Shown piece after piece: positions 1-40,733 of a stretch of 40,733 nt of DNA (position 1 is the stretch's first letter; each line of letters begins with the position of its first letter). A program made the position numbers and the translations under genes. Source of the stretch: a virus; IMG/VR virus record IMGVR_UViG_3300032236_000108, positions 1-40,733 of that record. One strand, 5' to 3'. The notes beneath the pieces were generated by a model, which did not search any database, was not told the DNA's origin, and was given only the letters and a program-made list of their open reading frames with translations.

Positions 1-626
1 ACCCATGGCTTGAAGAGTCCCGTGAAATTGCGGTGACTGTTGCACGTAAAGTACATCGTAGATACCATACGTATTTCGATATGCAAGATGTGACGCAGGA
101 ACTTATGGTGTGGGTACTCAAGCGTCAGGATAAGATTAAGGAATGGCTTGACCATCCGCATGAGTCTGACGAATACAAGATGGGTGTGCGTAAGTTGGCT
201 AAGACTCTGACTCGCAACGCAGATAAGTACTGTCGAAAACTCAAGGCACAGAAGTTGGGCTATGAGGTACGCGATGAGCAGTACTACTCACCCATTTCAT
301 TGAGTGAGTTGCTACCATTCGTATGGTCTGATGTAGTTGAGACAAGGGATGCAAGCAAGCCAAAGGTATCAGGTGGTGGCAACCCAGCAGAGGGTGGCAA
401 CTACGTCATCCAGTTGTTTGATATTCGTAGGGCGTTGAAGAAGTTAGACCCACAAGATAAGTTAGTTTTGCAGATGAAGTTCTTTGAGCAGTTGAACTAT
501 CAAGAGATAGCGCAGACCTTTGGCGTATCTGATAGCACCGCACACCGCAAGGTAGATGGCGCACTGCGTCGCTTGAATAACCACCTCGGTGGGCAGACAC
601 CATTCCAAAGTGAGGTGGAGATGTGA
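1..626 (+). CDS. ECF-type sigma-factor-like protein (3' part; gene starts at 40598 across the circular join)
   Basis: Probable phage sigma factor or sigma-like regulator. Seen: a region-2-like helix near the start (HTYFDMQDVTQELMVWVL) and a region-4-like helix-turn-helix near the C-terminus (ALKKLDPQDKLVLQMKF, then QLNYQEIAQTFGVSDSTAHR). Within the window the frame is open from base 3. The first internal start is a GTG at 33, but across the join the frame extends 15 codons to an ATG at 40598, giving 212 aa. That ATG overlaps the end of the metallophosphoesterase gene, as is typical of this operon, so I prefer it. The Gly/Lys-rich linker between the two regions fits the two-domain ECF layout. 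It could instead be a terminase-small-subunit-like or RinA-like HTH protein. Inference: it may redirect host RNA polymerase to phage promoters. Confidence 0.7.
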   Translation, partial: PWLEESREIAVTVARKVHRRYHTYFDMQDVTQELMVWVLKRQDKIKEWLDHPHESDEYKMGVRKLAKTLTRNADKYCRKLKAQKLGYEVRDEQYYSPISLSELLPFVWSDVVETRDASKPKVSGGGNPAEGGNYVIQLFDIRRALKKLDPQDKLVLQMKFFEQLNYQEIAQTFGVSDSTAHRKVDGALRRLNNHLGGQTPFQSEVEM

Positions 627-745
627 GTAAGAATAGTCATCCGTTACACCATCCCGATTGCTACACTGAGGTGATACGGGTTGAAGGTAAGTCATACCAT
701 GAGTTGGTTTGGAATTGTGTGGACGAATGTAAGGTAGGCAAATGA
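623..745 (+). CDS. Small hypothetical protein, 40 aa
   Basis: A GTG-started ORF whose start overlaps the preceding stop (ATGTGA) and whose TGA overlaps the ATG of the next gene (ATGA). Double overlap coupling of this kind is the rule throughout this genome. The product has His and Cys residues (HPLHHPDCY, NCVDEC) and could bind a metal. No family recognised. Confidence 0.55.
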   Translation: MSKNSHPLHHPDCYTEVIRVEGKSYHELVWNCVDECKVGK

Positions 746-924
746 CATACGACTATAAGTGTGAGGACTGCGGTACCTCGTATGAGATTCAACGTAGCAT
801 GTATGACACAGAGGTAGCACCCATCTGCGTGTCGTGTCGCAAGGCGATGCAACGTGTGTGGGGTGTAGGCTCCGTCAGGTTTGAGGGCACGGGCTTCTAT
901 AGCACCGATAATCCCAAACGCTAG
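742..924 (+). CDS. FmdB-type zinc-ribbon protein
   Basis: A 60-aa protein with the CxxC...CxxC layout of the FmdB/CxxC zinc-ribbon family: YKCEDCGTSYE near the N-terminus, CVSCRKAM mid-protein, and the typical ending FEGTGFYSTDN. The family occurs in bacteria and in many actinobacteriophages as a stand-alone mini-protein; its biochemical role is poorly defined, and DNA or protein binding is assumed. It is the last gene of the rightward replication operon and is followed by a hairpin terminator. The start is the ATG overlapping the previous stop. Confidence 0.75.
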   Translation: MTYDYKCEDCGTSYEIQRSMYDTEVAPICVSCRKAMQRVWGVGSVRFEGTGFYSTDNPKR

Positions 925-951
925 GTTTGTGTAAGGGGAAGACACAAAGCA

Positions 952-983
952 AAAGACCCACGGTTATTATGCCGTGGGTCTTT
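952..983. terminator. Bidirectional intrinsic terminator
   Basis: A perfect 12-bp stem (AAAGACCCACGG / CCGTGGGTCTTT) with an 8-nt loop lies between two convergent gene blocks that end at 924 (+) and 1039 (-). The stem ends in AAA/TTT, so the RNA has a U-rich 3' flank in either direction; the leftward reading continues with TTTTGCTTTG. This is as expected for a shared terminator. Confidence 0.85.
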
Positions 984-1038
984 GTGTTGCTCTACCGATG
1001 TGGAAGGGTCATCGGGAGCAGTTGACGTTGCAGAACGG

Positions 1039-1332
1039 TTACAACGTCAATCCTATTGGTGCTTGCACTGTTGCAATTATGCCATACGAATGCTCATCAA
1101 TGGCACTGACATGCTTCTTGTAGTCCTTCAATAAATTATTGCGTGTGTTGTATGGACCAACTGCTATTGCTACCTTCACAGTTGGGTGTACAACTACTGC
1201 CATGTATGACTCGCGTTCTGCTATCAGTTCTTCTGCCAACGCCCATACTTTCTTAGCCATATCTTCACTGCTCTCTGCCTCTGTATCTAGCAGGGCAGCC
1301 ATCTTCTTAATCTCACTAGGCTTTGCTTTCAC
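1039..1332 (-). CDS. Hypothetical protein, 97 aa
   Basis: Last gene of the leftward operon. The GTG start at 1332 lies inside the 3' end of the glycosyltransferase gene (17-nt overlap). The N-terminal third is charged and helical (SEIKKMAALLDTEAESSEDMAKKVWALAEELIAE); the C-terminal half looks like a small beta domain (YMAVVVHPTVKVAIAVGPY). No family recognised. Terminated by the hairpin at 952-983. Confidence 0.6.
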   Translation of the reverse strand: MKAKPSEIKKMAALLDTEAESSEDMAKKVWALAEELIAERESYMAVVVHPTVKVAIAVGPYNTRNNLLKDYKKHVSAIDEHSYGIIATVQAPIGLTL

Positions 1333-2128
1333 GTAGTAACTCCATCCACTTGACGCATGCTTCTACATTTTCTTTCAATGTAAGGTGCCCGTATATCTCA
1401 CGGTTATCTAGGTACTGCGGGATACCCAACTTGCGTAGTTCACGTGAGAAGATGACGTACTCGTAGTCATCAGTGCCATCTACATATCGCACATTATGGA
1501 AGACATCACGGCGTACCAGGTAGGTGCAGTGCACCACGTCACACTCGATGAGTCCCTTAATCTCACGATTGAGTACTGTGTAGTACCTCACATCGTCTCG
1601 ATAGTAGCCATTGACATTGGTCAGCAGGTGGTAGTTGCTGTATGGCTTGTGTTGTTCCTCATCTGGCGTCACTGCATAGCGCAGGAGCGGGGCTACAACG
1701 GGCAAATTAAGCCCTACAAGGGTGCGTAGCGTGTGCGGTAGGACAAAGTTGTCCACATCTATCACCCAGTAGAAGTCTGCCTCTGATTGCCACGCTGCCT
1801 CGATACTTTTCTCTCTGATTTCACCCAACGCTTTGAAGCGGACAGGGTTCCACTCATGGACATCGAACTTGTGGACAGGCACTTCGATATCTGAGTAGTC
1901 AGTGACAACGAATCGGTACCACTTGCCTTGCTCTCCTACCCATGCCTTGAGGATTGCCTCTGTCTCATCAGTGTTGTTGTTGCTGCGAATATAAAGAATG
2001 ATTCTATCCTTTGGATAGTCCCATTGTTCCAAAGACTTAAGCCACTCAGGTAGCATCTTTGCTTTCTGCTTGGCTAGTACTGCCACGAATACCAACGGGT
2101 ATTCTGGGTATGTATAATCGCCGCTCAT
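1316..2128 (-). CDS. GT-A glycosyltransferase resembling collagen-modifying glycosyltransferases (COLGALT / lysyl hydroxylase 3 type)
   Basis: A 270-aa nucleotide-sugar-dependent GT-A enzyme. Seen: N-terminal beta strand and helix with WLKSLEQWDYPKDRI (29-43); a DxD-type metal/sugar site DVDN (124-127) in FYWVIDVDNF; VVAPLL (144-149); SNYH (164-167); NGYYR (173-177); a late acidic DDYEYVIF; and NREIYGHL near the end. From memory, this order (LDYP, vDxDN, VVAPml, SN.W/Y, dGYY, YGhL/fGrL) is that of the N-terminal domain of eukaryotic procollagen galactosyltransferases and the matching domain of LH3. The ATG overlaps the preceding stop (ATGA). The same genome encodes a collagen-like fibre (21635-22801), so that fibre is a plausible acceptor. 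Family-level glycosyltransferase assignment is firm; the acceptor is inference. Confidence 0.8.
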   Translation of the reverse strand: MSGDYTYPEYPLVFVAVLAKQKAKMLPEWLKSLEQWDYPKDRIILYIRSNNNTDETEAILKAWVGEQGKWYRFVVTDYSDIEVPVHKFDVHEWNPVRFKALGEIREKSIEAAWQSEADFYWVIDVDNFVLPHTLRTLVGLNLPVVAPLLRYAVTPDEEQHKPYSNYHLLTNVNGYYRDDVRYYTVLNREIKGLIECDVVHCTYLVRRDVFHNVRYVDGTDDYEYVIFSRELRKLGIPQYLDNREIYGHLTLKENVEACVKWMELLRESKA

Positions 2129-2349
2129 TGTAACTCCTTCTCAATAGCCTGAATAGTCAAGCAAGGGTACTTCTGTTGACAGTTATAGCAATAAATATCA
2201 CCTGAACCAGAGGTATGTTCGTGATGTAATTCCACTACTGCACGAAGGGCACGAGGCACGGCAGGGTTATTGCCATCACCGCAAGCATCTTCAAAGATTG
2301 CCAACTCTAATTCTTTATTTACTTTCGCTAGCAATTCATCGTGTGTCAT
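2125..2349 (-). CDS. Hypothetical phage protein with Cys pair, 74 aa
   Basis: Begins MTHDELLAKV. I chose the ATG at 2349 because it overlaps the upstream stop as TAATG; an in-frame start 18 nt earlier is possible. Seen: RALRAVVELHHEH, then a Cys-rich C-terminus YCYNCQQKYPCLTIQAIEKEL. Small proteins with ALRAVVELH and a YPCPTI-like ending are common in actinobacteriophages, with no known function. Its TGA overlaps the glycosyltransferase start. Confidence 0.65.
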   Translation of the reverse strand: MTHDELLAKVNKELELAIFEDACGDGNNPAVPRALRAVVELHHEHTSGSGDIYCYNCQQKYPCLTIQAIEKELQ

Positions 2350-2489
2350 TACCAACCACCTATGCAAACTTTAGAGTGTGTATGTAGTGCAAACTGTACA
2401 AGGTAGGCACCTTTCGTTGGTGCAAAGAGGGCGGTGTTACACGCACCGCACTTACCGTGCCACTCTTGTGCAAAGAAATCATATGTCAT
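2349..2489 (-). CDS. Small CxxC protein, 46 aa
   Basis: Begins MTYDFFAQEW and contains KCGACN and, near the end, VCIGGW, compatible with half of a zinc ribbon. Start and stop are both joined to the neighbouring genes by TAATG overlaps, which is the main evidence that it is translated. No family recognised. Confidence 0.55.
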   Translation of the reverse strand: MTYDFFAQEWHGKCGACNTALFAPTKGAYLVQFALHTHSKVCIGGW

Positions 2490-2932
2490 TAGTACCAGCC
2501 TCTCACTTTCTCATGCTTCCAAGCATAGCAGGGATGCCCTGCGTATCTTGTCTCGATGTACTTCTTCTGCCATACCACCTGCGTGATTGGGTTGCGCTTC
2601 CAGTCTGTGCTTATTACGTTGTACTTGCTAGGTGGTAGTGCTTGTGGAATTCCATATGCGCCACCTCTGTGGTTGCGTGCCTTGTAATTCCACTGCGACT
2701 CATGGCGATTGAGTTGGTCGAGACACTTCCATTCTTTATCTGATGTATTCCAGATAAGTTTGGTTGTCTTCTTAATCTCTGCCTTAGTCCAGACGTGTGC
2801 CTTGCTCACTCTAGGTTCCAAGATTCGTCCTGCTGGGAAGCAGAGGGTAAAGATGAGCGTGAAGCATGAGGCACCGACAAGAACTCTGCGATAGGTATAA
2901 ACTCTTTGACTGGTCGGGGGATAGGTGGACAT
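2489..2932 (-). CDS. Membrane-anchored lysozyme-like / transglycosylase (aggregation-promoting-factor type)
   Basis: Peptidoglycan-cleaving enzyme of 147 aa. Seen: a basic N-terminus, one membrane segment (about residues 16-35, VLVGASCFTLIFTL), then a lysozyme-like domain with KCLDQLNRHESQWN (E78 as probable catalytic acid), RGGAYGIPQALP and a final WKHEKVRGWY. This pattern (CL..LW..ES.W...A...GGAYGIPQA...GWY) is the actinobacterial APF/Rpf-type domain. Its 5' end overlaps the whiB-like gene by 127 nt in another frame, and no other start would keep the membrane segment. It sits in the early leftward operon, not with the CHAP endolysin, so it may act at infection or be a second lysis enzyme; that is inference. 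Confidence 0.8.
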   Translation of the reverse strand: MSTYPPTSQRVYTYRRVLVGASCFTLIFTLCFPAGRILEPRVSKAHVWTKAEIKKTTKLIWNTSDKEWKCLDQLNRHESQWNYKARNHRGGAYGIPQALPPSKYNVISTDWKRNPITQVVWQKKYIETRYAGHPCYAWKHEKVRGWY

Positions 2933-3267
2933 ACAAGACTCGCTTTCTTGCCAAGAACTGCTGTTCTTAGTTTGGAATAGTAGGCAAAAGATGTTGGCTG
3001 CCCTTGTGGCAAGCCGATAACTGCATCTCTTTCATGTGGGAATGTTCCGCCCCATATGCCATACGACTCGCGCATATCTACTGCGAATTGCAGGCACTTT
3101 GATTGCATAGGGCAACGCTGGCACGCTGATAGCGCAACCACTGTTGCATAGACTAGTTCTTGTCCTTGCTCGCCACGAAAGTGGGAACGTCCTGGAGTTG
3201 GGTCGGGGAAGAAAGACTCAGGGTCTAGGTCGAGGCATGCAGGATTATCGTCGGGTGCTAGGTTCAC
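2806..3267 (-). CDS. WhiB-family iron-sulfur transcription regulator
   Basis: WhiB-like proteins are actinobacterial [4Fe-4S] regulators that bind the host primary sigma factor. Seen: the four cluster cysteines C11, C49, C52 and C58 (CQRCPMQSKC) and the GIWGG turn (70-74) after the cluster. At 153 aa it is longer than most phage WhiB proteins; the extra C-terminus (PVKEFIPIAEFLSVPHASRS and beyond) coincides with the out-of-frame overlap with the lysozyme-like gene. Start GTG at 3267 overlaps the upstream TGA (GTGA). Inference: it remodels host transcription early or prevents superinfection, as reported for WhiB proteins of some mycobacteriophages. Confidence 0.9.
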   Translation of the reverse strand: MNLAPDDNPACLDLDPESFFPDPTPGRSHFRGEQGQELVYATVVALSACQRCPMQSKCLQFAVDMRESYGIWGGTFPHERDAVIGLPQGQPTSFAYYSKLRTAVLGKKASLVCPPIPRPVKEFIPIAEFLSVPHASRSSLPSASQQDESWNLE

Positions 3268-3425
3268 TCTCCGATGTCACTCGCCACTTGCTGGTGGATA
3301 CGTTCTTCACTCTCTTTAATATCTTTCAGGGCAGTGTCATAGCCCGCTTGCCAAGCCACTTGAATTGCCTCATGCAACGCGTGAGTTGCTTTCTCTGCTA
3401 TCTTCTCCGTCATTGTTAAACTCAT
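3264..3425 (-). CDS. Small helical protein, 53 aa
   Basis: Begins MSLTMTEKIAEKATHALHEA and ends QQVASDIGE; predicted to be almost wholly helical and amphipathic. Linked to both neighbours (ATGA at the start, GTGA at the stop). No family recognised. Confidence 0.6.
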   Translation of the reverse strand: MSLTMTEKIAEKATHALHEAIQVAWQAGYDTALKDIKESEERIHQQVASDIGE

Positions 3426-3589
3426 GCTGATTGCTCCTTCTGTAGTAGTTTGATTGCGTCAAGCCGTGCAGTGCGTGGGAACGAACCGAACTCGATACAC
3501 CACTTTCGGTAAAGTTCTGCGTATTCGTCGGGGTGGTTGGCTTTGAGTTCGGTCAGTGCCTTACTCTGTGCCTTACTTTGTAGCGTCAC
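3422..3589 (-). CDS. Small hypothetical protein, 55 aa
   Basis: A GTG start at 3589 gives VTLQSKAQSKALTELKANHP and on to LLQKEQSA. It contains ELKANHPDEYAELYRKW, a charged helical segment. It overlaps the upstream mini-gene by 17 nt and is coupled to the downstream gene by ATGA. Function unknown. Confidence 0.6.
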   Translation of the reverse strand: MTLQSKAQSKALTELKANHPDEYAELYRKWCIEFGSFPRTARLDAIKLLQKEQSA

Positions 3590-3686
3590 TTGTTGCCTGC
3601 CCCTCTTTAATACTCGTGCCTAAGTCGGCTAGTTGTTGCGCTAATGAGATGAGAGTATCCCAGTCCACTTGCTCATTATCTTCCAT
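3573..3686 (-). CDS. Small acidic protein, 37 aa
   Basis: Begins MEDNEQVDWDTLISLAQQLA. Lies between and overlaps two other mini-genes (11 nt and 17 nt), keeping the leftward operon gap-free. No family recognised; supported by context only. Confidence 0.45.
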   Translation of the reverse strand: MEDNEQVDWDTLISLAQQLADLGTSIKEGQATSDATK

Positions 3687-3780
3687 TGTCGTGCTCCGTT
3701 TCTGCTATTGGTTGCGTGTTTAATATGCCTGCTATTGCTAGAACGATAATCGGTAAGCCTGCCAAAGTCAAGATAATCAC
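3676..3780 (-). CDS. Single-span membrane mini-protein, 34 aa
   Basis: A GTG start overlapping the upstream TGA (GTGA) gives an almost purely hydrophobic N-terminal helix (IILTLAGLPIIVLAIAGIL, residues 2-20) followed by a polar tail. It resembles many small phage membrane peptides. Inference: inner-membrane protein, possibly acting with the nearby membrane-anchored lysozyme-like enzyme. Not recognisable as a known holin. Confidence 0.5.
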   Translation of the reverse strand: MIILTLAGLPIIVLAIAGILNTQPIAETEHDNGR

Positions 3781-3950
3781 GGGCGACACTCACAGGTTCC
3801 CAGTGGTACAAGGTGGTCCCCGCACAGTGGTAAGCAATCGCTGGTATAGCAATCCTCACAAACCCAGTTGAGCCCGCCACTGTCTGCCCATACGAGGGCG
3901 TCAATACTAAAGTATTCTTTACATCTCTTACATGCGGTTGGTTGGTTCAC
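3777..3950 (-). CDS. Cys-rich zinc-binding mini-protein, 57 aa
   Basis: I start it at the GTG at 3950 (MNQPTACKRCKEYF) because that codon overlaps the upstream TGA; a TTG eight codons earlier would also be open. Two CxxC pairs (CKRC, CEDC) and a further Cys cluster (SDCLPLCGDH, CECRP) suggest a zinc ribbon plus a second metal site. Function unknown. Confidence 0.65.
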   Translation of the reverse strand: MNQPTACKRCKEYFSIDALVWADSGGLNWVCEDCYTSDCLPLCGDHLVPLGTCECRP

Positions 3951-4096
3951 TCTTCTGTCTCCCCACTCTCGCAACGGCTACAAGTGAAAGACTTGTACTC
4001 GTTATGGTCGAATAGACTGCCGCATGTGTCGCACTCTATGAAGTCCGACGTATCGTTAAAGAATGGGTCTATGCCGTAGTAACTGTCGGTGCTCAT
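3947..4096 (-). CDS. Zinc-ribbon mini-protein, 49 aa
   Basis: Begins MSTDSYYGIDPFF. Two knuckles, CDTCGSLF and CSRCESG, are spaced as in a minimal zinc ribbon. Start overlaps the upstream stop (ATGA) and stop overlaps the next GTG. Function unknown. Confidence 0.65.
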   Translation of the reverse strand: MSTDSYYGIDPFFNDTSDFIECDTCGSLFDHNEYKSFTCSRCESGETEE

Positions 4097-4263
4097 GCGT
4101 TTACTCTCCTTCGTTGTTGTTCGTTGAATAATTTAACTATCATGTCTTTAATCTCTGCCTCTGTAATATCTAAGTCCGCGAAATCGTCGGGTTGATACAT
4201 GAAATTATCCAATAGGCAGGTGAGGGCCGTGTCCATAATCAGTAACTCTTTATCGCGGTTCAT
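4093..4263 (-). CDS. Small acidic helical protein, 56 aa
   Basis: Start ATG at 4263 (MNRDKELLIMDTAL), chosen because it overlaps the upstream TGA. Sequence features: DNFMYQPDDFADLDITEAEIKDMIVKL, acidic and probably helical. No family recognised. Confidence 0.6.
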   Translation of the reverse strand: MNRDKELLIMDTALTCLLDNFMYQPDDFADLDITEAEIKDMIVKLFNEQQRRRVNA

Positions 4264-4583
4264 GCTTGCACCGCCTGTAATTCGATTTCGCCGAGAATAC
4301 CCTGCGCGATTTCGTACCAATCCACTCGATAGAGTGAGCCAATATCTTTCAACATGTTGAGGCCTTCGGCTGTCATCTCTGCGATATCGCTGAACGCGTC
4401 ATCGAACATAGATTCAATCTCTTCTGCGAGGCAGGTAACACAGGTCTTGCCGTCGTCTGCCTTATCTTTGATTGCATTCTGAGCCAACTCCTGCACTGTG
4501 TAGTACAGTCCTCGGTCGTTGTCTATCCATAGATTAGCCGCCCATGTCTCACGATTAGACCAGCCGTTATATTCTTTGCACAT
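4260..4583 (-). CDS. Conserved phage/plasmid-type protein with YNGWSNRETW motif, 107 aa
   Basis: Contains EYNGWSNRETWAANLWIDND near the N-terminus, a motif I recognise from widespread small phage and plasmid proteins of unknown function (NGWSNxETWxxNLWxxND). An internal CVTC pair and an acidic helical C-terminus follow. The ATG at 4583 is preferred over one at 4598: it is preceded by GGAAGGGG, a strong Shine-Dalgarno sequence also used by the gene at 5420. First gene after the promoter at 4648-4677. Confidence 0.7.
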   Translation of the reverse strand: MCKEYNGWSNRETWAANLWIDNDRGLYYTVQELAQNAIKDKADDGKTCVTCLAEEIESMFDDAFSDIAEMTAEGLNMLKDIGSLYRVDWYEIAQGILGEIELQAVQA

Positions 4584-4647
4584 CTTTGCCCCTTCCATAA
4601 GGCTACTTCGTTTACTCTTGCCGATTTGGTAAGAGACTGCAAGGCAT

Positions 4648-4677
4648 AGGATAGATGCGCCTATGCCCCGCCGTCAA
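4648..4677 (-). promoter_or_regulatory. Leftward sigma70-like promoter
   Basis: Read on the minus strand: TTGACG (4677-4672), an 18-nt spacer, TATCCT (4653-4648). It lies about 65 nt upstream of the 107-aa gene. The -10 element sits inside an 8-bp hairpin (GGCATAGG / CCTATGCC, 4643-4667), so the region may also be a regulated or terminating hairpin for the genes before it. Confidence 0.5.
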
Positions 4678-4687
4678 GCACCAACTG

Positions 4688-4849
4688 CTATTCGTTGCCC
4701 TGATATTTGAAACCGCAGATAGTCGCGTCCGCGTCTGCTGAATAGTGGCAGTGCGTTTTGACCGTGTGGTGCGTGGCTAGGAATCCGACGCCTAGCCCTA
4801 TCAGGGCGAGGACGCCCCACCCGATTACGTTGCCCGCGATGTTCTTCAT
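4688..4849 (-). CDS. Single-span membrane protein, 53 aa
   Basis: Start ATG at 4849 (MKNIAGNVIGWGVLALIGLG), overlapping the upstream stop. One hydrophobic helix (residues 7-25) is followed by a polar tail with His and two Cys residues (HCHYSADADATICGF). Probably inner-membrane with a small external or internal metal/disulfide loop. Unknown function. Confidence 0.6.
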   Translation of the reverse strand: MKNIAGNVIGWGVLALIGLGVGFLATHHTVKTHCHYSADADATICGFKYQGNE

Positions 4850-4986
4850 GCTGTCACCGCCTGTAGTCGCTTCTCTTCCATCATTTCGAGGATAATACCC
4901 GCGTGCTGTACGGCGTGGCGGATATCGTCCTGTATTACCTCTTCCAACATGATGTAGATTAGGTCTAGGATTTCGCGGTGCTTCAT
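4846..4986 (-). CDS. Small helical protein, 46 aa
   Basis: Begins MKHREILDLIYIMLEEVIQD and continues as one amphipathic helix (HAVQHAGIILEMMEEKRLQ). ATGA overlaps on both sides. No family recognised. Confidence 0.6.
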   Translation of the reverse strand: MKHREILDLIYIMLEEVIQDDIRHAVQHAGIILEMMEEKRLQAVTA

Positions 4987-5159
4987 GCTGACACCGCCAA
5001 TCTATCGCCCTCAACTAGCGCGAGAAACTTCTCATGCCCCGCGATATCTCCAACGCTTAGGCACAATTCGCCCGCGTGCTTGGCGCATAGGTAGCGAGCC
5101 ACTAGGTAGCCCGATACCGTCACTCTTGCCATGTTGTCGCACTTATCACATGTGTCCAT
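4983..5159 (-). CDS. Cys-containing mini-protein, 58 aa
   Basis: Begins MDTCDKCDNMARV and has further Cys at YLCAKH and ELCLS, in keeping with a treble-clef or ribbon metal site. Preceded by GGAAGGAT as ribosome-binding site. Coupled by ATGA to the next gene. Function unknown. Confidence 0.6.
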   Translation of the reverse strand: MDTCDKCDNMARVTVSGYLVARYLCAKHAGELCLSVGDIAGHEKFLALVEGDRLAVSA

Positions 5160-5195
5160 TGTCTTATCCTTCCAATCGTTGCGGTGTATCCGCGT

Positions 5196-5241
5196 GCCCC
5201 CCGTGAGCCATGAACTCGCGCCGACTTATCGGGCGGGGGGC
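5196..5241. other. GC-rich hairpin in gap between leftward genes
   Basis: An 8-bp G/C stem (GCCCCCCG / CGGGGGGC) with a 30-nt loop fills the roughly 90-nt gap between the genes at 5250-5420 and 4983-5159. There is no U-tract, so it is not an obvious terminator; it might be a processing or stability element. Confidence 0.45.
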
Positions 5242-5249
5242 GGTAGTGT

Positions 5250-5420
5250 CTAGATTTCCAACTTGTTAAGGCTAGTTTGAATTTTGAACAGTTTCTCCTG
5301 TTCGCGGTCAAAATACTTGTTATCGGCTTGAGTTCCTAGTTGGCGTTGGTGCCTTTCTAGGTTGTTGCTAATCTCTGCTAGCATTGTGCGAGCGATGTCT
5401 AAGGCTTGTGCGCTTGTCAT
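5250..5420 (-). CDS. Small coiled-coil-like protein, 56 aa
   Basis: Begins MTSAQALDIARTMLAEISNN and continues with charged heptad-like sequence (LERHQRQLGTQ, REQEKLFKIQTSLNKLEI). Preceded by GGAAGGGG at good spacing. No family recognised. Confidence 0.6.
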   Translation of the reverse strand: MTSAQALDIARTMLAEISNNLERHQRQLGTQADNKYFDREQEKLFKIQTSLNKLEI

Positions 5421-5458
5421 TTTCTGCCCCTTCCATGAGCATTTAGTGTAGGTGTCTT

Positions 5459-5488
5459 AGGCTAAGCCACCACCCCCGCCCGTGTCAA
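5459..5488 (-). promoter_or_regulatory. Second leftward promoter candidate
   Basis: Minus strand: TTGACA (5488-5483), 18-nt spacer, TAGCCT (5464-5459), about 40 nt upstream of the gene starting at 5420. The -35 overlaps a 7-bp hairpin (CCGTGTC / GACACGG, 5480-5497). The -10 fits only the loose actinobacterial TAnnnT pattern. Confidence 0.4.
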
Positions 5489-5511
5489 GCGACACGGACG
5501 AGAGAAGCGAA

Positions 5512-5697
5512 TTAGTTTAGGCTGTTCAAGCCCCACTCTTTGATTTCTTCGGGTGTTGCGGGTACTAGCACATTCTCTGCAAGTCGGTAGCAACAGAAGG
5601 CAACATAATCTTCTAGGCTCTCACCCTCGCGGAACTCGTCCATGAAAAAATTACACTCTGTGCACTTGTACCATACTCGTGGCTTCTCTGTTGTCAT
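5512..5697 (-). CDS. Zinc-finger-like mini-protein, 61 aa; first gene of leftward operon
   Basis: Begins MTTEKPRVWYKCTECNFFMD and has a second Cys pair FCCYRLAEN; the rest is acidic (EFREGESLEDY, TPEEIKEWG). Probable metal-binding domain. The first gene after the strong promoter at 5733-5761, so probably among the earliest phage proteins made. Function unknown. Confidence 0.65.
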   Translation of the reverse strand: MTTEKPRVWYKCTECNFFMDEFREGESLEDYVAFCCYRLAENVLVPATPEEIKEWGLNSLN

Positions 5698-5732
5698 GGT
5701 CTTACCTTTCGTTAATTGAACTTACACTACGA

Positions 5733-5761
5733 AAGATACCCTACGGTTAAGCGTATGTCAA
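5733..5761 (-). promoter_or_regulatory. Strong leftward early promoter
   Basis: Minus strand: consensus TTGACA (5761-5756), optimal 17-nt spacer, TATCTT (5738-5733). The expected transcript starts about 30 nt before the first leftward gene (ATG at 5697). This is the best sigma70-type promoter I see in the window and is expected to use the unmodified host polymerase. Confidence 0.75.
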
Positions 5762-5797
5762 GCCCAAAACGAATCTTTTTTTGTGGTGTTGCTCACA

Positions 5798-5811
5798 CGA
5801 ACATCTGTTCG
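5798..5811. promoter_or_regulatory. LexA/SOS-box-like palindrome
   Basis: The 14-mer CGAACATCTGTTCG is an exact inverted repeat around a 2-bp centre and matches the Gram-positive/actinobacterial LexA core CGAAC-N4-GTTCG. It lies 37 bp upstream of the -35 of the strong leftward promoter. Host LexA binding is inferred. Confidence 0.6.
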
Positions 5812-5827
5812 ATTACATACAAGAAAG

Positions 5828-5845
5828 TAGTTGAAAGTTCAACTA
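5828..5845. promoter_or_regulatory. 18-bp perfect palindrome (operator candidate)
   Basis: TAGTTGAA-AG-TTCAACTA, 8-bp arms with a 2-bp centre, 16 bp to the right of the LexA-like box. Size and symmetry suit a dimeric HTH repressor. Which protein binds is unknown. Confidence 0.5.
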
Positions 5846-5952
5846 TATTAGGAGAATCAAGGGAAACGGACATATTGGGCACATGGTATAAACGGGGGCA
5901 CAATGGACTAATGGGGTGTAATGGACTGTCCCCCGCCCCGCCTCTCATAACT

Positions 5953-6056
5953 CGGACAACACGGACATATCCCCCCAATACGGGACAATACGGGGCAATT
6001 CGGACATATACGACATCAAGTCGGGCGCATATCGTGGGGCATATATCGGGGTCAAT
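5953..6056 (+). repeat. Helically phased degenerate CGG-type repeats
   Basis: Short elements of the form CGG(G/A)(C/G)CA(A/T)(T/A)(A/T) begin at 5953, 5962, 5981, 5991 and 6001, with weaker copies at 6011 (CGACATC), 6022 (CGGGCGCAT), 6033 (CGTGGGGCAT) and 6047 (CGGGGTCAAT). Most spacings are 9-11 bp, one helical turn. A further CGGACATAT lies at 5867. Iteron or cooperative operator array; the binding protein is unknown. Confidence 0.55.
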
Positions 6057-6243
6057 CGTAGGCAGACTCTTTGCCCTGTCTCAGGGTACACACATATTTC
6101 TCGCAGGGTTCAAGGTAAAGTAAAGGGTGAGAGTTGCCCCCACGCGACTACATCAACCCCACGGTTTTTAATATCGGCCGCTACCTATCGTTACTATCCA
6201 CCACAATATTTTTTCTAAATATAGGCTCTGACCTGCGGTTATA

Positions 6244-6264
6244 TATAATGTGACTAACATCACA
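6244..6264 (+). promoter_or_regulatory. Rightward -10 box overlapping a CRP/GlxR-type palindrome
   Basis: TATAAT (6244-6249) shares its last T with TGTGA-CTAACA-TCACA (6249-6264), an exact match to the CRP-family consensus TGTGA-N6-TCACA. No convincing -35 is present at 16-18 bp. The palindrome would cover the transcription start, so a bound CRP/GlxR protein should block this promoter. It is the probable promoter of the terminase/late block. Confidence 0.5.
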
Positions 6265-6273
6265 CACACAAAT

Positions 6274-6298
6274 GCGGGATGAAAGGTATTTATCCCGC
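6274..6298 (+). other. Stem-loop in terminase leader
   Basis: 7-bp perfect stem GCGGGAT / ATCCCGC with an 11-nt loop, about 25 nt after the TATAAT box, followed by TTAATATATATA rather than a real U-tract. Possible leader hairpin or weak attenuator. Confidence 0.5.
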
Positions 6299-6339
6299 CT
6301 TAATATATATAGGGGATAAAATAAATTACCCCTCTCTAA

Positions 6340-6390
6340 GTTCGGCTCTCGGCAGCCGAGCCTCACAGCGAGGTTGCAATTGAGCCGAAC
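6340..6390 (+). other. Three-way-junction-like RNA element in terminase leader
   Basis: Outer 9-bp helix GTTCGGCTC (6340-6348) / GAGCCGAAC (6382-6390) encloses two small hairpins (around CTCGGCAGCCGAG, 6348-6360, and CCTC-ACAGC-GAGG, 6361-6373). The segment GGCTC (6344-6348) can pair instead with GAGCC (6358-6362), which would break the outer helix, so two exclusive folds are possible. Could also be a DNA-level site for terminase. Confidence 0.5.
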
Positions 6391-6401
6391 GATTTGGGGT
6401 C

Positions 6402-6493
6402 GGAAGACTCCTAGGGGTCGTCTTCCTCCAGATGAATTGGGCGCCATTAGCGCCCCCCTAACATAACCCAAGCGGTGCCCATAGGCACACGCT
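6402..6493 (+). other. Three further stem-loops before terminase
   Basis: GGAAGAC / GTCTTCC (6402-6408 / 6420-6426); GGGCGC-CATTA-GCGCCC (6439-6455); and AGCGGTGCC-CATA-GGCAC-A-CGCT (6471-6493, one bulge). They end just before the ribosome-binding site AGGAGA (6501-6506). None has a U-tract. Confidence 0.5.
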
Positions 6494-6515
6494 TCGCGGT
6501 AGGAGAAGACTCTTA

Positions 6516-8438
6516 ATGGCTAAACCATCAAGCAACACTTACAAACTTGCCCCAGGTGCAAACATTCCCGCCCCAGATGCGAAGAAGAAACTTATCGCGC
6601 TCATCGAAGACGGCTTGACCGTCGAAGATGCTTGTCGCGCAGTTGGCAAGTCAGTCAAGTCCTATGAGTACTACCGCGCTTCAGACCCACAGTTCAAAGA
6701 AGCCATTGACCTCGCCCGTACCATACAAAAGCGTAAAGGTGTCGTCTCTGAGGACGACCAGAATATCTCCTTTGAGGACTTCCGCGCCAAGTACTTGATG
6801 TCCCAGACTTTCCCACACCAGCGCAATATCATCTCCCTGTTGGAAGATGGTGAGCCAGCATGGCTCCATCCCAACATGATTTATGAACCTGGCTTTAAGA
6901 ATTACGTGCTCTGCAATATGCCACCAGAGCACGCGAAATCTATGACGGTTTCGATTGACTATGTAACGTATCGGATTGTGACCGACCCGAACGTCCGTAT
7001 CAAGTTGGTTTCTAAGACCCAGCAAATGGCCAAGGAGTTTCTCTATGCTGTCAAGCAAAGACTCACCTCGCCTCAATGGATTGAACTTCAAAGACGTTAT
7101 GCTCCTGTGGAAGGCTTCAAGGCTACTGCTGAAAAGTGGACCCAGGATGCAATCTACATCGAACGTGATTCTGGCGAAAAGGACCCTACCCTACAAGCGT
7201 TGGGTATCGGCGGTCAGATTTACGGTGCACGTGCTGACCTCATCATCCTCGATGACTGTGTGACCCTCTCGAACTCTAACGAGTATGAAAAGCAGATTCG
7301 TTGGATTCAGCAGGAAGTCCTGACTCGTGTGGGACCTACTGGCAAGATTCTTGTCGTAGGTACTCGCGTAGACCCAGTTGACATGTATCGTGAGATGCGT
7401 AACCCAGACCGTTACCCTGAAGGTGAATCGCCTTGGACTTACCTGGCTATGCCAGCCGTCCTAGAGTTTGACGAAGACCCAGCCAAGTGGACAACCCTCT
7501 GGCCTAAGTCTGACAGACCATGGACAGGTGGAGAAGACCAGGCAGATAGCGAAGGACTCTATCCTCGCTGGGATGGACTCAACCTTAAGAAGCGTCGCGG
7601 TGTCTTAGACCCGAAGACATGGGCAATGGTCTATCAGCAGCAAGACGTTGAGTCTACTGCAATCTTTGCACCTGAATGTGTACGCGGTTCTGTATCGGGT
7701 ATGAGACCTATTGGTCCGCTTATCCCAGGTGCTCCTGGTCAACCAGAACGTTTGAATGACCAGTACGTTGTCGCGTCTATGGACCCTGCTATGTCGGGAG
7801 ATACATTCTCTGTCATTATCGCAGGTGATAGGACAACCCAGAAGCGTTACCTGCTAGAGGCCTCGCGTATGCCAGCGCCTACACCGCAGATGATTCGTGA
7901 CCTAATCTTCAGTTGGACTGAGAAGTACAATCCTAAAGTATGGGTTATTGAAAAGAACGCGTTCCAGTTGTTCTTGACTCAGGACGAACAGATAAATAAA
8001 TTCTTAGCATCTCGCGGTATCCGCTTGGTGCAACATTACACAGGCTCAAACAAGATGGATGCCGAATTCGGTGTCGCTTCAATGGCCCCACTTTTCGGCA
8101 CGACGGATAACCAAGGCAAGCATATTAAAGGCTCAAACCTCTTGGAGTTACCTCGTGCCGATAACGAACACATCAAGGCTCTTATCGAGCAATTGATTAC
8201 CTGGTCTGCTGGCACAAAGGCTAAGCAAGACGGACCAATGGCTCTCTGGTTTGCAGAGACTCAGATGCGTGACTACATCAATCAGATGGGCGCATACGGC
8301 GGTTCTTTCGTAAAGAACCCATTCGCAACAAAGGGCCAACTTGCTAGTCGCAAGGTTGTTAACTTAGAAGAATACGCCAAGATGCAAGAGCAGATGGCTT
8401 CAAACGGAGGAACCTGGTATGGCAATGGATATAGATGA
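6516..8438 (+). CDS. Terminase large subunit with N-terminal HTH-like domain
   Basis: DNA-packaging motor and headful/cos nuclease, 640 aa. Seen: residues 25-70 resemble a small-terminase-type helix-turn-helix (LIALIEDGLTVEDACRAVGKS, YYRASDPQFKEAIDLAR); an ATPase domain with deviant Walker A MPPEHAKS (135-142) and Walker B DLIILDD (241-247); and an RNase-H-like nuclease domain beginning VVASMDPAMSGDTFSVIIAGD. Deviant Walker A loops are normal for large terminases. AGGAGA lies 9 nt before the ATG. No separate small terminase gene is visible nearby, so the fused N-terminal domain may take over DNA recognition. Confidence 0.9.
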   Translation: MAKPSSNTYKLAPGANIPAPDAKKKLIALIEDGLTVEDACRAVGKSVKSYEYYRASDPQFKEAIDLARTIQKRKGVVSEDDQNISFEDFRAKYLMSQTFPHQRNIISLLEDGEPAWLHPNMIYEPGFKNYVLCNMPPEHAKSMTVSIDYVTYRIVTDPNVRIKLVSKTQQMAKEFLYAVKQRLTSPQWIELQRRYAPVEGFKATAEKWTQDAIYIERDSGEKDPTLQALGIGGQIYGARADLIILDDCVTLSNSNEYEKQIRWIQQEVLTRVGPTGKILVVGTRVDPVDMYREMRNPDRYPEGESPWTYLAMPAVLEFDEDPAKWTTLWPKSDRPWTGGEDQADSEGLYPRWDGLNLKKRRGVLDPKTWAMVYQQQDVESTAIFAPECVRGSVSGMRPIGPLIPGAPGQPERLNDQYVVASMDPAMSGDTFSVIIAGDRTTQKRYLLEASRMPAPTPQMIRDLIFSWTEKYNPKVWVIEKNAFQLFLTQDEQINKFLASRGIRLVQHYTGSNKMDAEFGVASMAPLFGTTDNQGKHIKGSNLLELPRADNEHIKALIEQLITWSAGTKAKQDGPMALWFAETQMRDYINQMGAYGGSFVKNPFATKGQLASRKVVNLEEYAKMQEQMASNGGTWYGNGYR

Positions 8439-10245
8439 CCTAGGGGTTAAGGTTCGCAAACTACGCGAACACTACCACCTTCGTGATGCCCGCTGGGCTG
8501 ACCTGCTTTCAATCCGTCAAGGAAACATCCAGCAGGTATTCCCTGAACTCTTCTCATCAGACTTTCCTAAGCCAATGGTGGCTAACTTCATTGACATCGC
8601 AGCACGCGACGTGGCAGAAGTTATCGCACCACTTCCAGCATTTAACTGTGATACAACAGATGCAATCTCAGACCGTGCACGCAAGCGTGCTGATAAGCGT
8701 ACACAGATTGCTGCTGGCTACCGTGACTCATGTAACCTTCAGACTCAGATGTATACAGGTGCAGACCGCTACCTTACTTATGGAATGCTTGCATTCGTTG
8801 TAGAACCAGACTTTGAAAATAATCGTCCAATGATTCGCTTGGACAACCCAATTGGTTCATACCCTGAGTGGGACCGTTTTGGTAAGTTGCTTTCTTACAC
8901 ACGCCGCTACCAGAAGACAGTCCGCGAACTCTGCAACGACTTCCCAGAGTACGAGCCACAGATTCGCGGTCAGTATGAGAATCGTCAGTCTGAGCGTGTA
9001 CTTGAAGTATTCCGCTACCAGGACAAAGAAGAAGTAGTTCTCTTTATCCCAGAGCGCCAGAACCTTGTCCTTGACCGTTCAAAGAACTTCATCGGTGAGA
9101 TTCCAGTAGTTATTGCAGTACGCCCAGGACTTGATTCAGATGAACACCAACGTGGTCAGTTCGACGATATCATGTGGGTACAGGTTGCTCGCTCACGCTT
9201 TGCAACTCTACAGTTGGAAGCAGCACAGAAATCTGTACAGGCTCCATTCGCATTACCTGCAGATGTTAACGTACTTGAAATTGGACCAGACGCAACTATC
9301 CGTTCTGCTAATCCAGAAAAGATTCGTCGCGTTGGTCTTGACATTCCTAGCGGTATCTTCCAAGAGTCAGCACTTCTTGACCAGGAACTACGCGTAGGTT
9401 CACGCTATCCACAAGGCCGTCTAGGTCAGCAGTCAGGTTCTATCGTAACTGGCCGTGGTGTCGAAGCACTCATGGGTGGATTTGATACACAGGTTAAGAC
9501 AGCACAGGCAGTATTCGCTGAAGCATTCCGCCATGTTATGCGTCTATGCTTTAAGATGGACGAAGAAGTATTTGGTAATGTTGAGAAAGAAGTACGTGGC
9601 GTCAACGCTGGTGCTCCTTACGAAATCACTTACATTCCAAGCAAAGATATTCAAGGCGACTACTGGTGTGATGTTACATACGGCCTTATGGCTGGACTTG
9701 ACCCAAACCGTGCACTTGTCTTTGGACTTCAAGCACGTGGCGACAAGTTGATTTCACGCGACTTCCTACGTCGTCAGATGCCATGGGAAATGAACGTTAC
9801 CATGGAAGAAGAAAAGGTAGAAGTAGAAGAATTACGCGATGCACTTATCCAAGCAGTAGCAGGATACGCGCAAGCATTACCAGCAATGGTTGCACAGGGA
9901 CAAGACCCATCAAAGATTCTGTCATCAATGGCAATGATTATTAATGGACGTCAAGCAGGAAAGGCTATCGAAGATACAGTCTCCGAAGCATTTGCTCCTG
10001 AACCAGTTTCCCCAGAAGTTGCAGCCGCTGGTGAGGCCGAAGCCCCAGGACAGGCTCCTTCTGGGGGCCAAGAGGGCCAACTACCTCCAGGGCTAGAAGC
10101 ATCTGGACGTATGCAAGGAGTCGCACCAGGGCAAGCAGGTATGGCTCCTGGTGGTCGTCCATCACTGCAAACATTGCTTGCAGGAATCTCATCTTCTGGC
10201 GCCGCGCAGATGTCTGCGGGAGTTGTCAGAAAGCAACCAATCTAA
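8419..10245 (+). CDS. Portal protein
   Basis: A 608-aa protein directly after terminase, overlapping it by 20 nt, with GGAGG 9 nt before the ATG. It forms the dodecameric portal through which DNA enters and leaves the capsid. Seen: a long helical and beta core (WADLLSIRQGNIQQVFPELF, FIDIAARDVAEVIAPLPAF, DRYLTYGMLAFVVEPDF, DNPIGSYPEWDRFGKLL), a mid-protein IVTGRGVEALMGGFDTQ segment as in many portal stems, and a Gly/Pro/Gln-rich tail after about residue 530. Length and position suit a large short-tailed-phage portal. Assignment rests mainly on position and general pattern. Confidence 0.8.
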   Translation: MAMDIDDLGVKVRKLREHYHLRDARWADLLSIRQGNIQQVFPELFSSDFPKPMVANFIDIAARDVAEVIAPLPAFNCDTTDAISDRARKRADKRTQIAAGYRDSCNLQTQMYTGADRYLTYGMLAFVVEPDFENNRPMIRLDNPIGSYPEWDRFGKLLSYTRRYQKTVRELCNDFPEYEPQIRGQYENRQSERVLEVFRYQDKEEVVLFIPERQNLVLDRSKNFIGEIPVVIAVRPGLDSDEHQRGQFDDIMWVQVARSRFATLQLEAAQKSVQAPFALPADVNVLEIGPDATIRSANPEKIRRVGLDIPSGIFQESALLDQELRVGSRYPQGRLGQQSGSIVTGRGVEALMGGFDTQVKTAQAVFAEAFRHVMRLCFKMDEEVFGNVEKEVRGVNAGAPYEITYIPSKDIQGDYWCDVTYGLMAGLDPNRALVFGLQARGDKLISRDFLRRQMPWEMNVTMEEEKVEVEELRDALIQAVAGYAQALPAMVAQGQDPSKILSSMAMIINGRQAGKAIEDTVSEAFAPEPVSPEVAAAGEAEAPGQAPSGGQEGQLPPGLEASGRMQGVAPGQAGMAPGGRPSLQTLLAGISSSGAAQMSAGVVRKQPI

Positions 10246-10286
10246 CGCGTTTTGGTTGTCAAACAAACCCCTATAGGAGAAAACAA

Positions 10287-10493
10287 ATGGCAAAAGTAGC
10301 CCCAATGACAAAGGCGAACCTTACAACTAAGGTGCCTTCACCAGCAAACCAGGGTGGACACGGTTCATCTGATGCAGTAACACAGAAGACAGGAATCCAG
10401 AAGAAGACTGGTGCAGATAAGCCAGGCGCTTCAACAATTCTTTACACAAAGCAGCCTTCAGGTATCAAAGGTACTAACCCAGGCTCTAAGTAA
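10287..10493 (+). CDS. Small basic protein, 68 aa
   Basis: Begins MAKVAPMTKANLTTKVPSPA; rich in Lys, Thr, Gly and Ser and probably disordered. Good ribosome-binding site AGGAGA. Lies between portal and the virion-protein genes, so a minor structural or assembly role is likely. No family recognised. Confidence 0.6.
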   Translation: MAKVAPMTKANLTTKVPSPANQGGHGSSDAVTQKTGIQKKTGADKPGASTILYTKQPSGIKGTNPGSK

Positions 10494-10712
10494 ATGTTTG
10501 ATGACGACGAGGGCGAGACAGCAACGAGGATAACTAAGTTCGATGTTCTTGCCCTCGTTGTCGAAGCAATACGAGATTTACTAATAAGCATCGCTGACAC
10601 ACTTTCAGTAGCAAGTCAGATGCTACAGATACACGCAAATTTCGTGGAAGAGAAACAAACCTTTCACGAGTATGCCGCGAGAACCATTGAGACACTACAA
10701 GAGGGAGAATAA
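10494..10712 (+). CDS. Small helical protein, 72 aa
   Basis: The ATG follows the previous stop directly (TAAATG). Acidic N-terminus (FDDDEGET) then one long helix (FDVLALVVEAIRDLLISIADTLSVASQMLQIHANF). Possibly oligomeric. Unknown function in the head-assembly block. Confidence 0.6.
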   Translation: MFDDDEGETATRITKFDVLALVVEAIRDLLISIADTLSVASQMLQIHANFVEEKQTFHEYAARTIETLQEGE

Positions 10713-10714
10713 TC

Positions 10715-11215
10715 GTGCCACAGGCAAATAAGCCATCAGCGACACCATCACTCCCAGGTGCCAAGAGCACACGAACCGATGGCGGACCAGCATCAAAGCA
10801 AGCAATCCGTTACGCAGCGGGAGAACCAGGCGCAGAAGACTTTGTAAACTTACAACGTCAGGCACCTTTGTCAAAGACACAAGGAGTAAAAGCAATGCCT
10901 GCATCTCAGATTGACGCAGCAGTATCGCAAGACGCAGGACAGCCACAACAGGCTATGCCAGCACAAGGTCCACAGGCTGTTCCTCTGGACGCACCTTCAC
11001 AATATCCAGGACAGCCAGTAACTCATGGTGCTGCAGCAGGTCCAGGAGCAGGCCCAGAAGCATTGATTCTTCCTAAGCCAATGGATACACGTCAGCAAGA
11101 AGTTAATACTTTGATTGCTCGTTATCTTCCAGACCTACAAGCAGCAGTAAACATTCCTGGTGTACCTGATTCATACAGAAGGTTCGTTAGTTATTTAACT
11201 AAGCAGGCACAATGA
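10715..11215 (+). CDS. Disordered Pro/Gln/Ala-rich head-region protein, 166 aa
   Basis: GTG start two bases after the previous gene. Residues up to about 125 are low-complexity (Pro, Gln, Ala, Gly); a helical C-terminus follows (QQEVNTLIARYLPDLQAAVNI, DSYRRFVSYLTKQ). Candidate minor virion or assembly protein. No family recognised. Confidence 0.6.
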   Translation: MPQANKPSATPSLPGAKSTRTDGGPASKQAIRYAAGEPGAEDFVNLQRQAPLSKTQGVKAMPASQIDAAVSQDAGQPQQAMPAQGPQAVPLDAPSQYPGQPVTHGAAAGPGAGPEALILPKPMDTRQQEVNTLIARYLPDLQAAVNIPGVPDSYRRFVSYLTKQAQ

Positions 11216-11430
11216 ATCAGTGGGTACCTGGTACAATTTTCGATAACATTGACAAGTTTGCAAATAGTTTAGGCTATGAGAATGCCGCTATTGCACTTCC
11301 CCTTGCAATGGTTCCTTGGCAATCAACAGATGATAGAGACGCGTTTATCCGCGCTCTCACTGATACCGACCCTAAAGGTGGCGACGGTAATTTACTTTCT
11401 AACATTATGACGAAGGGTGGAACTAAGTAG
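11212..11430 (+). CDS. Small hypothetical protein, 72 aa
   Basis: ATGA-coupled to the preceding gene and ending in TAGTG with the start of the giant virion-protein gene. Sequence NIDKFANSLGYENAAIALPLAM and TDDRDAFIRALTDTDPKGGDG suggests a compact helical protein. Function unknown. Confidence 0.6.
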   Translation: MNQWVPGTIFDNIDKFANSLGYENAAIALPLAMVPWQSTDDRDAFIRALTDTDPKGGDGNLLSNIMTKGGTK

Positions 11431-14400
11431 TGTCACTCTTTGACGGTTTTGTTAACACGATTAAAGATGTTGTCGGCGGAGTTCTCGGTGGAGTAGTTCA
11501 AGGTGGTGCAGGAATTGCATCTACACAGGCTGCTGGTCCACAAGCACAAGCCGCTGTACCTGCATTGCAGGCTGCAACTCAGCATGCTCTTGCAACATCT
11601 GGCGTAAAGCCAGTAGGTCAAGCATCTACAGACCTTTTGCTCAAGGCATCTGAGCCTGTTAACAAGGTTATATCTACAGTTGTAAACCGTCCAGTGGCTA
11701 CAGTTGGCCTACTTACAGACCCAAGCAGCCCGCTATATACAAGCGAGCAGTATGGTCAAGGATTTCAGTTTTCAGATATTGCTAAAGCGTATGACCGCTC
11801 AGAAAAGGTATCGCCTTTTCAGGCAATGACAAAGAGCAGCATCTTCCAAGACTCACCATTTGGAATGCTCTCAGATAGACTTCTTAAAGAAGGTGGAGTT
11901 AATCTCCAAAAAGTAAACCTTTGGGATAACAAAGACATCGAAAAGAACTTTGTTCAGAACCCAGCAGGTAAATGGTTTACAGGACTAGGCGATTTTGTAC
12001 TTAGCAATGCAGCACTTGGTGGCGTTACTGGCCTTGCAAAGGGTGCGCTTGGTGCAGGACTCAAGGCTACAAACCTTACAACTACCATTACATCTGAAGC
12101 AGACTTGGCTAAGATGGATGCACTTGCAGATGCACACATCACACATCTTAATACAAAAGCACAGATGGGTACACCTACAGTATTTGGTGCTGACGTCCAG
12201 CAACTTGCTGAGACTAAGGACATGAACCTTATTGTAGATAAGGTACGTGACTACAGTAATAACGAAAGACTTCCTGGACTCATTCAGAAGGCTACAAACC
12301 CAAGCGTTGTCAAGGACTTGCTCCTTGCTGATAAGGGTTACATGCCAGCACTTGAGCGTCTAGGCACTACTGCTCCTGCAGATTTATGGGAATTGCACGA
12401 CATGAACTCTTTCATCAAGGGTAATGTTGCAGCAACTGGCGTAATGCCAACATTTGAAGGCGATGCGCTAAGTCGTACACTTGCTGCCTTTGACCAGGCT
12501 ATTGCAGAAAGCCCTGCACACAAAGAGATTTATGACGCATTCCTTACACCAGAAGGTGACGTCAAGGCACTTGGTAATGCTTACAAGCCAGTTGACCCTA
12601 AGTTCTTTGCAGAGACTATTGGCAATGTACGTACTCGCGTAGATGCAGTTAAGGCTGCAGCAACTACACGTGACTTCGGTGACATTGGCGGAGCGACAGA
12701 ACATATTCTTGGTGGCGGACTCAACCGCCCAGTAACTGCACTTGTACGTTTTGTTGGAACACAAAAGCCTCGTGGATATATCACCTTCTCAGGTGCACGT
12801 CCATGGGATGGTGTGGATGAAATCCACTCAATGTTTGATGACATCCGTATGTTTACACGTGGCGAGACTCCAATCACTACTGGCTATGAAGAAGTAACTG
12901 GTGACTTACTTCCAATTAAAACTACAGCAGCGGAGTATCGCAACAAGGTAGTTCAAGACTTTATGAATGCTAAGACATCTAGCGAGAAGGCTGCAGTAAT
13001 TGATGAACTTGACCAGCGTATTGGCCATGATATTGCCCGTACCCTCGGTATTACAAACAAGGCTGAAATTGATAACTTCGTCACAACAGCACGTAATATC
13101 CTCAATACTTCACATACTGCACTAAGCCGTGATGGGTTTGCCTTTGATGCTGCAGGACGTCGCATCATCGTAGACCCACAGACACAACGTCAGTTGGCTG
13201 ATTCAGTAGTAATGCTTCCATGGGGAAAGATTGAACGCGACATGCGTGCAATGGTTAAGACATTTGGCGCTATTACAGAATCAACTCCTGGTGTAGCACA
13301 CAGCGCATTTGAAGGACTTAACAAAGTATTCTCAATGAGCGTACTTGGCCGTCCTGCTTACATTCCAAAGAACTCTATGGCTGAGCCTTTAATTAGCGCA
13401 TTCCTATCCATGGGCCATGACTACATGGAAGGTTCTGTTGGTACAACAGCATCTAACTTTATCAAGAATAATACTAACCGTATTCTTTCTGGTGTCACCA
13501 AGATTACTGACCGTAGCAAAATTAAGAATGTCAATGAAGTAATCAGCAACAAAATGAATAAACTCAATGAGGCTATTCAATATCGTGATACCGTATATGC
13601 TGAATATGAGAATGCTTTTAATACGGATAGCCTTTCTCCTGCAGCACAGCGTGAGCACCTCGATACTATCAAAGCCAATCTTCGTGAGGCACAGGCACTT
13701 GTAGGGCGCCTTGAAGCAGAGACAGATGTAGCAGTTAAACCATATGGCAAGTTGGATAACATTCCTTCTCTTTATACACTAAGCCGCAGAATTAAATTCC
13801 TTGAAGACAATGGCGTACTTAAACTTCCTAGTGGCCCTTCATATCGTGGAACAGTTGCTGAATTATCAAAATTCAAGAAGCCAATTGAACCTATTAACCA
13901 GCAAATTCGTGACTCTTATGCGAAGGCTGTTGCTAGTATCTATAACCTATCTCCAGATATTTTAGAGCGTAATGCTGAACTTGAGAAGGCTTGGAAAGTT
14001 ATTGACAAGATTGTTGAAGACAGCAAGTTAGCAACTAAAGAACAAGCAGAAATTCTTGCTCGTCGTGAAGGTTACAAGCAGCGTTTCTACGGTACAAAAG
14101 AGCCACACCTTATCAAGGTTGGCGACCAGCAGATGCCAGTAGAATCTTTGTTTGACCCAAACAAGTTTGGTGATGCACTACGCAGCGAGTTCTCTAACGA
14201 AGATACACAGGAACTTAACTTCCTATCTGAACTTCGTACTGGCTCAAAGGCTGGATTACTTGCACGTAAAGGTCCAACTGGTATCGTAGATATCAATGAC
14301 CCAGTGTACTTTGAGGAACTAGCCTATGTTGTCAATCGCCAGATGCGTGGTGACTTACTTGTAGATAGGGTCCTTGAAGGTCAGTCTCCACAACAAATCA

Positions 14401-16460
14401 TGGAGTGGGCTAAGACAAAAGAAGGCGTAGAATACTTACGTCAGTTTGGCCTTGAATCTCCTGGAGATATGACATCTATCATTCAGGATAGAATCAACTT
14501 TGTTAAGCGTTACCTTCCAGATGATGCTGCTCGTGCATATGCACTCAAGAATCCAGTTACATCTGTTGGTTTACAGAAGTTTCTTGCTGACAAACTAGAT
14601 ATCCTTTCTCCAATTCACCCATTGGATATTGATTATGGTACAGCAGCAACCCTTGGTAAGACTCAGGTTGCAATGGAACGTGCACAGGATTTAATGAATG
14701 CTGGTTGGAAGAAGTTGGCTAGTGCAGAAAATCCATACCGTTGGCTATGGGCTGATAAGAAGTTTGCTCAGGTTATTGAGAATAAGATTAACATTCTCCA
14801 CCAACAAGGTGTTCCAATCACTGCAGAGTCTATCAATGCTCTACGTCAAGCATCATATCGTGAAGCACTTGATGAGGCAGGTAAAGTGTTCTATACCATC
14901 CGCCGTCAGAATCGTGCGCTCTATGCAGCACGTACAGTGGCAGCATTCCCTTCTGCATCTGCAAATGCACTCTATCGTTTTGGCCGTCTAGGCATCAAGA
15001 ATCCAGCACGCATGATTGGTTTCTTGCGTAACTACTACGGTCTTTATGATTCATTTGGTGTTGATAAAGATGGAAACCCAGTAGATAATCCTGAAGATGC
15101 AACACACATTGTTGTGCCTGGCACAAAGGAAATGGGTCTATTCGGAGAGCAGGGCATTCGCCTAAGCACCAAAGCATTTGGCTTTTTGGCTAATACACCT
15201 GGCCCATCATGGCTTTCGACTATGGCAATTGGGCACTTCTTAGCAAGCCGCCCAGATAATGCAAAGATTACCAAGAGCATTATTGATAATACTATTGGCC
15301 ACTTACCTGGAATGAATTATGATAACCTATTCCCAATGGGTGTAGATTCATCAGTAGGTTCAGGGTTTATTCCTTCATGGCTCAGCGACGCAGTTAAGTA
15401 CCTCAAGGGTAACGACTCAAGTGCTGACTTCCTACAGGTACACCGTATGGTAAATAACTACCAGATGACTCTGTTTGAAATGAAACTTGGCCCTAAGCCA
15501 ACTAACGAATCTGTTATGAAAGAAACTCGTAACTGGTTTGGTCAGCGTGCATTGTGGCGCTTTGCCTCACCATTTGGTATGGCTCCTAAGCAGGATAAGC
15601 CTGGTCAACTATTCCAGGATTACGGCTCACTACTTCTCAAGAAGTACAATGGAGATGCTAACAAAGCACAGGCTGAGATGATGCAGGTTCTTGGAACCAA
15701 CTTCCCAACAGACCGTTACCTCTACCGTGGTAATACTAAGGCTGCGTACATCGCTCCTACATACGAAGGTTATGCCCGTGTATGGCAGGACAACAAGAAT
15801 CTTGCTAAGAAACTTGAGCAGTTGGACCCAAAGGCTGTAGGACTTCTCACCTCAGATATCACTGGGGACCCAGACCCACAGGTCCAGAAGTACCTATCAA
15901 ACCCAGGTACCGCACTTCCTGGTGGAGCATTGCTTAACGCAAAGCCTTTGACACCAGAGCAGTATGAAACAAACCTTACAATTAACCGTGCCTGGAATGC
16001 TTACCGCACAACTAAGGACTCAATCCTTACTCAATTGCGTAAGGCGACTGATAACCCAAAGGCTCGTATTGCTGACTTCCCAGAAGCCAAGGCTGCATGG
16101 AACAACTATGTTGCTCAACTAGCAAAGTACAGCCCACAGTGGTTCGATGACTATAATCAAAATGCTAGTGGAGATAATGCATACACCATGGCTAAGGGCA
16201 TGCAGATGATTGTTAATGACCCAGCCTACAAGAATCGTACAGATAATTATTGGCAGCAAGTTAAGACGTTCATTAATTATCGCAACAAAATGGTTGATGC
16301 TTACAACAGCAAGGAAGCAGATTTAGCAAATGCTAAGACTGCTATCCAGCAAGCATGGGTTTCATATCTACAGAATGACACAGCAGGAGCGTGGGACCCA
16401 CGCCTCCAGCAAATCATTGACAGATATTTTGTAAACGATAGTTTGAAGAGGACTAAATAA
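11430..16460 (+). CDS. Giant virion protein, 1676 aa (probable internal/ejection protein)
   Basis: The largest gene of the window; GTG start overlaps the previous stop by one base. Seen: a Gly/Ala/Val-rich N-terminus (IKDVVGGVLGGVVQGGAGIAS), mostly helical sequence throughout, a coiled-coil-like stretch near residues 700-765 (NKMNKLNEAIQYRDTVYAEY, REHLDTIKANLREAQALVGRL), and a segment rich in small and aromatic residues (AARTVAAFPSASANALYRFG, around 1170). Large proteins of this type in short-tailed phages are ejected with the DNA to form a conduit through the envelope. No enzymatic motif is obvious. Encoded before the scaffold and capsid genes, unlike T7, where the ejection proteins follow. 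Role is inferred from size, composition and context. Confidence 0.6.
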   Translation: MSLFDGFVNTIKDVVGGVLGGVVQGGAGIASTQAAGPQAQAAVPALQAATQHALATSGVKPVGQASTDLLLKASEPVNKVISTVVNRPVATVGLLTDPSSPLYTSEQYGQGFQFSDIAKAYDRSEKVSPFQAMTKSSIFQDSPFGMLSDRLLKEGGVNLQKVNLWDNKDIEKNFVQNPAGKWFTGLGDFVLSNAALGGVTGLAKGALGAGLKATNLTTTITSEADLAKMDALADAHITHLNTKAQMGTPTVFGADVQQLAETKDMNLIVDKVRDYSNNERLPGLIQKATNPSVVKDLLLADKGYMPALERLGTTAPADLWELHDMNSFIKGNVAATGVMPTFEGDALSRTLAAFDQAIAESPAHKEIYDAFLTPEGDVKALGNAYKPVDPKFFAETIGNVRTRVDAVKAAATTRDFGDIGGATEHILGGGLNRPVTALVRFVGTQKPRGYITFSGARPWDGVDEIHSMFDDIRMFTRGETPITTGYEEVTGDLLPIKTTAAEYRNKVVQDFMNAKTSSEKAAVIDELDQRIGHDIARTLGITNKAEIDNFVTTARNILNTSHTALSRDGFAFDAAGRRIIVDPQTQRQLADSVVMLPWGKIERDMRAMVKTFGAITESTPGVAHSAFEGLNKVFSMSVLGRPAYIPKNSMAEPLISAFLSMGHDYMEGSVGTTASNFIKNNTNRILSGVTKITDRSKIKNVNEVISNKMNKLNEAIQYRDTVYAEYENAFNTDSLSPAAQREHLDTIKANLREAQALVGRLEAETDVAVKPYGKLDNIPSLYTLSRRIKFLEDNGVLKLPSGPSYRGTVAELSKFKKPIEPINQQIRDSYAKAVASIYNLSPDILERNAELEKAWKVIDKIVEDSKLATKEQAEILARREGYKQRFYGTKEPHLIKVGDQQMPVESLFDPNKFGDALRSEFSNEDTQELNFLSELRTGSKAGLLARKGPTGIVDINDPVYFEELAYVVNRQMRGDLLVDRVLEGQSPQQIMEWAKTKEGVEYLRQFGLESPGDMTSIIQDRINFVKRYLPDDAARAYALKNPVTSVGLQKFLADKLDILSPIHPLDIDYGTAATLGKTQVAMERAQDLMNAGWKKLASAENPYRWLWADKKFAQVIENKINILHQQGVPITAESINALRQASYREALDEAGKVFYTIRRQNRALYAARTVAAFPSASANALYRFGRLGIKNPARMIGFLRNYYGLYDSFGVDKDGNPVDNPEDATHIVVPGTKEMGLFGEQGIRLSTKAFGFLANTPGPSWLSTMAIGHFLASRPDNAKITKSIIDNTIGHLPGMNYDNLFPMGVDSSVGSGFIPSWLSDAVKYLKGNDSSADFLQVHRMVNNYQMTLFEMKLGPKPTNESVMKETRNWFGQRALWRFASPFGMAPKQDKPGQLFQDYGSLLLKKYNGDANKAQAEMMQVLGTNFPTDRYLYRGNTKAAYIAPTYEGYARVWQDNKNLAKKLEQLDPKAVGLLTSDITGDPDPQVQKYLSNPGTALPGGALLNAKPLTPEQYETNLTINRAWNAYRTTKDSILTQLRKATDNPKARIADFPEAKAAWNNYVAQLAKYSPQWFDDYNQNASGDNAYTMAKGMQMIVNDPAYKNRTDNYWQQVKTFINYRNKMVDAYNSKEADLANAKTAIQQAWVSYLQNDTAGAWDPRLQQIIDRYFVNDSLKRTK

Positions 16461-17122
16461 TGACTACTGGACCAATGCCACAAGCACCTACAATTGTTAT
16501 TTCAGGTGGCGGCTCAAAGGCAGCAAAGACATATGCTTGGGACGGCAGCAAAAAAGTTCTTGCAGCAAACTATAAGAAGAGTTGGTTAAACCTTACTCCT
16601 GAACAACAGCAAAATGTTATGGACTATGCGCAGTCCATTGGCAAGAAGCCTACTATGGCAAAAACTGTATGGGGTGAATTAGTTGATGCCTCTGCCTCAG
16701 AGTATGCAAACGGTAAGCAGAAATCTCCATGGCAAGTCCTTCAGGACAACATGGGTCAGGTTGCAACAAGTTACTCTACAACATCAAAGCAGAACTACGA
16801 CGTTGCTGCCCAGACTGCAGCCATCCACAACTCATACGTTAAATTGGTTGGACGTATGGCTACACCTGAAGAAGTTCAGAACATTATTGATACAGCAAAT
16901 GCTCAGGTAGGAACAGTAAGCAAAACAACTTACGGTCCAGGTGGGTCAACAACAATGACCACTCCAGCACAGACACCTGAGCAGATTGCACAGAGCACGC
17001 TACTTACATCTGAGCAGTACAAGCCAGAACGTGAGCGTGAGCAGAACCTTAACTTTGCAAGTTGGCTAGACACAGCAATGACAGGTGGACCAAAGGCAGC
17101 GGGGAGTTTAACTAATGGCTGA
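16460..17122 (+). CDS. Structural-block protein, 220 aa
   Basis: TAATG-coupled to the giant gene. A compact region (WDGSKKVLAANYKKSWLNLT, EQQQNVMDYAQSIGKKPTMAKTVWGELVDASA) is followed by a Thr/Gln-rich tail. No family recognised. Its coupling to the two large neighbours suggests a virion or ejection-complex component. Confidence 0.6.
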   Translation: MTTGPMPQAPTIVISGGGSKAAKTYAWDGSKKVLAANYKKSWLNLTPEQQQNVMDYAQSIGKKPTMAKTVWGELVDASASEYANGKQKSPWQVLQDNMGQVATSYSTTSKQNYDVAAQTAAIHNSYVKLVGRMATPEEVQNIIDTANAQVGTVSKTTYGPGGSTTMTTPAQTPEQIAQSTLLTSEQYKPEREREQNLNFASWLDTAMTGGPKAAGSLTNG

Positions 17123-18008
17123 TACTACGCAGACTACAGTAGACCCGATGCTCGTTGGCATCACAGAGGCAATGGTTGCTGCTCACCCAGAACTAGCCGA
17201 TGTGCGTGCCCTCTATGTTAAGGGTGATTATGCTGGTGCCCTTAATAAACTTTACGGTACAGATTTCTTTAAGACTACTGGCGCAAGCAAGTTTACAAAC
17301 CAGCAACTCAAGGCTAACCAACCTGGTGTATATGAAGATACCATCCAGAATACTTGGCTTCCAACTCTCAAGAATTATGCAACTCAGAATGGCCTACAAG
17401 TCAGCGATGCAAACCTAGAGACAATTGCCCGTAAGGCATTTGACATGGGCCTTACTCCAACTGCCGCTGGCACAATGGAACTCTTTAAGACAAAGATGGA
17501 CGAAAAGGGAAATGTAATTCCCAATCAGTACATTTCTGGCATTACTGGTGGTACAGCAAGCACTGCTCGTCAGAACCTAGCAACAATGAATGCTGACTAC
17601 GGTGCAGGTTTTAGCAATGACTGGGTAGCAAATGCTGCAGAGTCAGTAGCGACTGGTGCAACTACAGAACAGTATTGGTCAGACCAAGTTAAGGCTCAGG
17701 CTGCAGGCGCATTTCCAGCATGGGCAGAACAAATCAAGGCTGGTCAGACAATGAAGCAAATCGCTTCGCCATACATTCAAACTTATGCTAACATACTTGG
17801 CATAGACCCAGCAGCAATTACTCTTAATGACAACCTTATTAAGCAGGGCTTGCAAGGTACAGACCCTGCTAAGCCTGGCGCTATGCCACTCTGGCAATTT
17901 GAAAAGCAGGTCCGTCAGGACCCACGTTGGGCAACAAGTAAGGACGCTATGGATAGTCTGAATGCAACTGGCGCAACAATTCTTCGTCAATGGGGGTTGA
18001 TGTCCTAA
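17115..18008 (+). CDS. Structural-block protein, 297 aa
   Basis: Overlaps the previous gene by 8 nt. Globular alpha-helical sequence with several short repeats of a helix-turn type (NLETIARKAFDMGLTPTAAG, AGQTMKQIASPYIQTYANIL). No known family recognised. Together with the genes on either side it forms a four-gene coupled block that is likely to be co-packaged in the virion; that is inference. Confidence 0.6.
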   Translation: MADTTQTTVDPMLVGITEAMVAAHPELADVRALYVKGDYAGALNKLYGTDFFKTTGASKFTNQQLKANQPGVYEDTIQNTWLPTLKNYATQNGLQVSDANLETIARKAFDMGLTPTAAGTMELFKTKMDEKGNVIPNQYISGITGGTASTARQNLATMNADYGAGFSNDWVANAAESVATGATTEQYWSDQVKAQAAGAFPAWAEQIKAGQTMKQIASPYIQTYANILGIDPAAITLNDNLIKQGLQGTDPAKPGAMPLWQFEKQVRQDPRWATSKDAMDSLNATGATILRQWGLMS

Positions 18009-19267
18009 TGGCAAAAGCAAGCGTAGATGAATTTGGCGATGCTGGTTCTACACCAGTATCAAACTTATCAAGCATAGCCTCACAAGCAGCCAACGCAATT
18101 CTTACAGGCAAGGCTCTTCCTACAGCAGCAACATCTTCTGGCTACGCAGCAGCGCAAGCACAGGAAGCAGCAGCGGCTCAAGCAGCAAAAGAAGCAGAAG
18201 CAGCCCGTGCCGCAAAGGAAGCAGAAGCAACGGCAGCAGCAAAGGCTGCAGCAGATAAGACTGCAGCGGATAGAGCAGCAGCCGATAAGGCAGCAGCAGA
18301 AGCCGCCGCAGCACAGGGCAAGACAGTTGCAGATTTACAGAAACAACTTGCTGACCTCAAGACTGCTAATGCTACACAGACTGCATTGGCTCAGGCTAAT
18401 ACTCAGCAGCAACAGCAGAACGCAATCACGATGCTTACCCAGACATTTATTAACTACGGGCTTAGCGCGGATATCGCTGGTGCTGTAACTAATCTTGTAC
18501 AACAGGGCTACACAGCAGACACCATTCAGGTAATGGCTCAGGACCCAAAGGGTACAAACCCATTGGCTCAGGCATTCCAGCAACGCTTCCCAGCAAACGC
18601 TGCACGTATGGCTGCAGGACTTCCAGTCCTTAGCCCAGCACAGTACATTGCTAATGAGCAGGGTTATGCACAGGTTATGCGTGCTTACGGATTGAATCCA
18701 AGTTTCGCTACTAACAAGGATGTCTTCACTAAACTCCTTACCAATGATGTTAGCCCAACAGAACTCAATGGCCGTGTCAATACAGCCAAGCAGGTGATTG
18801 AAAACACAGACCCTGCAGTAGCAGAGCAACTTCAGACTTACTATGGCCTAAGCCAAGGTGACATGATTGCTCATGTACTTGACCCAAGCATTGCAACTCC
18901 AATCCTTGAGAAGCAAATCAGTACATCTCAGATTGGTGCAGAGGCTGCACGTTATGGTGCAAATGTTGGTCAGTCTTATGCAGAGCAGTTGAGTAACCTC
19001 GGTGTTACACAGGCTCAAGCAGGACAAGGATTCCAGAACATTGCACAGCAACTTCCTGGAACTCAGGAACTAGCAACTCGTTACGCTGGCTACACACCAG
19101 CAGGACAAATTGGTCAGGAACTTCAAGCGGCAACGTTTGGAACTACTGGCGCTATCCAAGCACAGCAAGACTTAGAGCGTCTTAAGACTCAAGAAATTTC
19201 CCAGTTCTCTGGCTCATCAGGAGCAGGTAAGGGAAGCCTCATGGGCGCTGAAGAAGGCGTTTCCTAA
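18008..19267 (+). CDS. Ala-rich coiled-coil structural protein, 419 aa
   Basis: I start it at the ATG at 18008 (MAKASVDEFGDAG), which overlaps the previous stop as TAATG; an ATG 18 nt upstream is also open. Residues 45-110 are a TolA-like Ala/Lys/Glu/Asp helix (AKEAEAARAAKEAEATAAAK), continuing into VADLQKQLADLKTA. A helical domain follows, with QQGYTADTIQVMAQDPKG and SAEAARYGANVG-like sequence. Probably a rod-like internal virion or tail component. The 126-nt gap before the scaffold gene holds nothing I can identify except its ribosome-binding site. Confidence 0.6.
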   Translation: MAKASVDEFGDAGSTPVSNLSSIASQAANAILTGKALPTAATSSGYAAAQAQEAAAAQAAKEAEAARAAKEAEATAAAKAAADKTAADRAAADKAAAEAAAAQGKTVADLQKQLADLKTANATQTALAQANTQQQQQNAITMLTQTFINYGLSADIAGAVTNLVQQGYTADTIQVMAQDPKGTNPLAQAFQQRFPANAARMAAGLPVLSPAQYIANEQGYAQVMRAYGLNPSFATNKDVFTKLLTNDVSPTELNGRVNTAKQVIENTDPAVAEQLQTYYGLSQGDMIAHVLDPSIATPILEKQISTSQIGAEAARYGANVGQSYAEQLSNLGVTQAQAGQGFQNIAQQLPGTQELATRYAGYTPAGQIGQELQAATFGTTGAIQAQQDLERLKTQEISQFSGSSGAGKGSLMGAEEGVS

Positions 19268-19393
19268 AACATAGAATCCGTACAGACTGACCAGCATCTG
19301 CTACGCGTACATAGACTGGAAGTGGGAGCCAAGTACTTCTTCCCCTGGAAGTAATTGCGGCCTGCGTCTCAAACAAACGAAAGGGAGTGCCAT

Positions 19394-19882
19394 ATGGCAA
19401 ACCAATATGAAGATGACGACTTCGATGATGTCGAAGAAACTCAAGACCAAAACGGCCCAGCGAATCTTCGCAAGGCATTGAAGCGAGCAGAAAAAGAGAA
19501 GAAAGAATTAGCGGAACAATTGGCTGCTATTCAGACTGACCTACGTTCACGCTCAGTCAAGGAAGTATTGGCAACTAAGGGCGTACCAGATAAAGTCGCA
19601 AAGTTTATTCCTAGCGACGTTACTACGCCAGAACAGATTGATTCATGGCTTACTGAAAACTCCGATGTATTCGGATTCGCTAAGACAGAAGAGGCTGTTC
19701 AAGCCAACGAGGAAACTCAGGCAAACGTTGCTTCGTACCAACGAATCAACGCAGCAACCCAGAATGCAAACACTCCAAGCCGCGACCAGGATTTGGCCGC
19801 AAAGTTGGCTGGAGTTAAATCTCTCGAAGAATTGAATGCATTGACTGGAAACCCATCAGCCCGATTTACTCGTGGTAAATAA
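19394..19882 (+). CDS. Capsid scaffolding protein
   Basis: A 162-aa acidic, helical protein immediately before the major capsid gene. Start ATG at 19394 with GGGAG upstream; an in-frame ATG 39 nt earlier lacks a site. Seen: a very acidic N-terminus (QYEDDDFDDVEETQD), a charged coiled coil (NLRKALKRAEKEKKELAEQL), and a C-terminus with small basic ending (ARFTRGK) suited to binding the capsid shell. Composition, length and position are those of phage scaffolds, which guide procapsid assembly and then leave. Confidence 0.8.
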   Translation: MANQYEDDDFDDVEETQDQNGPANLRKALKRAEKEKKELAEQLAAIQTDLRSRSVKEVLATKGVPDKVAKFIPSDVTTPEQIDSWLTENSDVFGFAKTEEAVQANEETQANVASYQRINAATQNANTPSRDQDLAAKLAGVKSLEELNALTGNPSARFTRGK

Positions 19883-19918
19883 TCCATCCGCACAAACCTT
19901 ATAGAAAGAAGGTGACGC

Positions 19919-20956
19919 ATGACTAACGCATATACAGATACATCCAGCGGGTCCCTAGGTAACTACCTAGTACAGACAGCGTATGACCGCTATGTCGAAT
20001 TCGCACTTCGTGCTGTACCAATGGTACGCGACGTTGCAGACAAGCGCCCAGTACAGCAAGCAATGCCAGGTTCTTCAGTAGTCTTCCAGATTTACACAGA
20101 CCTTGCACAGGCTACAACCGCACTCTCAGAAACAACTGACCCAGATGCAGTAGCACTTGGTAACACAACACAAGTTTCTGTCACACTACAGGAATACGGA
20201 AATGCTTCACTTGCAACACGCAAGTTGGAACTCTTCTCACTCTCAGATGTTGACCCAGCAATCGCTGACATCATCGCCTTCAACATGGCTGACTCACTTG
20301 ATACAGTTGCACTTGCAACTCTTATCGGTGGTACAAACGCTATTGCTGAAGTTAACGGCGCTGCTGTATCTACCTACGCAGGTACATACACCAACGGCAC
20401 AACACAGAAGTCAATCCTCTCAACTGACACAATCAAGTCTCGTGACATTCGTTTGGCTGTTGCTAAACTACGTGCTAACAAGGCTGTCCCACGTCAGGGA
20501 GAATACTACTGGTGTGGTATCCACCCAGAAGTTTCACATGACCTCCGCGCTGAGACAGGCTCAGGCGGATGGCGTGATGACCACAAGTTCTCAGAGACAG
20601 GTGCTTCTGAGTTCTGGCCAGGAACAATCGGAACATACGAAGGTGCTATGTTCGTAGAGTCTCCACGTATGGCTAACTTCGCTGACGGTACAGGTTCTGG
20701 TTCAGCATCAGGTACTTTCGGTACTTCTTCATACGTCAACGCAACTGGTGGTGTTCGTGTATTCCGTACACTCGTCGCTGGTAAGCAGGCTCTTGCAGAA
20801 GCAGTGGCTGAAGAACCACACGTAATCTTCGGTCCAATCGTTGACAAGTTGATGCGTTTCCGTCCAATCGGATGGTACGGCGTACTTGGATGGGCACGTT
20901 ACCGTGAACCATCACTCGTTCGAATTGAGTCAACTTCGAGCATCCACACCGCTTAG
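19919..20956 (+). CDS. Major capsid protein
   Basis: A 345-aa protein after the scaffold gene, with AGAAGG ribosome-binding site. Seen: an N-terminal arm (YDRYVEFALRAVPMVRDVAD), PGSSVVFQIYTDLAQATTALSETTDPD, then VTLQEYGNASLATRKLELFS, YYWCGIHPEVSHDLRAETGS and a C-terminal YGVLGWARYREPSLVRIEST. This arrangement is typical of HK97-fold capsid proteins of the N4-gp56-like type, where VTLxEYG and the late WYG/LGWARY segments recur. A hairpin terminator just downstream may hold down expression of the following tail genes relative to capsid. Confidence 0.85.
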   Translation: MTNAYTDTSSGSLGNYLVQTAYDRYVEFALRAVPMVRDVADKRPVQQAMPGSSVVFQIYTDLAQATTALSETTDPDAVALGNTTQVSVTLQEYGNASLATRKLELFSLSDVDPAIADIIAFNMADSLDTVALATLIGGTNAIAEVNGAAVSTYAGTYTNGTTQKSILSTDTIKSRDIRLAVAKLRANKAVPRQGEYYWCGIHPEVSHDLRAETGSGGWRDDHKFSETGASEFWPGTIGTYEGAMFVESPRMANFADGTGSGSASGTFGTSSYVNATGGVRVFRTLVAGKQALAEAVAEEPHVIFGPIVDKLMRFRPIGWYGVLGWARYREPSLVRIESTSSIHTA

Positions 20957-20975
20957 TAATTAAGCAATCGTAGTT

Positions 20976-21001
20976 GAGGGGGCGGGGCAACCCGCCCTCT
21001 C
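20976..21001 (+). terminator. Hairpin terminator after major capsid gene
   Basis: 11-bp G/C-rich stem (one G-T pair) closed by a GCAA loop: GAGGGGGCGGG / CCCGCCCTCTC. The 3' flank TCTACACC has few T residues, so it may be a partial terminator or an mRNA-protecting hairpin. It separates abundant capsid message from the tail genes. Confidence 0.65.
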
Positions 21002-21023
21002 TCTACACCAAACAAGGAGAGAC

Positions 21024-21281
21024 ATGGCATATCAATTCACACCACCAACAGTTGATGAAACCCCAGGCGGATTCGGAAGACTTATGTGGCGTTATCGTAT
21101 TGCACGCGGAGACAGCATCCTTGTCAATGGAACAGTAGTTACACGTCTTCGCACACCAGGTGTGGACCAATGCCTTGAGGCTGACTATTACTACCTCGGC
21201 GGACATGTCTACATTATCTCAGATGTAGAGAGAACAATTTTAATTAACGCTGGTTACGGCGCAAACATTACAACAGTTTAA
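21024..21281 (+). CDS. Small head-tail or tail protein, 85 aa
   Basis: Strong AAGGAGAG site before the ATG. Beta-rich sequence (MWRYRIARGDSILVNGTVVTR, GGHVYIISDVERTILINAGYG) resembling small connector or head-decoration proteins. First gene after the capsid terminator. No family recognised. Confidence 0.6.
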   Translation: MAYQFTPPTVDETPGGFGRLMWRYRIARGDSILVNGTVVTRLRTPGVDQCLEADYYYLGGHVYIISDVERTILINAGYGANITTV

Positions 21282-21290
21282 GGAGTAGGT

Positions 21291-22801
<1,511 letters not shown>

Positions 22802-22814
22802 TACACTAAGCAAT

Positions 22815-23915
22815 ATGAAGATTGCTGTGTATGCTATAGCAAAGGATGAAATACTCCATTGCGAAAGATGGGCAGAGGCAACCAAAGGTGCGGACTATCG
22901 CATCGTTGCTGACACTGGTTCCACAGATGGCACTCAAGAAAAGTTAAAAGAACTTGGTGTTACGGTACATCAGATTCATGTAAAGCCTTGGCGCTTTGAC
23001 ATGGCACGTAACGCATCATTAGCACTTGTCCCAGATGATGTAGATGTATGTTTGCAGTTAGATATGGACGAAGTTCCAGAACCTGACTTCTTCAAGAAGG
23101 TACGCAAGTACTGGGTACCTGGCTCAGATATGGGCTGGATTTCCATGAAGACAGATGCTAACAAGTGGGAACGAGATAGACTTCATAGCAGATGGAATTG
23201 GATATGGAAATATAATATCCATGAAGTAAACATCTGGTATGGCAAGGGCGAAGCAAAGGACTGCGATGTTCGCCAGGCAGTGATTCACCATCTGCCAGAT
23301 AACAATAAGTCCCGTGGTCAATACCTTGGAATGCTTGAAGAAGGCGTCAAGGAATATAAAGATGATGCACGCATGTGGACATACATGACACGTGAGTATT
23401 TCTTCTATGCCAAATGGGAAGATGTTATCCGTAGCGCAGAAGAAAAAATAAAACTTGGTGGTTGGGACGTAGAGTCCGCCGCCGTCTGCCGATGGGCAGG
23501 AGAAGCAGCACATCAACTTGGTAAAGAAGAAGAAGCCAGGACTTGGTATGAAAAGGGAGTAGAGATACTTCCAGGCCAAGGCGAGCCGCAGTTTAGCGTA
23601 GCCATGGATGCATACCGAAAACAAGAATGGCAGCGTTGTTTAGACGCTGCAATAGACGCCTTAGAGTCTCCCCGCTCTAACCATTACTGCTACGAATCAG
23701 CAGTGTGGGACTGGAAAGCCTACGATTTAGCAGGCATTGCAGCCTTCAACCTCAAGCACATAGATGAGGCAATCACCTTTACGCAAGAAGCGGCAAAGGC
23801 TAATGGTCCAGAGAATGAGCGCATTATGCGCAACCTAGAGTTCTTTAAGAAAGTGAAAGATGAATCATCAGCACACAAGCAAAGTTCTAGCATGGGGAAT
23901 AAACGAAAAGTATGA
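22815..23915 (+). CDS. GT2-family glycosyltransferase with TPR-like C-terminus
   Basis: A 366-aa enzyme, probably transferring a sugar to a protein. Seen: VYAIAKDEILHCERW (5-19), ADTGSTDGT (32-40), the RFDMARN motif (60-66), and the metal/sugar site LDMDE (82-86), all typical of GT2 enzymes of the SunS-like/TPR-glycosyltransferase group. From about residue 190 the protein is helical with TPR-like repeats (EEARTWYEKGVEILPGQGEP, RKQEWQRCLDAAIDALES, FNLKHIDEAITFTQEAAKAN). It directly follows the collagen-like fibre gene, and I propose that fibre as the acceptor. No clear Shine-Dalgarno sequence precedes it, so translation may be coupled to the fibre gene. Its 3' end overlaps the next gene by 56 nt. 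Confidence 0.85.
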   Translation: MKIAVYAIAKDEILHCERWAEATKGADYRIVADTGSTDGTQEKLKELGVTVHQIHVKPWRFDMARNASLALVPDDVDVCLQLDMDEVPEPDFFKKVRKYWVPGSDMGWISMKTDANKWERDRLHSRWNWIWKYNIHEVNIWYGKGEAKDCDVRQAVIHHLPDNNKSRGQYLGMLEEGVKEYKDDARMWTYMTREYFFYAKWEDVIRSAEEKIKLGGWDVESAAVCRWAGEAAHQLGKEEEARTWYEKGVEILPGQGEPQFSVAMDAYRKQEWQRCLDAAIDALESPRSNHYCYESAVWDWKAYDLAGIAAFNLKHIDEAITFTQEAAKANGPENERIMRNLEFFKKVKDESSAHKQSSSMGNKRKV

Positions 23916-24303
23916 CTCAGTTCCGTTACTTTATGGATGCACTGATTGTGAAGAGACTTCGGCTACCCCGTTCACGTATGAAGAAGTTGACACTGGCCAT
24001 TCTAGGCATACTGATTATGTACAAGGTTGCTTCGGCTGTAAAGCAGAAACTCTCCAACTAAGTACAGGAGATGCAGGACGCTCTGATTCCATGAGCGACA
24101 AGAAGTGGAACGCAGAACTTAACGCCTACAGAGATGCAAGAGCGCAAGGTGTTCAGCCAGCAGGTACAACCATGAAGGCTGTCAAAGACGCAATGGATGC
24201 AAGCGACAAATTGGGAGCAGCGTACAACGCTGATGTCATGCCATCCGTAGAAAAGATTACCAAGCAAAGTGCTGCGGTATTAAAACACACAGGAGACATC
24301 TAA
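23860..24303 (+). CDS. Protein with N-terminal Cys pairs, 147 aa
   Basis: Seen: VLAWGINEKYDSVPLLYGCTDC and YVQGCFGCKAETLQL, two CxxC pairs forming a likely zinc site, then a helical region (KWNAELNAYRDARAQGVQP, MKAVKDAMDASDKLGAAY). I recognise similar proteins in actinobacterial and freshwater phages near tail genes, without known role. Start lies within the end of the glycosyltransferase; stop overlaps the next ATG (TAATG). Confidence 0.65.
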   Translation: MNHQHTSKVLAWGINEKYDSVPLLYGCTDCEETSATPFTYEEVDTGHSRHTDYVQGCFGCKAETLQLSTGDAGRSDSMSDKKWNAELNAYRDARAQGVQPAGTTMKAVKDAMDASDKLGAAYNADVMPSVEKITKQSAAVLKHTGDI

Positions 24304-24434
24304 TGGCAACAAAGAAAATCTCACCAGCCATGAAGAAGAAGGCTTATGCCATGGCAGAGAAGGTTGAGTCAAAAGTCGAGAAGGCTAAAGAATTAGAAAA
24401 GGGCATCAAGATGCTCAAGAAGAAGAGCAAGTAA
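24303..24434 (+). CDS. Lys-rich mini-protein, 43 aa
   Basis: Begins MATKKISPAMKKKAYAMAEK and ends MLKKKSK; more than a third Lys, helical. Bounded by TAATG overlaps on both sides. Probably binds DNA or RNA or is packaged as counter-ion; inference. Confidence 0.6.
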   Translation: MATKKISPAMKKKAYAMAEKVESKVEKAKELEKGIKMLKKKSK

Positions 24435-24613
24435 TGACAGCGCATAAGGGCATGGGCTTTAAGGCCGCAGCAAAGTCAATCGCTAAGAAGCAAGGTATTC
24501 CAATGGAACGTGCTGGAGCAATTCTTGCAGCAGGTGCACGCAAGGCAAGCCCAGCAGCAAAGAAGGCAAACCCGAACCTCAAGAAGGTTCTTCCAGCAAA
24601 GAAGGGAAAGTAA
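24434..24613 (+). CDS. Basic conserved phage mini-protein, 59 aa
   Basis: Seen: GFKAAAKSIAKKQGIPMERA then GAILAAGARKASPAAKKANPNLKKV. From memory the arrangement IAKKQGI..E.A.AILA...R.ASPAAK..NP.L..V recurs in small phage proteins in structural blocks. Strongly basic; possible nucleic-acid or capsid binder. TAATG-coupled. Confidence 0.65.
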   Translation: MTAHKGMGFKAAAKSIAKKQGIPMERAGAILAAGARKASPAAKKANPNLKKVLPAKKGK

Positions 24614-24614
24614 C

Positions 24615-24728
24615 ATGTGCGTAGAATGCGGATGCAACTCAACAGCAATTGGTAAGTTGGATGACAAATTAACAGGCAAGCCACAGGACCCATACGGTCA
24701 ATATGACGGCGTTGGCGGAACTAAGTAA
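24615..24728 (+). CDS. Mini-protein with CxxCxC motif, 37 aa
   Basis: Begins MCVECGCNSTAIGKLDDKL and ends DGVGGTK. The N-terminal CVECGC could bind a metal. Starts one base after the previous stop. Supported by operon context only. Confidence 0.5.
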   Translation: MCVECGCNSTAIGKLDDKLTGKPQDPYGQYDGVGGTK

Positions 24729-24751
24729 CTAATTTTTAGAAGGGTAAATCA

Positions 24752-25021
24752 ATGACTGCTGGTGATGGTTTAACATACACATACCACCTCAACCGCTTGG
24801 CAGGTACCATCCTTAATGGGGTACCACAATATGATGCACAAGGTGCTGCCAATCTGTGGGCTGGTACTACAGGCCTTGCTATCGCTGGCGCATTGAATAC
24901 TTTATATGCAAGCCGCAACAGTGGCAGAAATTACAACTACGACTTACAAGGTGCGCTTAATGCACTGGCTGGAACATCTGGCCTAGGCATTAACGAAGCA
25001 GCGGCAAGGATTGCATCATGA
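24752..25021 (+). CDS. Tail-block protein, 89 aa
   Basis: Preceded by AGAAGGG. Contains a duplicated helical motif, AQGAANLWAGTTGLAIAGALN and LQGALNALAGTSGLGINEAA (GAxNxxAGTxGLxIxxA), suggesting an internal repeat. ATGA-coupled to the next gene. Function unknown; similar short Gly/Ala-rich proteins precede tail adaptors in other phages. Confidence 0.6.
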   Translation: MTAGDGLTYTYHLNRLAGTILNGVPQYDAQGAANLWAGTTGLAIAGALNTLYASRNSGRNYNYDLQGALNALAGTSGLGINEAAARIAS

Positions 25022-25908
25022 GTACTTTTATTGACATCATTAATGAGACTAACCTTGCACTGACTGGTTACACCAACCGTCAGGACCAGGCTACATACCT
25101 GACTGCTCCACTGAGTTCAACTGCTACAACCTTTACCGTAGCAGATGGAACAGTCCTTACTCGCGGCATTGTAGAAATTGACGATGAACTTATCTGGGTA
25201 GACTCCTTCGATAGAACATCTAATACTGCAACAATTCCTGCTTATGGCAGAGGGTTTCGTGACACGACTGCACAGTCACACTCGGCTGGTACTCGTGTAA
25301 CCATTGCGCCATCCTTTCCCCGCAGTGTTATCCGACGAAACATTAACCTTGCAATTGATGGAGTCTATCCAGATTTGTTTGGTACTTTCTATACTATCTT
25401 CAACTGGCAGGCAGCACGTACAACTTACGTCCTACCTAATGAAGCGATTGATGTGCTTGGTGCCTCATGGCAGACCATTGGCCCATCTAAGGAATGGCTA
25501 CCAGTTCGACACTATCGTGTTGACCGTATGGCTAACCCACTTGTGTGGGGTTCAGGTAAGACTATCTCCATCCGTGAAGGTATCATTCCAGGCCGTCCAG
25601 TAATGATTACTTATACTAAGAAACCTACTGTACTACAGTATGATACAGATGATTTTACAATGACTGGTTTGCCAGATTCAGCACGAGAAGTAATTATTCT
25701 TGGTGCTGCATACCGTACAGCAATGTACCTAGATATGGGCCGTGTACCTGCACAGACTGCAGAAGCGGATTCAGCACAAGGTACAGACCCAATTGGTTCT
25801 GCAGCAAATATCGGCAGAGTCCTACAACAGATGTACCAGCAACGTCTTCTTGTCGAAGTACGTCGTCTGCAAGAACAATTCCCACCAAGAACGCACTACA
25901 CCTCATAA
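25018..25908 (+). CDS. Head-tail adaptor / tail-tube (gp11-like) protein, 296 aa
   Basis: Seen: an N-terminal helix (FIDIINETNLALTGY), a beta domain (TATTFTVADGTVLTRGIVEIDDELIWVD, PAYGRGFRDTTAQSHSAGTRV) and a helical C-terminus (AREVIILGAAYRTAMYLDMG, IGRVLQQMYQQRLLVEVRRLQEQFPPR). Position between capsid/fibre genes and the large tail protein, and general layout, suit the adaptor/nozzle of short-tailed phages. Motif 'V.T..IVEIDDELI.V' also resembles phage beta-sandwich decoration domains. Assignment moderate. Confidence 0.55.
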   Translation: MSTFIDIINETNLALTGYTNRQDQATYLTAPLSSTATTFTVADGTVLTRGIVEIDDELIWVDSFDRTSNTATIPAYGRGFRDTTAQSHSAGTRVTIAPSFPRSVIRRNINLAIDGVYPDLFGTFYTIFNWQAARTTYVLPNEAIDVLGASWQTIGPSKEWLPVRHYRVDRMANPLVWGSGKTISIREGIIPGRPVMITYTKKPTVLQYDTDDFTMTGLPDSAREVIILGAAYRTAMYLDMGRVPAQTAEADSAQGTDPIGSAANIGRVLQQMYQQRLLVEVRRLQEQFPPRTHYTS

Positions 25909-25918
25909 AGGACGGCAT

Positions 25919-26689
25919 ATGGCAACTAGACGATATTACTCTGCTACCGCAGTTGATAACACAGTAAGCGGCGGAATTAACAGTAGTGCTACATCTGTAG
26001 TTTTATCTAACTCACCAGTGGGTTATCCAAGCAGTTTCCCATTCGTGGTTGCTCTTGACTACAACACAGCCTCTGAGGAACTTGTGCTTGTTACCGCATC
26101 ATCTGGTACAACACTTACCATTACTCGTGCATACGGTGGCTCATCTGCTACTGCACATAATGCTGGCGCTGTAGTACGCCACGTTATTATTGCTCAGGAT
26201 ATGACAGACTTCCAGGACCACGCAGCAGCAGGCCCTGCTGGAGTACACGGTATCACTGGTGCAATTGCAACCTTTATCAGTACACCAACATCTGCAAACC
26301 TAGCATCTGCTATCTCAGATGAAACTGGCTCAGGCCCAATCGTCTTTGCAACTGGCCCAACACTTTCAGGTCCAACGATTACTTCACCAAAGACAACACT
26401 TGGTATCAATGCACAAACTGGTACAACATATACCCTAGTGCTTACTGACCAAGACAAAATGGTTACGCTGAACAACTCATCAGCAATCACCTTGACAGTC
26501 CCATCTGCAGTCTTTAGCGCAGGGCAGTACGTCAACATCCAGGCTATTGGCGCTGGACAGGTGACAGTACAGGGTGACGGCACATCAACTGTAACAGGCA
26601 CAGGTACCAAACTTCGTGTACAATACAGTGCAGCAACTATCTTATGTACCGCAAGTAATACATTCCAGTTGATTGGGGACTTGGCATAA
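25919..26689 (+). CDS. Tail/fibre protein with N-terminal beta domain, 256 aa
   Basis: Start ATG at 25919 after AAAGGA; a much earlier in-frame ATG lies inside the previous gene and is rejected. N-terminal half: VVLSNSPVGYPSSFPFVVALDY, EELVLVTASSGTTLTITRAYGGSSATAHNAGA, a common phage virion module; then DFQDHAAAGPAGVHGITGA, a linker seen in fibre proteins. The C-terminal about 85 residues (TYTLVLTDQDKMVTLNNSS to FQLIGDLA) match the protein at 27012-27368 and look like a fibre-tip beta domain. Confidence 0.7.
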   Translation: MATRRYYSATAVDNTVSGGINSSATSVVLSNSPVGYPSSFPFVVALDYNTASEELVLVTASSGTTLTITRAYGGSSATAHNAGAVVRHVIIAQDMTDFQDHAAAGPAGVHGITGAIATFISTPTSANLASAISDETGSGPIVFATGPTLSGPTITSPKTTLGINAQTGTTYTLVLTDQDKMVTLNNSSAITLTVPSAVFSAGQYVNIQAIGAGQVTVQGDGTSTVTGTGTKLRVQYSAATILCTASNTFQLIGDLA

Positions 26690-27012
26690 TGGCAACCTAC
26701 GGAATCCTTGGTACGCAGACTAAGCCTGCTGCTACAACACTTACCACTTTGGTTACAGGTGGAACTAACGGAACCATCATCTCGTCCTTTCAGGTGTGCA
26801 ACACAACAGGTTCTTCTGACTCAATCCGTGTAGCACTCACACCATCAGGTGGAACTACTGCTGCGGCTAACTATGTTTACTACGACTTTGTAGTACCTGC
26901 TAACTCAACTCTTCAAGAAACTCCAGGTTGGACTCTTGGCAACAACGAGACTCTTAAAGTTTATTCAACCAACGGCAACATTGCTTTCACAGCGACAGGA
27001 GTAATTAACTAA
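26689..27012 (+). CDS. Beta-sandwich fibre-associated protein, 107 aa
   Basis: TAATG-coupled on both sides. Seen: TTLTTLVTGGTNGTIISSFQVCN, DSIRVALTPSGGTTAAANYVYYDFVVPANSTLQE, NETLKVYSTNGNIAFTATGV. This is the small jelly-roll-like domain common in phage tail genes that decorate fibres or capsids. Specific role unknown. Confidence 0.65.
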   Translation: MATYGILGTQTKPAATTLTTLVTGGTNGTIISSFQVCNTTGSSDSIRVALTPSGGTTAAANYVYYDFVVPANSTLQETPGWTLGNNETLKVYSTNGNIAFTATGVIN

Positions 27013-27368
27013 TGGCTGTCTCCTTACTAACCAACGCAAGCGTAACTCCAACTCTTACAGTCAACGCACAGAGCGCCTCATATACGGCTGTTCTTGCAGA
27101 CGGTAACAACGCTCTTGTTACTATCTCAAACGCATCTGCCAATACATTCACAATTCCACCTAACTCCAGCGTGGCGTTCCCAGTAGGCACTGTTCTTAAC
27201 TTTGCCCAGACTGGGGCAGGCCAGACAACTATCACACAGGGTTCTGGTGTAACTATTACTTCCGTAGGTGCTACAGCATCTGCTCCTAAGACTCGTGTTC
27301 AGTATTCAGCAGCATCTGCTGTGCAGACTTCGGCTAACAACTGGCTAGTTTTGGGGGACATTGCGTGA
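27012..27368 (+). CDS. Fibre-tip domain protein, 118 aa (paralogue of C-terminus of 25919-26689)
   Basis: Residues about 22-118 (YTAVLADGNNALVTISNAS, FPVGTVLNFAQTGAGQTTI, APKTRVQYSAASAVQTSANNWLVLGDIA) align along their length with the end of the protein at 25919-26689 (YTLVLTDQDKMVTL, GQYVNIQAIGAGQVTV, GTKLRVQYSAATILCTASNTFQLIGDLA). Such domains are usual at phage fibre ends. The gene probably arose by domain duplication. Confidence 0.7.
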   Translation: MAVSLLTNASVTPTLTVNAQSASYTAVLADGNNALVTISNASANTFTIPPNSSVAFPVGTVLNFAQTGAGQTTITQGSGVTITSVGATASAPKTRVQYSAASAVQTSANNWLVLGDIA

Positions 27369-27919
27369 GTATTCTTCCTGGCATTTATGCTTCACAAATT
27401 ACTGGGCACTTAGTTACTTCATCTTATTACTCTATTGCTACAGCAACAGGTGGCGGTGCTACTTTTGATTTAACTTCAATTCCATCAACTTATACTCATT
27501 TGGAATTGCGTTGTATTTTCAAAGATGCCCGCACTGGTTTTAATGATTCAGAATCATATATGCGCTTTAATAACGACTCAGGAACTAACTACGCCTACCA
27601 CAGACTCATTGGTAACGGTTCAGCAGCATCTTCGGAAGCGGTTACTTCTGCTAGTTCAATCGGTATCCACGACGCATCATCTGTGCCTACTAACATTTAT
27701 GCCGCTACAATTATTCAGATTTTAGATTACGCATCAACTTCAAAATATAAGACTGTACGTATTCTTAACGGATATGATTTTAACGGTTCAGGTAATATCG
27801 AATTTGAATCAGGGTTATGGCAATCTACTGCGGCAATCAACCGCATTACCTTTACACCTTTTGCTGCAAATTACAATAGTAACGCACAAGTTGCCTTATA
27901 TGGCATTAAGGGAGCATAG
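27365..27919 (+). CDS. Receptor-contact-type fibre protein, paralogue A, 184 aa
   Basis: GTG start overlaps the previous stop. Seen: TFDLTSIPSTYTHLELRC, YMRFNNDSGTNYAYHRLIGNGSAA, GLWQSTAAINRITFT, ending QVALYGIKGA. It belongs to the same family as 28408-28899 and 29477-29989. The module (F.SIPxTYTdL.i, FN.dt..NY....l.GnG, LYGI) is frequent at the tail-tip end of freshwater and marine phage genomes and is thought to be a receptor-binding or fibre-end domain. Confidence 0.7.
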   Translation: MSILPGIYASQITGHLVTSSYYSIATATGGGATFDLTSIPSTYTHLELRCIFKDARTGFNDSESYMRFNNDSGTNYAYHRLIGNGSAASSEAVTSASSIGIHDASSVPTNIYAATIIQILDYASTSKYKTVRILNGYDFNGSGNIEFESGLWQSTAAINRITFTPFAANYNSNAQVALYGIKGA

Positions 27920-27922
27920 ACA

Positions 27923-28408
27923 ATGGCAGCAGGTTCAACTCAACTTGAAAGAATTGTCAACCGTTTTGTCAAGCAACCTAATGGTTGTTGGCATCACCCA
28001 TCAAAGCCAAATGTAAAGGGTTATTCCATTACTAAGTTTGGCTGGCCTGTCTCTAAAACAACTCCTATCCACCGCCTATCTTGGATGTACTTCAATGGTG
28101 ACATCCCAGAAGGAATAGTTATTGACCACCTATGCCACGACCCAAACATTTGTGAAGGTGGCAACACTTGCGAACATCGCAGATGTGTAAACCCTGAACA
28201 CTTGCAGTTGCTTCCCGAATCAGAGAACAATGCAAAGACAGTTCGGGTATTGAAGTTTCGTACTCTTTGTAAGAACGGACACAAATTGAAAGATAATATC
28301 TACCAGTATAAGTCAGGCAAGAGCACACGCTTTGCTTGTCACACTTGCAAGAAAGAACAGACAGCAACAAACCAGCGCAAGTATCGTGCTGAGAAAGCAG
28401 GTGTCTAG
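27923..28408 (+). CDS. HNH homing endonuclease, 161 aa
   Basis: Site-specific DNA nuclease, probably selfish. Seen: GCWHHPSKPNVKGYSITKFG, HRLSWMYFNGDIPEG, the HNH core VIDHLCHDPNICEGG and CVNPEHLQLLPESENNAK, then a C-terminal zinc-like segment (CKNGHKL, CHTCKKEQ). Core residues D/H of IDHLC, N of NPEHL and H are present, so it looks active. Inserted between two paralogous fibre genes with only 3 nt before it and a shared base after it. Confidence 0.9.
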   Translation: MAAGSTQLERIVNRFVKQPNGCWHHPSKPNVKGYSITKFGWPVSKTTPIHRLSWMYFNGDIPEGIVIDHLCHDPNICEGGNTCEHRRCVNPEHLQLLPESENNAKTVRVLKFRTLCKNGHKLKDNIYQYKSGKSTRFACHTCKKEQTATNQRKYRAEKAGV

Positions 28409-28899
28409 TGACTGCGGGTAGCACATTTTCCCCAATTGCGACTACTACTTTGGGAAGCGCAGTCGCTTCTTACACTTTCTCGTCAATCCCTAGCACTTAC
28501 ACAGACTTAGTTATTGTGTATGAAGGTTCTCAAACAGGAAATGGTGATACTCGTATTCAATACAACGGAGACACCGCCGCTAATTATTCTGAAACAGTAG
28601 TAAAGGGGAACGGTTCAACCGCGACTTCTGCTCGTTCTACTGGCGCAAACTGGTCTTATATTGCTTATACAGACCAATCAATCGGTCGCACAAATATTAT
28701 TGTGCAGATTCAGAATTATGCCAACACTACAACTTACAAATCTTGCTTGAGCAGGTTCAATACGGCTGGCAGTACAGTCGGAGCAATCGTCGGTATGTGG
28801 CGTTCAACGGCTGCAATTACTTCGGTAACAATATCTACTTCTGCTTTTGCTTTTTCTACTGGCTCTACCTTTACCCTTTACGGAATCAGCGCCGCTTAG
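28408..28899 (+). CDS. Receptor-contact-type fibre protein, paralogue B, 163 aa
   Basis: GTG start sharing a base with the HNH stop (TAGTG). Seen: [62 protein letters not shown] and ending FTLYGISAA. Conserved positions match paralogues A and C while most other residues differ, as expected for related tail-tip modules with distinct binding surfaces. Confidence 0.7.
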
Positions 28900-28913
28900 G
28901 CTATGATTTAACT

Positions 28914-29474
28914 ATGCCATACGTTAATTCATTTCCTTGTGCAGTTGATGACTGTACTAAAGACCGCAGAGGTAAAGGTTATTGCGCTACTCACTATACA
29001 AGATTTAGAAAGTATGGTAATCCGCTAGGTGGCCCAGGCTCAGGGCAGTTTAGCAAATTTGAACACTGCACTATTGACGATTGTACTAAGCCTCATATCT
29101 CACAGGGTATGTGTCAGATGCACTATCGTCGCAATGCCTTGTATGGCGACCCTAGTATTGTAGTAGGAAGACAACGCAAGAATAAGGCTTCTGTTAATCA
29201 AAATGGTTACATAGAAATCTATGAGCCAGAAAATCCAAATGCAACACTTAACGGCAGAGTTCTTGAACATAGAAAAGTAATGTCCGAATGTCTTGGTAGG
29301 GATTTGCTGCCAGAAGAAACAGTACACCATAAGAACGGCAATCGTTCCGATAACCGCATTGAAAACTTAGAACTATGGAGCAAGGCGCAGCCTGCTGGCC
29401 AGAGAGTAGAGGACAAAGTGACATACGCAATCGAGATACTCAAGCAGTACGCACCTGAAAGGTTGGTTTCATAA
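28914..29474 (+). CDS. Second HNH endonuclease with tandem Cys/His motifs, 186 aa
   Basis: Start ATG at 28914 ([11 protein letters not shown]); an earlier in-frame ATG lies inside paralogue B and its extension is Tyr/Phe-rich shadow sequence. Two tandem zinc-type motifs, [22 protein letters not shown] and [22 protein letters not shown] in shortened form, probably bind DNA. The catalytic domain has [36 protein letters not shown], the HNH_3 type. It is not close in sequence to the HNH at 27923-28408, so the two are independent insertions. Confidence 0.88.
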
Positions 29475-29476
29475 CT

Positions 29477-29989
29477 ATGGCAAATACATACACACTTATT
29501 GCTTCTTCTACCGTTGGTTCTGGTGGGACTTCAAGTATTGACTTCAGTTCTATCCCTGCGACTTATACAGACCTTCAAATATTATGGAGTTTGCGCACAA
29601 ACAACGACCCAGATGCAGGTAACTACGGTTGGTTGGTAATTGCATTTAATGGCAGCACAGCAAATTTAACTCGTAAAACTTTGCTGGGAAGCGGAAGTGC
29701 TGCAAGTTCTTCAAGTGCTACCAATGCTCAAACAACCATCGATGGGCTAAATAACACCGCTTCCACATTTGCCAATGGCAGTATTTACGTCCCTAATTAC
29801 TCTGGAAGTGCTAACAAATCTGCAAGCATTGATAACGTTATGGAACAGAACGGAACAACTACTTATATGAGTTTGAACGCAATTCTATGGTCTCAAACTA
29901 CTGCCGTCAATCAACTAACACTTTCTGCTTTATCTGGTTCTTTCGTCCAATACTCAACCGCATACCTTTACGGCATAAAGTCCTCATAA
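29477..29989 (+). CDS. Receptor-contact-type fibre protein, paralogue C, 170 aa
   Basis: ATG two bases after the HNH stop. Seen: SSIDFSSIPATYTDLQILWSL, WLVIAFNGSTANLTRKTLLGSGSAA, ILWSQTTAVNQLTLSAL and ending YLYGIKSS. Same module as paralogues A and B. Confidence 0.7.
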   Translation: MANTYTLIASSTVGSGGTSSIDFSSIPATYTDLQILWSLRTNNDPDAGNYGWLVIAFNGSTANLTRKTLLGSGSAASSSSATNAQTTIDGLNNTASTFANGSIYVPNYSGSANKSASIDNVMEQNGTTTYMSLNAILWSQTTAVNQLTLSALSGSFVQYSTAYLYGIKSS

Positions 29990-30016
29990 AAAAATCTAAC
30001 TCAGGAGAAAACAACT

Positions 30017-30247
30017 ATGGCAAACCCAACCCGCATAGAAATCAACTGCGAGACAGGCGTGGAGTCAATCATTGAATTGACCGATGCTGAAGTAGCACAG
30101 ATGGAAGCAGACGCTCAGGCAGCAGAAGCCCGTCGTGCTGAAGAAGAGGCAGCCAAGGCTGCTGAAGAGGCAGCAAAGGCATCAGCGCAGGCAAAGTTGG
30201 CGGCGTTAGGTTTGACCGCTGACGAAATCGCAGCACTTTCTAAGTAA
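30017..30247 (+). CDS. Small coiled-coil tail protein, 76 aa
   Basis: Preceded by AGGAGA. N-terminal beta part (RIEINCETGVESIIELTDAE), then an Ala/Glu/Lys helix (AAEARRAEEEAAKAAEEAAK) and a final KLAALGLTADEIAAL. This N-terminal strand / coiled coil / LAALGLT-type end is common after phage tail-fibre genes. Role probably structural or assembly. Followed by a terminator. Confidence 0.7.
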   Translation: MANPTRIEINCETGVESIIELTDAEVAQMEADAQAAEARRAEEEAAKAAEEAAKASAQAKLAALGLTADEIAALSK

Positions 30248-30263
30248 CAACTAAGCAGTAACT

Positions 30264-30286
30264 GACCCGCTACATGCGGGTCTTTG
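30264..30286 (+). terminator. Intrinsic terminator
   Basis: GACCCGC-TACAT-GCGGGTC followed by TTTG; 7-bp perfect stem, 5-nt loop. Separates the fibre genes from the large tail gene. Confidence 0.75.
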
Positions 30287-30315
30287 TCGTACCCAAAATA
30301 AACTAAGGAGTTAAT

Positions 30316-32541
30316 GTGGCAATTGGCGATGATGGATACCTACATATTGCGGAACGTCCCGTTGACCCAGTTGGTCAGCCCGCTAACGCTGGTGATACAT
30401 ACCAGAATACAAGCAACCAGTACGATGTAGCAATTGCAGGCTTGCCATTCTTCCTTGGTCCATCAAAGGAATACCCTTACAAGCGTGAGACAGCGCAGTA
30501 CCGTAAGCAACAGATTGACCAACAGAAGGAACCAGGCGAGCAGACACTTACAGGTTGGTGGCTTCGCTCTCAGTCCTCATTCAACTACGGTGCAGGTATC
30601 CGCTATGAGGAACCAGTTGAAGGTGCAACAGTTGGCCAACGCTTTAACAAGTCTGCAGGTGTAGAAGTATTCAACACTGGCCGAGTTACCCTACTCCCAG
30701 ATGTAACTAAACTATCTACTACTCCTGCCAACACACCTATCATGGTGGGTGGCACAGACACCGCAGGTGTAGATGTAGTCATCTGGTCAGACGATGGAAG
30801 CCTTTACCGTACTACTGCAGCAGGTACAACTACTACACTTACATGGGGTGGCTCAGGTCCTATCCTAGCCCTTGCACAAGATGGCGTTAACTATTACGCA
30901 GCAAATGCAACTGGTATCTACAAGGGTCCACTGACAGGTGCAACTTCTGGCACATCAGTATTTACACACCCATCTGCAGTAGGTACAGTTACCAACGTAT
31001 CTCTAGCATGGGTCAAGCAGCGTCTTATTGCTGGCGTTAATAACTACATCTTTGAAGTAACCCCAATTACTTCTTACACAGTAGTTGCTGGCCAGTTGGC
31101 AAACAATGTAGCCACACTCAAGACTTCTACAGCGCACAACTTTGCAGTAGGTAGCCAGGTAACAGTTGCTTCTATTAGTTCTGGATTCAACGGTACCTTC
31201 TCAGTAACCGCAGTCCCATCTGCTACAGAGTTTTCTTACTACCACAACTATACAGACCAGCAGTATGCAACTGGTATGACAGGTACTGCTGTCCTTGCAT
31301 CTAACAATAACCTTCCCATCTATGCACATCCAAACACAACATGGAAGTGGACTGGTATCTGCGAAGGTCCAAACGCTATCTATACAGCGGGCTATGCAGG
31401 GGATTCATCAACTGTGTATCGTCTTTCCCTCGATACAAATGGTGCAGTCCCACTCCTAACCAAGGCAGTTACTGCCGCCGATATGCCAAAGGGTGAATTG
31501 ATTTACGCCATTGGTTCATACATTGGCAAGTACATGGTCTTCGGTACCAACAAGGGTATCCGCGTAGGCACCATTGATACATCAGGCTTCGTCTCATCTG
31601 GTTACATTACTTACGGTCCATTGACTGTAGTTACCAACGGCTACGACCCCGCTTCAGGCTTGACCCTGACAGGTCAGCCATGTAAGTCCATCACGTTCAA
31701 TGACCGCTATGCATACTGCACAGTCACAAATTACATTGACTCAGACGGTGACGGCACAATGAAGTCTGGCCTAGTCAAGATTGACTTGAGCAAGGAAATT
31801 GCACCTAACCAGATGGGCTATGCAACACACCTACAGATTCCTACAACTAATGAATCATCTGCAGTCTGCATGATTGGCTCAACAAACAAGTTGGCAATTG
31901 GTTCAGCAGCCACTGGTATCTACTTCCAGAACGACACACTCGTTACATCTGGCTACCTACAGACAGGACAAATTCGCTACTTCACCCTTGAAGATAAGCA
32001 CTTCGAGTTGGTCAAGTTGCGTCAGACTCTACCAATGGTAGGCAAGTTGAAGTTGACATCAGTTGATGCTAACGGTGCTGCCGCAGATATTATTACAGTA
32101 GATAACAACTTTGACTTTACTCAAGACATCACTGGCCTTGACCAGTTTGATTTGACACCAAAGGAATCTATTGCCCTACGCTTTACACTCTACCCATCAT
32201 CAGGTCAGACAGTAGGCACAGAGGATTCATTCAACGGCTACCAGTTGAAGGCACTTCCTGCTGTACGCCGTCAGCGCATCATCACACTTCCACTTATGTG
32301 CTATGACTTTGAAGGCGACAGATACAACATGACCACTGGCTATGAAGGCCGTGCATCTGAGCGTGTCCAGTCACTTGAAACAGTTGAGTCCAATGGAGAC
32401 GTAGTTATTCTGCAGGACTTTACCAATAACGAAACTATCCGTGGAGTTATTGAAAGCATTACCTTCATCCGCATGACACCACCTGAGCGTCGCTTCAAGG
32501 GCTTTGGTGGAATGCTTGTAGCCCAGTTCCGTACCGTATAA
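30316..32541 (+). CDS. Large tail protein (tail-nozzle/gp12-like), 741 aa
   Basis: GTG start after AAGGAG. Beta-rich throughout with repeating strands (GRVTLLPDVTKLSTTPANTP, DTAGVDVVIWSDDGSLYRTT, ILALAQDGVNYYAANATGIYK, GSYIGKYMVFGTNKGIRVGT) that suggest a beta-propeller or repeated beta-barrel architecture, plus a C-terminal domain ending in RFKGFGGMLVAQFRTV. Length and location before the lysis genes suit the tail nozzle of short-tailed phages, forming the distal tail tube. No enzymatic motif is obvious. Assignment is by architecture and context. Confidence 0.6.
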   Translation: MAIGDDGYLHIAERPVDPVGQPANAGDTYQNTSNQYDVAIAGLPFFLGPSKEYPYKRETAQYRKQQIDQQKEPGEQTLTGWWLRSQSSFNYGAGIRYEEPVEGATVGQRFNKSAGVEVFNTGRVTLLPDVTKLSTTPANTPIMVGGTDTAGVDVVIWSDDGSLYRTTAAGTTTTLTWGGSGPILALAQDGVNYYAANATGIYKGPLTGATSGTSVFTHPSAVGTVTNVSLAWVKQRLIAGVNNYIFEVTPITSYTVVAGQLANNVATLKTSTAHNFAVGSQVTVASISSGFNGTFSVTAVPSATEFSYYHNYTDQQYATGMTGTAVLASNNNLPIYAHPNTTWKWTGICEGPNAIYTAGYAGDSSTVYRLSLDTNGAVPLLTKAVTAADMPKGELIYAIGSYIGKYMVFGTNKGIRVGTIDTSGFVSSGYITYGPLTVVTNGYDPASGLTLTGQPCKSITFNDRYAYCTVTNYIDSDGDGTMKSGLVKIDLSKEIAPNQMGYATHLQIPTTNESSAVCMIGSTNKLAIGSAATGIYFQNDTLVTSGYLQTGQIRYFTLEDKHFELVKLRQTLPMVGKLKLTSVDANGAAADIITVDNNFDFTQDITGLDQFDLTPKESIALRFTLYPSSGQTVGTEDSFNGYQLKALPAVRRQRIITLPLMCYDFEGDRYNMTTGYEGRASERVQSLETVESNGDVVILQDFTNNETIRGVIESITFIRMTPPERRFKGFGGMLVAQFRTV

Positions 32542-32560
32542 CACAAAGGGAATACCGCAA

Positions 32561-32872
32561 ATGACTCTGCCTGATTGGTCCAATACCATCTATGGTTTCT
32601 TCTTCGTAGTAGCAGCAACTGGCTTAGGCCTATGGCGCCTGTTTCAACATGGCGTGCATAAGTCTGTCGAGACTCATCTGAATGAACTCAGAGCAGAACT
32701 CAAGCCATTGATGGACCTTATGGCTGAGATGGATAAGCGCACTACTCGTATCGAGTACGCACTCTACAACGATGGCAAGACTGGCCTTATCAATAAGGTA
32801 GAAGAGTTACTGGATAACCAACAGGTAATCAAAGTAGATGTAGAAGTAATGAAAGCAAAGGCGGAACTGTGA
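32561..32872 (+). CDS. Holin-like membrane protein (DUF2746-type)
   Basis: A 103-aa protein with one N-terminal membrane span (IYGFFFVVAATGLGLWRLF) followed by a charged coiled coil (VETHLNELRAELKPLMDLMA, MDKRTTRIEYALYNDGKTGL). This layout is that of DUF2746 proteins encoded next to endolysins in actinobacteriophages and thought to act as holins. GTGA-coupled to the CHAP endolysin. Confidence 0.75.
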   Translation: MTLPDWSNTIYGFFFVVAATGLGLWRLFQHGVHKSVETHLNELRAELKPLMDLMAEMDKRTTRIEYALYNDGKTGLINKVEELLDNQQVIKVDVEVMKAKAEL

Positions 32873-33366
32873 GTCAGGTACAAGATTTCTTAGCAATTGT
32901 TCAGAAAGAGATTGGAACCATTGAGGTTCCTGATAACAAGACTAAGTATGGTAAGTTTACAGGACATGATGGCCAGCCATGGTGTGGCTCATTTGTCATG
33001 TGGTGCGCAGCACAACTCAAGCCAGTAGTGAAGATGCCTAACTGTGTATACACACCAGCAGGTGTATCAGGATTCCAGGGTCTAGGCACATGGTCTAACC
33101 ATGAGACAGCCAAGCCAGCACCTGGCGATATCGTATTCTTTTCATTCGACGGCAAGGGTACTGAGCATGTCGGCATCGTACTTCAAGACAACGGTGATGG
33201 TACTATAACTACAGTAGAAGGCAACACATCGCCCGATACCAAACCAACTGGAAGCCAGGCTAATGGTGGAGAAGTATGCAAGAAGTTACGTGCATACCGC
33301 TCAACTAACAAGAAGCATCTGCCAGTATTCGTAGTTGGTTTCGGCAAACCGAAATGGAGTAACTAA
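32869..33366 (+). CDS. CHAP-domain endolysin (amidase/peptidase)
   Basis: A 165-aa cell-wall hydrolase that would cut peptidoglycan at the end of infection. Catalytic residues visible: Cys39 in QPWCGSFVMWCA, His100 in GTEHVGIV, and Glu117/Asn119 in TVEGNTS. It consists of the CHAP domain with a short basic C-terminus (NKKHLPVFVVGFGKPKW), so it has no large separate wall-binding domain. No signal peptide; export would depend on the flanking membrane proteins. GTG start overlaps the holin stop, and stop shares a base with the next ATG (TAATG). Confidence 0.9.
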   Translation: MSQVQDFLAIVQKEIGTIEVPDNKTKYGKFTGHDGQPWCGSFVMWCAAQLKPVVKMPNCVYTPAGVSGFQGLGTWSNHETAKPAPGDIVFFSFDGKGTEHVGIVLQDNGDGTITTVEGNTSPDTKPTGSQANGGEVCKKLRAYRSTNKKHLPVFVVGFGKPKWSN

Positions 33367-33614
33367 TGGCTAAACAAAAGTATCTTGTCAACGTACCACC
33401 AAAGGTATGGACGATTCTTTCAGCATGGTTCCACGTCTTTGTAGGCGGTATCCTTACTGAATACATCATGCGTCACACAACATCAGTTAAGGGCTTGATG
33501 TCAGCAGGAGTTGCTGCACTTGTTCCACTTGTGTATCGCTATGTCAATCCATCTGACACATTCCCAAACCCATCACATGTCCTAGTGGCAGCAGATGAGG
33601 CAGTTAAAAACTAA
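33366..33614 (+). CDS. Second holin-type membrane protein, 82 aa
   Basis: Two hydrophobic segments (VWTILSAWFHVFVGGILTEY and GLMSAGVAALVPLVYRYV) joined by a short basic loop, with a polar C-terminus. Two-span small proteins next to an endolysin are typical class II holins. Last gene of the late operon; a strong terminator follows. Confidence 0.7.
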   Translation: MAKQKYLVNVPPKVWTILSAWFHVFVGGILTEYIMRHTTSVKGLMSAGVAALVPLVYRYVNPSDTFPNPSHVLVAADEAVKN

Positions 33615-33635
33615 ACAATAATTTAATAGCAAGAG

Positions 33636-33673
33636 AGGCGGCCCTTAACGGGGCCGCTTTTTTTGTTTTTGTT
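33636..33673 (+). terminator. Strong intrinsic terminator ending the late operon
   Basis: Stem GCGGCCC / GGGCCGC (33638-33644 / 33651-33657), extendable by A-T and G-T pairs, followed by a 13-nt tract with 12 T residues (TTTTTTTGTTTTT). Confidence 0.92.
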
Positions 33674-33709
33674 TTCTCTATTAGGCGCTATCACCATAGC
33701 CGCGCCATT

Positions 33710-33729
33710 GGGAGCCCTTAAAGGCTCCC
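33710..33729. other. Hairpin in late/early junction
   Basis: GGGAGCC-CTTAAA-GGCTCCC, perfect 7-bp stem, no U-tract in either direction. Part of the 346-nt gap between lysis and replication genes, which otherwise holds the strong terminator, promoter-like elements and the terminator at 33914. Confidence 0.5.
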
Positions 33730-33759
33730 CCGTTAACCGCATCTCCGCTTCGCTACGAT

Positions 33760-33790
33760 ATTATACTCATACCCAGTTGCGAGTTGTCAA
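33760..33790 (-). promoter_or_regulatory. Possible leftward promoter facing the lysis genes
   Basis: Minus strand TTGACA (33790-33785) and TATAAT (33765-33760), both full consensus but with a 19-nt spacer. It would make RNA antisense to the end of the late operon. No gene follows it on the minus strand. Confidence 0.35.
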
Positions 33791-33872
33791 GTCGAACCAC
33801 ATTAGCGCAAGTCTCGGCGTGTCGTAGTCAACCATCTGCTATGCTTCACGCGTTGAGAAAATCTTGACAACT
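33782..33872. repeat. 10-bp inverted repeat carrying two TTGACA boxes
   Basis: AGTTGTCAAG (33782-33791) and its exact reverse complement CTTGACAACT (33863-33872), 71 bp apart. Each arm contains a TTGACA on the strand pointing outward. The right-hand one has only a poor -10 (TAAGTA, 33887-33892, 17-nt spacing). Divergent promoters or a paired operator. Confidence 0.45.
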
Positions 33873-33913
33873 ACGGTGGGGAAACATAAGTACCTACTTG
33901 AGTGCTGGACACG

Positions 33914-33945
33914 GGCTCACCTTACGGGGTGGGCCTTTGTTCTTG
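33914..33945 (+). terminator. Terminator/attenuator before the replication operon
   Basis: 8-bp stem GGCTCACC / GGTGGGCC (one T-G pair), loop TTACGG, then TTTGTTCTTG. It sits between the TTGACA element at 33864 and the extended -10 at 33946, so it would insulate or attenuate transcripts coming from upstream. Confidence 0.65.
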
Positions 33946-33960
33946 TGCTACAATTAAGTT
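33946..33960 (+). promoter_or_regulatory. Extended -10 promoter for a leaderless replication operon mRNA
   Basis: TGC-TACAAT (33946-33954) ends 6 nt before the ATG at 33961, so transcription should start at or next to the start codon. No Shine-Dalgarno sequence is present. Leaderless mRNAs of this form are frequent in actinobacteria. Confidence 0.6.
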
Positions 33961-34182
33961 ATGAAAAAAGAAACAACAGTTGCACACAGAAGTTTTTCAT
34001 CGCTAACATCTTGGATTCGCTGCGGTAAAGCATGGCAGTTGGAGCGCGAATTACAAGCACCTTCCGAACCCGCATGGTGGTTCGTCGGAGGTTCTGCATT
34101 TCACACAGCAGCAGAGAAGTATCTACTTGCTGAGTTTGAAAAGAAGAATGACAAGTCCACTACAGTGGAGGTACCGTTCTAA
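33961..34182 (+). CDS. N-terminal fragment of a Cas4/RecB-like nuclease
   Basis: 73 aa. Seen: SFSSLTSWIRCGKAWQLERE (first cluster-type Cys, C21), PAWWFVGGSAFHTAAEKYLL (H48). In Cas4/RecB-like exonucleases this N-terminal part supplies the first of four Fe-S cysteines and the GxxxH motif, then the chain continues to the PD-(D/E)XK core. Here the frame stops at 34182 and the remaining part resumes at 34701. It may be half of a split enzyme or the remains of an interrupted gene. First gene of the replication operon, probably leaderless. Confidence 0.7.
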   Translation: MKKETTVAHRSFSSLTSWIRCGKAWQLERELQAPSEPAWWFVGGSAFHTAAEKYLLAEFEKKNDKSTTVEVPF

Positions 34183-34295
34183 TGAAGTACATTCAATGGG
34201 GCCATTCTTGGAATGGCATAGGGTTTGGTTTTTCTATCAGCAAGTGGGCTTGGCACATTGACTTCCTATTCTGGTGGATAGGTGGTGAGTTCTAA
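34182..34295 (+). CDS. Trp-rich mini-protein, 37 aa
   Basis: Begins MKYIQWGHSWNGIGFGFSI and has six Trp in 37 residues (WAWHIDFLFWWIGG), likely membrane-interfacial. Linked on both sides by TAATG overlaps. First of three mini-genes lying between the nuclease halves. Confidence 0.5.
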   Translation: MKYIQWGHSWNGIGFGFSISKWAWHIDFLFWWIGGEF

Positions 34296-34513
34296 TGGCT
34301 AAAGACATTGCGTATCTAAAGCCAGTGCCAGGTAACGAAGGTGACTATCGTTCTCTTGGTCCAATCAGTATCTGTCCATGTGGTTCAGACCTATGGAATG
34401 TAAAGTGCAAGTTTGATGAGGACGGCGAGTTGGGTATCTACTTCCTTGACATGCGCTGTACCCAGTGTGATAGCCTCGCTGTTGCACCGATGCCAGATTG
34501 GAAGACAAAGTAA
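34295..34513 (+). CDS. Zinc-ribbon mini-protein, 72 aa
   Basis: Seen: GPISICPCGSDLWNVKCKFDED and DMRCTQCDSLAVAP, two Cys pairs as in a C4 zinc ribbon. TAATG-coupled on both sides. Function unknown; lies between the two nuclease halves. Confidence 0.65.
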   Translation: MAKDIAYLKPVPGNEGDYRSLGPISICPCGSDLWNVKCKFDEDGELGIYFLDMRCTQCDSLAVAPMPDWKTK

Positions 34514-34704
34514 TGGGCACAAAGAAATCAAAAGTTATTAGTCGTGACGCGTTTATCAAATCATTCGTAGAAGCGGAAGTAGTTATGCGTCGCAACTTAG
34601 CAGCACGTATCACAGTTGCTATGGAGTTAGAGACTGACGAGAAGATTCTCGAAGGTATGAACAAGGCTAAGGAAATTGTATTCGGTAAGGTGGAATCAGA
34701 ATGA
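34513..34704 (+). CDS. Small basic helical protein, 63 aa
   Basis: Start ATG at 34513 (TAATG overlap; MGTKKSKVISRDAFIKSFVE). Helical, charged (AEVVMRRNLAARITVAMELE). ATGA-coupled to the nuclease C-terminal part. No family recognised. Confidence 0.6.
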   Translation: MGTKKSKVISRDAFIKSFVEAEVVMRRNLAARITVAMELETDEKILEGMNKAKEIVFGKVESE

Positions 34705-35387
34705 GTTGGGATTCCATTTGGGATGAATCATTCCTTGAGCAGATTGCCGAAGTTGAAAAGAACTCTGGCACTAACCCAGTTGACTGGCGTGTTGGTGGCC
34801 GTAAATCTGTAGCCAATCCAAACAAAGAAGACAAGGTTTGGTGGGATGAGAACGGCAAGAAGATGTTCTTCGACTTCATCAATGCTTGGAACGAATCAGG
34901 CTTTGAGTTATGGGTTTCACCCGAAGGTGTACCTGGTGTAGAAATCGGGTTCAACAATTCATTTGGTGATGTACCTGTCAAGGCATTCGCTGATGCTGTC
35001 GTCATGCAAGGTAACGAGATTGCAGTTGTAGACTTTAAGACTGGTAGTTATATGCCAGACTCATCTCTGCAACTGGGTGTCTATGCCAGCATGATGGAGA
35101 TGCAGTTCGGTGTACGTCCAACCAGAGGCTACTACTACAGTGCACGTAAGGCACAGTTCATTGAGGCATCAGGGCTGGACCGCTGGACTATCCCAGTATT
35201 GACAGAGTTGTTTACTCAGTTTAACCTTGGTATCCAGAATGAAATCTTCTTACCTAACCTAGGTATGTCATGCTCCACTTGCGGAGTGAAAGAATACTGC
35301 TATGCTTTTGGCGGACAACTAGCAGAGATTTACGACCCGCTGGCAAATTTACAAAGAAAACAAACTAAAGAAAAGGAAACAAAATGA
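34701..35387 (+). CDS. PD-(D/E)XK nuclease, catalytic C-terminal part (Cas4/RecB-like)
   Basis: 228 aa. Seen: the nuclease core with D98 in AFADAV, D111-x-K113 in VVDFKTGS, and the QLGVY motif (124-128), which are the RecB-type motifs II, III and QxxxY; then C191, C194 and C200 (CSTCGVKEYC), three of the four cysteines of the Fe-S cluster of Cas4/AddB-type enzymes. The missing fourth Cys and the GxxxH region are encoded at 33961-34182. Substrate is probably a DNA end; roles in recombination-dependent replication or host DNA breakdown are typical. Whether this part works alone, or with the N-terminal piece, cannot be told. Confidence 0.8.
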   Translation: MSWDSIWDESFLEQIAEVEKNSGTNPVDWRVGGRKSVANPNKEDKVWWDENGKKMFFDFINAWNESGFELWVSPEGVPGVEIGFNNSFGDVPVKAFADAVVMQGNEIAVVDFKTGSYMPDSSLQLGVYASMMEMQFGVRPTRGYYYSARKAQFIEASGLDRWTIPVLTELFTQFNLGIQNEIFLPNLGMSCSTCGVKEYCYAFGGQLAEIYDPLANLQRKQTKEKETK

Positions 35388-35764
35388 GCGCACCAGATAC
35401 AACAAAACTACAAGTCAACTACAAGTTGGCTGATGGCACACTAATCAACATCTATGCAACAGATGTAAAGGACTTGGAGACAAGCCTTAACGACATTGCA
35501 ATGAACGCATCTCTTATCCGTGCAACTGCAACAGACCTAGGAGCAGCAGCACCATCTGCAGTTAACCTAGTTCAGCAGCAGTTAGGTGGACAGGTTATCT
35601 CCCAGTCAGCACCATCATCTACCGTTATCGAAGAAGGTAACTGTAAGCATGGCAAGTTGGTCTACCGTACCTCGAAGCCTGGTGCTCCGAAGGAATGGAA
35701 GGGTTGGTTCTGTCCGTCGCCACAAGGCACACCAGACCAGTGCGCTCCTAAGTTTATCCGATAG
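35384..35764 (+). CDS. Replication-block protein with C-terminal Cys cluster, 126 aa
   Basis: N-terminal half: LQVNYKLADGTLINIYATDVKDLETSLNDIAM, a small alpha/beta domain; C-terminal: EEGNCKHGKLVYR, EWKGWFCPSPQGTPDQCAPKF, with three Cys and one His suited to a zinc site. Proteins with a C.HG...W.G.FC....Q.C ending occur between nuclease and helicase genes in actinobacteriophages. A ssDNA-binding or recombination-mediator role is possible but not shown. ATGA-coupled to the nuclease. Confidence 0.6.
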   Translation: MSAPDTTKLQVNYKLADGTLINIYATDVKDLETSLNDIAMNASLIRATATDLGAAAPSAVNLVQQQLGGQVISQSAPSSTVIEEGNCKHGKLVYRTSKPGAPKEWKGWFCPSPQGTPDQCAPKFIR

Positions 35765-35771
35765 ATAAACT

Positions 35772-36599
35772 ATGCTGTCACTCACCCAGGCAGCAGCGAA
35801 AAGCACCAACGATTTCCAAGTACTGCCAGACTTATTCAAACCTTTAGCAGATGAAGGCATAAGGTTTCGTAGAGGTCAGTTAACAATGATTGCGGGTCAG
35901 CCAAATGCTGGCAAGTCACTCATCGCTCTCTGGATGGCAGTGCAAATGAAAGTGCCGACGCTGTACATATCAGCAGATACGGACGCATACACAACATCTA
36001 TTCGTGCAGCAGCCATGGTTACAGGCCATCAGGTTGCTACCGTTGAAGAAGCATTCGCAAGTGGTGCAGGTTCTGATTTCTATAGAGAAGAACTCGCAAG
36101 CATTAGCCACTTACAGTTTGACTTCGCTCCATCGCCTACCCTTGATGAGGTAGACCTGGCCATCCGTGCATACGCCGAAGCATATGGTGAGTATCCCCAT
36201 ATGATTATCGTGGATAACGCAATGAACGTTGTATCCATGCACAACGATGAATGGTCTGGCCTTCGTGAGATTGCCAAGGCTATGCACCACATTGCTCGTG
36301 AGACAGATGCAGCAGTCCTACTGCTACACCACACTAGCGAGAATGAGGGCAAGGCTGACCTACCACCAAGTCGTAAGGCTATCCAGGGAAAGATTTCCCA
36401 GTTGCCAGAAATGATTCTTACTGTGGCTCTTGTGCCATGGTCGGGAGAGTTCAGGGTTGCAGCGGTAAAGAATCGTTTTGCAAAACACTCCGCAAGTGGT
36501 GAGCATTACGTAACTTTGTGGGCAGATGCTAGTAGAATGAGCATGTACCCAACGCGTACAGCAATGGGATTCGCAGAGAGTTGGAGAGATGCACAATGA
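35772..36599 (+). CDS. RecA-fold ATPase, DnaB/RepA-like replicative helicase
   Basis: 275 aa. Seen: Walker A GQPNAGKS (42-49), LYISADTD, a Walker B-type strand HMIIVDNAMN, and LLLHHTSE as a sensor/H4-type motif. It lacks the N-terminal domain of DnaB and so resembles compact RepA/RadA-like hexameric helicases of phages. Expected to unwind the fork with the primase encoded 0.3 kb downstream. The start ATG is 7 nt after the previous stop; the end overlaps the next gene by ATGA. Confidence 0.8.
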   Translation: MLSLTQAAAKSTNDFQVLPDLFKPLADEGIRFRRGQLTMIAGQPNAGKSLIALWMAVQMKVPTLYISADTDAYTTSIRAAAMVTGHQVATVEEAFASGAGSDFYREELASISHLQFDFAPSPTLDEVDLAIRAYAEAYGEYPHMIIVDNAMNVVSMHNDEWSGLREIAKAMHHIARETDAAVLLLHHTSENEGKADLPPSRKAIQGKISQLPEMILTVALVPWSGEFRVAAVKNRFAKHSASGEHYVTLWADASRMSMYPTRTAMGFAESWRDAQ

Positions 36600-36952
36600 G
36601 CGCAGCAAATAAACGTAAGGGTAGTCTGTTTGAAACTGGCATCCTTAAACTATTCCGCTCACGCAAGATAAACGCAGAGAGATTACGGTTGGCTGGCAAG
36701 GACGACGAGGGTGATATAGTCGCAATCGTTGCTGGCCAACCGTATGTTTTTGAACTCAAGGCTACTATCAAGATGGACCTGCCACAGTTCTGGCGAGAGG
36801 CTACCCTTGAGGCAGCCAACTATGCTAAGGCACGTGGCCTTGATGAAGTACCACCAGCCTATGTCATAGTCAAGCGCCGTATGGCAGGACTAGAACAGTC
36901 ATGGGTTATCCAAGATTTAGAACAGTGGATGAGAGTGCAAGGTGGAATCTAA
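36596..36952 (+). CDS. Holliday-junction-resolvase-like PD-(D/E)XK nuclease
   Basis: 118 aa from the ATG at 36596 (ATGA overlap with helicase). Seen: KRKGSLFETGILKLF with E13, GKDDEGDIVAIVAG with D40, and FELKAT with E53-x-K55: the E...D...ExK order of archaeal Hjc-type resolvases. Probably resolves branched DNA before packaging. Confidence 0.75.
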   Translation: MSAANKRKGSLFETGILKLFRSRKINAERLRLAGKDDEGDIVAIVAGQPYVFELKATIKMDLPQFWREATLEAANYAKARGLDEVPPAYVIVKRRMAGLEQSWVIQDLEQWMRVQGGI

Positions 36953-37304
36953 GCCAGACATTGGTGCAGTGCTTGAGCACTACGGCCTCAATGTATTAGA
37001 TAGACACGGATGGGTACCATGCAAGTGCGTCATCCATGAAGACACGCAGGCCAGTGCTGCGTACAACTTAGATAACCAAGCGTACAATTGTTTGGTATGT
37101 CAAGTACTGGGAGATGTATACACATTAGTTCAGGCAAAGGAAGGTTTGGATTTCAAAGATGCTAAACGAAAAGCAGAGACAATTGCTAACGGACGCAGCC
37201 GAAAAATACTGCACAAGTCTAACGCCACAGGCAGCCTCTTACCTAGCGGGACGAGGAATAACCAAGGAGGTAGCAAATACCTTCCGTCTTGGAAGCGTCG
37301 TTGA
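36942..37304 (+). CDS. Primase zinc-binding domain (CHC2-type) ORF
   Basis: 120 aa from GTG. Seen: HGWVPCKCVIHEDTQAS with C29-x2-H32, and YNCLVCQVLGDVYTLVQ with C50-x2-C53: the CHC2 zinc finger of DnaG primases that reads template sequence; then LDFKDAKRKAETIA, matching the end of that domain. After about residue 85 the sequence no longer looks like a primase, because the coding moves to the +1 frame of the next ORF, which overlaps by 146 nt. Confidence 0.8.
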   Translation: MESKPDIGAVLEHYGLNVLDRHGWVPCKCVIHEDTQASAAYNLDNQAYNCLVCQVLGDVYTLVQAKEGLDFKDAKRKAETIANGRSRKILHKSNATGSLLPSGTRNNQGGSKYLPSWKRR

Positions 37305-37794
37305 CCCAAGTGCTGGCCATGAACATGCTCTCGGTAGACTCAGTATCCCGTACATTACCCCTGCAGGTATTGTGGGTATTAAGTTTCGTGCTATTGATGG
37401 CGGTGTACCAAAGTACTTATGGCCAACTGGTCAGAAGATTGGTCTATTTAACGTCCCTGATTTACATAAACATAGCGATACGATTGCCATATGTGAAGGC
37501 GAGATTGACACCATTGTTCTTTCAGGTCTGGTCGGAATACCTGCAGTCGGTGTGGCAGGCGTTAGTCAATGGAAGCCATGGTTCCCCAAACTCTTTGAGT
37601 CATATTCCCGCATCCTCATCTTTGCTGACAATGACGTTAAGGAAGATGGAAGAAACCCAGGACAAGAACTCGCTAAGAGAATCAAAGAAGATTTAGACAA
37701 AGCGGACATAGTACATTTACCAGACAATCAGGATGTAAATGATATATACTTAGAGTATGGTAACGTATGGTTCGAAGAGAAGTTGGTAGCATGA
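37159..37794 (+). CDS. Primase catalytic (Toprim) ORF
   Basis: 211 aa. Seen: AAEKYCTSLTPQAASYLAGRG (start of the DnaG catalytic domain), LGRLSIPYITPAGIVGIKFR, the Toprim glutamate in ICEGEIDTIVLSG (112-123) and the metal-binding LIFADNDV (153-160, D157 and D159). It makes RNA primers. It has its own ATG with AAAGGAAGG 14 nt upstream, slightly far, so it could be a separate subunit or be reached by +1 frameshifting from the zinc-domain ORF. The helicase-like C-terminus of bacterial DnaG is absent. Confidence 0.82.
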   Translation: MLNEKQRQLLTDAAEKYCTSLTPQAASYLAGRGITKEVANTFRLGSVVDPSAGHEHALGRLSIPYITPAGIVGIKFRAIDGGVPKYLWPTGQKIGLFNVPDLHKHSDTIAICEGEIDTIVLSGLVGIPAVGVAGVSQWKPWFPKLFESYSRILIFADNDVKEDGRNPGQELAKRIKEDLDKADIVHLPDNQDVNDIYLEYGNVWFEEKLVA

Positions 37795-38363
37795 AGTCAT
37801 CAGAAGTATTCGACGACATTTACCGTAAGTCAACGTGGGGCTTTCAGTCTGGCCCTGGCTCTGACCCAGTAGCAGCCAAGCCATGGATTGATATTGTCAA
37901 TGGCTACCTATCACTTCCAGATGTAGTCAAGGTACTTGACATCGGCTGTGGTGACTGGCGCTTGGGAGAAATGTACAATTTAGAAAATAAAAAGTACATT
38001 GGTATAGACGTCAGCGACGAGGCTCTTACTATCGCACGTAAGAAAGCAAAGCACGGCGCTATCTTTATGCACAATGATGCAGCAACTATGAAGATTGAAG
38101 GGGAAGTAGATTTAATCCTCATCAAGGATGTGCTTCAACACCTACCTAATGCAACCATTGAGATTATCATGGACAAGATTCTTACTCATGCTAGGTATGC
38201 ACTCATCTGCAACGACATTGGCACAGGTAATGGTGACACTCATGTAGGTGGACACCGTGGCTTGAACCTACAGGATGACCCATTCCTTTACCCAGTTACA
38301 AACCTTTGGTATTACGGCGCACAGATTAAGATGATTAACCTGTACGAAAGGGATAGCAAGTGA
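37791..38363 (+). CDS. Class I SAM-dependent methyltransferase
   Basis: 190 aa from the ATG at 37791 (ATGA overlap; a GTG 24 nt upstream lies inside the primase). Seen: STWGFQSGPGSDP, the SAM-binding motif VLDIGCGDWRLG, YIGIDVSDEAL (acidic ribose-binding Asp), DLILIKDVLQHLPN and ICNDIG. This WG.GSGPGS + DIGCGDW + KDVLQH family is common in viruses and bacteria with unknown acceptors. No DPPY-type DNA adenine motif is present, so a DNA target is not evident. Confidence 0.8.
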   Translation: MKSSEVFDDIYRKSTWGFQSGPGSDPVAAKPWIDIVNGYLSLPDVVKVLDIGCGDWRLGEMYNLENKKYIGIDVSDEALTIARKKAKHGAIFMHNDAATMKIEGEVDLILIKDVLQHLPNATIEIIMDKILTHARYALICNDIGTGNGDTHVGGHRGLNLQDDPFLYPVTNLWYYGAQIKMINLYERDSK

Positions 38364-38932
38364 CAACTATCGCATGCATTCAAGGGCCTGACTGGGTAGT
38401 AATCGGAGCAGACTCACAGTCATCTGGTGATGATGGCTTCTCCATTATGATTCCAGATGGAAAGATATTTAAGAACGGTAACGTAGTCTTTGCTGCTGCT
38501 GGTGCTGTGCGTGGTATCAATATCCTTGAGCATAACTTCACTGTGCCTGAGATTAAAACCAAAGACACAGACAAGTACGTCACTCGTCAGTTGATACCAG
38601 CCATGCGCAATGCTTTCCTCAATGAGGGCTATGAGATGAACAGGGCAGAGTCCACGGTAGAGAATGACAACATCTGGATTATCATTGTCAACGGGCAGGT
38701 TTACCGTATCGAAGAAGACTATGCGTGGGAACGCACAACAGATAACTTATATGTAGCAGGTAGCGGAGAACGCTTTGCACTTGGCGCCATGTCAGCACTG
38801 GTTGGTAGCACCATGGTGGACGATGTGGCTAAGGCTAAGAAGATTATTACCAAGGCTATTCAGATAGCCAGCAAGTACGACTCATCCACTGGTGGAAAGA
38901 TATCCGTCATGGTAGTACAGGATGCCAAATGA
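38360..38932 (+). CDS. HslV/20S-proteasome-like Ntn-hydrolase
   Basis: 190 aa from GTG (GTGA overlap). After removal of Met the chain starts TTIACIQGPDWVVIGADSQS, as HslV starts [20 protein letters not shown]. Catalytic set visible: Thr1, Asp17 (GAD), Lys34 (DGKIFKNG, equivalent to Lys33). Other hallmarks: VVFAAAGAVRGINIL, IWIIIVNGQVYRIEED, LYVAGSGERFALGAM (Gly-rich oxyanion/SGxG region) and SSTGGKISVMVV. There is no HslU-like ATPase in the window. It could degrade proteins with a host unfoldase or process one phage protein. Family assignment is strong; function is open. Confidence 0.85.
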   Translation: MTTIACIQGPDWVVIGADSQSSGDDGFSIMIPDGKIFKNGNVVFAAAGAVRGINILEHNFTVPEIKTKDTDKYVTRQLIPAMRNAFLNEGYEMNRAESTVENDNIWIIIVNGQVYRIEEDYAWERTTDNLYVAGSGERFALGAMSALVGSTMVDDVAKAKKIITKAIQIASKYDSSTGGKISVMVVQDAK

Positions 38933-39306
38933 GCAGAGACTTATCAGACTTCGACCTCGACTTTGCTTACGGCCATGAGGGTGAGCAGTTAGTACGAGAG
39001 ATTCTTACAGGTGGATTGACAGTTGAAGTCAAGCGCGATAGGCGCTGGGTTCATACAGGCAACATATACATTGAGACTTCGTTCTACTCACGCGCTACCT
39101 ACAACTGGATAGAATCTGGGTTAATGAAGACGAAGGCAGACCGATGGGCTTTTGTACTAGAAAACCTAGTCATCATTGCAACAACAGATGACTTGAAGAA
39201 AGCCATTGATATGTATGGCAGACCCATCAGCAATGAGAAGGAACCAAACCCTAGCAAGGGATTCCTCATTACAGTTGATGACTTAATGAATGTGCAACGT
39301 GCCTAG
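38929..39306 (+). CDS. Small PD-(D/E)XK-like nuclease, 125 aa
   Basis: Seen: FDFAYG-like start (FDLDFAYGHEGEQLVREIL), GLTVEVKRDRRWVHTGNIYIETSF with a V-E-V-K catalytic-type motif followed by a second acidic strand, typical of small phage endonucleases of the Hjc/restriction fold. A Glu (E17/E19) may serve as the first acidic residue. Could act on branched or host DNA. ATGA-coupled to the Ntn-hydrolase. Confidence 0.6.
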   Translation: MSRDLSDFDLDFAYGHEGEQLVREILTGGLTVEVKRDRRWVHTGNIYIETSFYSRATYNWIESGLMKTKADRWAFVLENLVIIATTDDLKKAIDMYGRPISNEKEPNPSKGFLITVDDLMNVQRA

Positions 39307-39490
39307 TTACCCAACATTTATGTGGGGGCCAAAGGATGGCACACCTGTACCAGAGATGCTATGGGCTTTAGATGAGATTGAACTGCAAGAACGTAGCCGC
39401 ACTGGTATCATTGTGCACAGGTACGTAATTAACTACGAAGATAAATCATACTACTACGCAGGTATCGTAGATACCAAGGAGGAACAATGA
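39290..39490 (+). CDS. Small hypothetical protein, 66 aa
   Basis: Core sequence PTFMWGPKDGTPVPEMLWALDEIEL and HRYVINYEDKSYYYAGI. The start is uncertain: ATG at 39290 or GTG at 39299, both inside the previous gene. I have seen xxxWGPxDG-type mini-proteins in actinobacteriophages but know no role. ATGA-coupled downstream. Confidence 0.6.
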   Translation: MCNVPSYPTFMWGPKDGTPVPEMLWALDEIELQERSRTGIIVHRYVINYEDKSYYYAGIVDTKEEQ

Positions 39491-39876
39491 GTGACAGAGG
39501 ATTTACAGAAGGCGTGCGAATTGTTAACGGACTTAGGATTCGTAATACTCAAGACGGATTCTACATGGATGCAGATAGTAATAGCCTTGCCGCAGGCTCG
39601 GACTTCGTAAGCGACGTATGGAATATCATGGACTCAGCAGGCAACCTGCTCATCAAGAAGCACAAAGACTACGGCCCAAAGAACATTAGCCAGTCACCTG
39701 GTGGTGCGCTCAATGGCCTACGTGTACGCATGTGGGATAAGACTGCACGCATCAATCACCTCATTGATAGCGGTGCTACACCAGAAAATGAATCTCTACG
39801 TGATTCCTTTATTGACTTACTCAACTACTCAGCAATTGCAATGATGGTTATAGATGGGAACTGGCCAAAAGAATGA
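39487..39876 (+). CDS. DUF1599/Nmad1-like nucleotide-modification-associated protein
   Basis: 129 aa. Seen: LLIKKHKDYGPKNISQSPGGALNGLRVRMWDKTARINHLID and ENESLRDSFIDLLNYSAIAMM. This is the K.HKDYGP.NI...GL.VR..DK..Ri..L...NESL.Ds..DL.NYa pattern of DUF1599, predicted to be associated with nucleotide or base modification in phages and related to the thymidylate-synthase-complementing/MazG-like small enzymes in use. The actual reaction is not known. ATGA-coupled on both sides. Confidence 0.75.
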   Translation: MSDRGFTEGVRIVNGLRIRNTQDGFYMDADSNSLAAGSDFVSDVWNIMDSAGNLLIKKHKDYGPKNISQSPGGALNGLRVRMWDKTARINHLIDSGATPENESLRDSFIDLLNYSAIAMMVIDGNWPKE

Positions 39877-40610
39877 AGTCAATAGTTATCCTGTCGGACC
39901 TTCAGGCTCCCTTCCACGATGTGGGTGCAACCAATGCTATCAAGAAGTTCATCCGTGCATACCAGCCAGATGTGGTAGCAACCTGCGGAGATGAGATTGA
40001 TTTCCCACAGATATCACGTTGGGAAGAGGGCGGCGAAGGTGAGTGGCAGCGAGACTTAGGACGTCATCGTGACATCACTGTGAAGTTGCTAGAGGATTTA
40101 ACTGTTGAGCATATGGTGCGCAGTAACCATAGCGACAGACTCTACAATAAGATTAAAGCAAAGGTGCCAGGGTTTCTTGGACTACCAGAGTTAGAGATTG
40201 AAAACTTCTTGAAGTTAGATGAACTCGGTATTGAATATCATCATGGTCCATATGAGATTGCACCGAACTGGTTGCTCATGCATGGTGATGAGGGCAACGT
40301 GCAACCAACTGCTGGTGCTACCGCTCTTGGTCTAGCCAAGCGTAGTGGTATGTCAGTAGCATGTGGACACACACACCGTGCTGGTTTGACACACCATACA
40401 CAGGGCTGGGCAGGTAAGACTAAGACTGTGTGGGGTATGGAACTTGGCAACCTCATGGACTACAAGCATGCAAAGTATATTAAGGCTGGCTTGTTTACAT
40501 GGAACAAGGGCTTCGGTATCTTGCACGTTGATGGACAGAATGTAATGCCACAGTTGGTACCAATCGTAAACAATTCCTTCACTGTTGATGGGCATGTATG
40601 GCGGTGGTAG
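39873..40610 (+). CDS. Calcineurin-like metallophosphoesterase
   Basis: 245 aa. The five metal-site motifs are present: SDLQAPFHD (D9, H15), CGDEID (D40), RSNHSDR (a GNHD variant), LMHGDEG and ACGHTHRAG. Such enzymes use two metal ions to hydrolyse phosphodiesters; phage members may act on DNA ends, cyclic nucleotides or RNA. Target not evident. Its last 13 nt overlap the ATG of the sigma-like gene. In the circular genome it is followed by bases 1 onwards. Confidence 0.88.
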   Translation: MKSIVILSDLQAPFHDVGATNAIKKFIRAYQPDVVATCGDEIDFPQISRWEEGGEGEWQRDLGRHRDITVKLLEDLTVEHMVRSNHSDRLYNKIKAKVPGFLGLPELEIENFLKLDELGIEYHHGPYEIAPNWLLMHGDEGNVQPTAGATALGLAKRSGMSVACGHTHRAGLTHHTQGWAGKTKTVWGMELGNLMDYKHAKYIKAGLFTWNKGFGILHVDGQNVMPQLVPIVNNSFTVDGHVWRW

Positions 40611-40733
40611 ACCCATGGCTTGAAGAGTCCCGTGAAATTGCGGTGACTGTTGCACGTAAAGTACATCGTAGATACCATACGTATTTCGATATGCAAGATG
40701 TGACGCAGGAACTTATGGTGTGGGTACTCAAGC
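40598..40733 (+). CDS. 5' part of the sigma-factor-like gene (continues at base 124 of the window)
   Basis: ATG at 40598, then GCG GTG GTA GAC CCA TGG, giving MAVVDPWLEESREIAV before joining the frame seen at 33. This start fits operon-style overlap with the preceding gene. The window end is the assembly join, not a gene end. Confidence 0.75.
   Translation, partial: MAVVDPWLEESREIAVTVARKVHRRYHTYFDMQDVTQELMVWVLK
40611..40733 (+). repeat. 123-bp terminal direct repeat (identical to 1-123)
   Basis: Bases 40611-40733 repeat bases 1-123 exactly, from ACCCATGGCT to TACTCAAGC. The repeat lies inside one gene and carries no structure of its own, so it most likely marks circular closure of the assembly (or a circularly permuted genome) rather than a biological terminal repeat. 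Confidence 0.9.

What the first reader, a model, noticed from the sequence alone, without database searches (positions are those of the whole stretch)
1316..2128. Phage glycosyltransferase resembling animal collagen glycosyltransferases, in the same genome as a collagen-like protein
Seen: LDYP-like WDYPKDR, DVDN, VVAPLL, SNYH, NGYY and YGHL in the same order as in the GT-A domain of COLGALT and LH3. The gene lies about 20 kb from the collagen-like gene and in a different (leftward) operon. A second enzyme could add a second sugar, or the first sugar, to the fibre, making a two-step glycan pathway with the GT at 22815. The family similarity is from memory.
Basis: partly seen in the sequence, partly recalled or inferred. 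Interest (0 to 1): 0.82.

Follow-up and report, generated by a model that had tools for sequence, protein, structure and literature searches.

The report
Phage enzyme related to collagen glycosyltransferases
A freshwater virus of bacteria carries a close cousin of part of the human collagen-sugar enzymes along with its own collagen-like fibre, and bacteria carry the same enzyme domain fused to a second one and placed beside their own collagen-like genes, which suggests that sugar-coating of collagen-like proteins is a microbial system and not only an animal one.

Summary
The 270-aa leftward gene at 1316-2128 has the listed motifs in order. By sequence and fold it matches best the N-terminal domain of human collagen galactosyltransferase COLGALT1 (E 2e-22; Z 30.8), then the accessory domain of LH3. 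Both are the domains called non-catalytic, not the GT25 or LH3-GT active domains; the phage/bacterial family keeps invariant polar residues that those animal domains have lost. Relatives: 67 viral loci in the first scan (126 with a profile) and rarer bacterial proteins in which the domain follows a GT2-TPR half homologous to the phage's other glycosyltransferase (22815-23915, directly after the collagen gene). 11 of 17 bacterial loci lie within about 8 kb of a collagen-like gene. Thr fills the Y position there (median 0.90) and in the phage fibre (0.85), and the window's Gly-X-Y runs hold no Lys. Twelve long contigs of a sister clade lack all three genes; an unrelated 124-kb phage has all three. 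Best explanation: together with the GT2-TPR enzyme it O-glycosylates Gly-X-Thr of the collagen-like fibre. Activity, donor, linkage and order of steps are untested. New variant of a known kind; its origin relative to animal enzymes is open.

The parts
1316..2128 (-). COLGALT1 GalT-N / LH3-AC-like glycosyltransferase, 270 aa, single GT-A domain, DVDN at residues 124-127
   Evidence: invariant residues
21635..22801 (+). Collagen-like protein, 388 aa; 113 Gly-X-Y triplets in its two long runs, Thr at Y in 96, no Lys in the runs
22815..23915 (+). GT2 + TPR glycosyltransferase, 366 aa, directly downstream of the collagen gene; homologous to the N-terminal half of the bacterial fusions
19919..20956 (+). 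Major capsid protein (context: the collagen + GT2-TPR cassette lies just downstream; E7-like sister phages lack it)
2806..3267 (-). WhiB-like regulator in the same leftward gene cluster; points to an actinobacterial host
1..123 (.). Direct terminal repeat (identical to 40611-40733)
40611..40733 (.). Direct terminal repeat (identical to 1-123)

Best explanation
The gene encodes a metal-dependent GT-A glycosyltransferase that works with the GT2-TPR enzyme (22815-23915) to build a short O-glycan on threonines of the Gly-X-Thr repeats of the phage's collagen-like fibre (21635-22801). Shown: homology to COLGALT1 GalT-N and LH3-AC, a conserved DXD, homology of the two phage enzymes to the two halves of bacterial fusion proteins, genomic linkage of these fusions to Thr-rich collagen-like genes, and joint presence or absence in phages. 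Inferred: that the enzyme is active, that the acceptor is Thr at Y (or a sugar already on it), that GT2-TPR starts and the COLGALT-N-like enzyme extends, and that the sugar stabilises the triple helix, taking the part of hydroxyproline, or alters surface binding.
For: Best match by sequence and fold to COLGALT1 GalT-N, then LH3-AC. DXD D124/D126 invariant in the 23 phage and bacterial sequences aligned; the equivalent D166/D168 of GLT25D1 are essential for activity (PMC3244457). R48, H91, E92, H167, D217, E223, Q238, D241 are invariant here but changed in COLGALT1 GalT-N, and those that could be aligned are also changed in LH3-AC, as expected if these are active and the animal domains have decayed. 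Bacterial homologs are fusions of GT2-TPR and this domain; the GT2-TPR half matches the phage GT at 22815 over 341 columns, hhalign 99.5%, E 6e-23. 11 of 17 bacterial loci are within about 8 kb of a collagen-like gene, with Thr at Y median 0.90 against 0.01 and 0.095 in two sets of 20 collagen loci from genomes of the same order without the gene. 66 of 80 viral GT2-TPR genes are within 2.5 kb of a collagen gene. 12 of 12 long contigs of the E7-like sister clade lack all three; a 124-kb phage with no match to the window's capsid protein has all three, with Y-Thr about 0.77 and no Lys.
Against: No activity, donor or acceptor has been shown. The animal homologous domains are described as catalytically dormant. 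Within the 41-kb clade the co-occurrence is one inheritance, not many events. Two betaproteobacterial chromosomes carry the gene with no collagen gene beside it, and one of these genomes has no collagen match at all (a MAG). Thr at Y is common in bacterial collagen-like proteins generally (31.6% of Y over all bacteria, PMC8968730), and 3 of the 40 control loci (in G190, G283, G128) are as Thr-rich without this gene, though the one in G190 has a GT2-TPR gene nearby. The control loci were picked by me from a ranked list, not at random.
Confidence: 0.68

Rival explanations
1. The protein is an inactive scaffold, like the GalT-N domain of COLGALT1 or the AC domain of LH3: it binds the collagen-like chain or the GT2-TPR enzyme and catalyses nothing.
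For: The closest solved homologs are domains called catalytically dormant (PMC13382579).
Against: DXD and many polar residues lost in those animal domains are invariant across phage and bacteria; it is a stand-alone gene, and the N-terminal DXD is essential even in GLT25D1 (PMC3244457).
Confidence: 0.13
2. It glycosylates something other than the fibre: phage DNA, or host surface glycans to block superinfection, as proposed for glycosyltransferases of related freshwater actinophages.
For: Role proposed for the glycosyltransferases of cultured relatives (PMC10202952). The gene sits in a leftward cluster with WhiB, not with structural genes. Betaproteobacterial chromosomal copies have no collagen gene beside them.
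Against: Fusion with GT2-TPR beside collagen-like genes in bacteria; nearly all-or-none presence with collagen and GT2-TPR in phages; the unrelated 124-kb phage has the same trio.
Confidence: 0.13
3. It modifies the fibre, but at residues outside Gly-X-Thr, or it modifies another virion protein.
For: The acceptor was inferred only from composition and linkage; the fibre has a non-collagenous N-terminal stretch with Ser and Thr.
Against: Thr dominates the Y position in most linked collagens, and Lys is absent from the window's runs.
Confidence: 0.06

Closest known systems
COLGALT1/GLT25D1 N-terminal domain (GalT-N)
   Same: Same fold over 257 residues (Z 30.8, 23% identity); DXD-N, VVAP, SN, GYY, YGxL in the same order.
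   Different: The phage protein lacks the catalytic GT25 C-terminal domain; it keeps R48, H91, E92, H167, D217, E223, which GalT-N has changed; its linked fibre has no Lys in the Gly-X-Y runs.
LH3/PLOD3 accessory (AC) domain and mimivirus R699 AC domain
   Same: Homologous by profile (2.5e-17 and 1.5e-7) and fold (Z 26.3 and 20.7).
   Different: AC domains are parts of larger enzymes; LH3-AC has Ser where this family has H200 and lacks other invariants. The reported matches lie in the AC region and not in the catalytic GT domain of LH3.
Bradyrhizobium sp. RD5-C2 1895-aa protein (L092)
   Same: Contains GT2-TPR, this domain and, further on, GT25; two collinear matches to COLGALT1 (6e-29 and 3e-4); next to a collagen-like gene with 312 Gly-X-Y triplets.
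   Different: Cellular multidomain fusion with an SGNH hydrolase between the two COLGALT1-like domains; the phage has the first two parts as separate genes and no GT25.
Mnn9/Anp1 (GT62)
   Same: Next best fold (Z 21.9); several bacterial homologs pass the Pfam Anp1 cut-off.
   Different: The phage protein is below the Anp1 cut-off (18.1 against 28.8 bits).
BclA glycosylation in Bacillus exosporium
   Same: A bacterial collagen-like protein known to be glycosylated (PMC8968730).
   Different: Its enzymes were not compared here.

Membership tests
COLGALT (collagen beta(1-O)-galactosyltransferase) | N-terminal GalT-N domain | tested here: met
   E 2e-22; Z 30.8 over 257 residues
COLGALT (collagen beta(1-O)-galactosyltransferase) | C-terminal catalytic GT25 domain in the same protein | tested here: not met
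   270 aa, one domain, no Glyco_transf_25 match
COLGALT (collagen beta(1-O)-galactosyltransferase) | Hydroxylysine acceptor in a collagen substrate | tested here: not met
   The Gly-X-Y runs of the window's collagen-like protein hold no Lys; other substrates cannot be excluded
COLGALT (collagen beta(1-O)-galactosyltransferase) | UDP-galactose donor | not testable with these tools
   needs an enzyme assay
LH3/PLOD | AC domain | tested here: met
   profile 2.5e-17; Z 26.3, chain residues 293-547
LH3/PLOD | Lysyl hydroxylase domain and catalytic GT domain in the same protein | tested here: not met
   single domain of 270 aa; PDB match confined to the AC region
Plain GT2 (Pfam PF00535 / PF13704) | Score above the curated cut-off | tested here: not met
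   21.3 against 23.3 and 23.9 against 27.5 bits
Anp1/Mnn9 (GT62, PF03452) | Score above the curated cut-off | tested here: inconclusive
   phage 18.1 against 28.8 bits; bacterial homologs up to 36.6
GT-A fold glycosyltransferase | GT-A fold with a conserved DXD motif | tested here: met
   model pLDDT 85, pTM 0.87; D124 and D126 invariant in 23 sequences

The most novel reading that the evidence does not exclude
Phages and bacteria own a threonine-collagen O-glycosylation system, and one of its enzyme domains is the relative, possibly the source, of the GalT-N and AC domains of animal and giant-virus collagen-modifying enzymes. The COLGALT1 layout (GalT-N followed by GT25) already exists in a Bradyrhizobium protein encoded beside a 312-triplet Gly-X-Thr collagen.
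Probability: 0.35. Interest if true: 0.92.

Novelty: new variant of a known kind. Interest (0 to 1): 0.8.

Why it matters
It would give a function to phage glycosyltransferases so far explained as DNA or cell-wall modifiers, show how microbes may stabilise collagen without hydroxyproline, and supply a small stand-alone enzyme in which to study a domain that looks inactive in human collagen enzymes. It also makes a bacterial or viral origin of animal collagen glycosylation testable by a rooted phylogeny. A working system would be useful for making glycosylated recombinant collagen in bacteria.

Tried and rejected
Catalytic GT domain of LH3 or GT25 as the counterpart: matches fall on GalT-N and AC. 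Plain cell-wall GT2: fold matches to TarS, TarP, RmlT, SpsA are about Z 16-17 against 30.8. Hydroxylysine acceptor: no Lys in the window's Gly-X-Y runs. PHROGs: no family for this protein at E 0.01. Cultured phages in INPHARED: no homolog by tblastn. Genome-level co-occurrence in the order of Methylobacterium alone is modest (7 of 7 carriers have collagen against 120 of 297 sampled, Fisher p 0.0016); adjacency and Thr composition carry the argument. The first Thr-control set was picked by best Pfam score and so favoured Pro-rich collagens; a second set was added and contains three Thr-rich exceptions. The AlphaFold model of the GT2-TPR protein was poor (pLDDT 68) and was not used for a fold search. 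The two COLGALT1 structure papers were not in the library. Searches for earlier reports of this family beside bacterial or phage collagens found none, which is no proof of absence.

Full report
What is there. The window is a 40,733-bp virus record with a 123-bp direct terminal repeat, so probably a complete genome. It carries WhiB, a capsid protein 53-55% identical to that of Streptomyces phages and about 61% identical to that of the cultured 'Ca. Planktophila' phage E7, and a sigma factor, which together point to a freshwater actinobacterial host. It is a core gene of its clade: in most of the 67 viral loci found by the first scan it lies downstream of WhiB and upstream of the oppositely oriented sigma gene.

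What it is related to. Sequence search of the PDB gives COLGALT1 (2e-22) and LH3 (1.4e-10); a family profile gives 1.3e-33, 2.5e-17 and mimivirus R699 1.5e-7. The AlphaFold model (pLDDT 85) matches COLGALT1 residues 44-321 (Z 30.8, 2.6 A, 257 residues), LH3 293-547 (Z 26.3), Mnn9 (21.9), R699 (20.7), then other GT-A enzymes at about 17. These are the N-terminal domain of COLGALT1 and the accessory domain of LH3, described as non-catalytic (PMC13382579). Yet changing D166 and D168, the DXD of that very domain, abolishes GLT25D1 activity (PMC3244457). In an alignment of 23 phage and bacterial members R48, H91, E92, H167, D217, E223, Q238 and D241 are invariant; COLGALT1 has A, K, H, W, P, T, M, C there, and LH3-AC differs at every one of these that could be aligned. 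This is the pattern expected if the microbial proteins are enzymes and the animal domains have decayed. It is an inference, not a demonstration.

The bacterial relatives. A scan of genome contigs found 12 loci. Two are betaproteobacterial (below). Nine of the other ten encode proteins of 663 to 1895 aa in which the domain follows a GT2 half with TPR-like repeats, sometimes with a methyltransferase, a sulfotransferase, or an SGNH hydrolase and GT25 after it; the tenth, from a Parachlamydiaceae MAG, is a 326-aa protein. The GT2-TPR half is homologous to the phage GT at 22815-23915: pairwise 5e-14, profile against profile 99.5%, E 6e-23 over 341 columns including the TPR part. So the two phage enzymes, on opposite sides of the genome, correspond to one bacterial polypeptide. 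The family is rare: 7 of 297 genomes in the order of Methylobacterium and 2 of 301 in the family of G046.

The collagen link in bacteria. Counting the alphaproteobacterial and chlamydial loci (15) and the two betaproteobacterial ones, 11 of 17 have a collagen-like gene within about 8 kb. Of the six without, two lie on contigs of 3.3 and 8.5 kb. If the chance per locus is taken as 5% (my assumption, from at most about ten collagen loci per 4-8 Mb genome), 11 of 16 has p about 2e-11 (I counted 16 at that point, and 17 changes little). Several clusters share genes of about 760 and 468 aa beside the collagen; Pfam names them ABC exporter and HlyD in the one scanned. One Bradyrhizobium protein matches COLGALT1 twice and collinearly, GalT-N (6e-29) and GT25 (3e-4), and lies beside a collagen of 312 triplets.

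Threonine, not lysine. The window's fibre has Thr at Y in 96 of 113 triplets and no Lys in these runs. In nine phage contigs the Thr fraction is 0.65-0.84. In bacteria, collagens near the gene have median 0.90 and almost no Pro (0.02 for X plus Y); two sets of 20 loci from genomes of the same order without the gene have medians 0.01 and 0.095, with Pro above 0.5. A few bacterial collagens near the gene do contain Lys (up to 0.23 per triplet). Three control loci are Thr-rich; the one in G190 has a GT2-TPR gene (7e-88 with the phage profile) and a GT25 protein nearby. Reported averages are 31.6% Thr at Y over all bacteria and 48.3% in Gram-positives (PMC8968730), so Thr at Y is not unique to these loci, but it is extreme here.

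Joint presence in phages. 66 of 80 viral GT2-TPR genes have a collagen gene within 2.5 kb; in 11 of the other 14 no collagen was seen in the fetched stretch, most of them with the gene near a contig end. In long contigs of the window's clade the three genes occur together with few exceptions. One, G015, is cut about 150 bp after the capsid gene, where the cassette would follow. Two contigs of 31 and 34 kb have collagen and GT2-TPR but not this gene, and one of 38 kb (G030) has this gene and a collagen at its very end but no GT2-TPR. Twelve long contigs of the E7-like sister clade have none of the three; cultured E7 has homologs of the genes on both sides but not the cassette, and only short Gly-X-Y runs (10-12 triplets, Thr 0.08-0.20). 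A 124-kb phage with no match to the window's capsid protein has the gene (52%), a GT2-TPR (35%) and Thr-collagens without Lys. Phage DSL-LC01 has Thr-collagens, a tryptophan halogenase and GT2-TPR but not this gene, so GT2-TPR seems the more general companion and this enzyme an addition.

Tree. A maximum-likelihood tree separates phage from bacterial fusion sequences with full support; the betaproteobacterial chromosomal copies nest inside the phage clade beside the window. One of them has 48% GC in a 60% GC contig, close to the phage's 47%, which suggests transfer from phage to bacterium. The root and the position of animals were not tested.

Mechanism. Most likely GT2-TPR puts a sugar on Thr at Y and the COLGALT-N-like enzyme adds a second, or the two act on different Thr. 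The Bradyrhizobium fusion, in its GT2 parts, matches GmaR and SunS, enzymes that glycosylate proteins or peptides (established knowledge), at 7e-9 and 3e-4; the phage protein itself reaches GmaR only at 0.035. From general knowledge, galactosyl-threonine at Y can stabilise a collagen helix in a deep-sea worm; I could not confirm this in the library. Order, donor and linkage are open.

Noticed in passing
L081:1836-2753, L082:7890-8807: Two betaproteobacterial MAG contigs carry a copy 83-85% identical to the phage gene among chromosomal genes (rpe; glutamate synthase, EamA); the L081 copy has 48% GC in a 60% GC contig and both nest in the phage clade, so probably phage-to-bacterium transfer.
   Followed up: partly
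window 1-123 and 40611-40733: Exact 123-bp direct terminal repeat: the record is probably a complete genome.
   Followed up: yes
window 37767-38363: Class I methyltransferase; three bacterial fusions end in a methyltransferase domain and a relative of this gene lies near the Bradyrhizobium L090 cluster, so a methylated glycan is conceivable.
   Followed up: no
window 22815-23915, residues 260-347: Weak Pfam match (E 0.006, below cut-off) of the GT2-TPR C-terminus to the peptide-substrate-binding domain of prolyl 4-hydroxylase.
   Followed up: no
L092:4690-10377: 1895-aa Bradyrhizobium protein with GT2-TPR, COLGALT-N-like, SGNH hydrolase and GT25 domains beside a 312-triplet Gly-X-Thr collagen.
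   Followed up: partly
L309:4642-12608: Thr-collagen cluster in a genome without the COLGALT-N-like domain holds GT2-TPR, a GT25+GT1 protein, DUF707 and another large GT: an alternative set of collagen-linked glycosyltransferases.
   Followed up: partly
L214:10433-12004: Tryptophan halogenase gene directly before GT2-TPR and after two Thr-collagens in actinophage DSL-LC01.
   Followed up: no
PMC13382579: The review places the GalT-N DXD at 461-463, whereas PMC3244457 puts the N-terminal one at 166-168 and 461-463 in the C-terminal domain; the alignment here agrees with the N-terminal position.
   Followed up: yes
window 21635-23915: The collagen + GT2-TPR cassette sits between the capsid region and the 23860-24303 gene; E7 and Immanuel3 have other or no genes in that slot. 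The fibre may therefore decorate the capsid rather than the tail.
   Followed up: partly
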